This document shows, piece by piece, positions 1-64,000 of a stretch of 64,000 nt of DNA. The notes beneath the pieces were generated by a model. That model saw only the letters and a program-made list of their open reading frames with translations, had not been told where the DNA came from and did not search any database. The stretch is from Neisseria animalis. Its GTDB lineage: Bacteria > Pseudomonadota > Gammaproteobacteria > Burkholderiales > Neisseriaceae. The stretch is from NCBI RefSeq assembly GCF_900636515.1, contig NZ_LR134287.1:930001-994000 (forward strand), in the 5' to 3' direction. Position numbers and translations under genes: made by a program. Each line of letters starts with the position of its first letter. Position 1 is the stretch's first letter.

Positions 1-152
1 CCGAAGTCGATTTGCAGACGGCCCCTTTGGGGATTTTCGGTAAACGGGTAAAAGACGAAACCGTCTTGCGGGATAAAGACCGCGTCGAAATCTACCGCCC
101 GCTTTTAATCGATCCGAAAGAAGCCCGCCGCCGCCGCGTTCGGGAGCAGTAA
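1..152 (+). CDS. RnfH-family protein, C-terminal end (partial)
   Basis: The reading frame enters from the left edge (first full codon at 3) and ends at the TAA at 150-152, giving 49 residues. It holds the family's conserved end: the segment [20 protein letters not shown] closely matches the C-terminus of E. coli YfjF/RnfH (UPF0125), a small ubiquitin-fold protein of uncertain role, often next to smpB. Only the C-terminal half is present, so start and upstream context are unknown. The family call rests on that motif and on the basic tail. Confidence 0.75.
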
Positions 153-231
153 CTGAGGGTGGTTCGGGCAGAATGCTTGGTTTTACGCCGTTTGCAGACG
201 GCATTTTCATATAAAAATATCTAAAAACATC

Positions 232-813
232 ATGTCAGAAAATAAAATCAAATTGGTTGTCGGCTTGGGAAATCCCGGCGCGGAATATGAACAGACCCGT
301 CATAATGTCGGCTTTTGGCTTTTGGACGAGCTGGCTTGGCAGTGGAAGGCAACATTTAAAGAAGAAAAAAAATTCTTCGGCCAAGTGGCGCGGGTGTCGC
401 ACGAGGGCGGTGATGTCTGGCTGTTGAAGCCGACCACGTTTATGAACCGCTCCGGTCAGGCGGTGGCGGCATTGGCTCAATTTTACAAAATCAAGCCGGA
501 AGAAATTTTGGTGGTGCACGATGAATTGGATATTCCGTGCGGCCGCATCAAATTCAAATTGGGCGGCGGCAACGGCGGGCACAACGGCTTGAAAGACATT
601 CAGGCGCGTATCGGTACGCCCAACTTCTACCGTTTGCGGCTCGGCATCGACCACCCGGGTGATAAAAATCTGGTGATAGGTTATGTGTTGAACAAGCCCG
701 GTGCGGCCGACCGGCAGTTGATTGATGACTCTGTCGGCAAATCGTTGCAGGGTCTTCCGAAACTGCTTGCGGGCGAATGGGAAGAAGCGCAGCGGTTTTT
801 ACACAGCAAATAA
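232..813 (+). CDS. pth: Peptidyl-tRNA hydrolase
   Basis: Cytoplasmic esterase that frees tRNA from peptidyl-tRNA released by stalled ribosomes. The 193-residue length is normal for the bacterial Pth family. Signature motifs are intact: VGLGNPG at 10-16, then TRHNVGF with catalytic His24, the [12 protein letters not shown] block around residue 68, and HDELDIPCG followed by [13 protein letters not shown], which bind the substrate. An uptake sequence lies 30-40 bp upstream (about 190-203). The gene appears to be first in a short run with the two small genes at 885 and 1090. Confidence 0.97.
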
Positions 814-884
814 GGTTTTCAGGCTGGTTGGTTCAGGCCGTCTGCAAAAAACCATCGAAAAGATACCCGCGAAAAGAAATCATT

Positions 885-1088
885 ATGTCCGAACTTTTAG
901 ATTTGATTCAAACCGAGTCTGTCGGCATTGTCGAAGAAACTCTGGATTTTTGGCTGTACGAATGCAGCTTGGACGATGCGCCGACACCTGAAGACGTGGC
1001 GCACTGGCGCGAAATATTGCAGCAGCGCGGCGGCAAGTTTGTACGCTTGGCAAACATTTGCCAAACATGGTTGGATGAAGAAGCCTGA
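885..1088 (+). CDS. Small conserved-looking hypothetical protein (67 aa)
   Basis: A 67-residue acidic soluble protein, starting MSELLDLIQTESVGIV and ending in two acidic residues before Ala. I chose the ATG at 885, after an AAAAGAAA stretch, because the upstream extension of the frame reads through the end of pth and an uptake sequence. It has no membrane segment, signal peptide or motif I recognise. Its stop at 1086-1088 is one base from the next ATG at 1090, so the two genes are probably translationally linked. Function unknown. Confidence 0.7.
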   Translation: MSELLDLIQTESVGIVEETLDFWLYECSLDDAPTPEDVAHWREILQQRGGKFVRLANICQTWLDEEA

Positions 1089-1089
1089 T

Positions 1090-1482
1090 ATGCAGATACC
1101 GCGCAACAAATTTACCCTGCTTGCCGCTTTGTGGCTGGCGGCGGGGATTTACTCGCTGCTTTTTCGGGAGTCGGGAGGCGGTGTGCCGCCGTTTCCGCAT
1201 TTCGACAAAGTGGCGCATTTTGCTTTGTTTTTCGCACAGTTTTGGTTGTGTGCCAAAGCATTTATGCAGGAAAAACTTGCCATACCGTATCGCACGCTGT
1301 GGCTTACCGCGCTGGTGTATGCTGTAGCCGGAGAATGCGCGCAGGCGGTGTGGACGGCAACACGGCAAGGCTCGTTTGCAGACGGCATTGCCGATATGCT
1401 GGGCGCTTCAGCCGCTTTGTGGCTGGCTTGGCGGGTTTCGGAAGCCAAAAGCAAACAGGCCGAGTCTGCCAAACGCCGCTAG
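1090..1482 (+). CDS. VanZ-like small membrane protein
   Basis: 130 residues with about four hydrophobic helices: near 8-24 (LLAALWLAAGIYSLLF), 40-56, 72-86 and 100-115. The sequence PHFDKVAHFALFFAQFWL matches the His-containing turn of VanZ-like proteins, and GECAQ and ADGIADMLG-like stretches follow, also typical of VanZ. The basic tail is cytoplasmic by the positive-inside rule. It follows the 67-residue gene by one base, suggesting one transcript. VanZ relatives are poorly understood; no substrate is implied. Confidence 0.75.
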   Translation: MQIPRNKFTLLAALWLAAGIYSLLFRESGGGVPPFPHFDKVAHFALFFAQFWLCAKAFMQEKLAIPYRTLWLTALVYAVAGECAQAVWTATRQGSFADGIADMLGASAALWLAWRVSEAKSKQAESAKRR

Positions 1483-1673
1483 GCCGTCTGTAAATAGATG
1501 GTTTTGCAGACGGCATGATGGGTTTCCGTTTGCGATTTGTTGTGGCATGCAAGCATCAGAACGGCGCAACGGGGCAGGTTGCTGTGATGCCGTCTGCATT
1601 TTGCATGGTGTGTATTTGTTGAAATACTGATATGGGCTTGATTGGACAGCTATTGCCTGAACAGGAAAGGTTT

Positions 1674-2984
1674 ATGAACATTACCCCCTTTATCGAACGC
1701 CGCCGCCGTGTGTTGGCGCAAATCGGCAGTAATGGCCTTGCGGTATTGTTTGCCGCACCGGAGCAACGCCGCAGCAACGATACCGAATTTCCGTTTCGGC
1801 AAGACAGTTATTTTCATTATCTGACCGGCTTTGGCGAGCCTCAAGCGGCGTTGCTGCTGGACGGCGCCAGCGGCAAAAGCATTCTGTTTTGTCGGGACAA
1901 AGATGAGTTAGGAGAGATTTGGAACGGCTTCCGTTACGGCCCGCAGGCAGCGGCAGAGGCGTTTGCTTTCGACGAGGCATACAGTTTCGGCGAGTGGGAA
2001 CAGCATCTTGGCAAAGCCATACTGAACAAAAAAAGTTTGTATGCATTGTGGGGCGTTTATCCCGAATACGACAGCAAAGTCATGGCGCAGTGGCACAAGG
2101 TGCAGCAAAGTGCCGGCCGCCGCGTGCAAACCAATACTTATGCGCCGGAATGCTTGGCGGATTTGGCGGCGGTGCTGGATTCGATGCGTTTGGTCAAAGA
2201 CGAGGCTGAAATCGCCTTGCTGAAAAAAGCAGGCGAAATCAGCGCGATGGCGCATATTCGGGCGATGAAGCAGACCCGACCGGGTATGAGCGAGTTGCAG
2301 ATTGAAGCGGAGATTCTGCATGAGTTTATGCGGCAGGGCGCGCGCTTTCCTTCTTATAACAGCATCGTTGCCGGCGGTAAAAATGCCTGTTGCCTGCATT
2401 ATGTTGAGAACAAAGATGTGCTGCGGGACGGCGATTTGCTGCTGATTGACGCCGGCGCGGAATACGGGCTGTATGCGGGCGATATTACGCGGACTTTTCC
2501 GGTAAACGGTCGGTTCGGTGCGGTACAGAAAGACGTGTACGAAATTGTATTGGCAGCCAACGAAGCCGCAATCGCCGCCGTGAAACCGCAGGCGGATTGG
2601 GGTGAAATCCATATGCTGGCCTTGAAGATACTGGTGCAGGGTTTGCTTGATTTGAAACTGCTGAAAGGCTCTGTGGACGGCAATATCGAATCGCAGGCAT
2701 ATCAGCGGTTTTATATGCACGGGCTGGGGCATTGGGTTGGCTTGGATGTGCATGATGTGGGCAAACGCTGGCAGGACGGCAAGCCGCTGCTGCTTCAGCC
2801 GGGTATGACCACCACCATTGAGCCGGGGTTGTATATTGCTGCTGCCGATGATATTCCCGAAGCGTTCCACAACATTGGTATCCGTATCGAAGACAATGTA
2901 TTGGTAACGGAAGAGGGTTCGGAAAACTATACCTCGCTGGTGCCTAAGAGTGTGGCAGAAATTGAGGCATTGATGCGCGCTTGA
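1674..2984 (+). CDS. pepP: Xaa-Pro aminopeptidase (aminopeptidase P)
   Basis: Cytoplasmic dimetal (usually Mn) peptidase that removes the N-terminal residue ahead of proline. The start at 1674 follows AGGAAAGG at 1663-1670; a longer frame opens at 1632 but lacks a ribosome site. The 436-residue protein has the AMP_N domain (about 1-125) and a pita-bread M24B domain. All five metal ligands are visible: Asp259, Asp270, His353, Glu383 and Glu406, almost the same numbering as E. coli PepP. It runs to an uptake-sequence terminator at 3031-3070. Confidence 0.96.
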   Translation: MNITPFIERRRRVLAQIGSNGLAVLFAAPEQRRSNDTEFPFRQDSYFHYLTGFGEPQAALLLDGASGKSILFCRDKDELGEIWNGFRYGPQAAAEAFAFDEAYSFGEWEQHLGKAILNKKSLYALWGVYPEYDSKVMAQWHKVQQSAGRRVQTNTYAPECLADLAAVLDSMRLVKDEAEIALLKKAGEISAMAHIRAMKQTRPGMSELQIEAEILHEFMRQGARFPSYNSIVAGGKNACCLHYVENKDVLRDGDLLLIDAGAEYGLYAGDITRTFPVNGRFGAVQKDVYEIVLAANEAAIAAVKPQADWGEIHMLALKILVQGLLDLKLLKGSVDGNIESQAYQRFYMHGLGHWVGLDVHDVGKRWQDGKPLLLQPGMTTTIEPGLYIAAADDIPEAFHNIGIRIEDNVLVTEEGSENYTSLVPKSVAEIEALMRA

Positions 2985-3030
2985 AAAGCCGAGATGCGGT
3001 AAAGACTGTATTTTGCATGAGTCACATAAC

Positions 3031-3070
3031 AAAAGGCCGTCTGCAAATTGGATTTTGCAGACGGCCTTTT
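3031..3070. terminator. Inverted uptake-sequence terminator after pepP
   Basis: Two facing copies of GGCCGTCTGCAAA form a hairpin with A and T runs on either side, so it can stop transcription in both directions. It lies 46 bp past the pepP stop. Confidence 0.8.
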
Positions 3071-3087
3071 GCCGTATCGGAACATCT

Positions 3088-3194
3088 TATAGTCGAATAA
3101 AATAAGAATGAGACAAGGCAGCGAAGCCGCAGACAGTACACATAGTACGGCAAGGCAAAGCAACGCTGTATCATTCTTATTTTAAATGACTATA
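3088..3194 (+). repeat. Correia-like repeat, copy 1
   Basis: 107-bp element with imperfect terminal inverted repeats (TATAGTCGAATAAAATAAGA at one end, TATAGTCATTTAAAATAAGA at the other, facing inward) around a core with GCGAAGCCGCAGACAGTAC, which resembles the neisserial Correia (CREE/nemis) core. Orientation + means the CGAA end comes first. With the terminator before it, it fills most of the 327-bp gap between pepP and the BASS gene. Confidence 0.9.
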
Positions 3195-3311
3195 CATGGT
3201 CGGAAAATGCAGTCGGTTTATACAGAATGATACGGTATTACGGCGGCAGCAAGGCCGGATACCAATCGGCATTTTGCAGACGGCGTCAACCGCATTTTCC
3301 GCTTCAACAGT

Positions 3312-4280
3312 TTATCCGTTTAGGGAATGCTCTGCTTTTTGTTCGGAAGTTTCGGCTTTTGCCGCCCAGTAAGAAGCCAATAATGAGCCTGAAATATTGT
3401 GCCACACGCTGAACAGTGCGGAAGGTACGGCGGTAACGGGCGAAGCGGCAAAATGCGCGGCAGCCAGAGCCGCGCCCAGACCTGAGTTTTGCATACCGAC
3501 TTCGATGGCGAGTGTTTTTTGGGCAGCATAAGGCAGCTTGCAGAGCTTGGCGGCCAGAAAGCCCAAAAGATAACCCAAACCGTTGTGCAACACCACTACG
3601 CCGAAAATCAACAGCCCGCTTTCGATGATTTTGCCTTTGCTCGCGCCGACCACCGCACCGATAATCAGGGTAATGGCGATCACGGAAACCAAAGGCAGAA
3701 CGCCCGCTGCCCGTTCGGTTTGCCTGCGGAACAAAACGTGTGCGGCAATGCCTAAAATAATCGGCAGCAACACCATTTTGGCGATGGATACAAACATGGA
3801 CGCCGCATTGATGTCGAGCATTTCGCCGGCCAGCATCAGAAAGATAACCGGAGTGAGTACGGGCGCAAGCAGGGTTGATACGGAGGTAACGGCTACCGAT
3901 AAGGCGACATTGCCGCGTGCCAAATAAGTGATGACGTTTGAAGCCGTGCCGCCCGGGCAGCAGCCGACCAAAATCACCCCGATGGCGATTTCCGGCGGCA
4001 GATCAAACAGCTTGACCAACGCGTAGGCAACCAGCGGCATGATGACGAATTGTGAAACAATGCCGATAATCACGGCTTTCGGGTGTTTGCCGATGATTTT
4101 GAAGTCCGACGGGCTGAGCGTCAGCCCCATGCCGAACATAATCACGCCGAGCAGTAAGGGAATATGGGGCAATACCCATTTAAACATTTCGGGCGAAACA
4201 AAGGCCAGCAGCGCGCACAATGCTGCCCACAAGGCAAAGGTTTTGCCGATAAAGTTGCTGATTCGGATAAGTAAGTTCAT
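3312..4280 (-). CDS. BASS-family sodium-dependent transporter
   Basis: A 322-residue inner-membrane protein with about ten hydrophobic helices, typical of the bile acid:sodium symporter family. The segments [30 protein letters not shown] and [14 protein letters not shown] are the family's conserved sodium and substrate site motifs, and it is close in type to the structurally studied meningococcal ASBT. In bacteria the natural substrates are small organic acids such as pantoate in some members; bile acid is not implied here. It is a single gene pointing away from rpe, with repeat copy 1 beyond its 3' end. Confidence 0.9.
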
Positions 4281-4417
4281 AATGTTTGAAAGCGTTTGTT
4301 ATGGGGAAAAAAGCGTAAGCATACACGCCTTTACAAAACGAGGCAAAAGGCCGTCTGCAAAATGGCGGAATATGTCCGGTGTAAAATATCCCGAGCCTGA
4401 TTTTATGGAGAGTTTTT

Positions 4418-5095
4418 ATGACGCAATTCCGTATTGCCCCCAGTATTTTATCCGCTGATTTTGCCTGCTTGGGTCAGGAAGTCAGCCGCGTGATTGAGGC
4501 AGGTGCCGATTTGATTCATTTTGATGTCATGGACAACCACTATGTGCCGAATCTGACTTTCGGGCCGATGGTGTGTGCGGCATTGAAACCTTATGCGAGC
4601 GTGCCGGTAGACGTACACCTGATGGTTGAGCCGGTGGACGATTTGATTCAATCGTTTGCCGCAGCGGGGGCGGACATCATTACTTTCCACCCCGAAGCCA
4701 GCCGCCATGTCGACCGCAGCCTGAGCCTGATTCGCGATGCGGGCTGTCAGGCGGGATTGGTGCTGAATCCGGCAACACCGGTGCAGATTTTGGAAAACGT
4801 ACTCGACCGCTTGGATATGGTATTGCTGATGTCGGTGAATCCGGGGTTCGGCGGTCAGAGCTTTATTCCCCATACCTTGAGCAAAATCCGCCAAGTTCGT
4901 ACCATGCTTGACGAATATCAGGCGCAGAGCGGGCGGCGGATTGCGTTGGAAGTGGACGGCGGCATCAAAATCGAGAATATTGCCGAAGTGGCCAAAGCCG
5001 GTGCGGATACTTTTGTTGCCGGTTCCGCGATTTTCGGCCAGCCGGATTATCAGGCGGTTATCGACGAAATGCGTGCGCGGCTGGCTGCTGTTTGA
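4418..5095 (+). CDS. rpe: Ribulose-phosphate 3-epimerase
   Basis: Interconverts D-ribulose 5-phosphate and D-xylulose 5-phosphate in the pentose phosphate pathway. The 225-residue TIM barrel is of normal length. Visible motifs: [10 protein letters not shown] at the N-terminus, [17 protein letters not shown] (metal ligands and catalytic Asp), [17 protein letters not shown], and EVDGGI with the second catalytic Asp. The ATG follows ATGGAGAG by a short spacer. An uptake sequence and then riboflavin synthase follow 66 bp later, so the genes may share a transcript. Confidence 0.97.
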
Positions 5096-5161
5096 GCAGC
5101 GTTTTTGCAGACGGCCTTTGCGGTTTGCTATAAAGCAACATCAAGAAAATAAAGGAAAAAT

Positions 5162-5779
5162 ATGTTTACAGGTATTGTGCAGGGCATGGGGCGGATTGTT
5201 GAGGTGGAAGAGCCTTCCGAACATTTCCGTACCCATGTTGTAGAGCTGCCGCAGGAAATGGCAGACAACCTGAAAATCGGCGCATCCGTCGCCCATAACG
5301 GCTGCTGCCTGACCATTACCCGAATAGACGGCAACCGCATCAGCTTCGATTTGATGCGGGAAACGCTGTTGAAAACCAATTTAGGCCGTCTGCAAAACGG
5401 CGATGCGGTAAATTTGGAACGCGCCGCCAAGTTTGGCGACGAAATCGGCGGTCATGTGATGAGCGGCCATGTGATGGCGGTAACGCGGATTACCCGTATC
5501 GATGCAGACGGCCTCAACCGCACCGTCTGGTTTGCTTTGCCGGAAGCACTCAAGCCTTATATCCTAACCAAAGGCTTTGTCGGTTTGGACGGATGCAGCC
5601 TGACCATCGGCGAAGTAAGCGACAGCGAGTTTAACGTCCATCTGATTCCGGAAACCTTGCAACGTACCCTGTTCGGCAGCAGAAAAGCGGGGGACGAAAT
5701 CAACATCGAAATCGATCCGCAAACGCAGGCCGTTGTCGATACCGTTATGCGGGTGATGGCGCAGCAGACCAAGCCGTAA
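5162..5779 (+). CDS. ribE: Riboflavin synthase, alpha subunit
   Basis: Dismutates two 6,7-dimethyl-8-ribityllumazine molecules into riboflavin and a pyrimidinedione. The 205-residue protein is two tandem lumazine-binding barrels (about 1-97 and 98-195). It begins [10 protein letters not shown], the family's invariant start, and has SGHVM in the linker and the repeated CCLTI / GCSLTIG motifs. The ATG follows AAAGGAAAA. There is no room for an FMN riboswitch in the 66-bp upstream gap. Some annotations use ribC for this gene. Confidence 0.96.
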
Positions 5780-5824
5780 ACGGTAATGCCGTCTGCAAAA
5801 TGCCGTCTGCAAAAAGGAAACATC

Positions 5825-6688
5825 ATGAAACTGGCGAAATTTTTGAAAAAAGCCTATTCGGTATTAAACCGTTTGGATTTGGTTTTACCTGCCGAGCAGG
5901 GCGAGACCGATTGGCGTGCATTGGCCTACCGCTGGCAGAGTATCGGGAGGAAAGGAGTACTGGAAAGCCTGCCTAATCCGCATACTTTTCCTTTGGACAG
6001 ACTGGCAGCAGTCGGCAGCCAAACCGAACGCTTGAAACGCAATACCGAGCAGTTTCTCGCAGGCCGTCCGGCAAACAATGTATTGATGAGCGGCGCGCGC
6101 GGCACGGGCAAATCCTCGCTGGTCAAAGCCCTGTTGCATGAATATGCAGACAAAGGATTGCGCCTGATCGAAGTAGATAAAAGCGATTTGGTCAGCCTGC
6201 CCGCCTTGCTGACATTATTGGCGCAACGCCCCGAAAAATTCATCGTATTTTGCGACGATTTATCCTTTGAAAGCGGCGATGAAACCTACAAAGCCCTGAA
6301 AACCACGCTGGACGGCGGATTATCCCAGCGTTGCAGCAATGTGCTGGTGTATGCCACCTCCAACCGCCGCCACCTGATGCCCGAATATATGGACGAAAAC
6401 GGCGGAACAACCGGTATACGCGGAGAAATCCATCAAAAAGAAGCCGTAGAAGAAAAACTTTCCTTATCCGACCGCTTCGGCTTATGGTTGAGTTTCTATC
6501 CGTTCGATCAAAACGACTACCTTCAAGCAGTACAAAACTGGTTGGCCGATTTTGGCGTGGAATATGATGAAACCGCACAAAAAGCCGCATTGCAATGGGC
6601 GCAGATGCGCGGCAACCGTTCCGGCCGCTCCGCATGGCAGTTTGCCTGCGATTGGGCCGGGCGGCTTCCCGAAGAGAGAGTTGTGTAG
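5825..6688 (+). CDS. DUF815 AAA-type ATPase
   Basis: A 287-residue P-loop protein. Walker A is GARGTGKSS (near residue 90), followed by Walker B IVFCDDLSFE and the arginine-rich YATSNRRHLMPE stretch typical of DUF815 proteins. The start at 5825 follows AAAAAGGAAACATC; the longer frame from 5786 runs through two direct uptake sequences and is unlikely. Predicted soluble. The role of the family is unknown; it resembles AAA+ loaders. It is probably cotranscribed with ribE, 45 bp upstream. Confidence 0.9.
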   Translation: MKLAKFLKKAYSVLNRLDLVLPAEQGETDWRALAYRWQSIGRKGVLESLPNPHTFPLDRLAAVGSQTERLKRNTEQFLAGRPANNVLMSGARGTGKSSLVKALLHEYADKGLRLIEVDKSDLVSLPALLTLLAQRPEKFIVFCDDLSFESGDETYKALKTTLDGGLSQRCSNVLVYATSNRRHLMPEYMDENGGTTGIRGEIHQKEAVEEKLSLSDRFGLWLSFYPFDQNDYLQAVQNWLADFGVEYDETAQKAALQWAQMRGNRSGRSAWQFACDWAGRLPEERVV

Positions 6689-6768
6689 CAAGCAAACGGG
6701 CGGGGCAGACCGTTACAGTACGGGCGGGTTCAAAATCAGAACAATACGGTAATGCTGTACACCGCCTG

Positions 6769-6874
6769 TATAGTCGAATAAAATGAGAATGAGACAAAGC
6801 AGCGAAGCCGCAGACAGTACAGATAGTACGACAAGGCAAAGCAACGCAGTATCATTCTCTTTTAAAAGACTATA
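6769..6874 (+). repeat. Correia-like repeat, copy 2 (diverged)
   Basis: 106-bp copy in + orientation, the most diverged in the window: AAATGAGAATGAG and CAGATAGTACGACAAGG replace the consensus, and the distal arm has CTCTTTTAAAAGAC. Both TATAGTC/GACTATA ends are intact. Confidence 0.85.
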
Positions 6875-6901
6875 TTTACCCACAATGATTGTTTGCCCGA
6901 T

Positions 6902-6933
6902 AAAAAAAGCACTTCATTACGAAGTGCTTTTTT
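6902..6933. terminator. Bidirectional terminator
   Basis: A-run, stem GCACTTC, loop ATTAC, stem GAAGTGC, T-run. It lies between the converging DUF815 gene and the Spy-like gene and can serve both. Confidence 0.85.
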
Positions 6934-6975
6934 CAAACCGAATATTTGCAGACGGCAAGAGTATGGAAACTGTCT

Positions 6976-7404
6976 TCAGCGCAAACAGCTCGACAGCCAT
7001 TGCTGACGTTGCGAAAAATTCAATAATTGGAAAAAGCGGTGTTGGATAGCCAGCTCATCTACTGCAAAATCCATGCTGGCCAGATAACGGCTTTCAACAT
7101 AATCGCGGGCAGCATTCTGATCGAAATGGGAAGCGGACAAAACCTTGATGATATTCTGCCTGCGCGTACGGTCGATGCGCGAAACCTTGCGGGAAGCACG
7201 CTCGTTTGCCTTCTTGTAATCCATACGGATAAGGCGCAGAGATTTTTGCTGCTCGGGAGACAAATTCAGTTGGCGCACATCGCAGTTGGGATAAAAATCA
7301 TCACGCAGCAACGAGGAATGTGAGGCAGCCTGAACCATGCTGCCGACAGCCAGCAAAAGGCTGGCGAAAGCGAAATGAAGCAAAAAATTGCGTTTGATGA
7401 TCAT
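6976..7404 (-). CDS. Spy/CpxP-like periplasmic protein
   Basis: 142 residues with a clear Sec signal peptide (basic MIIKRN, hydrophobic core FAFASLLLAVG, cleavage likely after VQA). The mature part is all-helical and charged: LSPEQQKSLRLIRMDYKKA and SMDFAVDELAIQHRFFQLLN recall the paired LTxxQ-type repeats of Spy/CpxP, which are periplasmic chaperones or stress sensors in enterobacteria. Two cysteines (one near residue 40, one near the C-terminus) could form a disulphide. Family assignment is by pattern only; a neisserial role is inference. Transcribed alone. Confidence 0.65.
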   Translation of the reverse strand: MIIKRNFLLHFAFASLLLAVGSMVQAASHSSLLRDDFYPNCDVRQLNLSPEQQKSLRLIRMDYKKANERASRKVSRIDRTRRQNIIKVLSASHFDQNAARDYVESRYLASMDFAVDELAIQHRFFQLLNFSQRQQWLSSCLR

Positions 7405-7629
7405 CGGTACGGCGTTTCCCTAAATTCAATCTCGGTAGGAATATACTGGATAAGCGTGTCAAAGACGGTATCAGTCGGGTTAACTTTGGTTAATAATCAT
7501 TTCCCTGTTTTGCAGACGGCCGTGATATGTCAAAAATTTCAAACAGATGTTGATGAAAATAAAAAAGAAAACGCATCATAGGCAAATCAGGCGCGGATTT
7601 TTCGATGGGGGAGAAAACACTTGCAGCAC

Positions 7630-7658
7630 TTGAGAATAGGGAATATTTTTATTATGAT
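7630..7658 (+). promoter_or_regulatory. Predicted sigma-70 promoter for nlpD
   Basis: TTGAGA at 7630-7635, a 17-bp spacer, and TATGAT at 7653-7658, about 40 bp before the nlpD start codon. Confidence 0.6.
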
Positions 7659-7699
7659 ATGCCCCGAGAGATAATAAAACCCACATAAAGGCTTCCGAT

Positions 7700-8587
7700 A
7701 TGTTGAAAAAAACCGCATCTTATGCAGCTCCTGCAGCCCTTGCTTTACTGTTGGGCGCGTGTGCCAGCCAACTGCCTGCTCCGGTGATTGCAGGTAACTC
7801 CGGCAACGCCTCAAGCGCAAGCGGCACTGCGGCTTCCAATCCTTACGGCGAAACCCCTTACCAACCTTCCGGCTCTGTATCGGATTTGCCTTACACCCCG
7901 CAAACAGCCTCAGCTCCGGCAGCAGGCAGTTCCGGCGGTGCCTATATTCCTTCTTATGCGCCTGTCGACATTAATGCGGCCACGCATACCGTTGTACGCG
8001 GAGATACGGTTTACAATATTTCCAAACGCTACAATATTTCCCAAGATGACGTACGCTCTTGGAACGGCTTGACCGACAATACCATCAGCATCGGGCAGGT
8101 GCTGCGCGTGAAACCGAGCGGTTATGTCGCACCGGCAAGCACACCGGCCGCCGTAGCGGCTACCGCACCAAGCAATACGGCAGCAACCACCCCGACCGTA
8201 TCAACCGGCGCAACCCGTACAGTCAGCGGCATTACTTGGCAGAAACCGACTGTCGGTAATGTCATTACCCAGTTTGGCGGCAGCAGCAAAGGTGTGGACA
8301 TCGCAGGTACGGCAGGGCAGCCCGTTGTTGCGGCGGCCGACGGTAAAGTCGTTTATGCAGGTTCCGGCCTGCGCGGTTACGGCAACCTGATTATTGTCCA
8401 GCACAATTCTACCTTCCTGAGTGCTTACGGCCATAACGAAAGCCTGCTGGTTAATGAAGGCCAAACAGTGAAACGCGGCCAGACCATTGCCAAAATGGGC
8501 AGCAGCGATGCAAGCCGGACACAGCTTCACTTTGAAGTCCGTCAAAACGGCAAACCGGTGAATCCGGCTACCTACGTAGCATTCTGA
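7700..8587 (+). CDS. nlpD: NlpD-like lipoprotein, amidase activator
   Basis: 295-residue outer-membrane lipoprotein. Lipobox LLGAC places the lipidated Cys at about residue 21. A Ser/Ala/Pro-rich linker leads to a LysM domain ([19 protein letters not shown], near 94-140) and a C-terminal LytM/M23 domain. The M23 zinc-site His is replaced by Ser in KGVDIAG, as in E. coli NlpD, so it should be an activator rather than a hydrolase. NlpD-type proteins activate AmiC, and amiC lies at 19325. A strong uptake-sequence terminator follows. Confidence 0.93.
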
Positions 8588-8602
8588 TTCGATAAAACCA
8601 TA

Positions 8603-8673
8603 AAAAAGCCGTCTGCAAATTACCGATTATGCAAGCCATCTTGTATGGCCGGTAATTTGCAGACGGCTTTTTC
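8603..8673 (+). terminator. Terminator of nlpD (inverted uptake sequences)
   Basis: GCCGTCTGCAAATTACC faces GGTAATTTGCAGACGGC with an A-run before and T-run after. The stem is 17 bp, longer than the other uptake-sequence hairpins here. Confidence 0.9.
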
Positions 8674-8823
8674 TTGATTTATCGGGAATATGCTCAAAAT
8701 TTGCTTGAGACCATATTTTATCCGCTACCCATATGATGCTTCATGTATGGAGAAAGTTTGCCCGATACATAGAGTTTGAGTTTTTTGAAGAAACGACAAT
8801 ACACGGTATCGATATATTGAAAA

Positions 8824-8930
8824 TATAGTCATTTAAAATAAGAATGATACAGCGTTGCTTTGCCTTGCCGTACTATGTGTACTGTCTACGGCTTCGCTGC
8901 CTTGTCTCATTCTTATTTTATTCGACTATA
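8824..8930 (-). repeat. Correia-like repeat, copy 3
   Basis: 107-bp copy in reverse orientation, one base different from consensus in the core (CTGTCTACGGC). It separates nlpD from the decayed cassette. Confidence 0.9.
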
Positions 8931-8970
8931 AATTTTGCGTTAGGGTAAAAGCGGCAGATTTCTTCAACCT

Positions 8971-9150
8971 TCAGACTTGGCAATGCTCCAGCAGTACCGC
9001 CATTTCCCTGTCCAAACCCTTCAAAGCAGACTCAACCACAACTTTATCGACCTCTTTCACATATTCCATAACCTGCAAATGATTGCGGAGGGCTTCGTAC
9101 TGCCGCTCAAATGCCTGCAACTTGAGTTTCAGGTCTGAGGTGTTGAGCAT
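8971..9150 (-). CDS. Small helical hypothetical protein (59 aa)
   Basis: Frame from ATG at 9150 to TGA at 8971-8973, starting MLNTSDLKLKLQAFERQYEA and ending LLEHCQV. It is predicted almost wholly helical, probably coiled coil. The start overlaps the end of the decayed frame upstream, as if once translationally coupled in a three-gene set with 9151-9375 and 9368-9727. I do not recognise a family. It could be a surviving small gene of a degraded cassette. Confidence 0.5.
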   Translation of the reverse strand: MLNTSDLKLKLQAFERQYEALRNHLQVMEYVKEVDKVVVESALKGLDREMAVLLEHCQV

Positions 9151-9375
9151 GGGGACTTGGGTTTGGTTGTTGTTGCTTGAAACCTAAGGTTGTTGAAATT
9201 TGGGAACCAGTAGAGTTTTCCTTTTTTGCTTCACCTAGCCTGAAAAATTGGGTAGGAGTTCGCAAGTTCGATTAGCTTTTTATCGGTATTGCGGTTGAAG
9301 GATACTGTTTTTTTTCAGGCGGGCGGTGCTTTCGTATTTTGCCTGTGCTTTGTCTAATGGCGTTTTTTCAGTCAT
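9151..9375 (-). pseudogene. Frameshifted gene remnant
   Basis: An ATG at 9375 overlaps the stop of the upstream gene (ATGACTGA). Translation starts MTEKTPLDKAQAKYES and meets a stop after 31 codons. With one A fewer in an eight-A run (9308-9315) the frame continues KKTVSFNRNTDKKLIELANSY, which reads like a plasmid or phage-type small DNA-binding protein. A second disruption near 9238-9250 is needed to join the remaining segment (GEAKKENSTGSQISTTLGF). Two lesions suggest decay. The A-run could instead be phase-variable, but that would not explain the second lesion. Confidence 0.5.
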
Positions 9376-9727
9376 CAAATTTCCTTGTTTCTTCATTGGG
9401 CATGATGGTATCGGCAATGCAGCGGTTGCAGGCTTCTATAAGCTGTTCGGCGAATTTGGCCAAATCTTCGGGACGGCTGTCGAGAAAGATGAAGTCGGAC
9501 AGACGGATGTCGATTTTGGAATCAAAAGCAAGTTTGCCATTTTCGGTGTGTTTCATTTCACCTCCGACTGCTCCTGCCGGTAATCCCTCTGAAAAAGTTT
9601 CATCGAATGAACGGAGGGCAAGGAAGCGCGGGTAACGAGTATGCAGGACAAATTCATCATTTTCCCCGCGGGCTTCTCCGTGAATGACCGCGGGGTATTT
9701 GTTGAATAGGTTATTGCGGCTCATCAT
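9368..9727 (-). CDS. Hypothetical protein (119 aa)
   Basis: Soluble, acidic protein starting at the ATG pair 9727/9724 (MMSRNNLFNKYP); an upstream TTG at 9742 is a weaker option. It contains VLHTRYPRFLALRSF and LEKFAEQLIEACNRC-like helical segments (here LAKFAEQLIEACNRCIADT). I recognise no domain. It is first in a minus-strand set whose second gene is frameshifted. The region has no uptake sequences and is more AT-rich than its neighbours, suggesting acquired DNA. Confidence 0.55.
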   Translation of the reverse strand: MMSRNNLFNKYPAVIHGEARGENDEFVLHTRYPRFLALRSFDETFSEGLPAGAVGGEMKHTENGKLAFDSKIDIRLSDFIFLDSRPEDLAKFAEQLIEACNRCIADTIMPNEETRKFDD

Positions 9728-9900
9728 TTTTGTTTTCGTCAAAGCAGCCTTGCGGCAGCAGGACTGTGTTGAATGCCTGTGTATTTATTCTATCGAGCAC
9801 CCCATATCAAATCAAACATTATGAAATTTTTCTATTGATACGGCATAAAAAGTATTCCGCAAAAAATTTTTGCTTATTGATTTAAAAAGAAAAAAACAAG

Positions 9901-9945
9901 CCCTGAAAGTTGTCTTGCGGAACGCAAATTGACTTTCAGGGTTTT
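9901..9945. terminator. Terminator hairpin
   Basis: CCCTGAAAGT at 9901-9910 pairs with ACTTTCAGGG at 9932-9941, with an A-rich run before and TTTT after. It could end transcripts from purL (minus strand). Confidence 0.65.
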
Positions 9946-9955
9946 GGGTTAATTG

Positions 9956-9994
9956 AGGCCGTCTGCAAAATAGGTATTTTGCAGACGGCCTTTT
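9956..9994. terminator. Inverted uptake-sequence terminator of purL
   Basis: GGCCGTCTGCAAAATA faces TATTTTGCAGACGGCC, followed by TTTT. It sits 29 bp past the purL stop, so purL has two hairpins in tandem downstream. Confidence 0.8.
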
Positions 9995-10022
9995 GGTTTG
10001 CTTGTTAAGCGGCGGTTACAGC

Positions 10023-13000
10023 TTAACCCAAAGCCTTACGTGCGCCGGCGAACAGGCGGTACCAGCCGGAGAGTTCGGCATCCTGCCAGTTGTCGGGTGC
10101 CCAGCTCATTTGCGCGGTGCGGTATACGCGTTCGGGGTGCGGCATCATGATGGTGACGCGGCCGTCGGCGTTGGTTACGCCCGCAATGCCCTGCGGCGAG
10201 CCGTTGGGGTTGAGCGGGTAGGTTTGGGTGACTTGGTTTTGCCCGTCGACGTATTGCAGCGCGATTTCCAGATTGGCGGGGACGGTGCCGCCGGTGCGGG
10301 TGAAGTCGGCGCGGCCTTCGCCGTGGCTGACGACGACGGGCAGGCTGCTGCCGGCCATTTCGTTGAGAATCAGCGAGGCGGATTTGGGTACGTTGACCAT
10401 GCTCAGGCGGGCTTCGAACTGTTCGCTCAGGTTGCGGCGGAAGTTCGGCCAGTTTTCGGTGCCGGGGATGATTTCCGCCAAGTTGCTGACCATTTGGCAG
10501 CCGTTGCATACGCCCAAAGTGAGCGTGTTAGGGTTGGCGAAGAAAGCGGCAAACTGGTCGCGCAGGGCGGGGTGGAACAGGATGGATTTCGCCCAGCCTT
10601 CGCCTGCGCCGAGTACGTCGCCGTAGCTGAAGCCGCCGCAGGCAGCCAGCATTTGGAAGGTGTCGAGCTTCACGCGTCCGGCCATCAGGTCGGACATATG
10701 CACGTCGTAGGCATCGAAACCGGCGCGGGTAAAGGCGGCTGCCATTTCGATTTGTCCGTTTACGCCCTGTTCGCGCAGGATGGCGATTTTCGGTTTCGCG
10801 CCGGTGGCGATAAACGGGGCGGCGATGTCTTCTTCCACGTCAAAGGTCAAATCGGCAAAGAGTGCGCTGCGTCCGTTGTCGCCCAGCAGCGCAAATTCGC
10901 TGTCAGCGCAGGCGGGATTGTCGCGCAGTTTTTGAATCGCATGGCTGGTTTCCTGCCAAGCGCGTTGCAGGTTCAGACGGCTTTCTTCCAGCACTACATT
11001 GCCATTGGCACGGAAACGCAGGGTTTCGCAATCAGCCGGAGCGCCGATATTGGCCACTGCTGCGGCCAAGCCGTTGGCGGCGAATACGGCTTCTACCGCA
11101 GCCAAGTCTTGTGCGCGGATTTGGATAACCGCACCCAATTCTTCGTTGAACATCGCAGGCAATACGCCCGCTGCGGACAGGGCGGTCAGATCTACATCCA
11201 AGCCGCAACGTGCGGCAAACGCCATTTCCGCCAGCGTGGCAAACAGGCCGCCGTCGCCGCGGTCGTGGTAGGCCAAGAGTTTGTCTTCGGCGATGAGTTG
11301 CTGGACGGCGTTGTAGAAGCCTTTCAGACGGCCTGCATCGTCCACATCGGGGGCTTCGCCGGTGAGCTTGTTATAAACCTGACCCAAAGCCGAGCCGCCC
11401 ATGCGTGCTTTGCCGAAGCCCAAGTCAACCGCCAGCAAAAGGCTGTCTGAAACGTTTTTCAGCTCGGGCGTAACGGTTTTGCGCACGTCTTGCACCGGGG
11501 CGAAGGCGGAAATAATCAGGCTCAAAGGCGATACCACGGATTTTTGCTCCGCGCCGTCCTGCCATACGGTTTTCATTGAAAGCGAGTCTTTGCCCACCGG
11601 AATGCTCAAATCCAAGGCTTGGCAGATTTTCGAGGTGGCTTCAACGGTGCGGTAGAGTTTTTCGTCTTCGCCCGCATTGCCGCAGGCCGCCATCCAGTTG
11701 GCGGAAAGTTTGATGTTGCCCATATCGCCGATGTTGGCGGCGGCGATGTTGGTAATAGCTTCGCCCACACACATACGGCCGGAAGCGGGCGCGTCAAACA
11801 GGGCGACGGTTGGTTTTTCGCCCATAGACATGGCTTCGCCGCGATGGGTGTTGAAGCCCATCATGGTCACGGCGCAGTCGGCCACGGGGGTTTGGTATTT
11901 TCCGACCATCTGGTCGCGGTGGGTCATGCCGCCCACGCTGCGGTCGCCGATGGTAATCAGGAAGTTTTTCGCGGCAACGGCCGGCAGGCGCAACACGCGG
12001 TAGGCGGCTTCTTTCAGGTCGATGCCGTCTGTAACGAATGCTTCGCTTCGGCGGGCGACGGTGTTGTCGCTGCGGGTGGTTTTGGGCGGTTTGCCCAGCA
12101 ATACGTTGAGCGGCAGGTCAACCGGATTGTTGTCGAACAAATCATCGCGCACCTGCAGGTGGCCGTCGTCGGTAGCGGTGCCGACCACGGCAAACGGGCA
12201 GCGTTCGCGCTCGCAGATGGCGCGGAAAGTATCCAAATCTTTTTCCAGAATCGACAACACATAACGCTCTTGCGATTCGTTGCACCAGATTTGCAGCGGG
12301 GTGAGGCCGTGTTCTTCCAAAGGCACATCGCGCAGTTTGAATTTCGCGCCGCGTCCGGCATCGTTTACCAATTCCGGGAAGGCGTTGGACAAGCCGCCCG
12401 CGCCCACGTCGTGAATCGAGATAATCGGGTTTTTATCGCCCAACTGCCAGCAGCGGTCAATGACTTCCTGTGCGCGGCGTTCGATTTCGGGGTTGCCGCG
12501 TTGCACCGAGTTGAAGTCCAAAGAAGCGTCGTTGGTACCGGTGTCCATAGAGGAGGCCGCGCCGCCGCCCAAGCCGATGAGCATACCCGGGCCGCCGAGC
12601 TGAACCAGCAACGCGCCTTCGGGAATTTCGTCTTTATGGGTTTGCTGCGCCTGAATGCTGCCCAAGCCGCCGGCAATCATAATCGGCTTGTGGTAGCCGC
12701 GCACTTGGCCGTCGAACTTGTCTTCAAAGGTGCGGAAATAGCCCAAGAGGTTCGGACGGCCGAATTCGTTGTTGAACGCCGCGCCGCCGATGGGTCCTTC
12801 AATCATGATGTCCAGCGGCGAAGCGATGTGGCAGGGTTTGCCGTAGGCTTGCTCCCAAGGCTGCGCCAAATCCGGAATGTTCAGGTTGGACACGGTAAAG
12901 CCGGTTAAGCCCGCTTTCGGACGCGAGCCTTTGCCGGTCGCGCCTTCGTCGCGGATTTCGCCGCCCGCGCCGGTGGCCGCACCCGCAAACGGCGCGATGG

Positions 13001-13913
13001 CGGTGGGGTGGTTGTGGGTTTCCACTTTCATGATGATGTGGGTGTCTTCTTCGTGGAAGCGGTAGGCTTGGTTTTCACCGGCGTGCGGGTAGAAGCGTTC
13101 GATTTTCGCGCCTTCGATGACCGACGAATTGTCTTTATAGGCGACTACGGTGCCTTCCGGATGGGCTTCGTGGGTGTCGCGGATCATGCGGAACAGGGAT
13201 TTCGGCTGCTTTTCGCCGTTGAGGATGAAATCCGCGTTGAAGATTTTGTGGCGGCAGTGTTCGCTGTTGGCTTGGGCGAACATCATCAGCTCGACATCGC
13301 TCGGATTGCGGTTTAATGCCTGATAGTTTTCCACCAGATAATCGATTTCGTCGGCGGATAAGGCCAAGCCCAATTCGCTGTTGGCTTTGACCAAGGCTGC
13401 TTTGCCTTGCGCCAATACGTCGACGGTAGAGAAAGTTTCCGACTCGATATGGCGGAATAATTGCGCCGCCGCGCCGATGTCGGCCAACACGCTTTCGGTC
13501 ATGCGGTCGTGCAGCAGATCCGCCCACTGCTGTTTTTGCCCATCGTTCAGACGGCCTTTCAGCCAAACCGCCGTACCGCGTTCGATGCGCCCGATTTCAG
13601 ACAGGCCGCAGTTGTGTGCAATGTCGGTGGCTTTGGAAGTCCAAGGGGAAATCGTGCCGATGCGCGGGGTAATCAGAAACAAATGCAGGCCGTCTGAAGC
13701 GGCAGGCACTTCAGCCACGCTTTGCGCGTCGAGCAGGGCGTGCAGTTTTTCGACGGCGGCCGCGTCTAAAGCGTTTTCACTGCCGACAAAATACCAAAAC
13801 TCGCTTTCCAGTTCCACTTCGGGCAAACCGGCTGCGGCGGCTTTTTTCAGCAGTTTTTCAACACGGAAATCAGACAGTGCGGCAACACCGCGCAGGGGCA
13901 AAACAACAGACAT
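10023..13913 (-). CDS. purL: Phosphoribosylformylglycinamidine synthase
   Basis: Converts FGAR to FGAM in purine synthesis, with glutamine as ammonia donor. 1,296 residues, the large single-chain form (E. coli 1,295). The start MSVVLPLRG at 13913 is preferred over an ATG five codons upstream because it matches the family start. Order: PurS-like N-terminal domain, linker, two AIRS-like synthetase halves ([19 protein letters not shown] near 300, [15 protein letters not shown] near 670), and a C-terminal glutaminase with Cys in LGVCNGCQM and the His/Glu pair in MMPHPERV. Monocistronic. Confidence 0.98.
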
Positions 13914-14098
13914 AGATTCAGCTCTCAAATGCGGTTGGAAAAAGGGGGATTATACGCTGAAACGGCGGGGAACTGTTGATAATTTGTCAGCACGAAAATG
14001 ACGGCTTGGGGAAGGCGTATCATATCGGAATAGCGGGCGGCTGCTTCTTAATCCGTTTGAATAAAATACTGCATTATGGTAGTTTTCGTTCAGACAGA
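13914..14098. other. purL-glnB intergenic region, left part
   Basis: 185 bp between the divergent purL and glnB genes, before repeat copy 4. It is mildly AT-rich. I see no coding frame, no clear purine-repressor site and no strong promoter pair, though both genes need promoters here or inside the repeat. Confidence 0.4.
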
Positions 14099-14618
<520 letters not shown>

Positions 14619-14640
14619 GCTGCATGATTGAACAAGCGGA

Positions 14641-14682
14641 AAAGGCCGTCTGTAAAATACCTGTTTTGCAGACGGCCTTTAT
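14641..14682 (+). terminator. Terminator of glnB (inverted uptake sequences)
   Basis: AAAGGCCGTCTGTAAAA faces TTTTGCAGACGGCCTTT, starting 22 bp past the glnB stop. Confidence 0.85.
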
Positions 14683-14711
14683 GGTTTGTTATTCGGCATA
14701 AACAGTTGAAA

Positions 14712-14818
14712 TATAGTCGAATAAAATAAGAATGAGACAAGGCAGCGAAGCCGCAGACAGTACACATAGTACGGCAAGGCAAAGCAACGCTGTATCATTC
14801 TTATTTTAAATGACTATA
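14712..14818 (+). repeat. Correia-like repeat, copy 5
   Basis: 107-bp copy in + orientation, consensus sequence. The junction with flanking DNA makes TATAAT at 14815-14820. With terminators on both sides it fills most of the 363-bp gap between glnB and the convergent cysN. Confidence 0.9.
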
Positions 14819-14915
14819 ATTTGAGTTTTAAAGAATGCGGGTCGGGTTGGTTCAATCGGTATTTGTGCCGGTGTTATGAGGCGTTGGGAAAGGATTCCAA
14901 GCGGTTTGTTTGGAT

Positions 14916-14960
14916 AAAAGGCCGTCTGTAAAACAACCAATTTTACAGACGGCCTTTTAT
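14916..14960. terminator. Terminator of cysN (inverted uptake sequences)
   Basis: AAAAGGCCGTCTGTAAAA faces TTTTACAGACGGCCTTTT, 22 bp past the cysN stop on the minus strand. Symmetric, so it works in both directions. Confidence 0.85.
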
Positions 14961-14981
14961 CGGTTTGGACGCCAAAGTTCG

Positions 14982-16292
14982 TTAAATTTCAAAGCTGTCC
15001 GCTTGATGATCCGCGCGAATCATGCCGGCGGCGACGGTGTGGTTGGTGGCTTCGTCAATCAGGATAAATGCGCCGGTGGCGGGGTTTTCGCCGTAAGTGG
15101 TGGCGGCCAGCGGCTGTTGGGTTTTGAGGCTGACGTGGCCGATGTCGTTGAGCTTGAGTTCGGTGGCGGATTGGACTTGGCTTAAGGTGTTCACGTCCCA
15201 AACATAGGCGATTTCGCTGATTTTGACGGCGGTGGTCTGCGTGGTGTGTTTGAGCAGGTATTTGCGGCGCAGATTGAGCGGTGTTTCGTCAAACCAGCAG
15301 AGTGCGGCTTGGTATTGCTGGTTGGGAACGGTTTGGCTGCCGGCGGCAACGATGCTGTTGCCGCGCGAGATGTCGAGGTCGGTATCGAGCGTAATGGTCA
15401 ATACTTCTCCTGCTTCGGCGGTTTCGGTTTTGCCGTCGGGGTTGTAGATTTCGGCGATTTTGGCGGTTTGTCCGCCGGGCAGGACTTTGATTTCGTCGCC
15501 GGTTTTCAGACGGCCTGCTTCGAGGCGGCCTTGGTAGCCGCGGAAATCGTCGCTGCTGCTGCCGTCTTGGCGGGCAACGCGCTGTACGGGGAAGTGTGCG
15601 GCGAGTGAGGCGGCATCGTTGCGGGAAACGGGCAGGCTTTCGAGCAGGGGGAGCAGTGGCAGGCCGGTGTACCAAGGGGTGCGCGTGCTTTTGTTGACGA
15701 TATTGTCGCCCTGCAGTGCGCTGATGGGCAGGAAATGTACGGCGGCTTTGAGGCCGATTTGCTGCGCCAGTGCGGTATAGGCTTCGGTAATGGCTTGATA
15801 TTTGGCTTCGTCGAAATCGAGCAGGTCGAGTTTGTTGACGGCAACGATGATGTGGGGGCAGCCGAGGAGCTTCAAAATGGCGCTGTGGCGTTTGGTTTGC
15901 GGCAGCAATACGGGTGTGCCGCTGCTGAAATCGACACGGGTGGCGTCCACTAAAACGATGGCGGCATCGGCGGTGGATGCGCCTGTTACCATGTTGCGGG
16001 TGTATTGTTCGTGGCCGGGGGTGTCGGCGATGATGAATTTGCGTTTCGGTGTGGCGAAATAGCGGTAGGCTACGTCGATGGTGATGCCTTGTTCGCGCTC
16101 GGCGGCGAGGCCGTCGGTGAGGCTGGCGAAGTCGGGTGTTTCGCCGTTGGCGGCGGCATGGTCGAGTTTGGCGAGTTGGTCGGTCAGCAGGGTTTTGCTG
16201 TCGTAGAGCAGACGGCCGATGAGGGTGGATTTGCCGTCGTCAACGCTACCGGCGGTGATGAAGCGCAGGAGCGGGGCGGTGGATGCGGTCAT
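14982..16292 (-). CDS. cysN: Sulfate adenylyltransferase subunit 1 (GTPase)
   Basis: GTPase subunit that drives ATP sulfurylase in sulfate activation. 436 residues from the ATG at 16292, which follows AAAGGAATC; an ATG at 16346 has no ribosome site. The GTPase motifs are intact: GSVDDGKST (P-loop), DTPGHEQYT, NKLD. An EF-Tu-like beta-barrel region follows. There is no C-terminal APS kinase domain. Oddly, the partner gene cysD is not adjacent (mnmA lies divergently upstream), although cysD-cysN are normally an operon. CysD must be elsewhere or absent. Confidence 0.93.
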   Translation of the reverse strand: MTASTAPLLRFITAGSVDDGKSTLIGRLLYDSKTLLTDQLAKLDHAAANGETPDFASLTDGLAAEREQGITIDVAYRYFATPKRKFIIADTPGHEQYTRNMVTGASTADAAIVLVDATRVDFSSGTPVLLPQTKRHSAILKLLGCPHIIVAVNKLDLLDFDEAKYQAITEAYTALAQQIGLKAAVHFLPISALQGDNIVNKSTRTPWYTGLPLLPLLESLPVSRNDAASLAAHFPVQRVARQDGSSSDDFRGYQGRLEAGRLKTGDEIKVLPGGQTAKIAEIYNPDGKTETAEAGEVLTITLDTDLDISRGNSIVAAGSQTVPNQQYQAALCWFDETPLNLRRKYLLKHTTQTTAVKISEIAYVWDVNTLSQVQSATELKLNDIGHVSLKTQQPLAATTYGENPATGAFILIDEATNHTVAAGMIRADHQADSFEI

Positions 16293-16467
16293 GTGGAGAT
16301 TCCTTTGTTGCTTGATTGGGCATAACTTTAGCGAGGCCGTCTGCAAATGGGAAAGAATGGTTTGTTTGGTGTAAAGATGTTTTTGTTATATTAAAGTGGA
16401 TATGGGATGTGGCGGGTGCTAAAATCGTGCTTTAAATCGGCAGTTCTTGCCTTAATATACAGATGTT

Positions 16468-17568
16468 ATGAAAACGGATACTTTGCAAAACATCATCGTC
16501 GGGCTCTCCGGCGGTGTGGATTCTTCGGTTACTGCCGCGCTGCTGCAACGTCAGGGGCATCAGGTGCGCGGTGTGTTTATGCAGAACTGGGAAGATGATG
16601 ATAATGACGAATACTGCAGCATCAAGCAGGATTCGTTTGATGCGATTGCGGTGGCGGATATTGTCGGTATCGATATTGATATTGTGAATTTTGCCGCGCA
16701 GTATAAGGATAATGTATTTGCTTATTTTTTAAAGGAATACAGCGCCGGCCGCACGCCGAATCCCGATGTGTTGTGTAATGCGGAAATCAAATTCAAATGT
16801 TTTCTGGATTATGCCGTGGAGCAGGGGGCGGATGTGATTGCGACCGGACATTATGCGCGCAAGGAAGTGCGCGACGGTGTGCATTATCTGCTCAAAGGTT
16901 TGGATAACAATAAAGACCAAAGCTATTTTCTCTACCGCTTGAAACCGTTCCAACTGGAGCGGGCGATTTTCCCGTTGGGCGACTTGGAAAAGCCGGAAGT
17001 ACGCCGTTTGGCGGAAGAGTTTGGATTGCCGACGGCGGCAAAAAAAGACAGCACGGGTATTTGCTTTATCGGCGAGCGGCCGTTTCGTGAGTTTTTGCAG
17101 AAATACCTGTCTACCAATAACGGTAAGATGGTTACGCCGGAAGGTAAGGTAGTCGGCGAGCACGTCGGGTTGATGTTTTATACGTTGGGACAGCGCAAGG
17201 GCTTGGGCATCGGCGGTGCGGGCGAGCCGTGGTTTGTGGCGGCAAAAGATTTGGCCAAAAACGAATTGATTGTGGTGCAGGGGCACGATCACCCGCTGCT
17301 TTATACGCGCAGTTTGGTGATGAATGATTTGAGCTTTACGCTGCCGGAGCGTCCGAAAGCGGGGCGTTATACCTGCAAAACCCGTTACCGTATGGCGGAC
17401 GCGGCGTGCGAGTTGCGCTATTTGGACGATGAAACGGCGGAATTGATGTTTGACGAGCCGCAATGGGCGGTAACGCCGGGGCAGTCTGCCGTATTGTATG
17501 ATGGCGATGTCTGCTTGGGCGGTGGTGTGATTATTGCGACTGACAAGCCGGTTATCGTTACCGGATAA
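16468..17568 (+). CDS. mnmA: tRNA-specific 2-thiouridylase
   Basis: Thiolates U34 of tRNA-Lys, -Glu and -Gln using ATP and sulfur relayed from IscS/TusE. 366 residues, normal length. The PP-loop is GLSGGVDSS near residue 12. The two catalytic cysteines are in [12 protein letters not shown] (near 103) and [12 protein letters not shown] (near 200). The C-terminal barrels follow. Single gene; the ATG at 16468 has only a weak purine-rich stretch upstream. Confidence 0.97.
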
Positions 17569-17670
17569 ATGATGGGGCAGGCAGGCGGCATGGTATAACG
17601 GCGGCTTGGTGTCGCCTTTTATGCTTGCTTGATTTGATTGTGTGCTGCTGCCTGTAAATATTATTGTTTG

Positions 17671-17777
17671 TATAGTCATTTAAAATAAGAATGATACAGC
17701 GTTGCTTTGCCTTGCCGTACTATGTGTACTGTCTGCGGCTTCGCTGCCTTGTCTCATTCTTATTTTATTCGACTATA
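17671..17777 (-). repeat. Correia-like repeat, copy 6
   Basis: 107-bp consensus copy in reverse orientation, between the convergent mnmA and murI genes. Confidence 0.9.
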
Positions 17778-17781
17778 AATC

Positions 17782-17817
17782 AAAAGGCCGTCTGTAATTT
17801 TGCAGACGGCCTTTTTT
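17782..17817. terminator. Terminator (inverted uptake sequences)
   Basis: AAAAGGCCGTCTGTAA faces TTTTGCAGACGGCCTTTT, ahead of the murI stop on the minus strand. Confidence 0.8.
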
Positions 17818-17863
17818 GCGGATACGGGTTCGGGCGTTTGATAATGGTTTGCAAAGCAGCCGA

Positions 17864-18673
17864 TCAGCCCAGCGCAACCATTTCAATCTGTTCCATGCTG
17901 CGGCCCAAGAAGCGTTCGCCGATGGTGCGGAAGCGCAGCGGAATGTCGCTGACGTAAAAACGGTAGTCCGGAGACGGGTTGTCGGTATTGAGCAAACCGG
18001 CGGAAGCGAGGGCTTTGGCGGTGGCTTCGGCGGTGGTAATGGCGGAGTCAACCAGCGTAATGTCGGGTGCTTCCTGACTAATCAGCGGCTTGAGCAGCGG
18101 AAAATGGGTGCAGCCCAAAACCAAGGTATCAATACCGTCTACCAACAGCGGCTTGAGATATTCGCGGACGGTCAGGCGGGTCACTTCATGATCGAGCCAG
18201 CCTTCTTCCACCAACGGCACTAAAAGCGGCGCGGCTTGGGTGCGTACCAGCGTATCGGCGTTGCTGCTGTGGATGGCGCGGGCGTAAGCATTGCTGTTTA
18301 CGGTGGTATTGGTGGCGATGATGCCGATTTTATTGTTGGCGGTAGTGTCCAGCGCTGCTTGCGCGCCTGCGGAAATCACGTCCAGTACGGGCATTCCGCC
18401 TGCTTTTTGGCGGATTTTGCTTCCGGCAGTGGCGGCAATGGTGTTGCAGGCGATGACCAAGGCTTTTACATCATGCTCCAGCAGGAAATCGATAATCTGC
18501 ATGGAAAAGGTTTCGATGGTGGCGCGAGACTTCGTGCCGTAGGGAACGCGGGCGGTGTCGCCGAAATAAACAATGTTCTCCATCGGCAAACGCTCCATCA
18601 GGGCGCGGACATTGGTCAGGCCGCCGACACCGGAATCAAATACTCCGATGGGGCGTTGGGTGTTGGTCGTCAT
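17864..18673 (-). CDS. murI: Glutamate racemase
   Basis: Supplies D-glutamate for peptidoglycan. 269 residues from the ATG at 18673 (MTTNTQRPIGVFDSGVGG); an upstream ATG at 18730 would add 19 residues unlike the family. The two catalytic cysteines are present in VIACNTIAA and VLGCTHFPLL, and the FDSGVGGL and GDTARVPYG motifs are intact. Monocistronic. Confidence 0.97.
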   Translation of the reverse strand: MTTNTQRPIGVFDSGVGGLTNVRALMERLPMENIVYFGDTARVPYGTKSRATIETFSMQIIDFLLEHDVKALVIACNTIAATAGSKIRQKAGGMPVLDVISAGAQAALDTTANNKIGIIATNTTVNSNAYARAIHSSNADTLVRTQAAPLLVPLVEEGWLDHEVTRLTVREYLKPLLVDGIDTLVLGCTHFPLLKPLISQEAPDITLVDSAITTAEATAKALASAGLLNTDNPSPDYRFYVSDIPLRFRTIGERFLGRSMEQIEMVALG

Positions 18674-18863
18674 GTTGCAGTACCGTAGTGATAATGCAGG
18701 TATTTTACACGCTTCGCTCGGCGGTTTCATCTGCTTTGCAAAGGTTCTGATGCAGTATGCTGTATTTTGCAGACGGCATTTAGCGAAACTTTAGCATTTG
18801 CGTGGTTTTCAAACTGCCGTGATTGACGGATAATTAACCCTTTATACATCAATAAAAGGCAGG

Positions 18864-19337
18864 ATGATGACCGACAATGCCGCTGTTTCCCGTTTTTTGC
18901 CCGATGAAGAGGCCACTTTGGCACTTGGTGCAGAGTGGGCGCAATCGCTCGCCGCGCCGCTGGTCGTGTATCTGCAAGGTGATTTGGGTGCGGGAAAAAC
19001 CACGTTTACACGCGGTTTGTTGCGCGGCTTGCGGCATGAAGGGGCAGTAAAAAGCCCGACTTATGCCATTGTCGAATCTTATCCTTTCGATGGTTTTACG
19101 CTGCATCATTTCGATTTATACCGTTTTTCTATGCCTGAAGAATGGGAAGATGCCGGTTTGGACGATTTGTTCGGAGCAGATTGCGTTTGCCTGATTGAGT
19201 GGCCGCAACAAGGCGGAGAATTTACGCCGGCTGCCGATATTACCGTATCATTGGAACACGCCGGAGAAGGCCGCCGTTTCACCGCCGCAGCACATACCGA
19301 TAAGGGCCGGAAAAGTTTGGAAGCATGGTTAAACTAA
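18864..19337 (+). CDS. tsaE: tRNA threonylcarbamoyladenosine ATPase TsaE
   Basis: P-loop ATPase that works with TsaB-TsaD to make t6A37 on ANN-decoding tRNAs. 157 residues. Walker A is GDLGAGKTTFTRG near 39-51, followed by SPTYAIVESY and HFDLYRF, which define the YjeE/TsaE family, and LIEWPQQG. Two adjacent ATGs (18864, 18867) follow AAAAGGCAGG; either may start. The end overlaps the amiC start by 13 bp, so the two are translationally coupled, a common order in proteobacteria. Confidence 0.96.
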   Translation: MMTDNAAVSRFLPDEEATLALGAEWAQSLAAPLVVYLQGDLGAGKTTFTRGLLRGLRHEGAVKSPTYAIVESYPFDGFTLHHFDLYRFSMPEEWEDAGLDDLFGADCVCLIEWPQQGGEFTPAADITVSLEHAGEGRRFTAAAHTDKGRKSLEAWLN

Positions 19338-20578
19338 CAAGAAGGCAGGCAGTACGCAAGGCGGCCGGACTGCTGTTTGCATTAACGCCGATTTCCCATG
19401 CGCTGGCAAAAACGGCAACGCCCGCGCAGTTTGTGGCCACCCGTATCTGGCCGGCACACGCCTATACCCGCATTACCGTAGAAAGTTCCCGCGCCGTGCG
19501 TTACCAGCATTTTACGCTGGAGAATCCCACACGGCTGGTGGTGGATATTGAAAACGCCCACATCAATCAGGTGTTGCAGGGTTTGTCGGGTAAAGTACAG
19601 GCCGACGATCCGTTTATCCGCAGTATCCGTGTCGGGCAAAATACACCGACTACGGTGCGCTTGGTGGTGGATTTGAAGCAAAGCGTCAATCCGCAGGTTT
19701 TCACTCTTGCGCCGGTAGGCGGTTTCAAACACCGGTTGGTTATTGATTTGTATCCTCAAGGCATGGATCCCGACGATCCGATGATGGCTCTGCTCAATGC
19801 TAATGCGGCAGCATCGTCTTCGGGACGTACCAAGGCAACGGAACAACCGGCGCGTATCAGCAAGCCGACCCAGCAGTCCGACCGCGGCCGCCGCAAGCCG
19901 GTAGTGGTGCTCGATCCGGGGCATGGCGGTGAAGACCCGGGCGCAGTCAGCCCGAACGGATTGCGCGAAAAAGACGTGGTATTGTCTGTGGCGCGGGAAA
20001 CCAAAAAACGCTTGGAAGCGTTTGGTTATACGGTACACATGACGCGCAACGAAGATGTGTTTATCCCGCTGAACGTGCGTGTGGCGAAAGCCCGGACCTT
20101 GCAGGCAGATATATTCGTTTCCATTCATGCGGATTCGTTTACCAGCCCGACCGCGCGCGGTACGGGGGTATATATTCTCAATCCGCGTGGGGCAAGCAGC
20201 GCGGCGGCACGCTTTTTGGCGCAAACGCAGAATAATGCTGATGCCATCGGCGGCGTTCAGGTCAGCGGCAATGTGCAGGTGGACAATGCGATTTTGGATA
20301 TGACCCAAACCGCTACCATGCGCGACAGCCGCAAGCTGGCGCAGGCGGTTTTGAATGAGTTGGGCAAGCTCAATAAATTGCACAAAGGCCGTGTGGACGA
20401 AGCCAATTTCGCCGTCTTGCGTGCGCCGGATATTCCGTCTGTTTTGGTGGAAACCGCTTTTATTTCCAATCCGATCGAAGAAAAACTGCTGGCCAGCGAA
20501 GCATTCCGCAGACAATGTGCACAGGCCATTTCAGACGGTGTGCGGAAATATCTAGGCAGCGCGGTTTTGCGCCGCTAA
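19325..20578 (+). CDS. amiC: N-acetylmuramoyl-L-alanine amidase AmiC
   Basis: Periplasmic zinc amidase that cuts septal peptidoglycan so daughter cells separate. 417 residues. The N-terminus MVKLTRRQAVRKAAGLLFAL looks like a twin-arginine signal, as in E. coli AmiC. An AMIN domain (about 35-150) is followed by a Ser/Gln-rich linker and an Amidase_3 domain. Zinc ligands are in DPGHGGEDPGA, the Glu of REKDVVLSVARE and SIHADSF; the catalytic Glu is in VETAFISNP. Activated by NlpD, encoded at 7700. Confidence 0.96.
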   Translation: MVKLTRRQAVRKAAGLLFALTPISHALAKTATPAQFVATRIWPAHAYTRITVESSRAVRYQHFTLENPTRLVVDIENAHINQVLQGLSGKVQADDPFIRSIRVGQNTPTTVRLVVDLKQSVNPQVFTLAPVGGFKHRLVIDLYPQGMDPDDPMMALLNANAAASSSGRTKATEQPARISKPTQQSDRGRRKPVVVLDPGHGGEDPGAVSPNGLREKDVVLSVARETKKRLEAFGYTVHMTRNEDVFIPLNVRVAKARTLQADIFVSIHADSFTSPTARGTGVYILNPRGASSAAARFLAQTQNNADAIGGVQVSGNVQVDNAILDMTQTATMRDSRKLAQAVLNELGKLNKLHKGRVDEANFAVLRAPDIPSVLVETAFISNPIEEKLLASEAFRRQCAQAISDGVRKYLGSAVLRR

Positions 20579-20587
20579 TCTCTGACA

Positions 20588-20636
20588 ATGCCGTCTGAAA
20601 CTGCAGATTCAGCGGTTTTGCAGACGGCCTTTTTGT
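20588..20636 (+). terminator. Terminator of amiC (mixed uptake-sequence pair)
   Basis: GCCGTCTGAAAC faces GTTTTGCAGACGGC, followed by CTTTTT. One arm is the GAA form and the other the GCA form. Confidence 0.7.
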
Positions 20637-20654
20637 TGTTTTTTACTGTTTGTT

Positions 20655-21290
20655 ATGAATAAAGCCATCAGACAAGAAATTTTCGAGCGTTTCCGCGCAG
20701 CCAATCCGCACCCGACCACAGAATTGAATTTCAACTCCCCGTTTGAGCTGCTGATTGCCGTATTGCTGTCGGCGCAGGCAACGGATGTCGGCGTAAACAA
20801 AGCAACCGACAAGCTGTTTGCCGTGGCCAATACGCCGCAGGCCATGCTGGATTTGGGGCTGGACGGGGTAATGTCTTATACCCAAACCATCGGGCTGTAT
20901 AAAACCAAATCGAAACACATCATGCAAACCTGCCGGATTCTGCTGGAAAAATACAACGGAGAAGTGCCGGCAGACCGCGCGGCATTGGAAGAATTGCCCG
21001 GCGTAGGGCGGAAAACCGCCAATGTCGTATTGAATACTGCATTCGGTGTACCGGTGATGGCAGTGGATACGCATATTTTCCGCGTGGCCAACCGGACCAA
21101 AATCGCACCGGGCAAAAATGTGCGCGAAGTGGAAGACAAATTGATGCGTTTTATTCCGAAGGAATTTTTGATGGACGCGCACCATTGGCTGATTTTGCAC
21201 GGCCGCTACACTTGCAAAGCCCTCAAGCCCCAATGCGGCGGCTGCATGATTCAGGATTTGTGCGAATATCCCGCCAAATTAGTACCTTAA
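20655..21290 (+). CDS. nth: Endonuclease III
   Basis: DNA glycosylase/AP lyase for oxidised pyrimidines. 211 residues. The helix-hairpin-helix LPGVGRKTANVVLN carries the catalytic Lys, and the catalytic Asp is in AVDTHIFRVANR. The C-terminal 4Fe-4S loop C-x6-C-x2-C-x5-C is complete (CKALKPQC..C....C). Start at 20655 lacks a strong ribosome site. Single gene downstream of the amiC terminator. Confidence 0.97.
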   Translation: MNKAIRQEIFERFRAANPHPTTELNFNSPFELLIAVLLSAQATDVGVNKATDKLFAVANTPQAMLDLGLDGVMSYTQTIGLYKTKSKHIMQTCRILLEKYNGEVPADRAALEELPGVGRKTANVVLNTAFGVPVMAVDTHIFRVANRTKIAPGKNVREVEDKLMRFIPKEFLMDAHHWLILHGRYTCKALKPQCGGCMIQDLCEYPAKLVP

Positions 21291-21426
21291 TGATGTACAT
21301 GCCGTCTGCAAATTGCAATAAATGATTTGTGCCGAACCCCCGAAAGTCATCAAAACGGCCGTATCGTGAAGCCGCTCGGTATCTCTCATTTTGCAGACGG
21401 CCTTAATCCCAAATCAAAACCAACAC

Positions 21427-22611
21427 ATGAACCCCGTCATCTTCCCGCAAGCCGGAAAACTCACCGCGCTGCCGCCCTTGTCGCTTTATATCCATATTCC
21501 GTGGTGCATCAAAAAATGCCCCTATTGCGACTTCAACTCCCACAGCATCAAAAACCTGCAAAACGGCCTGCCCGAAGCGGAATATACAGATGCGCTGCTG
21601 GCCGACCTGCAAACCGAGCTGCCCCATGTCTGGGGGCGGGCGGTGGAAACCGTATTTATCGGCGGCGGCACGCCCAGCCTGTTTTCCGCCGCAGCGATTG
21701 ACCGGCTGTTGAGCGGCATACGCGCGTTGGTGAAATTGCAGCCCGAAGCGGAAATCACGCTGGAAGCCAATCCGGGCACGTTTGAAACCGAAAAATTCAA
21801 AGGCTTCAAAGACGCAGGCATCACGCGGCTTTCCATCGGCGTGCAGAGCTTTAATGATGAAATGCTTGCCCGCTTGGGGCGCGTGCACAACAGCGGCGAG
21901 GCGTTAAAGGCGATTGATACCGCTTTGAATGTGTTTGAAAAAGTCAATATCGATTTGATGTATGCGCTGCCGAAACAAACCGTTCGGACGGCCTTTAGCG
22001 ATGTCAATAAGGCGATTGCCACCGGCGCAACGCATATCAGTGCCTACCACCTGACGATGGAGCCGAACACCGTGTTCGGCCATACGCCGCCCCAAGGCCT
22101 GCCGCAAGACGAAGCCGCGTTGGATATTGAAGACGCGGTACACGCCGCGCTGGCCGAAGCAGGTTTCAAACATTACGAAACCTCCGCTTTCGCCAAAGCG
22201 GGCAAAGAATGCCGCCACAACCTGAACTACTGGCAGTTTGGCGACTATCTCGGCATCGGCGCTGGCGCACACGGCAAAATTTCCCATCACGACCGCATCG
22301 AGCGCACCACCCGCCGCCGCCATCCGAGCGAATACCTCGCGGCCATGCGGGAAAATCCGACTGCCGCGATTGAGCGCAAAAACATTGCCGCCGATGATTT
22401 GGCGTTTGAGTTTATGATGAACGCGCTGCGCCTGACCGACGGCGTACCCGCCGCCATGCTGCAAGAGCGCACGGGCGTACCTACCGCACAAATCATGGCG
22501 CAAATCGAAACCGCACGCCGGAAAGGTTTGTTGGAAAACGACCCTGCTATGTTTCGCCCGACCGCACAGGGCAGATTGTTTTTAAACGATTTATTGCAAT
22601 GCTTTTTGTAA
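21427..22611 (+). CDS. hemW: Radical SAM HemW-like protein
   Basis: 394 residues from ATG 21427 (MNPVIFPQAGKL). Radical-SAM cluster motif CxxxCxxC is in HIPWCIKKCPYCDFNS. The GGGTPSLF, EANPGTFE and RLSIGVQSFN motifs follow, then the HemW C-terminal domain. HemW is the heme-trafficking relative of coproporphyrinogen dehydrogenase HemN; it was often mislabelled HemN. No clear ribosome site precedes the ATG, which sits 21 bp past an uptake sequence. An ATG at 21391 inside the uptake sequence is unlikely. Confidence 0.92.
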   Translation: MNPVIFPQAGKLTALPPLSLYIHIPWCIKKCPYCDFNSHSIKNLQNGLPEAEYTDALLADLQTELPHVWGRAVETVFIGGGTPSLFSAAAIDRLLSGIRALVKLQPEAEITLEANPGTFETEKFKGFKDAGITRLSIGVQSFNDEMLARLGRVHNSGEALKAIDTALNVFEKVNIDLMYALPKQTVRTAFSDVNKAIATGATHISAYHLTMEPNTVFGHTPPQGLPQDEAALDIEDAVHAALAEAGFKHYETSAFAKAGKECRHNLNYWQFGDYLGIGAGAHGKISHHDRIERTTRRRHPSEYLAAMRENPTAAIERKNIAADDLAFEFMMNALRLTDGVPAAMLQERTGVPTAQIMAQIETARRKGLLENDPAMFRPTAQGRLFLNDLLQCFL

Positions 22612-22613
22612 TG

Positions 22614-22640
22614 TTTACAGACGGCCAAGCCGTCTGTAAA
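22614..22640. terminator. Perfect uptake-sequence palindrome
   Basis: TTTACAGACGGC, CAA loop, GCCGTCTGTAAA. It lies 3 bp after the hemW stop with no long T-run, so termination is less sure than for the others. Confidence 0.6.
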
Positions 22641-22706
22641 TCTATTCAAAGCCCATAATTTATACGATAATAACGCTTCTCGAAAAACGCATCTCAGGAG
22701 AAAATC

Positions 22707-23096
22707 ATGGCGAAAACCATTATCCACACCGACAATGCCCCTGCCGCCATCGGCGCATACAGCCAAGCCGTCCGCGCGGGCGATACCGTTTACATGAGCG
22801 GCCAGATTCCGCTTGATCCGGCAACCATGGAAGTGGTCGGCGGCGGCGATTTCCGCGCCGAAGCCGTGCAAGTGTTTAAAAACCTGCAAGCCGTAGCCGA
22901 AGCGGCCGGCGGCACATTGGGCGACATCGTCAAAGTTAACGCTTACTTGACCGACTTGGGCAACTTCGCCATTTTCAACGAAGTAATGGCCGAGTTTATG
23001 CCCCAACCTTTCCCTGCTCGCGCCGCCATCGGCGTGGCTTCGTTGCCCAAAGGCGTACAGGTGGAAGCAGAAGCGGTATTGGTCCTGAACGCTTGA
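22707..23096 (+). CDS. ridA: RidA-family enamine/imine deaminase
   Basis: 129-residue YjgF/YER057c/UK114 protein that hydrolyses reactive 2-aminoacrylate-type enamines made by PLP enzymes. It shows SGQIPLDP near 31 and the conserved Arg in [14 protein letters not shown] near 105, followed by VEAEAVL, all typical of RidA. The ATG follows CAGGAGAAAATC, a good ribosome site. Repeat copy 7 starts 14 bp after the stop. Confidence 0.94.
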
Positions 23097-23110
23097 TGTT
23101 GAGCGGTAAG

Positions 23111-23217
23111 TATAGTCATTTAAAATAAGAATGATACAGCGTTGCTTTGCCTTGCCGTACTATGTGTACTGTCTGCGGCTTCGCTGCCTTGTCTCATTCT
23201 TATTTTATTCGACTATA
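23111..23217 (-). repeat. Correia-like repeat, copy 7
   Basis: 107-bp consensus copy in reverse orientation. With several single uptake sequences (about 23255, 23370, 23385) it makes up the 330-bp gap between ridA and apaH; I see no gene there. Confidence 0.9.
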
Positions 23218-23426
23218 AAACATCATCGTATCCTGCCGATGGGGGCGGTACGGTTTTGCAGACGGCCTCAATACCGGTTGCAGCCTGTTGTCCCGTGTTT
23301 TGATTTGACGGCACTTTATCCGCAGGAAATTGATGATTGAAGAAGGGCAGGCTGACGCTGCCTGCATTGTTCAGACGGCCTAAGCCGTCTGAAATTTATT
23401 GTTGATAACAGATACTGATAAAAATT

Positions 23427-24257
23427 ATGGCACATTACGCAATCGGCGATATTCAAGGCTGCTTTGACGAGCTTGTCGCGCTGTTACGCAAACTTGATTT
23501 TAACCACGGAAAAGATACGCTCTGGCTGACCGGCGATATAGTCAATCGGGGGCCGAAATCATTGGAAACGCTGCAGTTTGCCATGAAACACGACAGCAGC
23601 GTGCAGATGGTTTTGGGTAACCACGATCTGCATTTGCTTGCCGTCGGATACGGACACGGCAGCGTCAAACGCAGCGATACCATCAGCCCGATTTTAAAAC
23701 ATCCCGACAGCGGCAAGTGGTTTGACTGGCTGCGCCACCAACCTTTGATGGTGCGGGAAGGCAGTCGTGTCATGGTGCACGCCGGTATACTGCCCCAATG
23801 GAGCATCGAAAAGGCGGGGAGCTTGGCGCGCGAGGCAGAGGCCGAATTGCAGGGCGGAAAATATGAAAAATTCTTTGCCAAAATGTACGGCAACAAACCG
23901 ACCGAATGGCATGAAAACCTTGAAGGGTATGACCGCCTGCGCCTGATTGTGAACGCTTTTACCCGAATGCGCGCGCTGACCTACAAAAATGAGCTGGATT
24001 ACAGTTTTAAAGCTACGCTTGATAAGATGCCGCTCTATCTTCGCCCGTGGTTTCGCGTGCCGGACAGAAAGAATCTCGACCATACGATTGTATTCGGGCA
24101 TTGGTCGTCGCTGGGTTATATGAACGAGCACAACATCATTTCGCTCGATACCGGTGCGTTGTGGGGAGGAGAACTGACCGCCATCAATCTGGAAACGCAG
24201 GAAGTAACACAAGTTCGCTCGAAAAGCGGTTTGGATTGGAAAACTTTATTAAAATAA
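23427..24257 (+). CDS. apaH: Bis(5'-nucleosyl)-tetraphosphatase (symmetrical)
   Basis: Hydrolyses Ap4A to two ADP; in enterobacteria ApaH also removes NpnN caps from RNA. 276 residues. Metallophosphatase motifs are in order: GDIQGCFDE near 7, GDIVNRGP, GNHDLHLL, and later VHAG and the C-terminal FGHWSSLGY. Single gene followed by a hairpin terminator at 24337. Confidence 0.96.
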   Translation: MAHYAIGDIQGCFDELVALLRKLDFNHGKDTLWLTGDIVNRGPKSLETLQFAMKHDSSVQMVLGNHDLHLLAVGYGHGSVKRSDTISPILKHPDSGKWFDWLRHQPLMVREGSRVMVHAGILPQWSIEKAGSLAREAEAELQGGKYEKFFAKMYGNKPTEWHENLEGYDRLRLIVNAFTRMRALTYKNELDYSFKATLDKMPLYLRPWFRVPDRKNLDHTIVFGHWSSLGYMNEHNIISLDTGALWGGELTAINLETQEVTQVRSKSGLDWKTLLK

Positions 24258-24336
24258 ACGGTTTATATTCAACTTCCAGATGCAGATATTGAGCAGATGG
24301 GCAGTCGGAGAACAGTTTATCTTTATCCAAAATCGG

Positions 24337-24402
24337 AATGATACGGCGTTGCCGCAAGCCCTAGATGATGCGGAGCAGTGCCGTATCATTTTTATTTTTT
24401 TA
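24337..24402 (+). terminator. Terminator of apaH, Correia-like remnant
   Basis: AATGATACGGC at 24337-24347 pairs with GCCGTATCATT at 24380-24390, followed by a T-rich run. GGAATGATACGGCGTTGCC resembles the inner arm of the 107-bp repeat, so this may be a degraded copy. Confidence 0.6.
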
Positions 24403-24430
24403 GAACGATATTTTATCGGGTTTGAAAATA

Positions 24431-24504
24431 AAAAAAGGCCGTCTGCAAATTTGCATACCGTATCATAGGATAAATCCTTCGGTGTCGGTTTTGCAGACGG
24501 CCTT
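24431..24504. terminator. Terminator of malic enzyme gene (inverted uptake sequences)
   Basis: AAAAAGGCCGTCTGCAAA at the left faces TTTTGCAGACGGCC at the right with a 40-bp loop. It lies just past the stop of the minus-strand malic enzyme. Confidence 0.7.
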
Positions 24505-24522
24505 GATGGTTTTAAAACTGCG

Positions 24523-25803
24523 TTATAACTTCATTTCGCTCAATTTGGCTTGGTAGGCTTCCAAATCGGCAATCGGACGGCTGGCCACGCCGCTTTCCAT
24601 CGCGGCTTTGGCGGTAGCGGCGGCTACTCGCGGCAAGAGGCGCGGGTCGAAAGCAGTCGGAATCAGATAGTCCGCACCGAATTCGAATTTTTGACCGTAA
24701 GCGGCAACCACTTCCTCCGGTACTTCTTCCATCGCCAAATCAGCCAGTGCGTACACGCAGGCCAGTTTCATTTCTTCGTTGATGGTGGTTGCGCCGCAAT
24801 CCAGCGCACCGCGGAAGATAAACGGGAAGCACAATACGTTGTTGACTTGGTTCGGGAAGTCGGAACGTCCGGTACCGATTACCACGTCGGCGCGGGTTTC
24901 TTTGGCCAGCGGCGGCAGGATTTCCGGATTCGGATTGGCCATGGCGAACACAATCGGTTTCTCGTTCATGGTGTTCAGCATTTCCGGTGTCAGCAGGTTC
25001 GCGCCCGACAAGCCCAAGAAAATGTCTTTACCGGCAACGGCATCGGCCAAGCTGCGTTGGCCGTTGTCTTCAACCGCGTAGAATTGTTTGGATTCGTCCA
25101 TGCGGTCTTTGTCTTCTCGGGTTTTGTAAATCACTCCTTTGGAGTCGCAAACGGTGATGTTTTCGCGTTTCAAGCCGACGGCCAAGAGCTGGTTCAGGCA
25201 GGCAATCGCAGCTGCGCCCGCACCGGAGCAGACCAAAGTCGCTTCTTCGGCTTTGCGGCCGGTAAAGCGCAGGGCGTTCAATACGGCGGCGGCGGTGATG
25301 ATGGCGGTACCGTGCTGGTCATCGTGGAATACCGGGATTTTGCAGCGTTTGCGTAGTTCTTGTTCGATGTAGAAGCATTCGGGTGCTTTGATGTCTTCCA
25401 AGTTGATGCCGCCGAAAGTCGGCTCTAAGGAAGCGATGATGTCCACCAGTTTTTGCGGGTCTTTTTCGTCGATTTCGATGTCGAACACGTCAATGCCGGC
25501 GAATTTTTTAAACAATACGCCTTTGCCTTCCATCACGGGCTTGCCGGCCAATGCGCCGATGTTGCCCAAGCCCAATACGGCAGTACCGTTGGAGATGACG
25601 CCGACCAAGTTGCCTTTTGCGGTGTATTTGTAGGCATCTTGGGGATTGGCTTCGATTTCCAAGCAGGGGAAGGCAACGCCCGGAGAGTAGGCCAGTGCCA
25701 ATTCTTCTTGGGTGGAAAGCGATTTGGTCGGTGTTACCGATACTTTGCCGGGCACGGGAAATTCATGAAATTTGAGTGCGGCTTCTTTTAATGTGTTTGA
25801 CAT
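24523..25803 (-). CDS. Malic enzyme, short form
   Basis: Oxidatively decarboxylates malate to pyruvate. 426 residues starting [14 protein letters not shown] at 25803, after CAGGATATAAAA. Motifs: [20 protein letters not shown] with the catalytic Tyr, [18 protein letters not shown] with the catalytic Lys, the metal-site [10 protein letters not shown], and the nucleotide fold [13 protein letters not shown]. The usual C-terminal phosphotransacetylase-like domain of MaeB is missing, as in many short bacterial malic enzymes. Cofactor choice (NAD or NADP) cannot be read from this. Monocistronic. Confidence 0.93.
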
Positions 25804-26126
25804 TTTTATATCCTGTTGCAGTAAGTTGAGCGTAAATAACAAAAGGCCGTCTGAAAAAAAGAGAATATCCGGCGGCAGGCGTTACCGAAAGACTGTTGTT
25901 GGCTGCTTCTTGTAACGGTTTGTAATTTTATCATGAAATCTGTCGGAACGGTATGAATAACGGTATGTTGCCTGAATGTCCGGCGGGGAGAAAGTTGCGA
26001 TGAAAAGGGTAATGCCGTCTGCATATGGCATATTTGCAGACGGCATTTGTATGTTTGAGCTATTTGGAGCGGGTAAAATTTGTTAATATACGATTTTGAT
26101 TGTTTATTTTGTGTTGCTGAAACATT
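25804..26126. other. Divergent intergenic region, malic enzyme / glycosyltransferase
   Basis: 323 bp. It holds one GCCGTCTGAA uptake sequence near 25844 and an inverted GCA-type pair at 26012-26046 (ATGCCGTCTGCATATGGC at left). Otherwise AT-rich; I see no gene or strong promoter. Confidence 0.5.
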
Positions 26127-27380
26127 ATGTCCACCATTTGTTTAAATATGATTGTTAAAAACGAAGCGGAGATTATCGAAGAAACGCTTTGCAATATCCT
26201 TGAGTATATTCCGCTGGATTATTGGGTCATTGCCGATACCGGTTCGACCGATGATACGCCTGAGCGGATTTGCCGTTTTTTTGCCGAAAAAGGGATTAAA
26301 GGCGAATTGGTGCATCACGAATGGAAGCATTTTGGGCATAACCGCCAACTGGCGATGGAGGCGGCACACGGCAAGGCGGATTATCTGTTCTTTTTCGATG
26401 CGGACGACAGGCTTGTCGGCGATATCAATCTGAAGCCGAGTGCAAACCTTGTTTCCGATGCTTATTTTTTCAAAATGCGGAACCAGTATTCGACAGACCG
26501 TTTTTATACGCGCCGCCTGTTGATTAAAAACGATCCGCAATGGAAGTGGCGCGGTGCGGTACACGAACAGCTCCATATCGAACGCCCGAGCGTGCAGACG
26601 CTGATTGAGGGGGATTATCACGTGGTGTCGGGGCGTTTTGGGGCGCGCAGCCAAAATCCGAAAAGATATTATGAAGATGCGCTGATGTTGGAGAAATATT
26701 TCAGCGAAGATGACGACAGGGTTTTATGTGCCCAAAACGCTTTTTTCTGCGCGCAGTCATACCGTGATGCCAAAATGCATGAGAAAGCGGCAGAGTGGTA
26801 TGCCAAAAGTTTAAACTATGCAGACGCAGGTTCGGAACATCGCCGTTATACATTGATGTCTTTGGCGGGCGAATATGTGCGGCTCGGACAAATAGAAAAA
26901 GCGGTTTACCAGTGGCAGTTGGCGTTTGACAATTCGCCCGAAAACGCCGAATCGCTGGTACACCTTGCCGAACACTTTCTAAGCGAAAATGCCAGCCGTT
27001 TGGCTTTGGTTTATGCCGAACAAAGTTTGCCTTTGAAACTGCCGAGCCTGCAGCAATCGATAGCCGTTGATGAAGTGGTGTACAACTATGGGCGGCACAA
27101 TGCCTATCTGCGTGCAAGCATTGCGCTGAATCAGCCGGAAAAGGCGTATTCGGCATTAAGACATTTATTGCAGTTGCCGGAATTGAAGTCGGATTTGAAT
27201 CTGTATCTGCTGGAAGCCTTGCTGCTCGAACCCATGAAGCAGCGGTATCTTCAAGATACACCCGAGATGCAGGCTAAAATTCATGAACAGATTGCTGCTA
27301 TGCAGAAGTTTGACAATGACCAAGCAAAAGCATGGCAGGCCAAAGCACTGGCATGGCTTGAAGAAGTGAATAAGGGCTAA
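26127..27380 (+). CDS. Family 2 glycosyltransferase with C-terminal helical repeats
   Basis: 417 residues. The N-terminal 230 form a GT-A fold: MIVKNEAEIIEETL (nucleotide binding), ADTGSTDDTPE, and the metal-binding DADD motif in FFFDADDRL near 92; a WRGAVHEQL motif follows, typical of the SunS/WaaE-like branch. The C-terminal part is TPR-like (helical pairs near 235-400, for example AAEWYAKSLNYADAG). No membrane segment. The acceptor is unknown; lipooligosaccharide or a protein glycan are both possible. Single gene. Confidence 0.85.
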   Translation: MSTICLNMIVKNEAEIIEETLCNILEYIPLDYWVIADTGSTDDTPERICRFFAEKGIKGELVHHEWKHFGHNRQLAMEAAHGKADYLFFFDADDRLVGDINLKPSANLVSDAYFFKMRNQYSTDRFYTRRLLIKNDPQWKWRGAVHEQLHIERPSVQTLIEGDYHVVSGRFGARSQNPKRYYEDALMLEKYFSEDDDRVLCAQNAFFCAQSYRDAKMHEKAAEWYAKSLNYADAGSEHRRYTLMSLAGEYVRLGQIEKAVYQWQLAFDNSPENAESLVHLAEHFLSENASRLALVYAEQSLPLKLPSLQQSIAVDEVVYNYGRHNAYLRASIALNQPEKAYSALRHLLQLPELKSDLNLYLLEALLLEPMKQRYLQDTPEMQAKIHEQIAAMQKFDNDQAKAWQAKALAWLEEVNKG

Positions 27381-27560
27381 GTGCGGCGACGCCGGAATGC
27401 CGGCCTGAAAGTGCTTGGCTGTTTGAATGGAAGGCGGTTTTTTCGGTAAATCAGCCGTTCTTCGTATGGTGTATGGTCATTTGACACGGATTGTGTTGAA
27501 TGGCCATATTTTATTCAAGCCATGAAAATTGCTGGCAGTGAAACAGTTTTTGCACCGGTA

Positions 27561-27597
27561 AAAGCCGTCTGCAAAATCGGATTTGCAGACGGCTTTT
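27561..27597. terminator. Terminator (inverted uptake sequences)
   Basis: AAAGCCGTCTGCAAAATC faces GATTTGCAGACGGCTTTT between the convergent glycosyltransferase and pmbA genes; it can serve both. Confidence 0.85.
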
Positions 27598-27634
27598 CAG
27601 GTTTGTCGGCGCAAAAGTGTGCGGATATGTCCGG

Positions 27635-28966
27635 TTACGAGCCTGCTACGGTCATTTGGCTGACGAGAATCGAACCGATTTTGTTGGACGAACGGCGTAA
27701 TGCGTCGTCGGCGATGCCGGCGATGTTGCGGTACATATCCTGCAGGCGGCCGGCAATGGTGATTTCGTGGACGGGATAGGCAATGATTCCGTTTTCCACC
27801 CAAAATCCCGCCGCGCCGCGCGAGTAGTCGCCGGTGATGGTGTTCACGCCCTGACCCATCAGTTCGGTAACCAATAGGCCGCTGCCCATTTCTTTCAGCA
27901 GGGCGGTTTGGTCGGGATGGGTGGAATCAAGGTAGAGGTTGTGTGCGCCGCCTGCATTGGCGGTGGTGGTCATGCCGAGTTTGCGCGCACTGTAACTGCT
28001 CAGAAAATAGCCCTCGACCACGCCGTTGCGGATGACGAAGCGCGGTTGTGTGGCTACGCCCTCGGAGTCGAAACAGGTGCTGCCGAAGGCGCGGGGGATG
28101 TGCGGTTCTTCGCGCAGGTTGGCAAACTCGGGCAGGATGGTTTTGCCGATGCTGTTAATGAGGAAACTGCTTTGGCGGTAGAGTGCGCCGCCGCTGAGTG
28201 CGCCGACCAGGTGGCCGATTAAACCGCCCGATATGGTTGTGTCGAACAATACGGGATAAGTGCCGGTGGGGATGCTGCGGCTGCTGAGGCGGCGCAGGGC
28301 GCGTTCGGCGGCGGTGCGTCCGATGGATTCGGGGCGGTCTATGTCGGGGTGGCGGCAGGAGGTGTCGTACCAGTAATCGCGCTGCATACCTTGCCCGTCG
28401 GCGGCGACTACGCTGCATGAGATGCTGTGGCGGGTACCTTGCTGGTGTGCCATAAAGCCGTGGGAGTTGCCGTAAACGTATTGGTAATGGCCTGTGTGCA
28501 CGCCCGCGCCTTCTGAGTTTCCGATGCGTTTGTCGGTATCGAGTGCGGCCTGTTCGCAGGCTTTGGCCATTTCCACCGCTTGTTCCGCACTCAAATCCCA
28601 TTCGTGGTAGCGGTCGAAGTCGGTGATGTGCCGCGCCATCAGTTCCGCATCGGCCAAGCCCGCGCACTCGTCTTCGGCGGTGTAGCGGGCGATGTCGATG
28701 GCGGCTTTTACCGTGTCGCTTAAGGCCTGTGCCGAAAAGTCGGCGGTGGAGGCACGGCCTTTGCGTTGGCCGACGTACACGGTGATGTCGAGGGATTTGT
28801 CCTGCTGGAATTCGATTTGTTCGATTTCGTTCAGGCGTACGCTCACGCTTTGTCCGAGTGATTCGCTGAAGTCGGCTTCCGCCGCCGTTGCGCCGTATTG
28901 CTCCGCCAGCGACAGCGTGTCCGCGCATAATTGGATCAGTTCGTTTTGGGTATGGTTGAACAGCAT
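27635..28966 (-). CDS. pmbA: Metalloprotease-like protein PmbA/TldE
   Basis: 443 residues of the U62 family. PmbA (TldE) pairs with TldD, which carries the HExxxH zinc site, to process peptides such as microcins and to degrade CcdA. No HExxxH is present here, as expected for the PmbA subunit. Recognisable blocks are GNSHGFMAHQQGTRHS, DSEGVATQPRF, and the C-terminal LVTELMGQGVNTITGDYSRGAAGFWVENG in shortened form (MGQGVNTITGDYSRGAAG). tldD is not in the window. Divergent from darP. Confidence 0.95.
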   Translation of the reverse strand: MLFNHTQNELIQLCADTLSLAEQYGATAAEADFSESLGQSVSVRLNEIEQIEFQQDKSLDITVYVGQRKGRASTADFSAQALSDTVKAAIDIARYTAEDECAGLADAELMARHITDFDRYHEWDLSAEQAVEMAKACEQAALDTDKRIGNSEGAGVHTGHYQYVYGNSHGFMAHQQGTRHSISCSVVAADGQGMQRDYWYDTSCRHPDIDRPESIGRTAAERALRRLSSRSIPTGTYPVLFDTTISGGLIGHLVGALSGGALYRQSSFLINSIGKTILPEFANLREEPHIPRAFGSTCFDSEGVATQPRFVIRNGVVEGYFLSSYSARKLGMTTTANAGGAHNLYLDSTHPDQTALLKEMGSGLLVTELMGQGVNTITGDYSRGAAGFWVENGIIAYPVHEITIAGRLQDMYRNIAGIADDALRRSSNKIGSILVSQMTVAGS

Positions 28967-29110
28967 GGTGCTTCCCGTTGATTGTTTCGCGCATTTTAAC
29001 TGTTTTCAGACGGCATCGGTAGAAATGTGCCGATTACCAAAATATATCGGCATAATACGGTGTGGCGTTACCGTGTTAGAATACGGCGGTTGAAACGAAG
29101 GTTTAGAAAA

Positions 29111-29650
29111 ATGTTTGAAAACCAAGACGAATGGGTCAGCAAAACCCGCATGAAAAAGCAGATGAACGATTTGCAGGATTTGGGCATGGCACTGACCAAG
29201 CTCTCGACCGATACCTTGAAAAAAATCGGTTTGTCCGAAGAATTGTTCGAAGCGGTGCAGACGTATAAAAAAATCACTTCCAACGGCGCACTCAAACGGC
29301 AGGCGCAATTTATCGGCCGTCTGATGCGCGACACCGATCCCGAGCCTATCGAGCAGTTTTTGGCCAAACTGCGCGGCGACAATGCGGCACACAATGCCTT
29401 TTTGCAACGGGTGGAGCAGGCGCGCGGACGACTGATTGCCGATGATGGCGCGCTGACCGCCTTTATCGCCGATTATCCCCTTGCCGACGCGGGTAAGCTG
29501 CGCACTTTAATCCGCAACACCCGCAAAGAGCAGGAGCAGGGCAAACCGCCGAAAAACTTCCGAGCCTTGTTTCAGGAAATCAAAGCCGTGATGGAAGACC
29601 AGCAGGACGGCGGCGATGAGGCGGACTTTGCGGAAGAGGGTGAGGAGTAA
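29111..29650 (+). CDS. darP: Ribosome-associated protein DarP (YjgA, DUF615)
   Basis: 179 residues, highly charged and helical, starting MFENQDEWVSKTRMKKQMN. The KTRMKKQMNDLQDLG opening, ALKRQAQFIGRLMR and the C-terminal KLRTLIRNTRKEQEQGKPPK are the DUF615 signature. In E. coli the protein associates with pre-50S particles and helps assembly of the peptidyl transferase centre. pmbA and darP genes are also neighbours in other proteobacteria. The acidic tail (EADFAEEGEE) is unusual but plausible. Confidence 0.93.
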   Translation: MFENQDEWVSKTRMKKQMNDLQDLGMALTKLSTDTLKKIGLSEELFEAVQTYKKITSNGALKRQAQFIGRLMRDTDPEPIEQFLAKLRGDNAAHNAFLQRVEQARGRLIADDGALTAFIADYPLADAGKLRTLIRNTRKEQEQGKPPKNFRALFQEIKAVMEDQQDGGDEADFAEEGEE

Positions 29651-29727
29651 GTCTTTTTGTTTTCAGACGGCCTTGTGATGAACAGATAGGCCGTCTGAAA
29701 AATACCCAATCGACAGGAGGCATGACC

Positions 29728-30438
29728 ATGAAAGCAATGAAAACTACCGCTGCGCTTGTAGCGGCAACGGTGTTGTTAAACGGCTGTACTTGGATGATGT
29801 GGGGGATGAACGACCCGTTTGGCGAGACCACGACTTTTCCGTTGGTTGGTAAAGACAATATCCACGCCTTCGGTACGGTTAAAGAAAGCACCGCCCAACT
29901 CGAGCGCGGCAGTTTGGTGATGATGGGCGGCAAATATTGGTTTATCGTCAATCCCGCCGATTCTGCCAAGCTGGTTGAAATTTTAAATATCAAGTTGGAC
30001 AAGCAGTTCCAAATGGTGCAGCATAATCCGCGTTACCGCTACGAAGCATTGCCCGTTACCCTGAAGAAAGCTGACAGCGCGGAATTTTCCAGCAATTTCT
30101 GCCTGCGCTACGATACCGAAAAAGCATCGGAAATCAAGCAATTGCAAGCTTTATCATTTAAAGAAACCAAAATTGACAAGCAAACCGCGTATGTACGCTG
30201 CATCGAAGCGGCAGGTAAATATTACAACGTGCCGCAGCAGATGAAAGCCGATTACCGCTTCGATCAAAGCGTACCGGTGGCAATCCGCTATGAAGTGACC
30301 ACCAAGCAAACCGATTACTACAAATTGACCAGTAACATCATCATGACCCCGCTGACTTTGGCGGGCGACGCGGCGGTGGCGGTAACCGCGATTGCTTTGT
30401 CACCGCTGAATCTGCTGGTAAAAGCCGTCGGTAACTAA
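29728..30438 (+). CDS. Hypothetical lipoprotein
   Basis: 236 residues from ATG 29728, seven bases after AGGAGG; the ATG at 29722 is too close. Signal peptide with lipobox LLNGC gives a lipidated Cys near residue 20, followed by a Trp/Met-rich stretch (TWMMWGMNDPFG). The body is soluble with Cys in NFCLRYDTE and VRCIEAA, which may form a disulphide. The C-terminus is hydrophobic (AAVAVTAIALSPLNLLVKAV), perhaps a second membrane contact. I do not recognise a family. Flanked by paired GCCGTCTGAA uptake sequences. Confidence 0.8.
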   Translation: MKAMKTTAALVAATVLLNGCTWMMWGMNDPFGETTTFPLVGKDNIHAFGTVKESTAQLERGSLVMMGGKYWFIVNPADSAKLVEILNIKLDKQFQMVQHNPRYRYEALPVTLKKADSAEFSSNFCLRYDTEKASEIKQLQALSFKETKIDKQTAYVRCIEAAGKYYNVPQQMKADYRFDQSVPVAIRYEVTTKQTDYYKLTSNIIMTPLTLAGDAAVAVTAIALSPLNLLVKAVGN

Positions 30439-30515
30439 CCTGTTGTTACTCACTTTTTCAGACGGCTTTATTACTTAATCAGGCCGTCTGAAAATCCTTT
30501 CAGAAAACCCAGAGT

Positions 30516-32249
30516 ATGTCAGTCAAAATCCAAACCCGCCCCGTCAACCAAACCGTTTGCGATACCTTAATCCACGCCGGTGCCGATCCTTTAATCGCCC
30601 GCCTGTGTGCCGCGCGTGACGTACAAAGCCCGCAGGAGTTGGACGACAAACTCACCGGCCTGCTTCCCTACCAAACGCTGACCAACTGCGAAGCCGCCGC
30701 CGCACGCCTGGCGGATGCGGTGGAGGGCGGTGAAAAAATCCTGATTGTCGCCGACTACGATGCCGACGGTGCAACCGCGTGCAGCGTGGGTATGGGCGGC
30801 TTGGGCGCAATGGGGGCGAAAGTGGATTTTCTTGTTCCCAACCGTTTCGAACACGGCTACGGCCTCACGCCGGAATTGTCCGAAATCGCAGCCGCCCAAG
30901 GCGTGAAGCTGCTGGTAACGGTGGATAACGGCATTGCCAGCCTGGCGGGCGTGGCGCGGGCGCAGGCTTTGGGATTGGACGTGGTGGTGACCGACCACCA
31001 CCTGCCCGCCGAACAAGTGCCCGATTGCATTATCGTCAACCCGAACCAGAAAGGCTGCGGTTTTGCCAGCAAGAATCTGGCAGGTGTGGGCGTGATTTTT
31101 TATGTATTGATGGCATTGCGGGCGGAATTGCGCCGGCGCGGCTATTTTTTGCGCCGCGCAGAAAAGCCGTTTTCAGACGGCATGGAACGGATTGCCGAGC
31201 CGAACCTGGCGGAATTTTTGGATTTGGTGGCACTGGGTACCGTGGCCGATGTGGTGCCGCTCGACCACAACAACCGCATTCTGGTGTCGCAGGGGCTGAA
31301 GCGGATGCGTTCGGGAAAAATGCGCCCGGGCATCCGCGCACTGTTTGAAGCAGCCCGGCGCGACTGGCGCAAGGCGCAGCCTTTCGATATGGGTTTCGCG
31401 CTGGGGCCGCGCATCAACGCGGCAGGGCGGCTTGACGACATGTCGGTCGGCATCGCCTGCCTGCTGGCGCAAAACGAAGCAGACGCGCAAATGCTGGCGG
31501 CGCAGCTGAATGATTTGAACACCGAGCGGCGCGAAATCGAGCAGTCTATGCTGCAAGACGCACTTGACAGTTTTCCCGACATCCTGCCCGCAGGCCGAAC
31601 CACGCTGGTGGCCTACCGCGACGATTTCCACCAAGGGGTGGTCGGCATTGTCGCCAGCCGCCTGAAAGACCGCTTCTACCGCCCGACCATTGTGTTTGCA
31701 CCCGCCGACAACGGCGAAGTGCGCGGCTCGGGGCGTTCGATTCCCAATCTGCACCTGCGCGACGCACTGGACTTGGTCAGCAAACGCCATCCCGATTTGA
31801 TTTTGAAATTCGGCGGTCATGCGATGGCCGCGGGTTTGAGCATATTGGAACAAAATATCCCCGCTTTTCAGACGGCCTTCGAAGCCGCCGTGCGCGACAT
31901 GGTGGGCGACGACGATTTGTCGCAGACCTTCGTTACCGACGGCAGTCTGCCCGCCGCCGAAATCACGCTGGAACAGGCGCAGAATCTGGCACGCCACGTA
32001 TGGGGGCAGGGTTTCGCACCGCCGAGCTTTACCGACAAATTCCATGTGGTGCGCCAGCAGTTTATGGGAGCGGAGGGCAAGCATAAAAAAGTATGGCTGC
32101 AAAAAGACGGTTATGAATTTGAGGCCATGTTTTGGCGTTGCAGCGAAGACCTTCCCGAATACATCCGCACCGTTTACCGCCCCGTTGCCAACGAGTGGCG
32201 CAATAATGTGGAATTGCAGCTTTATATCGATTATTGGGAAGCAGCGTAA
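30516..32249 (+). CDS. recJ: Single-stranded-DNA exonuclease RecJ
   Basis: 5'-3' ssDNA exonuclease for RecF-pathway recombination and repair. 577 residues. DHH-family motifs are intact: VADYDADGAT (motif I), VTVDNGIAS, VTDHHLPAE (motif III DHH), then the DHHA1 domain with GSGRSIPNLHLRDAL and FGGHAMAAG, and an OB-fold C-terminus. The ATG follows a GCCGTCTGAA pair. Single gene. Confidence 0.97.
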   Translation: MSVKIQTRPVNQTVCDTLIHAGADPLIARLCAARDVQSPQELDDKLTGLLPYQTLTNCEAAAARLADAVEGGEKILIVADYDADGATACSVGMGGLGAMGAKVDFLVPNRFEHGYGLTPELSEIAAAQGVKLLVTVDNGIASLAGVARAQALGLDVVVTDHHLPAEQVPDCIIVNPNQKGCGFASKNLAGVGVIFYVLMALRAELRRRGYFLRRAEKPFSDGMERIAEPNLAEFLDLVALGTVADVVPLDHNNRILVSQGLKRMRSGKMRPGIRALFEAARRDWRKAQPFDMGFALGPRINAAGRLDDMSVGIACLLAQNEADAQMLAAQLNDLNTERREIEQSMLQDALDSFPDILPAGRTTLVAYRDDFHQGVVGIVASRLKDRFYRPTIVFAPADNGEVRGSGRSIPNLHLRDALDLVSKRHPDLILKFGGHAMAAGLSILEQNIPAFQTAFEAAVRDMVGDDDLSQTFVTDGSLPAAEITLEQAQNLARHVWGQGFAPPSFTDKFHVVRQQFMGAEGKHKKVWLQKDGYEFEAMFWRCSEDLPEYIRTVYRPVANEWRNNVELQLYIDYWEAA

Positions 32250-32393
32250 AAGATTTATCAGGTGCAGGATTTGGGAAAATCCGTGTTGGCGCATTATCGG
32301 ATTGCCTCTTACGGATTTTCTGCCGCCGATTATTTAACCGTCTAAGCAGGCTGAGCGTTTTGCAGACGGCATTTGCAGAACAGAGGAAACACC

Positions 32394-33320
32394 ATGCAGC
32401 AAAAACCGCTTTTAGGCTTCTCCCTCGCGCTTTTAGCAACCGCTACTTTGGGTTCGCTGCCGATTGCGGCGCAGCAGGCACTGAAAGCGGTGGATGCGCC
32501 GACTTTGGTTTGGGCGCGCTTTGCAGTGGCGGCGGGAGCGGTGCTGGTACTGCTGGCAGCGGCGAAAAAATTACCCGGGCCGTCTGAATTTTCTTGGCGT
32601 ACCGCAGGCTTGATTTTGCTCGGCGTAGCCGGTATTTCCGGTAATTTCCTGTTGGTGGCGGAAGGACTGCATTATGTATCCCCGACCGTTACGCAGATAT
32701 TGTGGCAGCTTGCCCCGTTCGGCATGATTTTGGTCGGACTTTGGGTGTTCAAAGAGCAGTTCGGCCGCTGGCAGAAAATCGGACTGTTGTGTCTGCCGGT
32801 CGGATTGGTGATGTTTTTCAACGACAAATTCGGAGAGTTGTCGGATATGGGCAGCTATGCGCTGGGGGTGGCGTTGTGCGCGTTCGGCAGCCTGGTTTGG
32901 GTGTGCTACGGTGTGGCGCAGAAGCTGCTGTCGGAAAAATTCAATGCCCAGCAGATTTTGCTGCTGATTTATTTTTCGTGTGCGCTGGTATTGGCACCCG
33001 CGGCTGAACCGGAGCAGATTGCGCGGATTGATGATGTCTTCCTGATTGGCTGTTTCGTGTACTGCTGCCTGAATACGCTGATCGGCTACGGTGCTTACGG
33101 CGAGTCGCTCAACCATTGGGATGCCTCCAAAATCAGCGTGGTCACCACCATGATTCCGATTTTTACCATGCTGTTTTCCCATCTCGGCCATGCCGTTGCG
33201 CCGCAGGTTTTCGCCGCGCCGGATATGAATTTCTTAAGCTATCTCGGTGCGCTGGTGGTAGTGGGCAGCGCGGTGTCTGCGGCTGCGGGGGATAAGCTGT
33301 TTTCGCGGAAAAGCGGCTGA
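32394..33320 (+). CDS. EamA-family (DMT) transporter
   Basis: 308 residues, ten predicted membrane helices in two EamA repeats (about 8-140 and 155-300). Start 32394 follows CAGAGGAAACACC. Typical features are ATATLGSLPIAA and VWARFA in the first repeat, SPTVTQILWQLAPFGMILVG at the end of it, and GYGAYGESLNHWDASKISV in the second. Substrate unknown; family members export metabolites or amino acids. Single gene with an uptake sequence upstream. Confidence 0.9.
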   Translation: MQQKPLLGFSLALLATATLGSLPIAAQQALKAVDAPTLVWARFAVAAGAVLVLLAAAKKLPGPSEFSWRTAGLILLGVAGISGNFLLVAEGLHYVSPTVTQILWQLAPFGMILVGLWVFKEQFGRWQKIGLLCLPVGLVMFFNDKFGELSDMGSYALGVALCAFGSLVWVCYGVAQKLLSEKFNAQQILLLIYFSCALVLAPAAEPEQIARIDDVFLIGCFVYCCLNTLIGYGAYGESLNHWDASKISVVTTMIPIFTMLFSHLGHAVAPQVFAAPDMNFLSYLGALVVVGSAVSAAAGDKLFSRKSG

Positions 33321-33489
33321 ATGCCGTCTGCAAAAGCGGACATTTCCATATTAATGTAAAATCTTTGCGGCATTGGACTTAATGCCGACAATGCGGACGG
33401 ATTTTTGGTAGAATGTCGGTGTTGTTTGATTAACCTGTTTCAGACGGTGCTTCTGCAAGGCCGTCTGAACGATTAGGAGTATTCTTTAC

Positions 33490-34686
33490 ATGACTCAAAA
33501 ACTGATTTTGGTTTTGAACTGCGGCAGCTCGTCTTTGAAAGGTGCTGTTTTGGATAACGACAGCGGCGATGTATTGCTGAGCTGTCTGGCGGAAAAACTC
33601 GGTTTGCCCGATGCCTATATTACTTTCAAAGCCAATGGCGAGAAACACAAAGTCGAGCTGACTGCCAATCCGGATCATACCGGTGCGGTCGGTGCGATGC
33701 TGGAAGAGTTGAAAGCGCGCGGTTTGGAAAGCCAAATCGCCGCCATCGGCCACCGCGTGGTAAGCGGCGGCGAGGTGTACAGCGAATCGATTCTGATTAC
33801 CGAAGAAGTGATTGCCGGTATCGAGAAATGTATTCCGCTTGCTCCGCTGCACAATCCTGCCAACCTGCTGGGTATCCGCGCCGCGCAAGACATTTTCAAA
33901 GGTCTGCCGAACGTGGCTGTATTTGATACCGCGTTCCATCAAAGCATTCCGGAACACGCCTATACTTACGCTGTGCCGCGCGAATACTATCGCAAATTCG
34001 GTTTGCGCCGCTACGGTTTCCACGGCACAAGCTACCGTTTCGTGGCCGACGAAGCCGCCCGTTTCTTGGGCAAGGATAAAAACAGCCTGCGTATGGTGAT
34101 TGCCCACTTGGGTAACGGCGCGTCTATTTCGGCTGTGGCCAACGGTGTATGCCAAGACACCAGTATGGGTCTGACTCCGCTGGAAGGTCTGGTAATGGGT
34201 ACACGCAGCGGCGATGTCGATCCGAGCATTTTCTCGTTCTTGGCTGAAAACGCCAACATGAGCATTGCACAAGTAACCGATATGCTGAACAAAAAATCCG
34301 GTTTATTGGGCATTTCCGAATTGTCGAGCGACTGCCGTACCATTGAAGAAGAAGCGGCAAAAGGCCACGAAGGTGCGAAACTGGCGCTGGAAGTGTTTGT
34401 ATACCGCTTGGCCAAATACATCGGCAGCATGGCTGTAGCAGCAGGCGGCTTGGATACTCTGGTATTCACCGGCGGTATCGGTGAAAACTCCGACTTGATC
34501 CGCAGCAAAGTCATCGGCTATCTGGGCTTCTTGGGTCTGACCGAAGATGCGGCCGCCAATACAGCAGCGCGTTTCGGCAATGCCGGCGTGATTACGACTG
34601 CGGACAGCCGCGCACAAGCCTTGGTTATTCCGACCAATGAAGAGTTGATGATTGCCCATGATACTGCCCGCTTGAGCGGTCTGTAA
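33490..34686 (+). CDS. ackA: Acetate kinase
   Basis: Interconverts acetate + ATP and acetyl phosphate + ADP. 398 residues, normal length. LVLNCGSSSLKGAV is the N-terminal phosphate loop; GFHGTSYRFVADEA, AHLGNGASISAV, DTSMGLTPLEGL and VFTGGIGENSDLIR follow in order. The partner phosphotransacetylase gene is not adjacent. An uptake-sequence terminator closes the gene. Acetyl phosphate could in principle influence PhoB, encoded downstream; that is inference only. Confidence 0.97.
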   Translation: MTQKLILVLNCGSSSLKGAVLDNDSGDVLLSCLAEKLGLPDAYITFKANGEKHKVELTANPDHTGAVGAMLEELKARGLESQIAAIGHRVVSGGEVYSESILITEEVIAGIEKCIPLAPLHNPANLLGIRAAQDIFKGLPNVAVFDTAFHQSIPEHAYTYAVPREYYRKFGLRRYGFHGTSYRFVADEAARFLGKDKNSLRMVIAHLGNGASISAVANGVCQDTSMGLTPLEGLVMGTRSGDVDPSIFSFLAENANMSIAQVTDMLNKKSGLLGISELSSDCRTIEEEAAKGHEGAKLALEVFVYRLAKYIGSMAVAAGGLDTLVFTGGIGENSDLIRSKVIGYLGFLGLTEDAAANTAARFGNAGVITTADSRAQALVIPTNEELMIAHDTARLSGL

Positions 34687-34700
34687 TCTGCAATACGCTG

Positions 34701-34746
34701 AAAGCCGTCTGCAAAACGCGATACTGCCGTTTTGCAGACGGCTTTG
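34701..34746 (+). terminator. Terminator of ackA (inverted uptake sequences)
   Basis: AAAGCCGTCTGCAAAACG faces CGTTTTGCAGACGGCTTT, 15 bp past the ackA stop. Confidence 0.85.
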
Positions 34747-34766
34747 TTATGCCTGAAATTCCCGGT

Positions 34767-34784
34767 TTGTCAAAATCCTGTCAT
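34767..34784 (+). promoter_or_regulatory. Predicted Pho box upstream of phoU
   Basis: TTGTCAAAATCCTGTCAT fits the PhoB direct repeat CTGTCAT-4-CTGTCAT: the second half is perfect and the first has two mismatches (12 of 14). It lies 47 bp before the phoU start codon, so phoU likely has its own PhoB-activated promoter. Confidence 0.7.
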
Positions 34785-34831
34785 CAAGATTTGATATGGT
34801 GAGGCTTCAGTGTATTTTTGGAGCAAAAATT

Positions 34832-35527
34832 ATGGCGGAACACATTTCCTCGCATTTCCATCAGGAGTTGGAACAGGTGCGGACTGATGTTTTGGGTATG
34901 GGCGGTTTGGTCGAGCAACAGCTGGTGCGGACCTTGGAGGCATTGGGCGGCGGCAATCGGGAAGTATTGGCGCAGATTGTGCAAAACGATGAAACCATCA
35001 ATGCGTTGTCGGTTGCCGTGGACGACGACTGCCAAACGATTTTGGTGCGCCGCCAGCCGACAGCCGGCGATTTGCGGCTGGTGTTGGCCGTCAGCCGCAT
35101 GATTACCGATTTGGAGCGGATGGGTGATGAAATTAAAAAAATCGCACAGCACGCCGCCAATCTGATGGTGCGGAACAATGTCGGCTTCCCGCAGCTTTAC
35201 GATACGGCACGGTTGTTGGAAATGACCGCACCGATGTTGAAGGCCGCGCTGGACGCATTCGCCCGGCTTGATGCACAGGAAATATTGCGGTTGAACGAAT
35301 CGGACAAGTTGTTGGATTTGGCATACCGCAACCAGTCGCGTACTTTGCTGACTTATATGATGGAAGATCCGCACTTTATCGGTACGGGCATGGAGCTGAT
35401 GCTGATGAATAAAGCAGCAGAGCGTATCGGCGACCATGCGAAAAATATCGGCGAACATATTGTCTATCTGGTGCGCGGAATCGATGTGCGCCATATGTCG
35501 TATGAAGAGATGGAAAAAGGCATCTGA
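34832..35527 (+). CDS. phoU: Phosphate transport regulator PhoU
   Basis: 231 residues, two tandem PhoU helical domains (about 15-105 and 120-215). Starts MAEHISSHFHQELEQVRTD. DLRLVLAVSRMITDLERMGDE is cut here to the typical core RMITDLERMGDEIKKIA, and AERIGDHAKNIGEHIVYLV is the second-domain signature. PhoU connects the Pst transporter with the PhoR kinase and lowers PhoR signalling when phosphate is plentiful. Unusually it is not behind pstB but converges on the phoR-phoB-pst operon from the other side. Confidence 0.95.
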   Translation: MAEHISSHFHQELEQVRTDVLGMGGLVEQQLVRTLEALGGGNREVLAQIVQNDETINALSVAVDDDCQTILVRRQPTAGDLRLVLAVSRMITDLERMGDEIKKIAQHAANLMVRNNVGFPQLYDTARLLEMTAPMLKAALDAFARLDAQEILRLNESDKLLDLAYRNQSRTLLTYMMEDPHFIGTGMELMLMNKAAERIGDHAKNIGEHIVYLVRGIDVRHMSYEEMEKGI

Positions 35528-35545
35528 AACGGATTTCATCAAACA

Positions 35546-35586
35546 AAGGCCGTCTGCAAAATCGACATTTGCAGACGGCCTTTTTC
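35546..35586 (+). terminator. Terminator of phoU (inverted uptake sequences)
   Basis: AAAGGCCGTCTGCAAA faces TTTGCAGACGGCCTTTTT, 19 bp past the phoU stop. Confidence 0.85.
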
Positions 35587-35713
35587 CGTTTTCGGAAGAT
35601 TTGCATGAAGCGGAGCGTTGGTTGGATTTCGGGCAATCCCCGACAGGTGCGGCAAGCAGGCAGATAACGCGAAGTACCGTGATTTGACACAGAATTACGG
35701 CATGGTTGCGTTT

Positions 35714-35820
35714 TATAGTCATTTAAAATAAGAATGATACAGCGTTGCTTTGCCTTGCCGTACTATGTGTACTGTCTGCGGCTTCGCTGCCTTGTCTCAT
35801 TCTTATTTTATTCGACTATA
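35714..35820 (-). repeat. Correia-like repeat, copy 8
   Basis: 107-bp consensus copy in reverse orientation, in the gap between the convergent phoU and phoR genes. Confidence 0.9.
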
Positions 35821-35977
35821 CTTAAAAAGGTTTGGCTAAATTGCTGAAGCAGTCGTCTGCCGCCTCGTGTTATCCGTATTGTCTGCGGCGTGGCTGACCG
35901 GTTTTATTTTGTATGATTTCAACGATACCGCCTGATTGTTATTCGGTATGGATAAGTATGGAAACGAAATTCTTGCG
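35821..35977. other. Remainder of the phoU-phoR convergent gap
   Basis: 157 bp after repeat copy 8. No credible gene, uptake sequence or terminator seen. The 127 bp between the phoU terminator and the repeat (35587-35713) are equally featureless. Confidence 0.4.
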
Positions 35978-37267
35978 TTATTCTGCCGGCGTAAACAAAA
36001 CTGAAAATTCGCTGCCCCGACCGACTTCGCTGCTGATTTCCAGCTTGGTTTGATGGACGGCCAAGGCGTGTTTGGCAATGGCGAGACCAAGCCCCGTGCC
36101 GCCGCTTTGCCGTGAGCGGCCGGTATCGGCACGGTAGAAGCGTTCGGTCAGATGGGGGAGGTGTTCGGCAGCAATGCCGCAGCCGTTGTCGGTTACGCTG
36201 AAGCGGACATGGCGTGCGCCTTCGCGAATCAGGCGGATTCGGATATGTCCGTTTTCAGGGGTGTAGCGGACGGCATTGAATGCGAGATTGCTCAAGGCGC
36301 TGTATAAAACGGTTTGAATACCGTCGATGTATATTTCGGGCGTGATTTCGTCTTCAATGTGGTGCTTGCCGTCCGAAAGCGTGCGGGTATCGCTGCTGAT
36401 TTGCCGGGCAAGCAGGCTGAGGTTCACGCGGGTTTTGTCCTGCTGCTGGTGACCGCTTTCGAGTTTGGAAAGGGTCAGCAGGTCGTCGAGAATATTTTGC
36501 ATCCGACTGCTTTCTTTCTGCATCAGGGCGAGAAACGATGTGCGCTGGGATTCGGGCATATCGGGCATATCGTGCAGGGTTTCCAGAAAACCGCTGATTA
36601 CGGTCAGCGGCGTACGCAGTTCGTGCGAAACATTGGCAACAAAATGGGTTTTGCTGGTTTGGTATTGCTCAAGCGTGCTGATGTCTTGGCTGATGAGTAT
36701 CTGAGTATTTTTCTCGAAAGGCGCGCGCGTAACCAGCAGGGTGCGGGGAATCGGGTGTTGTTGGGGAATGGACAGGCGGATTTGATGGTTTGCCGACTGC
36801 GCCATAAAGTCGTGAAACTCGGGCAAGCGGATAAGGTTGGTCAGAATGCTGTCTTTGTCTTGGTGGCGGTTAAGGTTGAAGTGTTCGGCAGACAAACGGT
36901 TTTGCCATTCGATACGCATTTCTTTGTCGAGAATCATCACGCCGTTGGGCAGTGCTTCGGAGGCTCGGTTGAAACGGGTAAGCGCGCTGCTGAGCTTGCG
37001 CTTTTGTTTGCGGCGGTTGCGGCTTTGTTTGAGTAGGGTGGTAAAGACTTCGTCCCAAATACCGCCGGCATAGGGAATGTTTTCCGGTTCGGGGTTTTCC
37101 AGCCATTTCAGGAGCTTACACATTTGGCGGAAATGCAGCAGGGCTGTGATGACCAAAGCGGCAACGGCAGCCGCCAGTGCGCCGATTGTGCCGGCATAGG
37201 CGTAACCGGCGGTGGCGGAGAAGAGCGTGCCGAGCGCGGGGGGAATCAGATAAGTCAGCTTATTCAT
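35978..37267 (-). CDS. phoR: Phosphate regulon sensor kinase PhoR
   Basis: 429-residue membrane histidine kinase. Two N-terminal helices (about 7-27 and 30-46) with almost no periplasmic loop, as in E. coli PhoR. A PAS-like region (near 95-190) is followed by the HisKA box FVANVSHELRTPLTVISG with the phospho-accepting His, and by the ATPase N, G1 and G2 boxes NLAFNAVRYTPE, DNGCGIA and GGTGLGLAIAKHAL. Lies 48 bp behind phoB in the same operon and should phosphorylate it. Confidence 0.93.
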   Translation of the reverse strand: MNKLTYLIPPALGTLFSATAGYAYAGTIGALAAAVAALVITALLHFRQMCKLLKWLENPEPENIPYAGGIWDEVFTTLLKQSRNRRKQKRKLSSALTRFNRASEALPNGVMILDKEMRIEWQNRLSAEHFNLNRHQDKDSILTNLIRLPEFHDFMAQSANHQIRLSIPQQHPIPRTLLVTRAPFEKNTQILISQDISTLEQYQTSKTHFVANVSHELRTPLTVISGFLETLHDMPDMPESQRTSFLALMQKESSRMQNILDDLLTLSKLESGHQQQDKTRVNLSLLARQISSDTRTLSDGKHHIEDEITPEIYIDGIQTVLYSALSNLAFNAVRYTPENGHIRIRLIREGARHVRFSVTDNGCGIAAEHLPHLTERFYRADTGRSRQSGGTGLGLAIAKHALAVHQTKLEISSEVGRGSEFSVLFTPAE

Positions 37268-37315
37268 GTGTTTTTTAGGAAGTTTTTGCGGTTTTGCAGA
37301 CGGCTTCGGACACGG

Positions 37316-38005
37316 TTATTCCGAACCGAAACGGTAACCGCTGCCCCGGACGGTTTGTACGAGATGGGCAAGGTTGGCTTTATCCAAGCCTTGCCGCAGA
37401 CGGCGGATATGAACGTCAACAGTACGCTCTTCGATAAAGACGTGGTCGCCCCAGATAAAGTCTAAAAGCTGGCTGCGGCTGTACAGGCGGTCGGGGTGAG
37501 CCATGAAAAAGTGCAGGATTTTAAATTCTGTGGGGTTGAGGCTGAGCTCGATGCCGTCTGCAGTGGCGGCTTTGCGGTTTTCCGCATCGAGGCGGATACC
37601 ATGGCTTTCGATGATTTGACGGCTTTTTTGCGGCGCGGCACGACGCAGCAGGGCGTTGATGCGGGCAATCAGTTCGCGCGGGGAAAAGGGTTTGGTGATG
37701 TAGTCGTCGGCGCCGGAGTTGAGGCCGAGTTCTTTGTCGCTTTCTTCGCTGCGGGCGGTCAGCATAATCACCGGCAGGTTGCGGGTGCGGCTTTGTCCGC
37801 GGAGTGTGCGGATATAGTCTATGCCTGAGATGTCGGGCAGCATATAGTCCAACAGCACGAGATCGGGCAACTCGTTTTTCAGGAGCCGGTCTGCTTCTGC
37901 CGTATTTTCGGCGGTGGCGGTGCGGTAGCCGGCGGCTTCGAGGTTGAAGCGGATCAGTGTGGCAATCGACGGCTCGTCTTCGACTATCAGGATATAGGCA
38001 GACAT
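37316..38005 (-). CDS. phoB: Phosphate regulon response regulator PhoB
   Basis: 229-residue OmpR-family regulator. Receiver domain (1-120) with acidic Asp10, phospho-accepting Asp53 in LLDYMLPD and the conserved Lys in ITKPFSP. The C-terminal winged helix (about 130-227) includes LTP-type LNPTEFKILHFFMAHPDRLYSR (shown here to 20 residues: LNPTEFKILHFFMAHPDRLY) and RTVDVHIRRLRQGL. Expected targets are the Pho boxes at 42096-42113 (pstS) and 34767-34784 (phoU). Confidence 0.94.
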   Translation of the reverse strand: MSAYILIVEDEPSIATLIRFNLEAAGYRTATAENTAEADRLLKNELPDLVLLDYMLPDISGIDYIRTLRGQSRTRNLPVIMLTARSEESDKELGLNSGADDYITKPFSPRELIARINALLRRAAPQKSRQIIESHGIRLDAENRKAATADGIELSLNPTEFKILHFFMAHPDRLYSRSQLLDFIWGDHVFIEERTVDVHIRRLRQGLDKANLAHLVQTVRGSGYRFGSE

Positions 38006-38039
38006 GGGTTTCCTTTTTTATTCCGGCTGGGTGATGTTA

Positions 38040-38093
38040 TGCCGTCTGCAAATGCGGGCATACGGATAATAGGCATTTTGCAGACGGCCTTTG
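38040..38093. terminator. Inverted uptake sequences between phoB and pstB
   Basis: ATGCCGTCTGCAAATGC on the left faces ATTTTGCAGACGGCCTTT on the right. It lies inside the pst-phoB operon, so it may attenuate rather than end transcription into phoB-phoR. Confidence 0.55.
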
Positions 38094-38109
38094 GGGTTGG
38101 GTTGGCAGT

Positions 38110-38865
38110 TTAACCGAACTTTCCGGTGATGTAGTCTTCGGTTTCTTTTTTTTGCGGTTTGGTGAAAATGGTTTTGGTATCGCCGACTTCGACCAGCTCG
38201 CCCAGATACATATAGGCGGTGCGGTCGGATACGCGCGCGGCCTGCTGCATATTGTGGGTAACGATGGCGATGGTGTAGTCTTTTTTCAGCTCGGTGACCA
38301 ATTCTTCGATATAGGCGGTGGAAATCGGATCGAGTGCGGAAGTCGGCTCGTCCAGCAGCAATACATCGGGTTTGGTGGCGATGGCGCGGGCGATGCACAA
38401 ACGCTGCTGTTGGCCGCCTGAAAGCGAATTGCCGCTTTGCTTGAGTTTGTCTTTGACTTCGCTCCACAGTGCGGCTTTCTGCAATGCCCACTCGATACGG
38501 TCGTCCAGCTCGCTGCGGCTCGGTTTTTCGTACAACTTTACACCGAATGCGATGTTGTCGTAAACCGACATGGGAAACGGGGTGGGCTTTTGGAAGACCA
38601 TGCCGACTTTGGCGCGCAGTAAGTTCAAATCGACGTTTTTATCGAGAATGTTTTGCCCGTCCAGCAGGATTTCGCCTTCGCTGCGGTTGCCGGGATAGAG
38701 GTCGTGCATACGGTTGAGTGCGCGCAGCAGGGTGGACTTGCCGCAGCCGGAGGGGCCGATAAAGGCGGTAACTTGCTTTTCGGGAATCTCCAGATTGATG
38801 TTTTTCAAGGCATGGAACGAGCCGTAGTGGAAGTTGAAATGTTTGGTTGCGATTTTGGCAGTCAT
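38110..38865 (-). CDS. pstB: Phosphate ABC transporter ATPase PstB
   Basis: 251 residues. Walker [10 protein letters not shown] near 33-41, Q-loop, signature [16 protein letters not shown], Walker [13 protein letters not shown] and switch His in [13 protein letters not shown] are all intact. Cytoplasmic motor of the high-affinity phosphate importer PstSCAB. Nine bases separate it from pstA upstream. Confidence 0.97.
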
Positions 38866-38874
38866 GATGTTTCC

Positions 38875-39711
38875 TTATTTGGCCGTTTTGCCGAGATAGC
38901 GGGCTGAAATATTTGCCGCCAATACGGTTGCGGCGATAATCAGTGCGGCCGCCCATGCCAGTTTGTGCCAGTCTTCATAAGGGCTCATGGCAAATTGGTA
39001 GATAACGTTGGGCAGGTTGGCAATCGGTTGGTTCATGTCGGTACTGAAAAACTGGTTGTTCATGGCGGTAAACAAAAGCGGGGCGGTTTCGCCGGTGATG
39101 CGGGCAAACGCGAGAATGATGCCGGTAAGTACGCCTGCCTTGGCCGATTTGAGTGTTACTGCCGATACCAGCTTCCACTTGGGCGCACCCAATGCAAATG
39201 CGGCTTCGCGCAGGCTGTCGGGAACCAGTTTGAGCATGTTTTCAGTTGTCCGCACGACAACGGGAATGACCAAAAGCGACAATGCCAGCGACCCCGCCCA
39301 GCCGGAAAAATGCCCTTGTCTGATGACCACCAGCTCGTACACGAACAAACCGATTACGATGGAAGGGGCGGAAAGCAGAATATCGTTCATGAAACGCACG
39401 GCCTGTGCAAGCCTGCCGTTCCGCCCGAACTCAGCCAGATAAATGCCGCACATCAGGCCGACCGGCGTACCGATCAGCAAACCGGACAGGGTAATCAGCA
39501 GGCTGCCGAGAACGGCGTTGCGCAGACCGCCTTCGACATTCGGCGGCGGGGTGTCCAGCGTGAATATTTGTGCGGAAATGCCGCCCAAGCCATTGGCAAG
39601 CAGGGTATAGAAAATCCATGCCAGCCAAAACAGGCCGAAAGCCATCATGCAGTAAGCCAGACCGAGGTAAAAGCGGTTTTGCCGCAGACGGCGGCGGTAA
39701 ATCCCGTTCAT
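38875..39711 (-). CDS. pstA: Phosphate ABC transporter permease PstA
   Basis: 278 residues with six predicted membrane helices. The permease EAA loop is [20 protein letters not shown], followed by [13 protein letters not shown], which is typical of PstA. Its ATG overlaps the pstC stop by four bases (ATGA), so translation is coupled. Confidence 0.95.
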
Positions 39712-40667
39712 GACTTTCTCCCTTCAGACTGCTGCATTTTCAATAAAAGGATTTTCGCGCAGCATAAAACCACAAATGTGATGAAAAACAGAATCAGACC
39801 CAAATAAAGCAGCGAGGACAGGTGCAGCGGATCGACGGCTTCGGCAAATTCGTTGGCGAGTGCGGAAGTAATCGACACGCCGGAATGAAACAGACTCGGA
39901 GTGATATTGAAGGTATTGCCGATAACAAAGGTAACGGCCATGGTTTCGCCCAGCGCACGCCCCAAGCCTAAAATAATACCGCCGACAACACCGGCTTTGG
40001 TGTAAGGCAGGACAACGTTGCGGATAACTTCCCATTGCGTACAGCCCAAACCGTAAGCCGCTTCTTTTAAGGTTTGCGGAGTGATTTCAAATACATCGCG
40101 CATGACGGATGCGATAAACGGAATAACCATAATGGCGAGAATCAGCGATGCGGTAAAAATACCGATGCCCATGGGCGCACCGTCGAACAGCGTGCCGACA
40201 AGCGGTACGGCACCCAAATATTCAATCAGGTAAGGTTGGATATGCTCTGCAAAAAACGGGGCGAAAACAAACAAACCCCACATGCCGTAAATAATCGACG
40301 GAATGCCTGCCAACAGTTCCACGCAGATTCCCAGCGGTTTGCGCAGCCAGACAGGACAAAGCTCTGTGAGGAAAACAGCAATGCCGAAACTGACGGGTAC
40401 GGCAATCAGCAGTGCGGCAGCAGAAGTTACCAAAGTACCGAAAATCGGAGCCAGTGCGCCGTACTCTCCGGCTACGGCATCCCATTCGGAAGAAGTGAGA
40501 AAGCTCAAGCCGAACTTTTCGATGCTGGGCAGCGCGCCGATAAACAACGACAGCAGAATGCCACCCAAACCCGCTAATACCAAAATAGCGAAAAAACGCG
40601 TCGAACCGACAAAAAGACAGTCGAGCCGCTGTTGGGTTTTGAGCCGCCGTGCAGAAAAAGAATACAT
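39708..40667 (-). CDS. pstC: Phosphate ABC transporter permease PstC
   Basis: 319 residues from ATG 40667 ([16 protein letters not shown]), preceded by GAAAGG; an upstream ATG at 40706 is weaker. Six predicted helices. The EAA loop [20 protein letters not shown] and [19 protein letters not shown] identify PstC. A gap of 250 bp with single uptake sequences separates it from pstS, so a second promoter or partial termination there is possible. Confidence 0.95.
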
Positions 40668-40917
40668 GGGGAAACCTTTCGGAGGTGGTGTGGAGTGTAT
40701 GGGCATAAAAGGCCGTCTGCAAAACGTAAAGCCCCGGTTTGGGGTTATGCCGTCTGAAAACCCAAACGGCCGGAGGCGGGATTTGCTGCGGGAGTAAAAC
40801 GGTTAAGGAAACAGCTTGCCGCATTATGAGCGCGGCCTGCATCTGCCGTTTCGCATCAGTAACCGCCCCTCCGCATATATCCGCCCCCCGTTTTTCAGAC
40901 GGCATCTGCCTTCAAGA

Positions 40918-42021
40918 TTACAGTTCCAAAACCGGTTTGCCTTGTCCGTCCTGAATATTGGCCCATTCTTGGCGCACCAAGTCTTTTACTTCGGCAGGCA
41001 GCGGTACATAATCCAGTTTTTGTGCGGCGGTATCGCCTTCTTTATACGCCCAGTCGAAAAACTCCAGTGCGGCTTTCGCTTTGGCGGCATCGGCATTTTT
41101 CTTGTGCATTAAAATAAAGGTGGCGGAAGCCAGCGGCCACGCTTCGGCATCGGGCTGGTTGGTCAGAACAAGGCTGAAACCTTTCACGCTCTTCCAATCT
41201 ACTTTAGAGGCGGCGGCAAATGTTTCTTGGGAAGGTTGGACGAAATTGCCGGCTGCATTTTGCAGCCGGATGTGCGTCATGTTGTTTTGCTTGGCATAAG
41301 CATATTCCACATAACCGATAGAATTGGCCACGCGGGAAACATAATTCGCCACGCCCTCATTGCCTTTCCCGGCCACGCCGCTGGCGGCGGTCGGCCATTT
41401 CACCGTATTGGCCGCACCGACCTGTTCTTTCCAATTTGCCGATATTTGGCTCAGATAAGTGGTAAAAATAAAGCTGGTGCCGGAACCGTCCGAACGGAAT
41501 ACGGTAGTGATTGCGGCATCAGGCAATTTGGTTTCAGGGTTTAAAGACTGGATTTTCGGGTCGTTCCATTTGGTAATATTGCCCAAATAAATGTCAGCCA
41601 ATACTTCGCCGGTCAGTTTTAATTCTCCCGCAGCAATTCCGTCCACATTGATAACCGGTACAACACCGCCGATAACGGTCGGGAATTGCACCAAGCCTTC
41701 CGCTTCCAATCTATCTGCTGCCAAAGGAGAATCGCTTGCACCGAAATCCACCGTTTTTGCCGTAATTTGTTTCACACCGCCGGAAGAGCCGATAGACTGA
41801 TAATTCACGCGGCTGCCGTTTGCCTGTTGGAAAGCCGCTGCCCACTGTACATAAACAGGTTGGGGAAATGATGCACCGGCACCGGTTACATCCAAACCGA
41901 CAGGCTGCTGTTGGGCAGCGGCGGCAGAAGCATTTTGCGCTTGGGGGGCGGATTGTCCGCCGCCGCAGGCAGCCAAAGCTAAAACCGCAAGAGTTGCAAC
42001 GGTCAGTACGGATTTATTCAT
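40918..42021 (-). CDS. pstS: Phosphate-binding lipoprotein PstS
   Basis: 367 residues. Signal peptide with lipobox LALAAC (Cys near 19), so membrane-anchored, followed by a Gln/Ala-rich linker. Phosphate-binding motifs: TGAGASFPQPVY, SIGSSGGVKQI, DFGASDSPL, and RSDGSGTSFIFTTYL. First gene of the pst operon and behind a Pho box. The ATG follows AAGAAGGAAGAA. Confidence 0.96.
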   Translation of the reverse strand: MNKSVLTVATLAVLALAACGGGQSAPQAQNASAAAAQQQPVGLDVTGAGASFPQPVYVQWAAAFQQANGSRVNYQSIGSSGGVKQITAKTVDFGASDSPLAADRLEAEGLVQFPTVIGGVVPVINVDGIAAGELKLTGEVLADIYLGNITKWNDPKIQSLNPETKLPDAAITTVFRSDGSGTSFIFTTYLSQISANWKEQVGAANTVKWPTAASGVAGKGNEGVANYVSRVANSIGYVEYAYAKQNNMTHIRLQNAAGNFVQPSQETFAAASKVDWKSVKGFSLVLTNQPDAEAWPLASATFILMHKKNADAAKAKAALEFFDWAYKEGDTAAQKLDYVPLPAEVKDLVRQEWANIQDGQGKPVLEL

Positions 42022-42095
42022 ATATTCTTCCTTCTTGAATACAGACCCTGAAAGGGCAGGTTGTTGGGATAACGCCGCCAGTTTATCCGCCGAGT

Positions 42096-42113
42096 GTTAC
42101 AGCTTCATGACAA
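42096..42113 (-). promoter_or_regulatory. Predicted Pho box upstream of pstS
   Basis: On the minus strand TTGTCATGAAGCTGTAAC fits CTGTCAT-4-CTGTCAT with about 11 of 14 positions, 75 bp before the pstS start codon. GTTACAG at its upstream side also makes an inverted repeat with CTGTAAC (42096-42120). Confidence 0.65.
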
Positions 42114-42174
42114 CTGTAACGAAACCCTTTATCAATAATTACCGCATTTTGCAGACGGCCTGATGATAATCTGC

Positions 42175-42203
42175 TTGTAATGAAATCCGCTTAAGGTTAT
42201 AAT
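42175..42203 (+). promoter_or_regulatory. Predicted promoter of the rpsF operon
   Basis: TTGTAA at 42175-42180, a 17-bp spacer and a perfect TATAAT at 42198-42203. It lies 73 bp before rpsF. Confidence 0.75.
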
Positions 42204-42275
42204 CTCGTGTTTTCCAACCTTGCCTTTTACTTTTCGCATGGTAGAAGGCTGTTTATTCATCCATAAGGAGATAAC

Positions 42276-42647
42276 ATGCGTCATTACGAGATCGTGTTTA
42301 TCGTTCATCCGGATCAAAGCGAGCAAGTGCCTGCTATGGTTGAACGCTACAAAACCATGATTGCCGAAGCCAACGGTACGATCCACCGTTTGGAAGACTG
42401 GGGCCGCCGCCAACTGGCTTACCCGATCAACAAAATCCACAAAGCACACTATGTTTTGATGAATATCGAAACAACCCCCGAGGTTGTCGAAGAGCTGGAA
42501 ACTGCCTTCCGCTTCAATGATGCAGTATTGCGCCACCTGACCATCAAAACCAAACATGCCGTAACCGAAGCTTCCCCGATGTTGGGCGGCGAAAAAGCAA
42601 AAAACCTGCTGAACGGTGCGGCTGAAGAAGCTGCGGCAGCCGAATAA
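42276..42647 (+). CDS. rpsF: 30S ribosomal protein S6
   Basis: 123 residues. Starts [20 protein letters not shown], with [18 protein letters not shown] in the second half, both typical of S6, which binds 16S rRNA together with S18. The acidic Ala-rich tail (AAEEAAAAE) is common in this family. The ATG follows ATAAGGAGATAAC. First gene of rpsF-priB-rpsR-rplI. Confidence 0.97.
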
Positions 42648-42650
42648 GAT

Positions 42651-42947
42651 TTGAACAATCTTCTACACCTTACCGCGCAGACCGCCGAAATCGGCACACT
42701 GCGTTACACGCCGGCAGGCATTCCCGTTTTGGATTTGTTGCTCAGACACGAATCCTGGCAGGAAGAAAACGGACAAAGATGTCTGGTAAAGTTTGAAATG
42801 CCCGCCCGCTTGTTGGGTAAACAGGCTGAAGAGTGGCAGTACCGGCAAAATGTCATGGTGGAAGTCGAAGGTTTCTTAGCGCAACGCAGCCAACGGTTCC
42901 CCCGTCCGGTACTGCGGATACAGAACATTAAAGAATATAAAGGTTAA
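42651..42947 (+). CDS. priB: Primosomal replication protein PriB
   Basis: 98-residue OB-fold protein that stimulates PriA in replication restart. The core [20 protein letters not shown] and the end [13 protein letters not shown] match neisserial PriB. The start must be the TTG at 42651: an in-frame TAA (the rpsF stop, 42645-42647) lies two codons upstream and no ATG follows before conserved sequence. Three bases separate it from rpsF, so it likely depends on coupling to rpsF translation. Its position between rpsF and rpsR is conserved. Confidence 0.92.
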
Positions 42948-42953
42948 ACGACA

Positions 42954-43184
42954 ATGGCTCGTCAATCATTCAAACGTAGAAAATTCTGCCGTTTTACGGC
43001 TGAAAAAATCCAAGAAGTCGATTACAAACAAGTTGATCTGTTGAAAGACTTCATTTCTGAAAACGGCAAAATCATTCCTGCCCGTATTACCGGTACTAAA
43101 GCACACTACCAACGCCAATTGGCGGTAGCTGTGAAACGTGCCCGTTTCCTGGCTCTGTTGCCTTACACCGACCAACACAAATAA
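42954..43184 (+). CDS. rpsR: 30S ribosomal protein S18
   Basis: 76 residues, basic. [20 protein letters not shown] and [20 protein letters not shown] are the S18 signature. Six bases separate it from priB. Confidence 0.98.
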
Positions 43185-43198
43185 TTGGAGCTTGAATC

Positions 43199-43651
43199 AT
43201 GCAAATTATTCTGTTAGAAAAAATCGGCGGTTTGGGTAACTTGGGCGACATCGTAACCGTAAAAAACGGCTACGCCCGCAACTTCCTGATTCCGACCGGT
43301 AAAGCAAAACGCGCTACCGAAGCGAACATGAAAGAATTCGAAGCACGCCGTGCCGAATTGGAAGCCAAACAAGCCGAAATCTTGGCAGATGCCAAAGCGC
43401 GCCAAGAAAAATTGGACGGTCAAACCATCACCATCGCACAAAAAGCAGGTGTTGACGGCCGTCTGTTCGGTTCCGTTACCAATGCGGACATTGCTGCTGC
43501 AGTAGTTGCTGCCGGTGTGGAAGCTGTTAAAGCAAACGTACGTCTGCCTGAAGGCCCGCTGAAAGCCGTTGGCGAATACGAAGTAGAAGTAGCCCTGCAC
43601 ACTGATGCAGTTGCTAAAATTACCGTTGCAGTCGTAGCAGCTACCGAATAA
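43199..43651 (+). CDS. rplI: 50S ribosomal protein L9
   Basis: 150 residues. N-terminal [19 protein letters not shown] and [16 protein letters not shown] motif, a long connecting helix (about 45-75) and a C-terminal domain with [13 protein letters not shown]. Last gene of the operon; an uptake-sequence terminator follows 14 bp later. Confidence 0.98.
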
Positions 43652-43664
43652 TCCGTAGCGATTG

Positions 43665-43706
43665 AAAAAAGGCCGTCTGTAAATATTTGCAGACGGCCTT
43701 TTTCTT
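43665..43706 (+). terminator. Terminator of the rpsF-rplI operon
   Basis: AAAAAAGGCCGTCTGTAAAT faces ATTTGCAGACGGCCTTTTT. Confidence 0.9.
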
Positions 43707-43977
43707 TTTTAAAGATAGTCAAACAACACAAAATGTTCCATAAAAGGGTACGGAAGTAAACTAAGTTTTCTCAGCCGTCGGAGTATGAACATTTTACATC
43801 CAACCGTTTCCGCTTTTGGGAAATAGCGTTCAAGTGGTTTGCCGGTGTTTTTAAACCTCTAACATCTTATGCTATTTCGGTATCTTAGTTTTTTGAACAT
43901 TCCAAAATAAGTTTTCCAAAGCAAATGCCGAAATCAAAGACATCAAAAATTTCTACACCTTATTTCCCTTGCTTCCA
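43707..43977. other. Gene-free stretch before the accessory region
   Basis: 271 bp, AT-rich, without uptake sequences. No credible frame or hairpin seen. It marks the left edge of the accessory block. Confidence 0.4.
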
Positions 43978-44346
43978 TTATCTATCAGAGCGTCTGATTC
44001 CCCGTTCGTACAGCTTTACCATCTGCTCCACAATATCCATCAACTCCATTCTTGCCTCTTCGTCCAGCCTGCCCAGCAATGCCGCCAGCCGCTTGGATTG
44101 ATCATTTACCAGCGGGCTGCTTTCCGTCAGCAAATCCGTTACCTCGCAACCGAAAATCTCCGCCAGCTTAATCAATCTGGCCACTGTAGGCATGATTCCG
44201 CCGCGCTCCATCCGCGACACCGCATCATTACTCACGTCCAAAATTTCCGCGACCTGCGCCTGAGTCAAACCCGCCGCCATGCGGTATTTGGCAATCGTCT
44301 TGCCGATATTGCCGCCCAGTTCCCGATTACTGCTGCCAAGTGCCAT
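43978..44346 (-). CDS. XRE-family transcriptional regulator
   Basis: 122 residues. A lambda-repressor-type helix-turn-helix fills about 14-72: LTQAQVAEILDVSNDAVSRM is helices 2-3, followed by ERGGIMPTVARLIKLAEIF. The C-terminal helical part (LNDQ to KLYERGIRR) probably dimerises. No peptidase or toxin domain. It points away from the WYL gene across a 308-bp AT-rich gap with a palindrome at 44434-44450 that could be its operator. Whether it controls the WYL operon is unknown. Confidence 0.88.
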   Translation of the reverse strand: MALGSSNRELGGNIGKTIAKYRMAAGLTQAQVAEILDVSNDAVSRMERGGIMPTVARLIKLAEIFGCEVTDLLTESSPLVNDQSKRLAALLGRLDEEARMELMDIVEQMVKLYERGIRRSDR

Positions 44347-44433
44347 ATTTGTTCCTCAAAAACCAAGGAACAAATGGTTAGCCATAAACTTGCTTACTGA
44401 CAGAGCATAATATTCGATACTAGACCTAAAATC

Positions 44434-44450
44434 TTTACAAATATTGTAAA
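44434..44450. promoter_or_regulatory. Candidate operator palindrome
   Basis: TTTACAA, ATA, TTGTAAA: seven-base perfect arms. It lies 88 bp upstream of the XRE gene and 205 bp upstream of the WYL gene, in the shared divergent region 44347-44654, which otherwise holds one uptake sequence near 44483. Confidence 0.45.
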
Positions 44451-44654
44451 TACGTTAAAATAAGTCGAAATACATACTCAAATGCCGTCTGCAAAAAAAT
44501 ATCGCCAATCAACATTCAGGTGACCTAAAGATAAGAATAAAGTTTTAACAAAACAATAAATTATAAAAAAATAAAAGCAGCAGCATTTCAAATGACAATA
44601 CCTGTCGCACAGCACGCATATACTGGACTTATTTGACAAACAGGGAAAGTAAAC

Positions 44655-45545
44655 ATGGCTGCCCGCAGTAAATCCCAAGAAGCACTCGGCATCCGTCTTG
44701 CCGACATGCTCAGCCGTCTGAATAACGGCGAAACCCTCGACATCACCACCTTGCCCGACGATTACGGCATTTCCCTGCGCACCGCACAGCGCGACATCAG
44801 CCGCCTGCTGCCCCTACTGTCCACCACCGGCAAACGCTACTACCGTCTCGACCAAAACAAACACGGCTATCTCAGCCAAGACGAAATCCAACGCTTCTGC
44901 CGCTTCGCCAGCATTTCCGAACTCTTTCCCGAGGCCGACCGTCGCTTTTTTCATGAAAAGCTCACCCAAAGCATTACCGTAAAAGGCTTCCAATACGAAG
45001 ACATCAGCAGCAAACGCCAAGAATTCGACCTCATTACCCAAGCCATAGCCGAACGCCGTCTTATCCTGTTCGACTACACCAAAGTCAGCGGCAGCGACAG
45101 CAAAAGCTACACCATCGCCCCTTACCGCCTCGTCAACAAAAACGGCATCTGGTACCTCATCGGCTTGGATAACGGCAAACAAAAAACCTACTGCTTCACC
45201 CAAGTCCAAAACCTGCACATCCAGCCCGAAACCTTCGAGCCGGACGAAACCCTGCTGCAACAAATTACCGAAACCGACAGCATCTACCACGGCAATCACA
45301 TCAGCGAAATTATCGTCAAAGTCAGCCCTGCCGCTGCCGGCTACTTCACCCGCCGCGCCCTGCTGCCCAACCAAGAAACCGTCCGCCGTCTCGAAGACGG
45401 CACCCTGCTTCTGGCCAGCAAAAACATCAACCCGCAGGAAATCCTGCCCATCGTGCAATACTGGATTCCCCACCTGAGCATCGTCAGCCCCGCAGAATTG
45501 CAGGAAAAACTCAAGCAGCAACTGGCCGGCTATCTGGAGGAATAA
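44655..45545 (+). CDS. WYL-domain transcriptional regulator
   Basis: 296 residues. An N-terminal winged helix (about 10-70, SLRTAQRDISRLLPLL as recognition region) precedes a WYL domain with the name-giving Trp166-Tyr167-Leu168 in NGIWYLIGLD, and a C-terminal WCX-like part. WYL proteins bind nucleic-acid ligands and often repress phage-defence operons (BrxR, CapW types). It is first in a plus-strand series with the genes at 45548, 45756, the split TerB-like gene and 51995, so it probably regulates them. Codon use looks neisserial, with an uptake sequence near 44715. Confidence 0.9.
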   Translation: MAARSKSQEALGIRLADMLSRLNNGETLDITTLPDDYGISLRTAQRDISRLLPLLSTTGKRYYRLDQNKHGYLSQDEIQRFCRFASISELFPEADRRFFHEKLTQSITVKGFQYEDISSKRQEFDLITQAIAERRLILFDYTKVSGSDSKSYTIAPYRLVNKNGIWYLIGLDNGKQKTYCFTQVQNLHIQPETFEPDETLLQQITETDSIYHGNHISEIIVKVSPAAAGYFTRRALLPNQETVRRLEDGTLLLASKNINPQEILPIVQYWIPHLSIVSPAELQEKLKQQLAGYLEE

Positions 45546-45547
45546 AC

Positions 45548-45745
45548 ATGGAACAACTCATCGGACTGGCTCTTCTCTTGTGCGTTACAGCAGGCGTATG
45601 CAGCAAACTGATTCAAAACAGGCCGTCTGCAAAAACCGCTTCCCTGCCCGAAGATTGGCAGCAGCAACTGCAAGCAGCATACCGGCAGGGATTTGCAGAC
45701 GGCATAAAGCACGCAAAAACCATACCGCACGGCAAAATCAGCTGA
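45548..45745 (+). CDS. Small membrane-anchored protein (65 aa)
   Basis: Begins two bases after the WYL stop. One N-terminal hydrophobic helix (LIGLALLLCVTAGVCS, residues 4-19) and a short soluble part that includes QAAYRQGFADGIKHAK. Two uptake sequences lie inside the gene (near 45622 and 45692) and encode the NRPSAK and FADG segments, so the gene has been in this lineage a while. No family recognised. ATG spacing and overlap suggest coupling to the WYL gene. Confidence 0.65.
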   Translation: MEQLIGLALLLCVTAGVCSKLIQNRPSAKTASLPEDWQQQLQAAYRQGFADGIKHAKTIPHGKIS

Positions 45746-45755
45746 GGAAAACAAA

Positions 45756-47276
45756 ATGAGTAATCGGAAAAGCAATATTCAAAACTACGCCATCGGAGCG
45801 GGGCTTTATGAAACCACGAGCCGTTACGGCTCGGCAGGGGCAGAGTTTTTAAAAGGTTTGCGCGGTGTGGATAACGAGACCGGAAAAGTGTTCAACCGCA
45901 GCTTGTTGAAGATTTCCGAAGGAAAAATCAATCCTGATTATGCAGAACAGAATATCAAACAGCAGGCAGGTTTTTCGGCAGAAGTAGCCGGTGTTTCCAA
46001 ACGCAATGCTGAGGCGATTATCGATGGCAGGAAAAACCGTTTTTCCCGAAGTGAAGATTTGAGCGGTTACGGCAGTGACAACACAACGGTTGACATCATC
46101 GAGTTGCTGGACGGTAAGGAAATCTCCAATTCGCAGATGAAATTTGTCAGTAATCCTGATGGATTGCTAAAGAAAATTGCGCGCGGAGAAGGTGGCGGAA
46201 AAAACGATTTGTCTCGTTATATGAAAGTGGACAAATTGGAAGTGCCGACCGAGCAGGTTGAGCAAATGAAAGCAACCTGCCGTACGCAGGCTGAAAAATT
46301 GCAACAGCAGGCGGAGAAAGCACGCGAGCGCGGCGATACGGCTCTTGCTGAAAAACTGCAAAAGCAGTCGGATAACTATAAAAAATTAGAAACCAAAATT
46401 GCTGATTCCGGCATGACTACGGAAGAGGCCATCCGTTACCGCAACAACCCGCGTTGGGAAACCGCCAAAGACATTGCCGGCGTCAGCCATCGGGCAGGCA
46501 TAGAAGGAGCGAAATTCGGCGCAGCCATCGGTGGGGGAATTTCTGCTTTAAGCAATATTGTTGCGGTTTGGTCGGGAGATAAAGAATTTGGCGAGGCTGT
46601 AGCCGATACTGCCGCAGATACCTTGGTTTCTGCCGGAGTCGGTTACGGTACGGCTTTCGCAGGTTCGGCAATAAAAGGTTATATGCAGCAATCTGCCAAT
46701 GTAACGGCAAGGGCTTTATCCAAAACCGGGTTGCCCGCCATGATTGTTTCTTCCTGTTTGGCGGCAACCAAGAGCATTACCCGCTATGCAAAAGGAGAAA
46801 TTGATGAATTGGGCTTGACCGAGGAGATGAGCATGGTGGCTGCCGCGGCATTATCCGGATCGGCTTTTACCGTTCTCGGACAAATAGCGATACCGATTCC
46901 CGTATTGGGCGGTTTGATTGGCGGCATGATCGGTTATGCCGTCACCAATGCGTTTCATCAGGGCTTTTTTGCCGCATTGCGGGATGCGAAATTATCGGCG
47001 GAAAGGCGGCAGATGGTTGAAATGAAATGTGCGGCAGCGCGCGAATTGGCGCAACGCTACGAGCAAGCCATCAATGAAACGTTCGAGCGTAAGCTGACCC
47101 GGCTCGGTATGGAAAGCCGGGCGATGTTTGCTTTATTGGATAACCCGGATATTTCCGCTGATGATTTTTGTGCGGGAATGAACCGTTTTGCCGAAATGCT
47201 GGGCAGAAAAATCAGCATTAACAATATGGCCGAATTGGATGCGGCCATGCTTACAGACGACCCGTTGGTCATTTAA
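45756..47276 (+). CDS. Large protein with coiled coil and glycine-rich hydrophobic segments
   Basis: 506 residues, start after GAGGAAAACAAA. Layout: polar N-terminal region 1-165 (opening NYAIGAGLYETTSRYGSAGA), a coiled coil near 170-215 (QAEKLQQQAEKARERGD), then hydrophobic glycine-rich stretches near 250-275 (AKFGAAIGGGISAL), 285-310, 325-345 and 360-395 (LGGLIGGMIGYAV), and a helical C-terminus. The hydrophobic parts resemble glycine-zipper membrane-inserting segments. I cannot name the family. It may be a membrane-acting effector or structural protein; this is inference from composition and operon context. Confidence 0.8.
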   Translation: MSNRKSNIQNYAIGAGLYETTSRYGSAGAEFLKGLRGVDNETGKVFNRSLLKISEGKINPDYAEQNIKQQAGFSAEVAGVSKRNAEAIIDGRKNRFSRSEDLSGYGSDNTTVDIIELLDGKEISNSQMKFVSNPDGLLKKIARGEGGGKNDLSRYMKVDKLEVPTEQVEQMKATCRTQAEKLQQQAEKARERGDTALAEKLQKQSDNYKKLETKIADSGMTTEEAIRYRNNPRWETAKDIAGVSHRAGIEGAKFGAAIGGGISALSNIVAVWSGDKEFGEAVADTAADTLVSAGVGYGTAFAGSAIKGYMQQSANVTARALSKTGLPAMIVSSCLAATKSITRYAKGEIDELGLTEEMSMVAAAALSGSAFTVLGQIAIPIPVLGGLIGGMIGYAVTNAFHQGFFAALRDAKLSAERRQMVEMKCAAARELAQRYEQAINETFERKLTRLGMESRAMFALLDNPDISADDFCAGMNRFAEMLGRKISINNMAELDAAMLTDDPLVI

Positions 47277-47294
47277 CAGGAGATAAACTATGTT

Positions 47295-47739
47295 TTGAAT
47301 CAAATAACAAAACCTCTGCACAAAGCCTTATTTTTGGAATTGGCGGCATTGATTATGATGGCGCACCATAGCAGTGAAATAAGTATTCCTGCGAAGGAAG
47401 ATATTGAAAAAGAAGAGTCGACGGCTTTGTTATCTTTTTTGAGGAAAATTGATGTTAATGAAGCAAATATGTTAGAAGAATATGCAAAAGAGAGTGGAGC
47501 TGTAAAATTTTTCAACAAAATGTTGTTTAATTCTGCTGATTTTCATTATTCTATCAGTAAGGGAAAAGCAAAAAAAGTATCTTTGGCACAATCTATGTGG
47601 ATTAATGGCGATGGTAGCATACTTTATAGTGGAGATGGTTTTGAGCGTTATGATGCTAAGCTTGAGGGAAATAATGATAAGAAAAAAGGTTTTCTTACCT
47701 TATTAACTTTAATGAAAGCAAACATTAGGAGGGTTTTGG
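47295..47739 (+). pseudogene. TerB-like gene, 5' fragment (interrupted by transposon)
   Basis: Encodes about 148 residues of a TerB-like protein before the transposon at 47740; read-through into the element gives an aberrant tail to 47783. Joined to 51578-51983 with one target copy removed, the frame runs ...ANIRRVLA + SHTEDEAIRKEV... without a break. The N-terminal FLELAALIMMAHHSS is typical of TerB-like helical domains. The start is also odd: the ribosome site AGGAG (47278) is spaced for an ATG at 47290, but that reads ATG TTT TGA. One extra T would restore the frame; otherwise TTG at 47295 is used. Confidence 0.75.
47732..47739 (+). repeat. Target-site duplication, left copy
   Basis: GGTTTTGG directly before the left inverted repeat, identical to 51578-51585. 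Eight bases is the size expected for IS1595-family insertion. Confidence 0.9.
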
Positions 47740-47763
47740 CGCCATTATGTAGCACTTGCACAA
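47740..47763 (+). repeat. Left terminal inverted repeat
   Basis: 24 bp beginning CGCCATTATGTAGCAC. Its TTGCAC at 47756-47761 can act as the -35 box for the endonuclease. Confidence 0.9.
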
Positions 47764-47784
47764 ATCGAAATAACTTGCTATAAA
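47756..47784 (+). promoter_or_regulatory. Predicted promoter of the endonuclease gene
   Basis: TTGCAC (47756-47761, inside the terminal repeat), 17-bp spacer, TATAAA (47779-47784), 32 bp before the start codon. Confidence 0.55.
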
Positions 47785-47815
47785 TATACTGAATTGGAAA
47801 CCAAAGGGGTATATT

Positions 47816-48664
47816 ATGCAACAAAACACCGATTTAATCATTGATACAATTACCAAATACATACCCAAAGAGCTATCAAGATGGGAATTGGTCGGTTTTT
47901 TAAATAAACGGAAAGAGATATTTGCCTTTGGTAGCGATTCCAAAATTATAGGAAGATTGTTTGAGGTTCTTGCGTTTGACATTCTTTATCAAACGGCAGA
48001 AGAATTGGGGTATATATTATGTGAATCCGAAAAACAAACTGTATACCCCGATTATTTTTTTATAAAACCAGATGGTAGAAAGATAGCAATCGATATTAAA
48101 ACAACATATCGCGATGACAAGAAAGGCCGGATTAAATTTACGGCGGGAAGTTTTACTAGCTACCTAAGAAATGGTACAAAAAATATCACGGGGAGTTATG
48201 ATGAATACGACGCTCACTATATTCTGGGTGTTGTATATACTCGAGAAAGCAAAGCCACCAAAGGAATGACTCCACTAGACGGATTGAGCGACATAACAGC
48301 TGCTTATAAAGATGTGGAGGTTTTTATACAGGAGAAATTTAGAATTTGTGGTGACAAAAAAGGCAGTGGAAATACGGATAATATAGGAACAATAGCTGCC
48401 ACGAACATTAAACCATTTATTTTTGGTGCTGGCCCATTTGCATTTCTTGGCAAGGAAATTTTCCATGATTATTGGTCAAACCATCCTAGATACACGGACA
48501 GCAAGGAAATCAAAGCTTCTTTATATAATGATTTGCTGGGATATATCAATTGGATTGGCCAAAAAGATGATGTTAAAGCGCAAGAATTAATAGAGCTCTA
48601 TAATAAATACTTGGATGAATACAAAAAAGAATTTCTAACTACGCCTTACACTACAGAGAAATGA
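47816..48664 (+). CDS. EcoRV-like type II restriction endonuclease
   Basis: 282 residues; EcoRV has 245. The catalytic PD...DxK motif is intact: Asp79 (YPDYFFIKPDG), then Asp93 and Lys95 in KIAIDIKTTYR, corresponding to EcoRV Asp74, Asp90 and Lys92. The match continues through KFTAGSFTSYLRNGTKNI and GDKKGSGNTDNIGTI, the DNA-contact loops of EcoRV. It most likely cuts GATATC (inference from homology). ATG follows AAAGGGGTATAT. It converges on the methyltransferase, with six bases between the stops. An unmatched C-terminal extension of some 25 residues is lysine/glutamate-rich. Confidence 0.93.
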   Translation: MQQNTDLIIDTITKYIPKELSRWELVGFLNKRKEIFAFGSDSKIIGRLFEVLAFDILYQTAEELGYILCESEKQTVYPDYFFIKPDGRKIAIDIKTTYRDDKKGRIKFTAGSFTSYLRNGTKNITGSYDEYDAHYILGVVYTRESKATKGMTPLDGLSDITAAYKDVEVFIQEKFRICGDKKGSGNTDNIGTIAATNIKPFIFGAGPFAFLGKEIFHDYWSNHPRYTDSKEIKASLYNDLLGYINWIGQKDDVKAQELIELYNKYLDEYKKEFLTTPYTTEK

Positions 48665-48683
48665 AAGCGGTTATCCGCTTTCA
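48662..48683. terminator. Hairpin overlapping both R and M stop codons
   Basis: TGAAAGCGG, TTAT loop, CCGCTTTCA: a perfect nine-base stem that includes the endonuclease TGA and the last codons and stop of the methyltransferase. Probably a bidirectional terminator. Confidence 0.65.
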
Positions 48684-49576
48684 TTTCTTAAATTAAAATT
48701 CGCCTCACTAACCACCAGAGCTTCTGTCATTTTGCTCCTATTAGCCTCTTTTGCACCAACATGGTAAAAATGCTCGGTCGTTACAAGAACGCCGTTCGTC
48801 CACTCCTGCATATGAGTATTTTTTCGGTACTGGTTCTCATACCACATGCTAAATGCATAGCCAGCCGGTCCGTTTTGGGCAAGTTTAGCCAAAAGACTTG
48901 CAGAAGATTCACACCATGCATCGTAATAACCATCATAACGACCGATATACGGCGGGTCTAAGTAGACAAAGTCACCTTTTTTCATCATAGCAAAAGCATC
49001 TGTGAAAGGTGCATGAACAAACAGCCATTCTTTACCCTTTAAAATACTCTCAACCCACGCTACTTGATTAACGATTTTTGTAATAAGTGCTTTTTGAAAT
49101 CTTTCAGGCTTTCTACCAAAAGGCACGTTGTACATCCCTTTGTTGTTAAATCTCATCATGCCATTAAAATTAGACCTTTGCAAAAACAAAAAATCCAATG
49201 AATTTGGGCTCTCATTGAATCTATCCCTAACCTCATAATAATAAGAGTTTTTATCCGCTGGGGTGCGCGCTAATTTACGAGATTCAGCCTCTAAGAAGCG
49301 TCGAACATCTTCAGATGTTATGTTTTGAGTTTGAATATCCTGATAAAATTTGATGATATGTGGGTTAGTATCGCTAAAAACAGCTTTTTGTGGCTCCAGA
49401 TTAAAACCGACGACACCAGAACCCATAAAAGGTTCGAAGTAGGTCCCCGCACCATCCCATTTAACTGATTCTGCAATAAAAGGAACTAATTTTGTTTTAA
49501 TCCCCTGTATTTTAAGTGGGGGAACTTTTGCTGTGGTAATTTTCTTTGGCAACACTAGGTTTTCTCTATTTAACAT
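48671..49576 (-). CDS. EcoRV-like DNA adenine methyltransferase (Dam family)
   Basis: 301 residues, alpha-class N6-adenine methyltransferase close to M.EcoRV in sequence. The SAM motif is FEPFMGSGVVGFN near 48-60, and catalytic motif IV is DPPY with Asp207 in YLDPPYIGRYDGY. Shared landmarks with M.EcoRV: KIQGIKTKLVPFI at the N-terminus, FLFLQRSNFNGMMRFN, and EHFYHVGAKEANRSKMTEAL (20 residues). It should protect GATATC. Its start overlaps the upstream DUF6471-like gene by 11 bp, so the two are cotranslated. Confidence 0.94.
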   Translation of the reverse strand: MLNRENLVLPKKITTAKVPPLKIQGIKTKLVPFIAESVKWDGAGTYFEPFMGSGVVGFNLEPQKAVFSDTNPHIIKFYQDIQTQNITSEDVRRFLEAESRKLARTPADKNSYYYEVRDRFNESPNSLDFLFLQRSNFNGMMRFNNKGMYNVPFGRKPERFQKALITKIVNQVAWVESILKGKEWLFVHAPFTDAFAMMKKGDFVYLDPPYIGRYDGYYDAWCESSASLLAKLAQNGPAGYAFSMWYENQYRKNTHMQEWTNGVLVTTEHFYHVGAKEANRSKMTEALVVSEANFNLRNESG

Positions 49577-49808
49577 TTAATTCTTCACACCCAATCACTC
49601 TAAGCACCTGCACCATAAAAATCGCCCCAAAAGTACCTCTGGCGATTTTATTGCTGATGTTTTGTGGGCTTTCATGGATGCCTTGTGCTGCTAGTCTTTC
49701 TGAAATTTCGACATAGCTGATGTTACGTCGGGCGATTTCTGCTTTTAAAAGACCGCGTACATAACCTTTCCAATAAGCGTCATCTAAAACTGTTGTTTGC
49801 TCAGTCAT
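49566..49808 (-). CDS. DUF6471-like small protein, possible R-M controller
   Basis: 80 residues from ATG 49808 (MTEQTTVLDDAYWKGYV). The pattern WKGYVRGLLKAEIARRNISY, then ISERLAAQG, then ISNKIARGTF is that of DUF6471 proteins, which look like a helix-turn-helix fold. A 95-residue frame from 49853 has no ribosome site. It is translationally coupled to the methyltransferase and sits next to a palindrome at 49894-49911. A control protein (C-protein-like) role is inference. Confidence 0.75.
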   Translation of the reverse strand: MTEQTTVLDDAYWKGYVRGLLKAEIARRNISYVEISERLAAQGIHESPQNISNKIARGTFGAIFMVQVLRVIGCEELNVK

Positions 49809-49844
49809 AATTATTTCTCTGAATAACACTAAATATATGTTTTC

Positions 49845-49911
49845 ATTATACATGATGAAAAAAGTATTTGCAAATATATATTATTGTGATATAATCATCG
49901 TATATGATGAT
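49845..49911. promoter_or_regulatory. Divergent promoters sharing one -35 box, with operator palindrome
   Basis: The self-complementary TTGCAA at 49868-49873 serves both strands. Rightward (transposase): 16-bp spacer to TATAAT at 49890-49895, with an extended -10 TG. Leftward (DUF6471-methyltransferase): 17-bp spacer to TATAAT (plus strand ATTATA, 49845-49850). ATCATC-GTATAT-GATGAT at 49894-49911 overlaps the transposase -10/start region; a related ATGATGA lies at 49852-49858. Confidence 0.65.
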
Positions 49912-49955
49912 ATAAACACATATTGGTTGCTAATTAATTATTATTGGAGAAACCC

Positions 49956-50996
49956 ATGCCACAACACTTCCTCCTCTCTGCTGAAGCACGCAATCTATCA
50001 CCGATTGCTATTGCTCGCATGAGTGAATATGAGGCGGTGATGACAATGAAGAAATTGCGTTGGGGTGAGGGTAAGGATGTAATATGCCCTCGTTGTGGCA
50101 AAAAGCATGAGGCTTATTACATTAAATCTCGTAAACAGTGGCAATGCAAGGAATGCAATTACCGCTTTTCAGTGACAGCGGGTACGTTATTTGCCCATCA
50201 CAAATTGCCACTTCGTGATATTTTATTTGCCTGTAGCTTGTATGTGAATGCAGCCAAGGGTATTTCTGCCTTACAGATTGCTCGTGATTTAAATGTACAA
50301 TACAAAACCGCTTTTGTATTACTGCATAAAATCAAAGAAGCATTAAAGGTACATAAACAGCGAGAAACGATGCAGCTGAGTGGCGTGGTACACATGGACG
50401 CTACTTATGTCCATTCCAGCCAAAAACCCAAGAACAAAAAGAGTGAGCGTGTTGATAGACGTTTAAAACAACACGAAAACCCGCTAAAACGTGCGATTTT
50501 GGTTATACGGGATAGTTTTGCCAAGCAAGATGATGAACAAAACACCAAACAAATTGGCGCAAGAAACACCATTGCCTTTATCGCCAAATCTGAAAACAGC
50601 AAGGTTGTTAATCAGCTTGCCAACAAGCATATCACCAAAGGCAGTACCATCCATACCGATGAAAGCCCAGCTTATGACAACCTGATTTATTTTCACGACC
50701 TAAAGCGCGTCAACCATCAAAAGGAATATCGCTCTGATGCTGGTGTGACCAATAACTTAGCAGAAAGTTATTTTAGTCGCTTTAAGCGTATGTACTACGG
50801 GCAAGTTCATAAAATGAACAACACCTACCTATACGAATACGCCAATGAAATTGCTTATCGTGAAGATACTCGCCGTCTTAGTAATGGTGTCATTTTTAAT
50901 GATGTGGTATCCAAATGCCTAACCAGTTTACCTTCTGATGATTGGCGTGGCTACTGGCAAGGCAATAAAAAGCGCGTGGAAACTTTAGCGGCGTAG
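49956..50996 (+). CDS. IS1595-family (ISXO2-like) transposase
   Basis: 346 residues from ATG 49956, six bases after TTGGAGA. An N-terminal zinc ribbon CPRCGKKH...QCKEC (near 43-66) is followed by a helix-turn-helix region and a DDE-type domain: Asp in VVHMDATYVHSS, Asp in IHTDESPAYDNL, and Glu in NNLAESYFSRFKRMY. Length and motifs look complete, so it may be active. Own promoter at 49868-49895. Located centrally in the element rather than at its edge. Confidence 0.94.
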   Translation: MPQHFLLSAEARNLSPIAIARMSEYEAVMTMKKLRWGEGKDVICPRCGKKHEAYYIKSRKQWQCKECNYRFSVTAGTLFAHHKLPLRDILFACSLYVNAAKGISALQIARDLNVQYKTAFVLLHKIKEALKVHKQRETMQLSGVVHMDATYVHSSQKPKNKKSERVDRRLKQHENPLKRAILVIRDSFAKQDDEQNTKQIGARNTIAFIAKSENSKVVNQLANKHITKGSTIHTDESPAYDNLIYFHDLKRVNHQKEYRSDAGVTNNLAESYFSRFKRMYYGQVHKMNNTYLYEYANEIAYREDTRRLSNGVIFNDVVSKCLTSLPSDDWRGYWQGNKKRVETLAA

Positions 50997-51058
50997 TTTT
51001 ATGATTTCGATAGATTGCAATAACTTACGATAAATAACAATTCATTATTGGAGTATAT

Positions 51059-51499
51059 ATGGCTCAATCTCATGTTACAAGCGGTATCGCCAACAAAATC
51101 AATCTCCTAAATAAACACAAGCAAGCTTTACTTAAGCAAATCCAAGATATCGATCAACAAATCAGCATTCTCACCCAAGCAGCTTACATCATGGGTGAGG
51201 CCGAACAACTACCAAGGCTACGCAGCTCAGTGTTTAATCAAAGCATCAAGACACTTGTTGTACAGGTGCTTAAGCAAGCAACACAGCCCTTATCCGCCAA
51301 TGAGATTACAGAACAGGCGGTGTCACTTGACAACCAACCACAATCAAACCAAGAGCCCATAGAAATCACTGCCAAACCCCTAAAAGCTACTCGCAACGCA
51401 CTGAATTTTTTAATCAGCGACGGTGTTGTTAGTAAAATTGGCTTAAAGCGGGGTGAAGTAAAGTATCTATGGGCATCAAATCAACAAAACCTTGAATAA
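51059..51499 (+). CDS. Transposon passenger: coiled-coil plus winged-helix-like protein
   Basis: 146 residues, ATG after TTGGAGTATAT. An N-terminal coiled coil (NKINLLNKHKQALLKQIQDI, about 12-45) precedes a region that looks like a winged helix (LVVQVLKQATQPLSANEITE and NALNFLISDGVVSKIGL). It lies 62 bp behind the transposase, likely on the same transcript, and is followed by a hairpin terminator. I do not know the family. It could regulate or assist transposition or the R-M genes. Confidence 0.75.
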   Translation: MAQSHVTSGIANKINLLNKHKQALLKQIQDIDQQISILTQAAYIMGEAEQLPRLRSSVFNQSIKTLVVQVLKQATQPLSANEITEQAVSLDNQPQSNQEPIEITAKPLKATRNALNFLISDGVVSKIGLKRGEVKYLWASNQQNLE

Positions 51500-51518
51500 T
51501 CAGCTACATTCACAAATA

Positions 51519-51543
51519 AAAGCAGCCGTTTGGCTGCTTTTTA
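51519..51543 (+). terminator. Terminator inside the transposon right end
   Basis: AGCAGCC, GTTT loop, GGCTGCT, with AAA before and TTTT after; 20 bp past the passenger gene stop. Confidence 0.85.
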
Positions 51544-51553
51544 GTGGTAGTTC

Positions 51554-51577
51554 TTGTGCAGGTGCTACATAATGGCG
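51554..51577 (-). repeat. Right terminal inverted repeat
   Basis: 24 bp, reverse complement of the left repeat with one mismatch (C for T at position 17). Confidence 0.9.
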
Positions 51578-51585
51578 GGTTTTGG
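51578..51585 (+). repeat. Target-site duplication, right copy
   Basis: GGTTTTGG, identical to 47732-47739. Confidence 0.9.
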
Positions 51586-51983
51586 CGTCGCATACGGAAG
51601 ATGAAGCCATCCGTAAAGAAGTAATGATGAAATTGGTTGGGGAAGGGTTTGATATTCTTAAAATTACGCCCGATGTTATCCGCTACATGATGGTTTCCTT
51701 GCCGACAATCAGTGAAGGGATTTTGCTGAAAACTGCTGAGGACGTTATTTCATATAAGGGAAAAGAAGCAGATGACTTGACCGAACGTGATAAAAAAATC
51801 ATCGTCTTTGAATTAATCGGGGCTGGCTTCAGCAGCGGTGCATTTGAAGACAGCGAACGCAAACTGCTCGAACATATCTGCCAATTATTGAAAGTGGATA
51901 GTGAGTATATCGAAGAGTTTACCGAAGTGATGGGTAGATTGGCTGCAGTCAACAAAGAAGTAGCGGATTTGATTAACGAATAA
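51578..51983 (+). pseudogene. TerB-like gene, 3' fragment
   Basis: The C-terminal 130 or so residues of the interrupted gene, continuing in frame from 47739 once the element and one target copy are removed. It contains FELIGAGFSSGAFEDSERKL and LLKVDSEYIEEF, which match the acidic TerB-like helical core. A TTG at 51582 could start an N-truncated protein, but no good ribosome site precedes it. The stop is 11 bp before the next gene, which may now depend on other promoters. Confidence 0.75.
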
Positions 51984-51994
51984 GGAGCGGAATC

Positions 51995-53008
51995 ATGGCA
52001 ATTCCATTAGTAGTGGGTATCGGTTTGGCGGCGCTTGGCGCGTATAAAGGCGGTAAAGCGGTGATAGACAATAAAGAAGCCAACCGCATCAACGACAGCG
52101 CTAACGACATTATCGAAACTGCCAAAGAGCAGGTGGAAAACTCGCGTAAGCAGTGCCAGGCGGCTTTGGAAAATCTGGGGCGCAAGAAAGCAGAGACCAT
52201 AGAGAGCAGCGTACAGAAAACTCTGAAAGTATTCGGTTTGATTAAAAATATCGATTTCAGGCATGACGGAGATTTAGGTAATCTGCAACTGCAGGAAAAC
52301 AGTTTTGAAGTTTTAACGGAGATGAAGGAACACGTTTCTTTTGTTCTTTCCTCAGGGCTGGGCGCAAGCGGCGGAGCAGTAGGCGGTGCATTAACCGCTT
52401 ATGGCGCATACAGCGGTGTGATGGCTCTGGGTACGGCAAGTACGGGTACTGCTATCGGCTCGTTAAGCGGCGCGGCGGCAACCAATGCGACATTGGCATG
52501 GCTGGGCGGCGGTACAATTGCAACGGGAGGTGGGGGTATTGCAGCGGGTACAATGGCATTGGGCGCATTGGCTGCAGGCCCTGCTTTGCTGGTTGCAGGC
52601 TGGTATATGGGCTCGAAAGCTTCGGCAAAATTGGATGATGCATACAGCAATCAGGCAGAGGCCAAAAAATTTGCCGATGATATGAAGGCAGCTTCCGCAT
52701 TAACCAACGGCATACGCAAAGTAGCGGTTATGGCGACCGATATTTTATCCGGCTTGCGGAAACATGCCCGTCGAAGTCTGAAAGCATTGGAAGAAGTCAT
52801 CGCGGAGCAGGGTACGGATTATGCAGCTTATAATCAGGAAGCCAAACTGATTGTGATGAAAAATTTGAAAATCCTGCAAGTTATCAAAGTAGTGGTCGAT
52901 ACGCCGATTCTGGATAAAGAAGGTAATCTGTTGGGCGATGCCTCAGAGAATCTGTCTAAGATTCGGGGTGTAATAGTGCATGATTTTCAGGGTGCTTTGG
53001 AAGGCTGA
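51995..53008 (+). CDS. Glycine-zipper membrane protein (337 aa)
   Basis: Start after AAGGAGCGGAATC. An N-terminal hydrophobic segment (IPLVVGIGLAALGAY) is followed by a helical/coiled region (about 28-75), then a long Gly/Ala-rich hydrophobic stretch near 120-210 with GASGGAVGGALTAYGAY, TASTGTAIGSLSGAAATNAT and LGGGTIATGGGGIAAGTM, then a helical C-terminus. Such glycine zippers insert in membranes. Last gene of the WYL-led series. Family not named; membrane effector or channel is inference from composition. Confidence 0.8.
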   Translation: MAIPLVVGIGLAALGAYKGGKAVIDNKEANRINDSANDIIETAKEQVENSRKQCQAALENLGRKKAETIESSVQKTLKVFGLIKNIDFRHDGDLGNLQLQENSFEVLTEMKEHVSFVLSSGLGASGGAVGGALTAYGAYSGVMALGTASTGTAIGSLSGAAATNATLAWLGGGTIATGGGGIAAGTMALGALAAGPALLVAGWYMGSKASAKLDDAYSNQAEAKKFADDMKAASALTNGIRKVAVMATDILSGLRKHARRSLKALEEVIAEQGTDYAAYNQEAKLIVMKNLKILQVIKVVVDTPILDKEGNLLGDASENLSKIRGVIVHDFQGALEG

Positions 53009-53052
53009 TACTTACCCGGTACGGTTCGCTGCCGTACCGGATTTTTAAAAGG

Positions 53053-53159
53053 TATAGTCGAATAAAATAAGAATGAGACAAGGCAGCGAAGCCGCAGACA
53101 GTACACATAGTACGGCAAGGCAAAGCAACGCTGTATCATTCTTATTTTAAATGACTATA
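53053..53159 (+). repeat. Correia-like repeat, copy 9
   Basis: 107-bp consensus copy in + orientation, 44 bp past the 337-residue gene. Its right arm contains an ATG (53151) in frame with the next gene. Confidence 0.9.
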
Positions 53160-53168
53160 GTAAAGCAG

Positions 53169-53426
53169 ATGGTTTTTACGCCCTTTCCTTGTACGGCTTG
53201 CGGTAAATGCTGCCGTTTGGTCGGCAATAATGAGCAGACGGCATTTCTCGACCGCGGCGACGGAGTTTGCCGACATTTTGACGAGGCAACGAATCTGTGC
53301 GGCATTTATGCCGATCGTCCGTTGGTTTGCCGGGTAGAGGATTATTATCGTACTTATTTTTCCGAACAAACCACTTGGGAGGATTTTGTGCGGATAAATG
53401 TGGAGATTTGCCGGAAGTTGCCATGA
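53169..53426 (+). CDS. YkgJ-family cysteine-cluster protein
   Basis: 85 residues from ATG 53169 (MVFTPFPCTACGKCC). Eight or so cysteines, with CTACGKCC at the N-terminus and CRHF...CGIYADRPLVC after it, define the zinc/iron-chelating CxxCxxCC family (YkgJ). Function unknown. An in-frame ATG at 53151 lies inside repeat copy 9 and would add six residues (MTIVKQ). The gene sits between inverted repeat copies 9 and 10. Confidence 0.85.
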   Translation: MVFTPFPCTACGKCCRLVGNNEQTAFLDRGDGVCRHFDEATNLCGIYADRPLVCRVEDYYRTYFSEQTTWEDFVRINVEICRKLP

Positions 53427-53436
53427 ATTGTTGTTT

Positions 53437-53469
53437 AAAAGCCGTCTGTATATTTTGCAGACGGCTTGC
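53437..53469 (+). terminator. Inverted uptake sequences after the YkgJ-family gene
   Basis: AAAAGCCGTCTGTATA faces ATTTTGCAGACGGCTT with a very short loop; no long T-run, so a weaker terminator. Confidence 0.6.
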
Positions 53470-53556
53470 GTTTTGGCTTGAAGAGAAGAAAGGGGGCTTG
53501 ATAAGACTGGCTATGATTTTTGATGGTAAATTGTATTGGATAAATAATTTACCATT

Positions 53557-53663
53557 TATAGTCATTTAAAATAAGAATGATACAGCGTTGCTTTGCCTTG
53601 CCGTACTATGTGTACTGTCTGCGGCTTCGCTGCCTTGTCTCATTCTTATTTTATTCGACTATA
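53557..53663 (-). repeat. Correia-like repeat, copy 10
   Basis: 107-bp consensus copy in reverse orientation. The rest of the 360-bp gap (53470-53556, 53664-53786) is AT-rich and holds no gene I can see. Confidence 0.9.
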
Positions 53664-53786
53664 CTTTGCCACTAAAACAATGTTACGGAAAGTAATTAAA
53701 AGTAACGGGGTTACATGCTAAAATATTGATTTTTCGGGAATTGGATAATAAAAAATCCCAAGCTTTAATAGCTTGGGATTGGCATT

Positions 53787-53877
53787 TGGCAGAGAGGAAG
53801 GGATTCGAACCCTCGATACGCTATTCACGTATACACGCTTTCCAGGCGTGCGACTTAAACCACTCATCCACCTCTCT
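53787..53877 (-). tRNA. tRNA-Ser (GGA)
   Basis: 91 nt with encoded CCA. Acceptor stem AGAGAGG/CCTCTCT, anticodon arm CACGC-CTGGAAA-GCGTG giving anticodon GGA, a long variable arm typical of serine tRNA, and T-arm GGGTTCGAATCCC. Reads UCC and UCU. Confidence 0.95.
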
Positions 53878-53974
53878 GTGGAAAATATGAATTGTAGCCG
53901 GAATGTCATCATCCTGCAATATTGGCAGAATATTATCGGCTAACAAAAAATCCGGCTCGCTAACCGGATATGTT

Positions 53975-54061
53975 TGGTGCCCAGGAGAAGACTCGAACTT
54001 CCACACCCGTGAGGATACTAGCACCTGAAGCTAGCGCGTCTACCAATTCCGCCACCTGGGC
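53975..54061 (-). tRNA. tRNA-Leu (CAG), copy 1
   Basis: 87 nt with encoded CCA. Acceptor GCCCAGG/CCTGGGC, anticodon arm CTAGC-TTCAGGT-GCTAG giving anticodon CAG, long variable arm. Identical to copy 2 at 54103-54189, 41 bp away. Reads CUG, a very frequent codon in these genes. Confidence 0.95.
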
Positions 54062-54102
54062 AATTCCAAATTTTAAGCAAAGCAACCCAATCAAAACTGA
54101 TT

Positions 54103-54189
54103 TGGTGCCCAGGAGAAGACTCGAACTTCCACACCCGTGAGGATACTAGCACCTGAAGCTAGCGCGTCTACCAATTCCGCCACCTGGGC
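54103..54189 (-). tRNA. tRNA-Leu (CAG), copy 2
   Basis: Identical 87-nt duplicate of the gene at 53975-54061, upstream in the same minus-strand tRNA cluster (Leu-Leu-Ser order of transcription). Confidence 0.95.
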
Positions 54190-54278
54190 TTTGCTTTGTT
54201 TGCTTTTTTGAGTTACAGTATTGCTTCTCAAAAGAAGACGCTATTATATATTTCCAAGAAAGATTGTCAAGACTAAAA

Positions 54279-56813
54279 ATGAAGAAAAATACTAAATCAT
54301 TAAATTTGCGGGAAAAAGATCCATATTTAAGCAGGGAGCGGCAGCGGTACGAATATCCTTTACCCAGCAGGGAATGGATTATCGAGCTGCTGGAAGAGCG
54401 GGGTGTGCCGCAGAAAATGGAGAATTTGGCGCGCGAGCTGTCGATTAACGAGGAGGAGTATGAGTTTTTCGAGCGCCGTTTGAAAGCCATGGCGCGTGAC
54501 GGTCAGGTTTTAATCAACCGTCGTGGTGCGGTGTGTGCGGCTGATAAATTGGCGTTGGTAAAATGCCGTGTGGAAGCGCATAAAGACGGTTTTGGCTTTG
54601 CTGTACCGCTTGAGCCGACGGGCGACGGTGATTTTGTGCTGTACGAGCGGCAGATGCGCGGCGTGATGCATGGAGATATTGTTACGGTCCGTCCTGCGGG
54701 TATGGACCGCCGCGGCCGCCGTGAGGGGGTTGTGCTGGATATTGTCGAACGTGCCCAAAAGCAGGTGGTCGGACGTTTTTATGCTGAACGCGGTGTGGCG
54801 ATTTTGGAAGCGGAAGATAAGCGGCTGACGCAAAGTATCGCTTTGGAGCCGGAAAGTGTAGCGGCGTTTAATCCCAAGCCGGGTCAGGTAGTGGTGGCAG
54901 AGATTGAAAGCTATCCCGAACATCACCGTCCTGCTGTGGCAAAAGTCATCGAAGTGTTGGGCGATTATGCAGACAGCGGTATGGAAATTGAAATTGCGGT
55001 ACGCAAACATCATCTGCCGCACCAATTTAGCGATGCCTGCCTGCAGACGGCTCGGAACATTCCCGACCATGTCCGTAAGGGCGACTGGAAGGGGCGTGTG
55101 GATTTGCGTGATTTGCCGCTGCTGACGATAGACGGTGAAACGGCGCGGGATTTTGATGATGCGGTGTATGCGGAAAAAATCGGCAGAAATTACCGTTTGG
55201 TGGTAGCGATTGCCGATGTCAGCCATTATGTGCGCCCGGGTGACGGAATTGATGCCGATGCGGTTGAGCGCAGTACGAGCGTGTATTTTCCGCGCCGCGT
55301 GATTCCGATGCTGCCGGAAAATCTGTCGAACGGTATTTGTTCGCTCAACCCTGATGTCGAACGGCTCTGCATGGTATGCGATATGGTGGTAACTTATGCA
55401 GGCAACATTAAAGAATATAAGTTTTATCCGGCTGTGATGCGTTCTCATGCGCGGCTGACCTATACGCAGGTTTGGAACTGGATTGCAGACGGCATTGACC
55501 ATCCGCATAAAAAAGAAATCGATACGCTGTATAAATTATTTAAAATTTTGCAGAAAAAACGCTTTCAGCGCGGCGCGGTCGAGTTTGAAAGTGTCGAAAC
55601 GCAGATGATTTTCGACGATAACGGCAAAATTGAAAAAATCGTACCTGTTGTCCGAAACGACGCGCATAAGCTGATTGAAGAATGTATGTTGGCGGCAAAT
55701 GTTTGCGCGGCAGAATTTTTGCTGAAAAACAAGCATGCGGTATTGTTCCGCAACCATTTGGGGCCGACGCAAGAGAAGCTGACGGCTTTGCGCGAGCAGT
55801 TGGGCTTGTTGGGACTGCACTTGGGAGGCGGAGACAGCCCTACGCCGAAAGATTATGCAAAACTGGCCGAGCAATTTAAAGACCGCCCCGATGCGGAGCT
55901 GCTACAGGTAATGCTGCTGCGCTCCATGCAGCAGGCGGTGTACGAGCCGGACAACGACGGGCATTTCGGCTTGGCCTATGAATCTTATGCTCATTTTACT
56001 TCACCCATCCGCCGTTATCCCGATTTGCTGGTGCATCGTGCGATTAAAGCCGTTTTGCAAGGCGAAACTTACCGGCCGGGTAAAACTTGGCAGGCTTTGG
56101 GCGTGCATACTTCGTTTTGCGAACGCCGTGCCGACGATGCCAGCCGCGATGTGGAGAGTTGGCTGAAAACTTATTATATGCGCGACAAAGTAGGCGAAGT
56201 GTTCAGCGGTAAGATTTCCGGCATGACCGGCTTCGGCATATTTGTTACCCTTGACGATATCCATATCGACGGCTTGGTGCACATTAGCGATTTGGGCGAA
56301 GATTACTTCAACTTCCGCCCTGAAATCATGGCAATCGAAGGCGAACGCAGCGGTATCCGCTTCAATATGGGCGACCGCGTAGTGGTGAAAGTAGCGCGTG
56401 CCGACTTGGATACCAGCAAGATTGATTTGACCCTGATCAGCGGGGGAGAAGCAGGCAAAAAACGCCGCAAAGCCAAAGAGAAAGCGGCGGGAAAACAGCC
56501 GAAAGCTGTCCAAAATCCGCAGGAAAAAGGTGTTAAAACTAAAAAGCGCAGCAAGAAATTGTCGGCAAAAGAGGTTGAGCATTATCTGAATACCGCTGCC
56601 AAGCCGTCTGCTTCCCGTAAGAAAACGGTTGAAACAGCGGTTCGGAAAAAGTCTGCCGAGCCTGAAAAGTCAGCCTTGGAGGCAGACAAGCCCAAGCCTA
56701 TCAGCCAATTATTGAAAAAGCAGACGGCCAAGGGCAACAGCGTGAAAATTAAGATAAAACAAAAAGCGGAAACGCCGGCCAAACGCAAGGGCAGGAGCAA
56801 GGCAAAGTCCTGA
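54279..56813 (+). CDS. rnr: Ribonuclease R
   Basis: 3'-5' exoribonuclease that degrades structured RNA. 844 residues from ATG 54279; a TTG at 54264 is a weaker alternative. Order: N-terminal helix-turn-helix region, cold-shock domains, RNB catalytic domain with IDGETARDFDDAVYAE (catalytic Asp cluster near 285), VAIADVSHYVRPGD, SPIRRYPDLLVHRA, then an S1 domain near 640-720 (GKISGMTGFGIFVTLDDIHI) and a long Lys/Ala-rich basic tail of about 120 residues. Divergent from the tRNA cluster. Confidence 0.96.
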   Translation: MKKNTKSLNLREKDPYLSRERQRYEYPLPSREWIIELLEERGVPQKMENLARELSINEEEYEFFERRLKAMARDGQVLINRRGAVCAADKLALVKCRVEAHKDGFGFAVPLEPTGDGDFVLYERQMRGVMHGDIVTVRPAGMDRRGRREGVVLDIVERAQKQVVGRFYAERGVAILEAEDKRLTQSIALEPESVAAFNPKPGQVVVAEIESYPEHHRPAVAKVIEVLGDYADSGMEIEIAVRKHHLPHQFSDACLQTARNIPDHVRKGDWKGRVDLRDLPLLTIDGETARDFDDAVYAEKIGRNYRLVVAIADVSHYVRPGDGIDADAVERSTSVYFPRRVIPMLPENLSNGICSLNPDVERLCMVCDMVVTYAGNIKEYKFYPAVMRSHARLTYTQVWNWIADGIDHPHKKEIDTLYKLFKILQKKRFQRGAVEFESVETQMIFDDNGKIEKIVPVVRNDAHKLIEECMLAANVCAAEFLLKNKHAVLFRNHLGPTQEKLTALREQLGLLGLHLGGGDSPTPKDYAKLAEQFKDRPDAELLQVMLLRSMQQAVYEPDNDGHFGLAYESYAHFTSPIRRYPDLLVHRAIKAVLQGETYRPGKTWQALGVHTSFCERRADDASRDVESWLKTYYMRDKVGEVFSGKISGMTGFGIFVTLDDIHIDGLVHISDLGEDYFNFRPEIMAIEGERSGIRFNMGDRVVVKVARADLDTSKIDLTLISGGEAGKKRRKAKEKAAGKQPKAVQNPQEKGVKTKKRSKKLSAKEVEHYLNTAAKPSASRKKTVETAVRKKSAEPEKSALEADKPKPISQLLKKQTAKGNSVKIKIKQKAETPAKRKGRSKAKS

Positions 56814-56855
56814 TTTCGGGTGCAGATGCCGTCTGCAAAATGGTGCAATCGGGTA

Positions 56856-56962
56856 TATAGTCGAATAAAATAAGAATGAGACAAGGCAGCGAAGCCGCAG
56901 ACAGTACACATAGTACGGCAAGGCAAAGCAACGCTGTATCATTCTTATTTTAAATGACTATA
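56856..56962 (+). repeat. Correia-like repeat, copy 11
   Basis: 107-bp consensus copy in + orientation. Its right junction makes TATAAT at 56959-56964, directed towards trmB. The rest of the 371-bp gap up to trmB holds an inverted GCCGTCTGAA pair and no gene. Confidence 0.9.
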
Positions 56963-57111
56963 ATGCCGCCACCGCGTGCCATTGCGCGCCCTGTTGGCTG
57001 TGTTGGTTTTGCCGTTGTGGTAAAATCCGACCGCCGGAGAGGGATAAGATAACCACCGGCAGATTCGGATGGTGCGTCGGCATCTGCACCTTATCGCTTG
57101 TGCGCCGCAAC

Positions 57112-57151
57112 AGGCCGTCTGAAAATAAACCTGTTTGGTTTTCAGACGGCA
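57112..57151. terminator. Inverted GAA-type uptake sequences
   Basis: AGGCCGTCTGAAAATAAACC faces GGTTTTCAGACGGC, 35 bp before trmB. No T-run; may be only an uptake-sequence pair. Confidence 0.45.
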
Positions 57152-57184
57152 TTTCCTATTTTACTGAAAGATTGATGGTTGAAT

Positions 57185-57901
57185 ATGACAGATTCTATCC
57201 AAACCCCCGAAACAGCCGATGTTCCGCAGGAGCATTTGCGTTCTATCCGCAGCTTCGTATTGCGTCAAGGCCATATGACGGCGGCACAGCAGCGGGCGAT
57301 TGATACCTTGTGGCCGCAGTTCGGCGTGGATTATCAGGCGCAGGTTGTGGATTTGAACGAGTGTTTCGGCCGAAGCAACCCTAAGGTTTTGGAAATCGGT
57401 TTCGGCATGGGAACGGCTACGGTAGAGATTGCCAAACGTCTGCCGGACAGCGATTTTTTAGCAATTGATGTTCACGGGCCGGGCGTGGGCAATATCCTCA
57501 AGCTCATCGGCGAAGAGCAGGTCGGCAATATCCGCGTGATGCGGCATGACGCGGTGGAAGTGGTGGAAAATATGCTGGCAGACGGCGCATTGTCGGGCAT
57601 TCACATTTTTTTCCCCGATCCGTGGCATAAAAAACGCCATAACAAACGCCGTCTGGTGCAAACGCCGTTTGTGGCAAAACTGCTACCAAAGTTGAAAACA
57701 GGCGGTTATATCCATTTGGCAACCGATTGGGAAGAATATGCGGTGCAGATGCTGGAAGTATTGAGCGGTTTTGAAAATTTGCAAAATACGGCAGCAGACT
57801 ACGCGCCCACTCCGTCTTACCGGCCTGAAACCAAATTTGAAGCACGCGGCAAACGCTTGGGTCATGGCGTGTGGGATTTGGTGTTTGAAAAAATCGGTTG
57901 A
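57185..57901 (+). CDS. trmB: tRNA (guanine-N7)-methyltransferase
   Basis: Makes m7G46 in tRNA variable loops. 238 residues from ATG 57185 (MTDSIQTPETADVPQ). SAM-binding LEIGFGMGTATVEIAKR near 63, then FFPDPWHKKRHNKRRLVQ, the TrmB signature, and HLATDWEEYAVQML. The C-terminal TKFEARGKRLGHGVWDLVF is also diagnostic. Monocistronic. Confidence 0.96.
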   Translation: MTDSIQTPETADVPQEHLRSIRSFVLRQGHMTAAQQRAIDTLWPQFGVDYQAQVVDLNECFGRSNPKVLEIGFGMGTATVEIAKRLPDSDFLAIDVHGPGVGNILKLIGEEQVGNIRVMRHDAVEVVENMLADGALSGIHIFFPDPWHKKRHNKRRLVQTPFVAKLLPKLKTGGYIHLATDWEEYAVQMLEVLSGFENLQNTAADYAPTPSYRPETKFEARGKRLGHGVWDLVFEKIG

Positions 57902-57933
57902 ATGGGCGGATATTGCCTCTGAATATAGGCTAA

Positions 57934-58084
57934 AGGCCGTCTGCAAAACGGTTTAATCATCGAACAAACGGCAGGTATCAAAGCGGTTGGCGCAAACCTT
58001 GGGTAAGGTTTCGATATGCTAATCCTTCGATGTCTGCCGTTTGTTTTGGCGGTCTGATACTTTGGTGTGATTTGCAGACGGCCT
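57934..58084. other. Nested inverted-repeat element
   Basis: Outer arms are facing uptake sequences (GGCCGTCTGCAAA at left, TTTGCAGACGGCC at right). Inside, AACAAACGGCAG (57963-57974) pairs with CTGCCGTTTGTT (58034-58045), and inside that AACCTT-GGGT-AAGGTT (57995-58010) forms another hairpin. It occupies much of the 408-bp gap after trmB; 58085-58309 holds a further short inverted repeat (TGCTCAAAAGAAACAG ahead of TCTTGAGCA) and no gene. Confidence 0.6.
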
Positions 58085-58309
58085 GACTGCGTATCAATCA
58101 TCACATGATTATAAGCCTGCCGTGCTGCTCAAAAGAAACAGCCTTCTTGAGCAGCCCGGTCGACCGCTCCGCGCACCGCGCAGGGTTTGCGCCTTGCAGT
58201 GTTGACAAGCCGTTTATGACTGCACAAGGCAAAATCGCACAATGAAGCAGGGCGGCAAAAGCAACATATTATGGCGGTACGGTAAAGCGGCCGGTTGTTC
58301 AGGCTGTGG

Positions 58310-58960
58310 TCAGCGTACTTCGCGGCTGTCTTTCCAGCCGTCGTCCGTTTCCACCAAAACAGCGGTTTGTGTTCCCGGCAGGTTGATCGGCAGGGTTTTT
58401 AAACCGCCGATTTCCAACAGCTCGGGCAGCCACTCTTCACCGACAAACCGGCTGTCGTAATCAACGCGGGCGGTCAGCGGGCCGCCGGTTTGTTGGGAGA
58501 GGGCGGCGGAGTGGATATGGGTAACTTCCATGCGTCCTACGCAAAACAGCGGCGGTTCGTCTTTTTGCAGACGGCTTCGCTGCTTACCTTCTTCTGTGAG
58601 CGTATAGATAACGATGGGTATGCTCTCGTCGCTGTCTTTGGCAACGGGCTTGTCTTCTTTGCTTCTTTTATAAAAGCCCTCGTCAGCAAGAATGTCCAAC
58701 TGCTTCAGCGCGGTTTTGTTGATGTCTTCACCCCGGCGGCTTTGCGAAGCGATTTTGATTTCGCTGCTGCCCAAAGCCAAAGGGACGAGTACGTTTCGGT
58801 CGGAAGAGTGCCGGATATTCAACACCAAAGGCAGGCAGACGGCTTGTTTTTCGGCAAAGCGGTTGATGGCTTGCGTATAGTGTTCGTTGCTTGGCATGCC
58901 GTCAGAACAGGCAGCAAGCATGGCAGAGTATGCGAGTGCGGCGGATAATTTTTTATTCAT
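58310..58960 (-). CDS. Hypothetical lipoprotein
   Basis: 216 residues. Signal peptide MNKKLSAALAYSAMLAAC gives a lipobox (LAAC) with lipidated Cys at 18. The body is soluble and charged (SQSRRGEDINKTALKQLDIL, then VIYTLTEEGKQRSRL). Two more cysteines (AVCLPLVL and LFCVGRME) may pair. I recognise no family; it looks like a complete, expressed gene. An uptake sequence lies inside it near 58565. Confidence 0.78.
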   Translation of the reverse strand: MNKKLSAALAYSAMLAACSDGMPSNEHYTQAINRFAEKQAVCLPLVLNIRHSSDRNVLVPLALGSSEIKIASQSRRGEDINKTALKQLDILADEGFYKRSKEDKPVAKDSDESIPIVIYTLTEEGKQRSRLQKDEPPLFCVGRMEVTHIHSAALSQQTGGPLTARVDYDSRFVGEEWLPELLEIGGLKTLPINLPGTQTAVLVETDDGWKDSREVR

Positions 58961-59063
58961 TGATGGATGTGTTTTTTAATCATGACGTTATTTTACCGTA
59001 TTTTGTAGCAGTTCGGCGTACTTGTGGTTAAAATGGATATTTTGCGGACAATAAAGGACAAAA

Positions 59064-59411
59064 ATGATTAAGCTCTACGGCATTCCGAATTGTGATACGG
59101 TAAAGAAAGCGCGTACTTGGTTGGTCGACAACGGCATCGACTATGAATTTGTCGATTTTAAAAAACACGCGCCCGATGAGGCATTATTAACGGCATGGTT
59201 GCAGCAGGTTTCGTTGGAAATCCTGCTCAACAAACGCGGTACGACTTGGCGGAAATTGAGCGAGGCAGAGCAGCAGGAGGCGCAGACACAGCAAGGGGCA
59301 ATCCGTTTGCTGGCGGCCAATCCGAGTATGATCAAGCGGCCGGTTTTGGAGAAAGACGGCAGCGTACGAGTAGGATTTTCTGCCGAAAATTATCAAAATG
59401 TCTTCAAATAA
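59064..59411 (+). CDS. ArsC-family (YffB/Spx-like) reductase
   Basis: 115-residue thioredoxin-fold protein. GIPNCDTVKKARTWL carries a single N-terminal Cys, as in YffB, and KKHAPDEALLTAWL, LLNKRGTTWRKL and MIKRPVLEKDGSVRVGF are the family's later motifs. True arsenate reductase activity is unlikely without an ars operon; a thiol-related role is generic for the family. ATG follows AAAGGACAAAA. Confidence 0.9.
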   Translation: MIKLYGIPNCDTVKKARTWLVDNGIDYEFVDFKKHAPDEALLTAWLQQVSLEILLNKRGTTWRKLSEAEQQEAQTQQGAIRLLAANPSMIKRPVLEKDGSVRVGFSAENYQNVFK

Positions 59412-59414
59412 GTA

Positions 59415-59443
59415 TTTTGCAGACGGCATTGCCGTCTGCAAAA
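59415..59443. terminator. Palindromic uptake-sequence pair
   Basis: TTTTGCAGACGGC, ATT loop, GCCGTCTGCAAAA, three bases past the ArsC-like stop. Confidence 0.6.
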
Positions 59444-59526
59444 AGTGCCTGAAAGGTGCATAAGGCGGGAAAACACGTTACAATGTGCGACTGCTTATTT
59501 TTATTAACACTTTTTGTTGAATCGAT

Positions 59527-61344
59527 ATGTTTCATACCGTAGAGAAATACAAAGGCCCGGCAAAAATCATGCTGGGTCTGATTGCGCTGACTTTTGTCGG
59601 TTTCGGCGTCAGCACGGCCGCCGCGCCGGGTTCGGACTACATCGTCATGGTTGGCGATCAAAAAATCAGCGAACATTCTTTGAATAACGCCATGCATAAT
59701 GTGCAGGGCGAATCACGCGATGCTGTTTTCCAATCGCTGGTGCAGCGCGCTTATCTGACGCAGGGTGCCAAGCTGATGGGCATCGCGGTGTCGCAAGAGC
59801 AAATCAAGCAGATTATTGTTGACGACCCGAATTTTCACGACTCTACCGGTACGTTCAGCCAAGCGCTGCTGACACAATATTTGGATCAACGCCGCATGAG
59901 CGAGGATCAGTTTGTCGAAGAAATCCGCGAGCAGTTTGCCTTGCAAAACCTGTTGAACTTGGTGCAGAGCGGTACATTGGTCAGCGATGTTCAGGCAGAG
60001 CAGTTGGTCAGCCTGACCCAAGCGGTGAGAACCATCCGTTCGGTTACCTTCAATCTGGAAGAATTTGCCGGAAAAGTGAAAACCGATGATGCCTCGTTGC
60101 AGCGTTATTATGAAGCCAACAAAAAAGATTATGTGATTCCGCAAGCGGTAAAAATCGAATATGTCGCGCTGAATATGCATGATTTGGCGGAAAAACAAAC
60201 CGTCAGCGCAGAAGAAGTCCGCAAAGCATTCGACGAGCAGGCGGCCAATGCCGGCCCGCGCCGAGAAATCGCCCACATCTTCTTCCCGACCGTACATATC
60301 CAAGACGAAGCGGGACGTGCGGCAGTTAAAGCAGAAGCAGAAAAAGTGTTGGCACAAGTGAAAGCCAAGCCGTCTGCATTTGCCGCACAAGCGAAAAAAT
60401 ATGCCCAAGACGGGCAAGATGCCTCCTCCCTTTGGGTGTCGAAAAACGGCGCAATGGGCGCAGCCTTGGAAAATGCCACCTTCGCATTGGAAAAAGGGCA
60501 AATCAGCGACTTAATCCAAACTGAAACCGGCTATTACATCGTCCGCGTTCTCAATATTCAGGACAAACCGGATTTCGAACAGGAAAAGGCTTATCTGGAA
60601 ACTGAGCTGAAACAGCGTAAAGCCAATCTTGAATTTAATGCAGCCAAAGAAAAATTGGCCGAAGCCGCGTTCAACAACCCGAACAGCCTTGCCGAAGCCG
60701 CCAAAGTATTAGACTTGAAAGTTGTCTCGCCCGACGAATGGCTGAACCGCGAAAACGGTAAAGCCGCCGGTATGTCTGATGAACTCTTGGATACGGTATT
60801 CAGCGATGAAGTGTTGAATAAAAAACACAATTCCGAGCCGATTAACATCAGCAACGATACCGTGTGGGTGGTGCGCGTTAAAGAAGTGCGCGAAGAGAAA
60901 ACCGCACCGTTTGCCGAAGTAAAAGAAGATGTTCTGATGAGCTATCTGCGGAGCGAAGCCGGCCGTCTGGCTGCCGACAAAGCAGACGAAGTATTGGCGG
61001 ATTTGAAATCAGGCCGCCAAACCGATGTCAAATGGTCGGCGGTATCTGATTTGAACGCACAACAGGCGCGTCAGTCCATGCCGCCCGAAGCCTATGCGGA
61101 ATTGCTGAAGGCACGCCCCGAAGACGGAAAACCGGCTTATGTTTTGCTGAAAGGGCTGCCCGCACCGGTTATTTTGGAAGTGCAGAAAATCAGTACGCCC
61201 GAAAATATTGCAGAGCAGATTCCTGCCGCCAAACAAGCCATGCTGCAAGAGCAGGCGGGCAATACCTTTGATTATCTGCTGCAATATCTGTACCGGAAAG
61301 TATCTCAAAAAACCGGCGCACAGAAAGTCAATCCTGCCGAATAA
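59527..61344 (+). CDS. ppiD: Membrane-anchored peptidyl-prolyl isomerase PpiD
   Basis: 605 residues. One N-terminal membrane helix (IMLGLIALTFVGFGVS, about 16-32), a SurA_N-like chaperone region (VMVGDQKISEHSLNNAMHNV and GVAVSQEQIK-like IAVSQEQIKQII), a parvulin domain near 240-345 (REIAHIFFP, WVSKNGAMGAALENA, IQTETGYYIVRVL) and a C-terminal region. PpiD assists outer-membrane and secreted proteins at the Sec translocon. Single gene with an uptake-sequence terminator. Confidence 0.92.
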   Translation: MFHTVEKYKGPAKIMLGLIALTFVGFGVSTAAAPGSDYIVMVGDQKISEHSLNNAMHNVQGESRDAVFQSLVQRAYLTQGAKLMGIAVSQEQIKQIIVDDPNFHDSTGTFSQALLTQYLDQRRMSEDQFVEEIREQFALQNLLNLVQSGTLVSDVQAEQLVSLTQAVRTIRSVTFNLEEFAGKVKTDDASLQRYYEANKKDYVIPQAVKIEYVALNMHDLAEKQTVSAEEVRKAFDEQAANAGPRREIAHIFFPTVHIQDEAGRAAVKAEAEKVLAQVKAKPSAFAAQAKKYAQDGQDASSLWVSKNGAMGAALENATFALEKGQISDLIQTETGYYIVRVLNIQDKPDFEQEKAYLETELKQRKANLEFNAAKEKLAEAAFNNPNSLAEAAKVLDLKVVSPDEWLNRENGKAAGMSDELLDTVFSDEVLNKKHNSEPINISNDTVWVVRVKEVREEKTAPFAEVKEDVLMSYLRSEAGRLAADKADEVLADLKSGRQTDVKWSAVSDLNAQQARQSMPPEAYAELLKARPEDGKPAYVLLKGLPAPVILEVQKISTPENIAEQIPAAKQAMLQEQAGNTFDYLLQYLYRKVSQKTGAQKVNPAE

Positions 61345-61366
61345 GGCGGAAAGTCTGAAAGCCGTT

Positions 61367-61409
61367 AAAAGGCCGTCTGCAAATGCCGAATTTGCAGACG
61401 GCCTTTTTG
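61367..61409 (+). terminator. Terminator of ppiD (inverted uptake sequences)
   Basis: AAAAGGCCGTCTGCAAAT faces ATTTGCAGACGGCCTTTTT. Confidence 0.85.
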
Positions 61410-61423
61410 GTGTTTTGCACCCG

Positions 61424-61530
61424 TATAGTCATTTAAAATAAGAATGATACAGCGTTGCTTTGCCTTGCCGTACTATGTGTACTGTCTGCGGCTTCGCTGC
61501 CTTGTCTCATTCTTATTTTATTCGACTATA
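61424..61530 (-). repeat. Correia-like repeat, copy 12
   Basis: 107-bp consensus copy in reverse orientation, between ppiD and psd. Confidence 0.9.
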
Positions 61531-61644
61531 TAACCGGTTCGTGCGGCTTGGTTCTTATGAACGGGGGCTAATTCTGCACGTAGGTATGCTTTTTCCGCTA
61601 TAATAGCGTCCGTTTAACATCAAACCGTTTTGAAGGACGCAGTT

Positions 61645-62427
61645 ATGAACCGCAATTATCCCCATCCGATTATTGCCCGCGAGGGCTGGCCGATTCTCGG
61701 CGGCGGCCTGATTGTCAGCCTGTTGGTTACGATGTGCGGCGGCTGGTGGTCGTTGCCGTTTTGGATTTTTACGGTGTTTGCGTTACAGTTTTTCCGCGAT
61801 CCCGAACGCCCCGTACCGCAGGATGCCGATGCGGTTTTAAGCCCTGTGGACGGCAGGATTGTAGTGGTGGAGCGTGCCGAAGATCCTTACCGTCGGGTAG
61901 AGGCTTTAAAAATCAGTATCTTTATGAATGTATTCAACGTCCATTCGCAAAAATCGCCGGTTGACGGTACGGTTACTGCGGTCGAATACAATAAAGGCAA
62001 ATTCTTAAATGCGGATTTGGATAAGGCCAGTGTGGAAAACGAGCGCAATGCGGTGCTGGCAACCACTGCTTCGGGACGTGAAATTACTTTTGTGCAGGTT
62101 GCCGGATTGGTGGCGCGCCGTATTTTGTGTTATACCAAAGTCGGCGACAAGCTGGCGCGTGGCGAACGCTATGGCTTTATCCGCTTCGGTTCGCGCGTGG
62201 ATGTGTACCTGCCTGTGGACGCTCGGGCAATGGTTGCCATCGGCGAAAAAGTAACCGGTGTTCAAACGGTTTTGGCGCGTCTGCCGCAACAGGCGGAGCA
62301 GGATTCTGAAAGCGACCGCGCTGAAGAAGCAGTATCGCACGCCCCGTCTCAAGCGGACAGCGAGCAGGAAATGATTGCTCAGGCGGCAGAAAAAATCCGC
62401 CAAGCCGTGCAAAAAGTTGCAGAATAA
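61645..62427 (+). CDS. psd: Phosphatidylserine decarboxylase proenzyme
   Basis: Makes phosphatidylethanolamine. 260 residues from ATG 61645, seven bases after AAGGA; a TATAAT lies at 61599-61604. Two adjacent N-terminal hydrophobic stretches (about 15-50) anchor it in the inner membrane. Motifs: [25 protein letters not shown] and [14 protein letters not shown], whose Gly-Ser is the self-cleavage site that yields the pyruvoyl group in short-form enzymes. A 45-residue Glu/Gln/Ala-rich C-terminal tail follows the catalytic part. Confidence 0.94.
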
Positions 62428-62588
62428 AAGAGATGTATCCCAATTAGCATATGAAGCCGTCTGGAAACCATTTTTCAGGCGGCTTCGTTTTTTGCGTCGG
62501 CGGCGTGGTAGAATATACGCTTTTGCAGACGGCTTTTTCGGGAAGAATGCAGCCCGAAACGGCAGCAGTAACAGAATGGCGGCAGAGT

Positions 62589-63743
62589 ATGGGCAGACAT
62601 ACCGTGTTTCAAGTAGACAAATCATTAGAACGCCCCGAGCGCGTGATGCTGGTCGGGGTGATGTTGAGTGCCGACTATTCCGGAGCGAACGAAACGCGGG
62701 AACGTTGTTTTCAGACGGCTTTGGCGGAGGCGGCGGAGCTGGTGTCGGCGGCGGGCGGTGATTTGCAGTTGGTTGAAACGGCCAAGCGTGATAAAGCGCA
62801 GACGGCATTGTTTGTCGGCACGGGAAAGGCGGAGGAGCTGGCGCTTGCCGTGAAAGCAAACAACATCGAGCTTGCGGTATTCAACCACGAGCTTACGCCG
62901 ACGCAGGAGCGTAATTTGGAAAAAATCCTGCAATGTCGGGTGCTGGATCGGGTGGGGTTGATTTTGGCCATTTTCGCCAAACGCGCCCAAACTCAGGAGG
63001 GCAAACTTCAAGTGGAGTTGGCCCAGCTCAACCATTTGAGCGGACGGTTGGTGCGCGGCTACGGACATATGCAGAGCCAAAAAGGGGGCATCGGCTTGAA
63101 AGGGCCGGGGGAAACCCAGTTGGAAACCGACCGCCGTCTGATTAATCAAAAAATTACCGCCTTGAAAAAACAGCTCCAACAAGTGAAGAAACAGCGTGCC
63201 ACCCGCCGCAAATCCCGCATGGACAGCCGTCTGAAAACCTTTGCCATTGTCGGTTATACCAATGCAGGCAAATCAAGCCTGTTCAACCGCCTGACCAAAG
63301 CCGATGTTTTGGCGAAAGACCAACTTTTTGCCACGCTCGATACCACTGCCCGCAAGCTGTTTCTGGCACCGGAAGCCAGCGTGGTGCTGACCGATACCGT
63401 GGGTTTTGTCCGCGATTTGCCGCACAAGCTGGTTTCGGCATTTTCGGCAACATTGGAAGAAACCGCTTTGGCAGATGTCTTGCTGCATGTTGTCGATGCT
63501 TCCAATCCTGATTTCGAGCGGCAGATAGACGATGTGAATACTGTATTGGAAGAAATCGGCGCACATGAAATCCCTCAACTTCTGGTGTACAACAAAATCG
63601 ATTTGCTGCCCGAAGGCAAGCGGGAAGCCGGTATTCTGCGCGACCATCAGGGCGTGGCGGCGGCCGTCAATATTTCGGTCGTGCAAAATAGCGGTTTGGA
63701 GGCTTTGCGGGAAGCCATGACCGAGCACGTATTGATGCAGTAG
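62589..63743 (+). CDS. hflX: GTPase HflX
   Basis: Ribosome-associated GTPase that splits 70S ribosomes under stress. 384 residues from ATG 62589 (MGRHTVFQVDKSLERPE); ATGs at 62547 and 62451 are less likely. The N-terminal HflX domain includes FNHELTPTQERNLEKIL and GPGETQLETDRR; a coiled coil near 165-190 precedes the G domain with P-loop GYTNAGKSSLF, DTVGFVRDLP and NKIDLLP. In many proteobacteria it follows hfq; here it follows psd. Confidence 0.95.
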   Translation: MGRHTVFQVDKSLERPERVMLVGVMLSADYSGANETRERCFQTALAEAAELVSAAGGDLQLVETAKRDKAQTALFVGTGKAEELALAVKANNIELAVFNHELTPTQERNLEKILQCRVLDRVGLILAIFAKRAQTQEGKLQVELAQLNHLSGRLVRGYGHMQSQKGGIGLKGPGETQLETDRRLINQKITALKKQLQQVKKQRATRRKSRMDSRLKTFAIVGYTNAGKSSLFNRLTKADVLAKDQLFATLDTTARKLFLAPEASVVLTDTVGFVRDLPHKLVSAFSATLEETALADVLLHVVDASNPDFERQIDDVNTVLEEIGAHEIPQLLVYNKIDLLPEGKREAGILRDHQGVAAAVNISVVQNSGLEALREAMTEHVLMQ

Positions 63744-63833
63744 CCATATATTGGCAAAACTGCTTTTTTATTGGCCGGACTGCTGATTTACAGACGGCCT
63801 TTTCCTGATTGAAGGACTGAACGGATTGCAATC

Positions 63834-64000
63834 ATGACCCGACACACCTGTTTCCATTGCGGATTGGACGTTCCCGAATCCGTGCATTTACCCGTTGTCT
63901 TTGAAAATCAGGAGCGCGAAACCTGCTGCGTGGGCTGTCAGGCTGTGGCGCAGAGCATTATCGAAGCAGGATTGGGCAGCTATTACAAACAACGTACCGC
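63834..64000 (+). CDS. CcoI/FixI-type copper P-type ATPase, N-terminal part (partial)
   Basis: The frame starts MTRHTCFHCGLDVPESVH and runs off the right edge after 55 codons. CFHCGL and later ETCCVGCQAVAQSIIEAGLG with SYYKQRT form the cysteine-rich metal-binding segment at the start of CcoI/FixI copper ATPases, which supply copper for cbb3 oxidase. The catalytic domains lie outside the window. Confidence 0.8.
   Translation, partial: MTRHTCFHCGLDVPESVHLPVVFENQERETCCVGCQAVAQSIIEAGLGSYYKQRT

Follow-up and report, generated by a model that had tools for sequence, protein, structure and literature searches.

An interrupted host gene in the window, by which we mean the whole stretch of 64,000 nucleotides from Neisseria animalis that was analysed (contig NZ_LR134287.1), contains a segment with inverted repeats at its ends and a short duplication immediately outside them (Table 1). 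By a Pfam scan of the open reading frames, five genes lie between the repeats: an endonuclease, a methyltransferase, a DUF6471 protein, an IS1595 transposase and an accessory protein of 146 aa. A preliminary description of this DNA had claimed 24-bp inverted repeats matching at 23 of 24 positions, an 8-bp duplication, an ISXO2/IS1595-type transposase with four other genes, and among these an EcoRV-like endonuclease with its adenine methyltransferase; all of this is borne out by the repeat positions, the identical duplication copies, the matches to PF12762, PF12760 and NF033547, the four further reading frames inside the repeats, and the PF09233, PF02086, TIGR00571 and PDB EcoRV assignments. 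All five frames are open, the presumed catalytic residues are kept, and the GC content is 0.386 within the element against 0.495 outside it. We consider positions 47740-51577 very probably to be an intact IS1595-type unit transposon of 3838 bp with a restriction-modification (R-M) cargo.

Table 1. Positions of the element, its genes and the interrupted host gene in the window.
Feature	Position	Strand	Basis or remark
Interrupted host gene, 5' part	47295..47731	+	
Left 8-bp target duplication copy, GGTTTTGG	47732..47739	.	
Left terminal inverted repeat, CGCCATTATGTAGCACTTGCACAA, 24 nt	47740..47763	+	
EcoRV-family type II restriction endonuclease, 282 aa	47816..48664	+	PF09233, E=7.1e-52
Dam/D12-class N6-adenine methyltransferase, 301 aa	48671..49576	-	PF02086, E=2.1e-36
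DUF6471 gene, 95 aa as listed, candidate regulator	49566..49853	-	PF20075, E=1.8e-26
Divergent promoter-like sites and palindromes, candidate operator	49865..49911	.	Consensus matches only
IS1595-family (ISXO2-like) transposase, 345 aa from ATG	49959..50996	+	PF12762, PF12760
Accessory protein, 146 aa	51059..51499	+	Clustering; Pfam matches sub-threshold only
Right terminal inverted repeat	51554..51577	-	23/24 complementary to left repeat
Right 8-bp target duplication copy, GGTTTTGG	51578..51585	.	8/8 identical to left copy
Interrupted host gene, 3' part	51586..51983	+	

Gene content and insertion site

The endonuclease matches EcoRV chains in the PDB (E=1e-50), and its PD (YPDY, from residue 77), IDIK (from residue 92) and GSGNT (from residue 183) motifs align with those of EcoRV; the GSGNT stretch we take to be the recognition loop. 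The methyltransferase scores above the cut-off for TIGR00571 and matches the PADLOC family MTase_II at E=4e-109, and the two genes are convergent with a gap of 6 bp. Together they make up a type II R-M cargo of the EcoRV kind, for which the predicted site is GATATC. One GATATC is found inside the element itself, at 51146-51151, and the window has three, compared with 8.15 +/- 2.71 in shuffles; the genome has 157, the fourth lowest count among 46 genomes of the genus, and counts in those genomes of the genus that have no such endonuclease lie between 24 and 966. With no clear avoidance relative to these congeners, GATATC avoidance was set aside as a sign of long residence.

Assignment of the transposase rests on PF12762 (E=2.2e-38, 132 bits, cut-off 27), the IS1595 zinc ribbon PF12760 (50.8 bits, cut-off 25.4) and NF033547 (140 bits, cut-off 75). 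Residues D147, D234 and E269, presumably the catalytic ones, are invariant in an alignment of four family members including the window transposase; in two of six other transposases the first motif escaped a crude motif scan. The list of open reading frames starts this gene at a TTG (49944) instead of the ATG at 49959. For the accessory protein a long N-terminal helix followed by a winged helix is predicted (AlphaFold2, pLDDT 80.4, pTM 0.54), and a fold search returned weak winged-helix matches only (best E=4.6e-3).

The true start of the DUF6471 gene is probably the inner ATG ending at 49808. The gene overlaps that of the methyltransferase by 11 bp, and the two therefore probably form one operon. 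Between DUF6471 and the transposase there are 19 promoter-like sites, compared with 12.6 +/- 3.2 in shuffles; divergent sites among them have the palindrome TATTTGCAAATA (49865-49876) in common, which is followed by an imperfect palindrome of 18 bp (16/18) at 49894-49911. We propose 49865-49911 as a candidate operator.

Removing the element and one copy of the duplication in silico yields an open host frame of 280 aa. Of its 42 homologues, 38 cover the query in full (100%); P0121 (42% identity), the sole homologue aligned residue by residue, is continuous over the junction. None of the 45 other genomes of the genus gave a match to the 5' part of the host gene, and the empty site therefore rests on more distant homologues.

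A family of elements with a common repeat

The question of whether the repeats bound a comparable segment in any other genome, on which the preliminary description had staked its proposal, was answered favourably, with bounded segments in many other genomes. The search for repeats and 8-bp duplications used no consensus and covered 73 loci fetched from the transposase-scan matches listed; a match was kept if it reached 21/24 and had an exact duplication, and six loci with best matches of 16-19/24 or runs of N (L092, L109, L113, L120, L136 and L140) were dropped. At least 35 elements, the window's included, are bounded by the same repeat and an exact 8-bp duplication: the window element, one more in its genome, and 33 of the 73 fetched loci among the matches listed. 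Agreement between the duplication copies in 35/35 elements was a condition of selection; when copies were paired across different elements, 0 of 1190 ordered pairs agreed. The same repeat was recovered around homologous transposases, and the bounds are therefore more than chance. In 11 of the 73 fetched loci repeats occur on both sides without an exact duplication. In G037, a candidate left end at L065:2792 has a duplication of 8/8 but a poor repeat, and was treated as chance.

All of the 35 listed bounded elements contain a relative of the accessory protein, as judged by clustering. R-M genes of very different types are present in 23 of them, 13 identified by individual Pfam scans and 10 by clustering with such proteins together with pooled tallies; another 11 have no recognised R-M gene, and L090 is uncertain, with a motif only. 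None of the eight elements from methanotrophs, a Granulosicoccaceae-type bacterium and an uncultured gamma-proteobacterium has R-M genes, and R-M carriage therefore does not characterise the family as a whole. Adhesin-like genes are present in another two elements, L073 and L075. The preliminary description had not recognised this family or its other cargoes. In a PADLOC search (E<=1e-8), 85 hand-picked cargo proteins matched 388 families, the top family with 10 members, compared with 81 families and a top family of two members for a control set of 104 neighbouring chromosomal proteins.

A Methylobacter metagenome-assembled genome has two identical family copies of 3243 bp on one contig with different duplications, which suggests movement within the family. 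No fully identical copy of the window element was found anywhere in the searches made. In a class-wide sample, one other genome of 369 encodes the transposase at E<=1e-80; the vector is therefore uncommon outside its favoured families.

Exchange of cargo and proposed mode of movement

In six pairs of family elements from differently named hosts both ends are alike, at 76-96% identity, around a middle of 1.8-5.6 kb without any aligned base. As judged from these alignments, exchange between the conserved ends involves R-M cassettes and, in some cases, other genes. Ends of Neisseriaceae and Pasteurellaceae elements agree at 90.6% over 1963 bp, 94.2% over 2074 bp and 95.1% over 1793 bp, which points to transfer of the ends between the two families. 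In Pasteurella langaaensis (L110) the same EcoRV-like pair (57%/69%) lies beside a transposase that is only 52% identical; the contig stops before a second repeat. A search of GTDB contigs with the endonuclease gave no relative, but it was too narrow for this to count as evidence of absence: it missed the P. langaaensis copy among them, which came to light through the transposase scan.

EcoRV R-M relatives were also found on plasmids, mostly small (12 records in the plasmid collection searched), which align to the window element only in the methyltransferase region, with a DNA identity of about 70% and no transposase, and in a single genome from a different genus (G064, L047), where the best repeat match has seven mismatches. 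Because these relatives lack the repeats, the R-M genes are passengers, not fixed to the vector. As to the concern in the preliminary description that related strains might have the inserted genes without the repeats, the P. langaaensis pair does lie inside a related element, and the plasmid and G064 relatives do not have the repeats.

The bounds, duplication, empty site, gene content, family and cargo exchange are all read from sequence comparison, and the mechanism that we propose is as follows. The transposase would bring the two 24-bp ends together and insert the unit of 3.8 kb in one piece, duplicating 8 bp at the target, in this case within a host gene. The DUF6471-methyltransferase operon would be read divergently from the transposase, and the endonuclease convergently with the methyltransferase. 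Across the family the conserved ends comprise the repeat, the transposase, the coiled-coil/winged-helix accessory gene and a small regulator gene, with cassettes swapped between them; the accessory protein may be an end-binding or regulatory partner, and the preferred route of exchange would be homologous recombination between the conserved ends of co-resident elements. The R-M pair may restrict actively, and its persistence benefit may lie in post-segregational killing.

Three other histories could account for the locus. Chance might have brought an R-M system next to an IS1595 insertion sequence, with outer repeats left by a decayed composite of two insertion sequences: 16 of the 35 listed elements have a second IS1595-type gene, one at each end (by clustering, with one member domain-checked), as an old composite would, and another element of the same genome, E2, has an internal repeat copy with two mismatches (L062:13655) and a transposase remnant close to its right end. 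The window element, by comparison, has a single transposase and no internal repeat copy at up to six mismatches, so that a composite structure is ruled out for it, and one perfect duplication surrounds the whole unit in a gene that is restored by its removal; even if the larger relatives arose as composites, its present behaviour as a unit would be no different, and we hold this history to be highly improbable. Arrival of the R-M pair by plasmid, or by natural transformation and homologous recombination with the transposon uninvolved in this lineage, is also quite unlikely. The EcoRV relatives are indeed mostly on small plasmids, and Neisseriaceae and Pasteurellaceae are naturally transformable; against this, the duplication and the restored gene make insertion of the whole bounded unit the last step here, and the plasmid copies match the methyltransferase region alone. 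Transformation could, moreover, carry the transposon between cells, and the two routes are compatible.

It is somewhat more plausible, though still doubtful, that the element was once mobile as a unit and is now degenerate and fixed, the R-M genes being kept for defence alone. It has no near-identical second copy in its own genome, where the next transposases are 61% and 60% identical, and two other elements of the genome are partly decayed, no right end having been detected for one of them, E3. The five open frames, the near-perfect repeats, the perfect duplication and the retained catalytic residues argue against decay, as does a transposase of 94% identity on record in Moraxella sp. FZLJ2107, which suggests recent spread of the vector. 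We therefore retain the reading of an intact unit transposon.

A further reading goes beyond this and is, in our view, unlikely as it stands: the family might be a dedicated R-M shuttle, in which the conserved ends serve as a docking frame, cassettes are swapped together with a regulator and the promoter region reading into the transposase, and the incoming regulator times the jumps. In a new cell, which does not yet contain the regulator, jumping would be open; it would close once the R-M system is established. We raise it because the conserved right ends of several pairs stop near the transposase start or the regulator (4-7 bp before the transposase start codon in L103/L105, L115/L137 and L121/L137, and just left of the regulator gene in L115/L121), and because in the window divergent promoter-like sites lie on a common palindrome between regulator and transposase.

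Relation to known systems

There is precedent both for IS1595 elements with passengers and for R-M units that have flanking repeats and short duplications. The tIS members of the IS1595 family (MTnSag1/tISSag10, tISCpe8; Siguier et al., 2009, as cited in PMC5704250) resemble the window element in their IS1595-type DDE transposase, inverted repeats of about 25 bp, 8-bp duplications and internal passengers, and the R-M pair within 47740-51577 is a passenger in the same sense, its dispensability being presumed. Their passengers are antibiotic resistance and mobilisation genes, whereas the window element has a complete type II R-M system and a conserved accessory gene (PMC5704250). The "putative mobile forms" of R-M systems (Furuta et al., 2010, as described in PMC3874152) likewise have imperfect terminal inverted repeats and a short target duplication; beyond that description, a transposase, an accessory gene and a consensus for the repeats can be named in the present case, and cargo is seen to be exchanged across genera. 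In the case of PaeR7I in E. coli, R-M genes were moved by IS-encoded functions, a host IS1 or IS5 capturing a plasmid (PMC3031569), whereas here the R-M system is built into a unit transposon. The IS1016-type ISApl4/Tn7560 of Pasteurellaceae belongs to the IS1595 family and makes 8-bp duplications, in A/T-rich targets; ISApl4, however, is an insertion sequence of 712 bp whose 14-bp repeats, GGGGCTGTACTAGA, are unrelated in sequence to the window repeat, and cargo is carried only between two IS copies (PMC12561309). In Acidithiobacillus caldus a type I system lies upstream of an IS1595 element (PMC10214660).

Tn7-like transposons resemble the family in their variable cargo, largely of defence genes (PMC8649781), but not the window element in transposase machinery and size, and a Pfam scan of the five reading frames gave no TnsB/TnsC-type match. 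The EcoRV R-M system on small E. coli plasmids (NC_005019 and others) has an endonuclease of the same family (about 41% identity over 81%) and likewise a Dam-type methyltransferase, but no transposase in the matching region. We found no description in the literature of an IS1595 vector family with exchangeable R-M cassettes, which does not establish its absence from print; IS1595 elements with R-M cargo do not appear as a family in the excerpts of PMC6211672, PMC12242098, PMC3339403, PMC9296519 and PMC10359306, nor in those of PMC5704250, PMC3874152, PMC3031569, PMC12561309, PMC10214660 and PMC4176335.

How R-M systems spread is disputed, for they bear every sign of horizontal transfer and yet were rare on plasmids and prophages in one survey (PMC4176335). 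A family of small autonomous transposons with exchangeable R-M cassettes, common to Neisseriaceae and Pasteurellaceae with ends at 90-95% identity, would be a concrete vehicle for this spread, one that gene-wise annotation would miss because it files the transposase as an insertion sequence and treats the R-M genes as chromosomal. With ends so defined, both movement and addiction lend themselves to direct testing, and the repeat consensus provides a simple way to look for new R-M and defence genes.

Bounds, content and insertion site of the window element

Sequence comparison establishes the bounds, target duplication, empty site and content of the window element. The preliminary description had placed here 24-bp inverted repeats with an 8-bp duplication, and inside them an EcoRV-like endonuclease, an adenine methyltransferase and an IS1595-type transposase, all of which was borne out: the repeats match at 23/24 positions, GGTTTTGG flanks them on either side, and five genes were identified between them. 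The EcoRV alignment of the endonuclease covers residues 18-248 (E=1e-50) and includes the PD and IDIK motifs and a GSGNT stretch. GC content is 0.386 in the element versus 0.495 in the 10-kb flanks. In-silico removal of the element and one copy of the duplication gives a single open frame of 280 aa, for which 42 homologues were found, 38/42 with 100% query coverage; the one homologue aligned, P0121, is 42% identical to the restored frame, with the junction unbroken. The genome holding the window is complete (2.24 Mb). No second copy of the interrupted host gene was found in the genus, and its 5' part matches its own genome only (46 genomes). A repeat of ~107 bp is also present in the window in many copies, at 98-100% identity.

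Features of the window element, of the further elements E2 and E3 in the same genome (G000, contig C1), and of the ~107-bp repeat
Feature	Coordinates	Length	Remarks
Terminal inverted repeats	window 47740-47763 and 51554-51577	24 nt	23/24 matching
EcoRV-family endonuclease		282 aa	
Dam-type methyltransferase		301 aa	convergent with endonuclease gene, gap 6 bp
DUF6471 gene		95 aa as listed	11-bp overlap with methyltransferase gene
IS1595 transposase	window, ATG at 49959	345 aa counted from this ATG	
Accessory gene	window 51059-51499	146 aa	
E2	G000:C1:221637-229162 = L062:11638-19163	7526 bp	duplication AAATTTGC; type III mod/res pair
E3	from G000:C1:909012 onward, L061:4013-11514		transposase, regulator, another type III pair
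~107-bp repeat copies, among others	window 8822-8932, 14099-14205, 14712-14818, 23111-23220, 35714-35820, 53053-53159, 53557-53663, 56856-56962, 61424-61533		

Related elements in the same genome and beyond

The search for the same repeats in other genomes, proposed in the preliminary description, gave matches (≤3 mismatches) in 7/83 genomes of the family, with 0 for a reversed control pattern in each genome listed, and bounded elements at many loci. The window's own genome has two additional family elements, E2 and E3. The right end of E3 was looked for in this genome and not found; its R-M part is 99.6% identical to Bergeriella denitrificans over 5759 bp. A transposase is also encoded in B. 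denitrificans NBRC 102155 (contig C26, 6153-7151), which belongs to the same GTDB genus as the window's genome. E2 adjoins another type III mod/res pair (L062:7334-11405), and its own mod gene has 11.6 copies of the 5-bp repeat TGCTG near its start, like phase-variable genes. An internal copy of the terminal repeat (L062:13655, 2 mismatches) is oriented as a left end, so that 13655-19163 with the R-M genes could form a smaller unit. Elsewhere, a 1707-bp unit (L067:7815-9521, genome G043) has both repeats and a 7/8 duplication without a transposase; its sole cargo, a ClpP/SDH-type protease gene, is 95.6% identical to the cargo of the Haemophilus element L114. Three IMG/VR contigs (L149, L150, L151) each hold a single copy of the terminal repeat.

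When GTDB contigs were scanned with four aligned transposases, 190 stretches and 146 relatives came out, and the best 80 of these relatives came to 73 distinct loci. A consensus-free search around the transposase, requiring a repeat match of 21/24 or better and 8-bp duplication copies without mismatch, found 33 such elements in the 73 loci (from the best 80 of 146 relatives), which with the window element and E2 make 35 bounded elements of 2.9-11.6 kb; L092, L109, L113, L120, L136 and L140, with matches of only 16-19/24 or runs of N, were left out. The remaining 40 loci divide into 11 that are flanked on either side by repeats but lack an exact duplication or reach a contig end, 26 with one-sided or unpaired repeats, and 3 with none at ≤5 mismatches. 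The duplications differ between elements (0/1190 mismatched ordered pairs agree). By record title, and by the family placement we assume for the genera, the 35 comprise 14 elements from Pasteurellaceae, 8 from beta-proteobacteria, 4 from methanotrophs, 4 from other gamma-proteobacteria, 1 from Arcobacter, 2 from Neisseriaceae, and 2 from one record that bears the title Pseudomonas stutzeri NCTC11607 and has backbones of the Pasteurellaceae type. Pasteurellaceae- or Arcobacter-like elements stand under the titles Pseudomonas stutzeri NCTC11607 (L121, L141), Candidatus Gracilibacteria and Anaerolineales (L120; L118), and the labels or bins of these records may be wrong.

When 233 non-transposase frames from the 35 elements were clustered, one cluster, the accessory gene and its relatives (124-197 aa), was common to 35/35. 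Clustering also placed a second IS1595-type gene in 16/35, precisely the 16 Pasteurellaceae-type elements (one member checked, PF12762, E=2e-49), an XRE-type regulator in 15/35 (one member checked), and a DUF6471-like gene in 8/35, window included.

Cargo of the family

Recognised R-M genes are carried by 23/35 elements, 13 of them by individual Pfam scans (window, L070, L071, L077, L086, L102, L103, L105, L112, L115, L119, L121, L137) and 10 by clustering with such proteins, motifs and pooled tallies (L062, L076, L082, L083, L087, L093, L094, L095, L101, L111). Parts identified individually include EcoRV, HindVP, LlaJI, an EcoRI-type methyltransferase, type I M and S, and type III res; the pooled tally also shows FokI and XamI domains, and in L137 the FokI domain presumably stands next to the D12 methyltransferase. 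L090 shows only a motif. The other 11/35 have no recognised R-M gene (L073, L114, L122, L123, L124, L125, L126, L129, L131, L132, L141; small frames of L124-L126 scanned only in part), and the cargo of L073 is an adhesin, an OmpA-like protein and a glycosyltransferase. A YadA-type trimeric autotransporter gene stands in place of R-M genes in the elements L073:1407-11953 and L075:315-10715. Carriage is 13/16 in Pasteurellaceae-type, 7/8 in beta-proteobacterial, 2/2 in Neisseriaceae, 1/1 in Arcobacter and 0/8 in all other elements, and thus marks only part of the family.

In PADLOC (E≤1e-8), 388 families were matched by 85 proteins chosen by hand among the larger cargo frames (10 members for the commonest family), versus 81 families (2 members for the commonest) for 104 neighbouring proteins (at most the three nearest frames of ≥190 aa outside each element); this control itself contains defence matches, among them the type III pair beside E2 and single DpdF and PsyrT hits.

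Passenger-carrying IS1595 elements are already known (PMC5704250), as are R-M units bounded by inverted repeats and flanked by short duplications (Furuta 2010, via PMC3874152); the window element shares passenger genes with the former, and the repeats and duplications with the latter. No description of an IS1595 family with exchangeable R-M cargo was seen in PMC5704250 or PMC3874152. As both kinds are known, but were not seen to cover this family, we file the window element as a passenger-carrying IS1595 element.

Cargo exchange and proposed mechanism

Alignments establish the kinship of the window element and the exchange of cargo. The closest recorded transposase (94% identity) is from Moraxella sp. 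FZLJ2107. Pasteurella langaaensis (L110) has the EcoRV-like pair as well, with identities of 57% for the endonuclease and 69% for the methyltransferase and with the convergent order kept; the pair lies within a left repeat, with an IS1595-type gene on each side, on a contig which stops short of the right repeat; the L110 transposase is only 52% identical to the window's. A 9.5-kb mobilizable Acinetobacter plasmid (L143, NZ_CP156812.1) also carries an EcoRV-like R-M pair and a regulator gene, next to a BrnT/BrnA pair. Ends are shared between hosts: the transposase end of E2 with Avibacterium (90.6% identity, 1963 bp), and the left end of E3 and the Bergeriella right end with Conservatibacter (94.2%, 2074 bp; 95.1%, 1793 bp), whose element has adhesin-like cargo. 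Two 3243-bp copies on one contig of the Methylobacter sp. KS41 MAG (L125/L126) are 100% identical with different 8-bp duplications, which argues for recent movement within the family. In six pairs (L077/L141, L103/L105, L115/L137, L115/L121, L119/L120, L121/L137) both ends are conserved, at 75.8-95.7% identity, with zero aligned bases between them (middles of 1.8-5.6 kb in the first partner); for example, an LlaJI-type system in L103 and a type III system in L105 lie between ends that are 93.6% and 95.4% identical. The middle is partly aligned in three further end-conserved pairs (L083/L112, L083/L114, L112/L114).

The transposase would act on the 24-bp ends of the window element, and the accessory protein, predicted by AlphaFold2 as a long helix with a winged helix (pLDDT 80.4, pTM 0.54; fold matches weak), may assist or regulate it. 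The DUF6471 product is a candidate regulator of the intergenic region shared with the transposase gene, where TATTTGCAAATA is common to promoter-like sites of either direction and is followed by an 18-bp palindrome; promoter-like sites there number 19 versus 12.6 +/- 3.2 in shuffles, a modest excess. The R-M system would restrict at GATATC, and its loss would probably harm the cell. The simplest explanation for cassette swapping is recombination between conserved ends when two elements are co-resident in a cell, and the three family elements in the window's genome show that such elements do meet in one cell.
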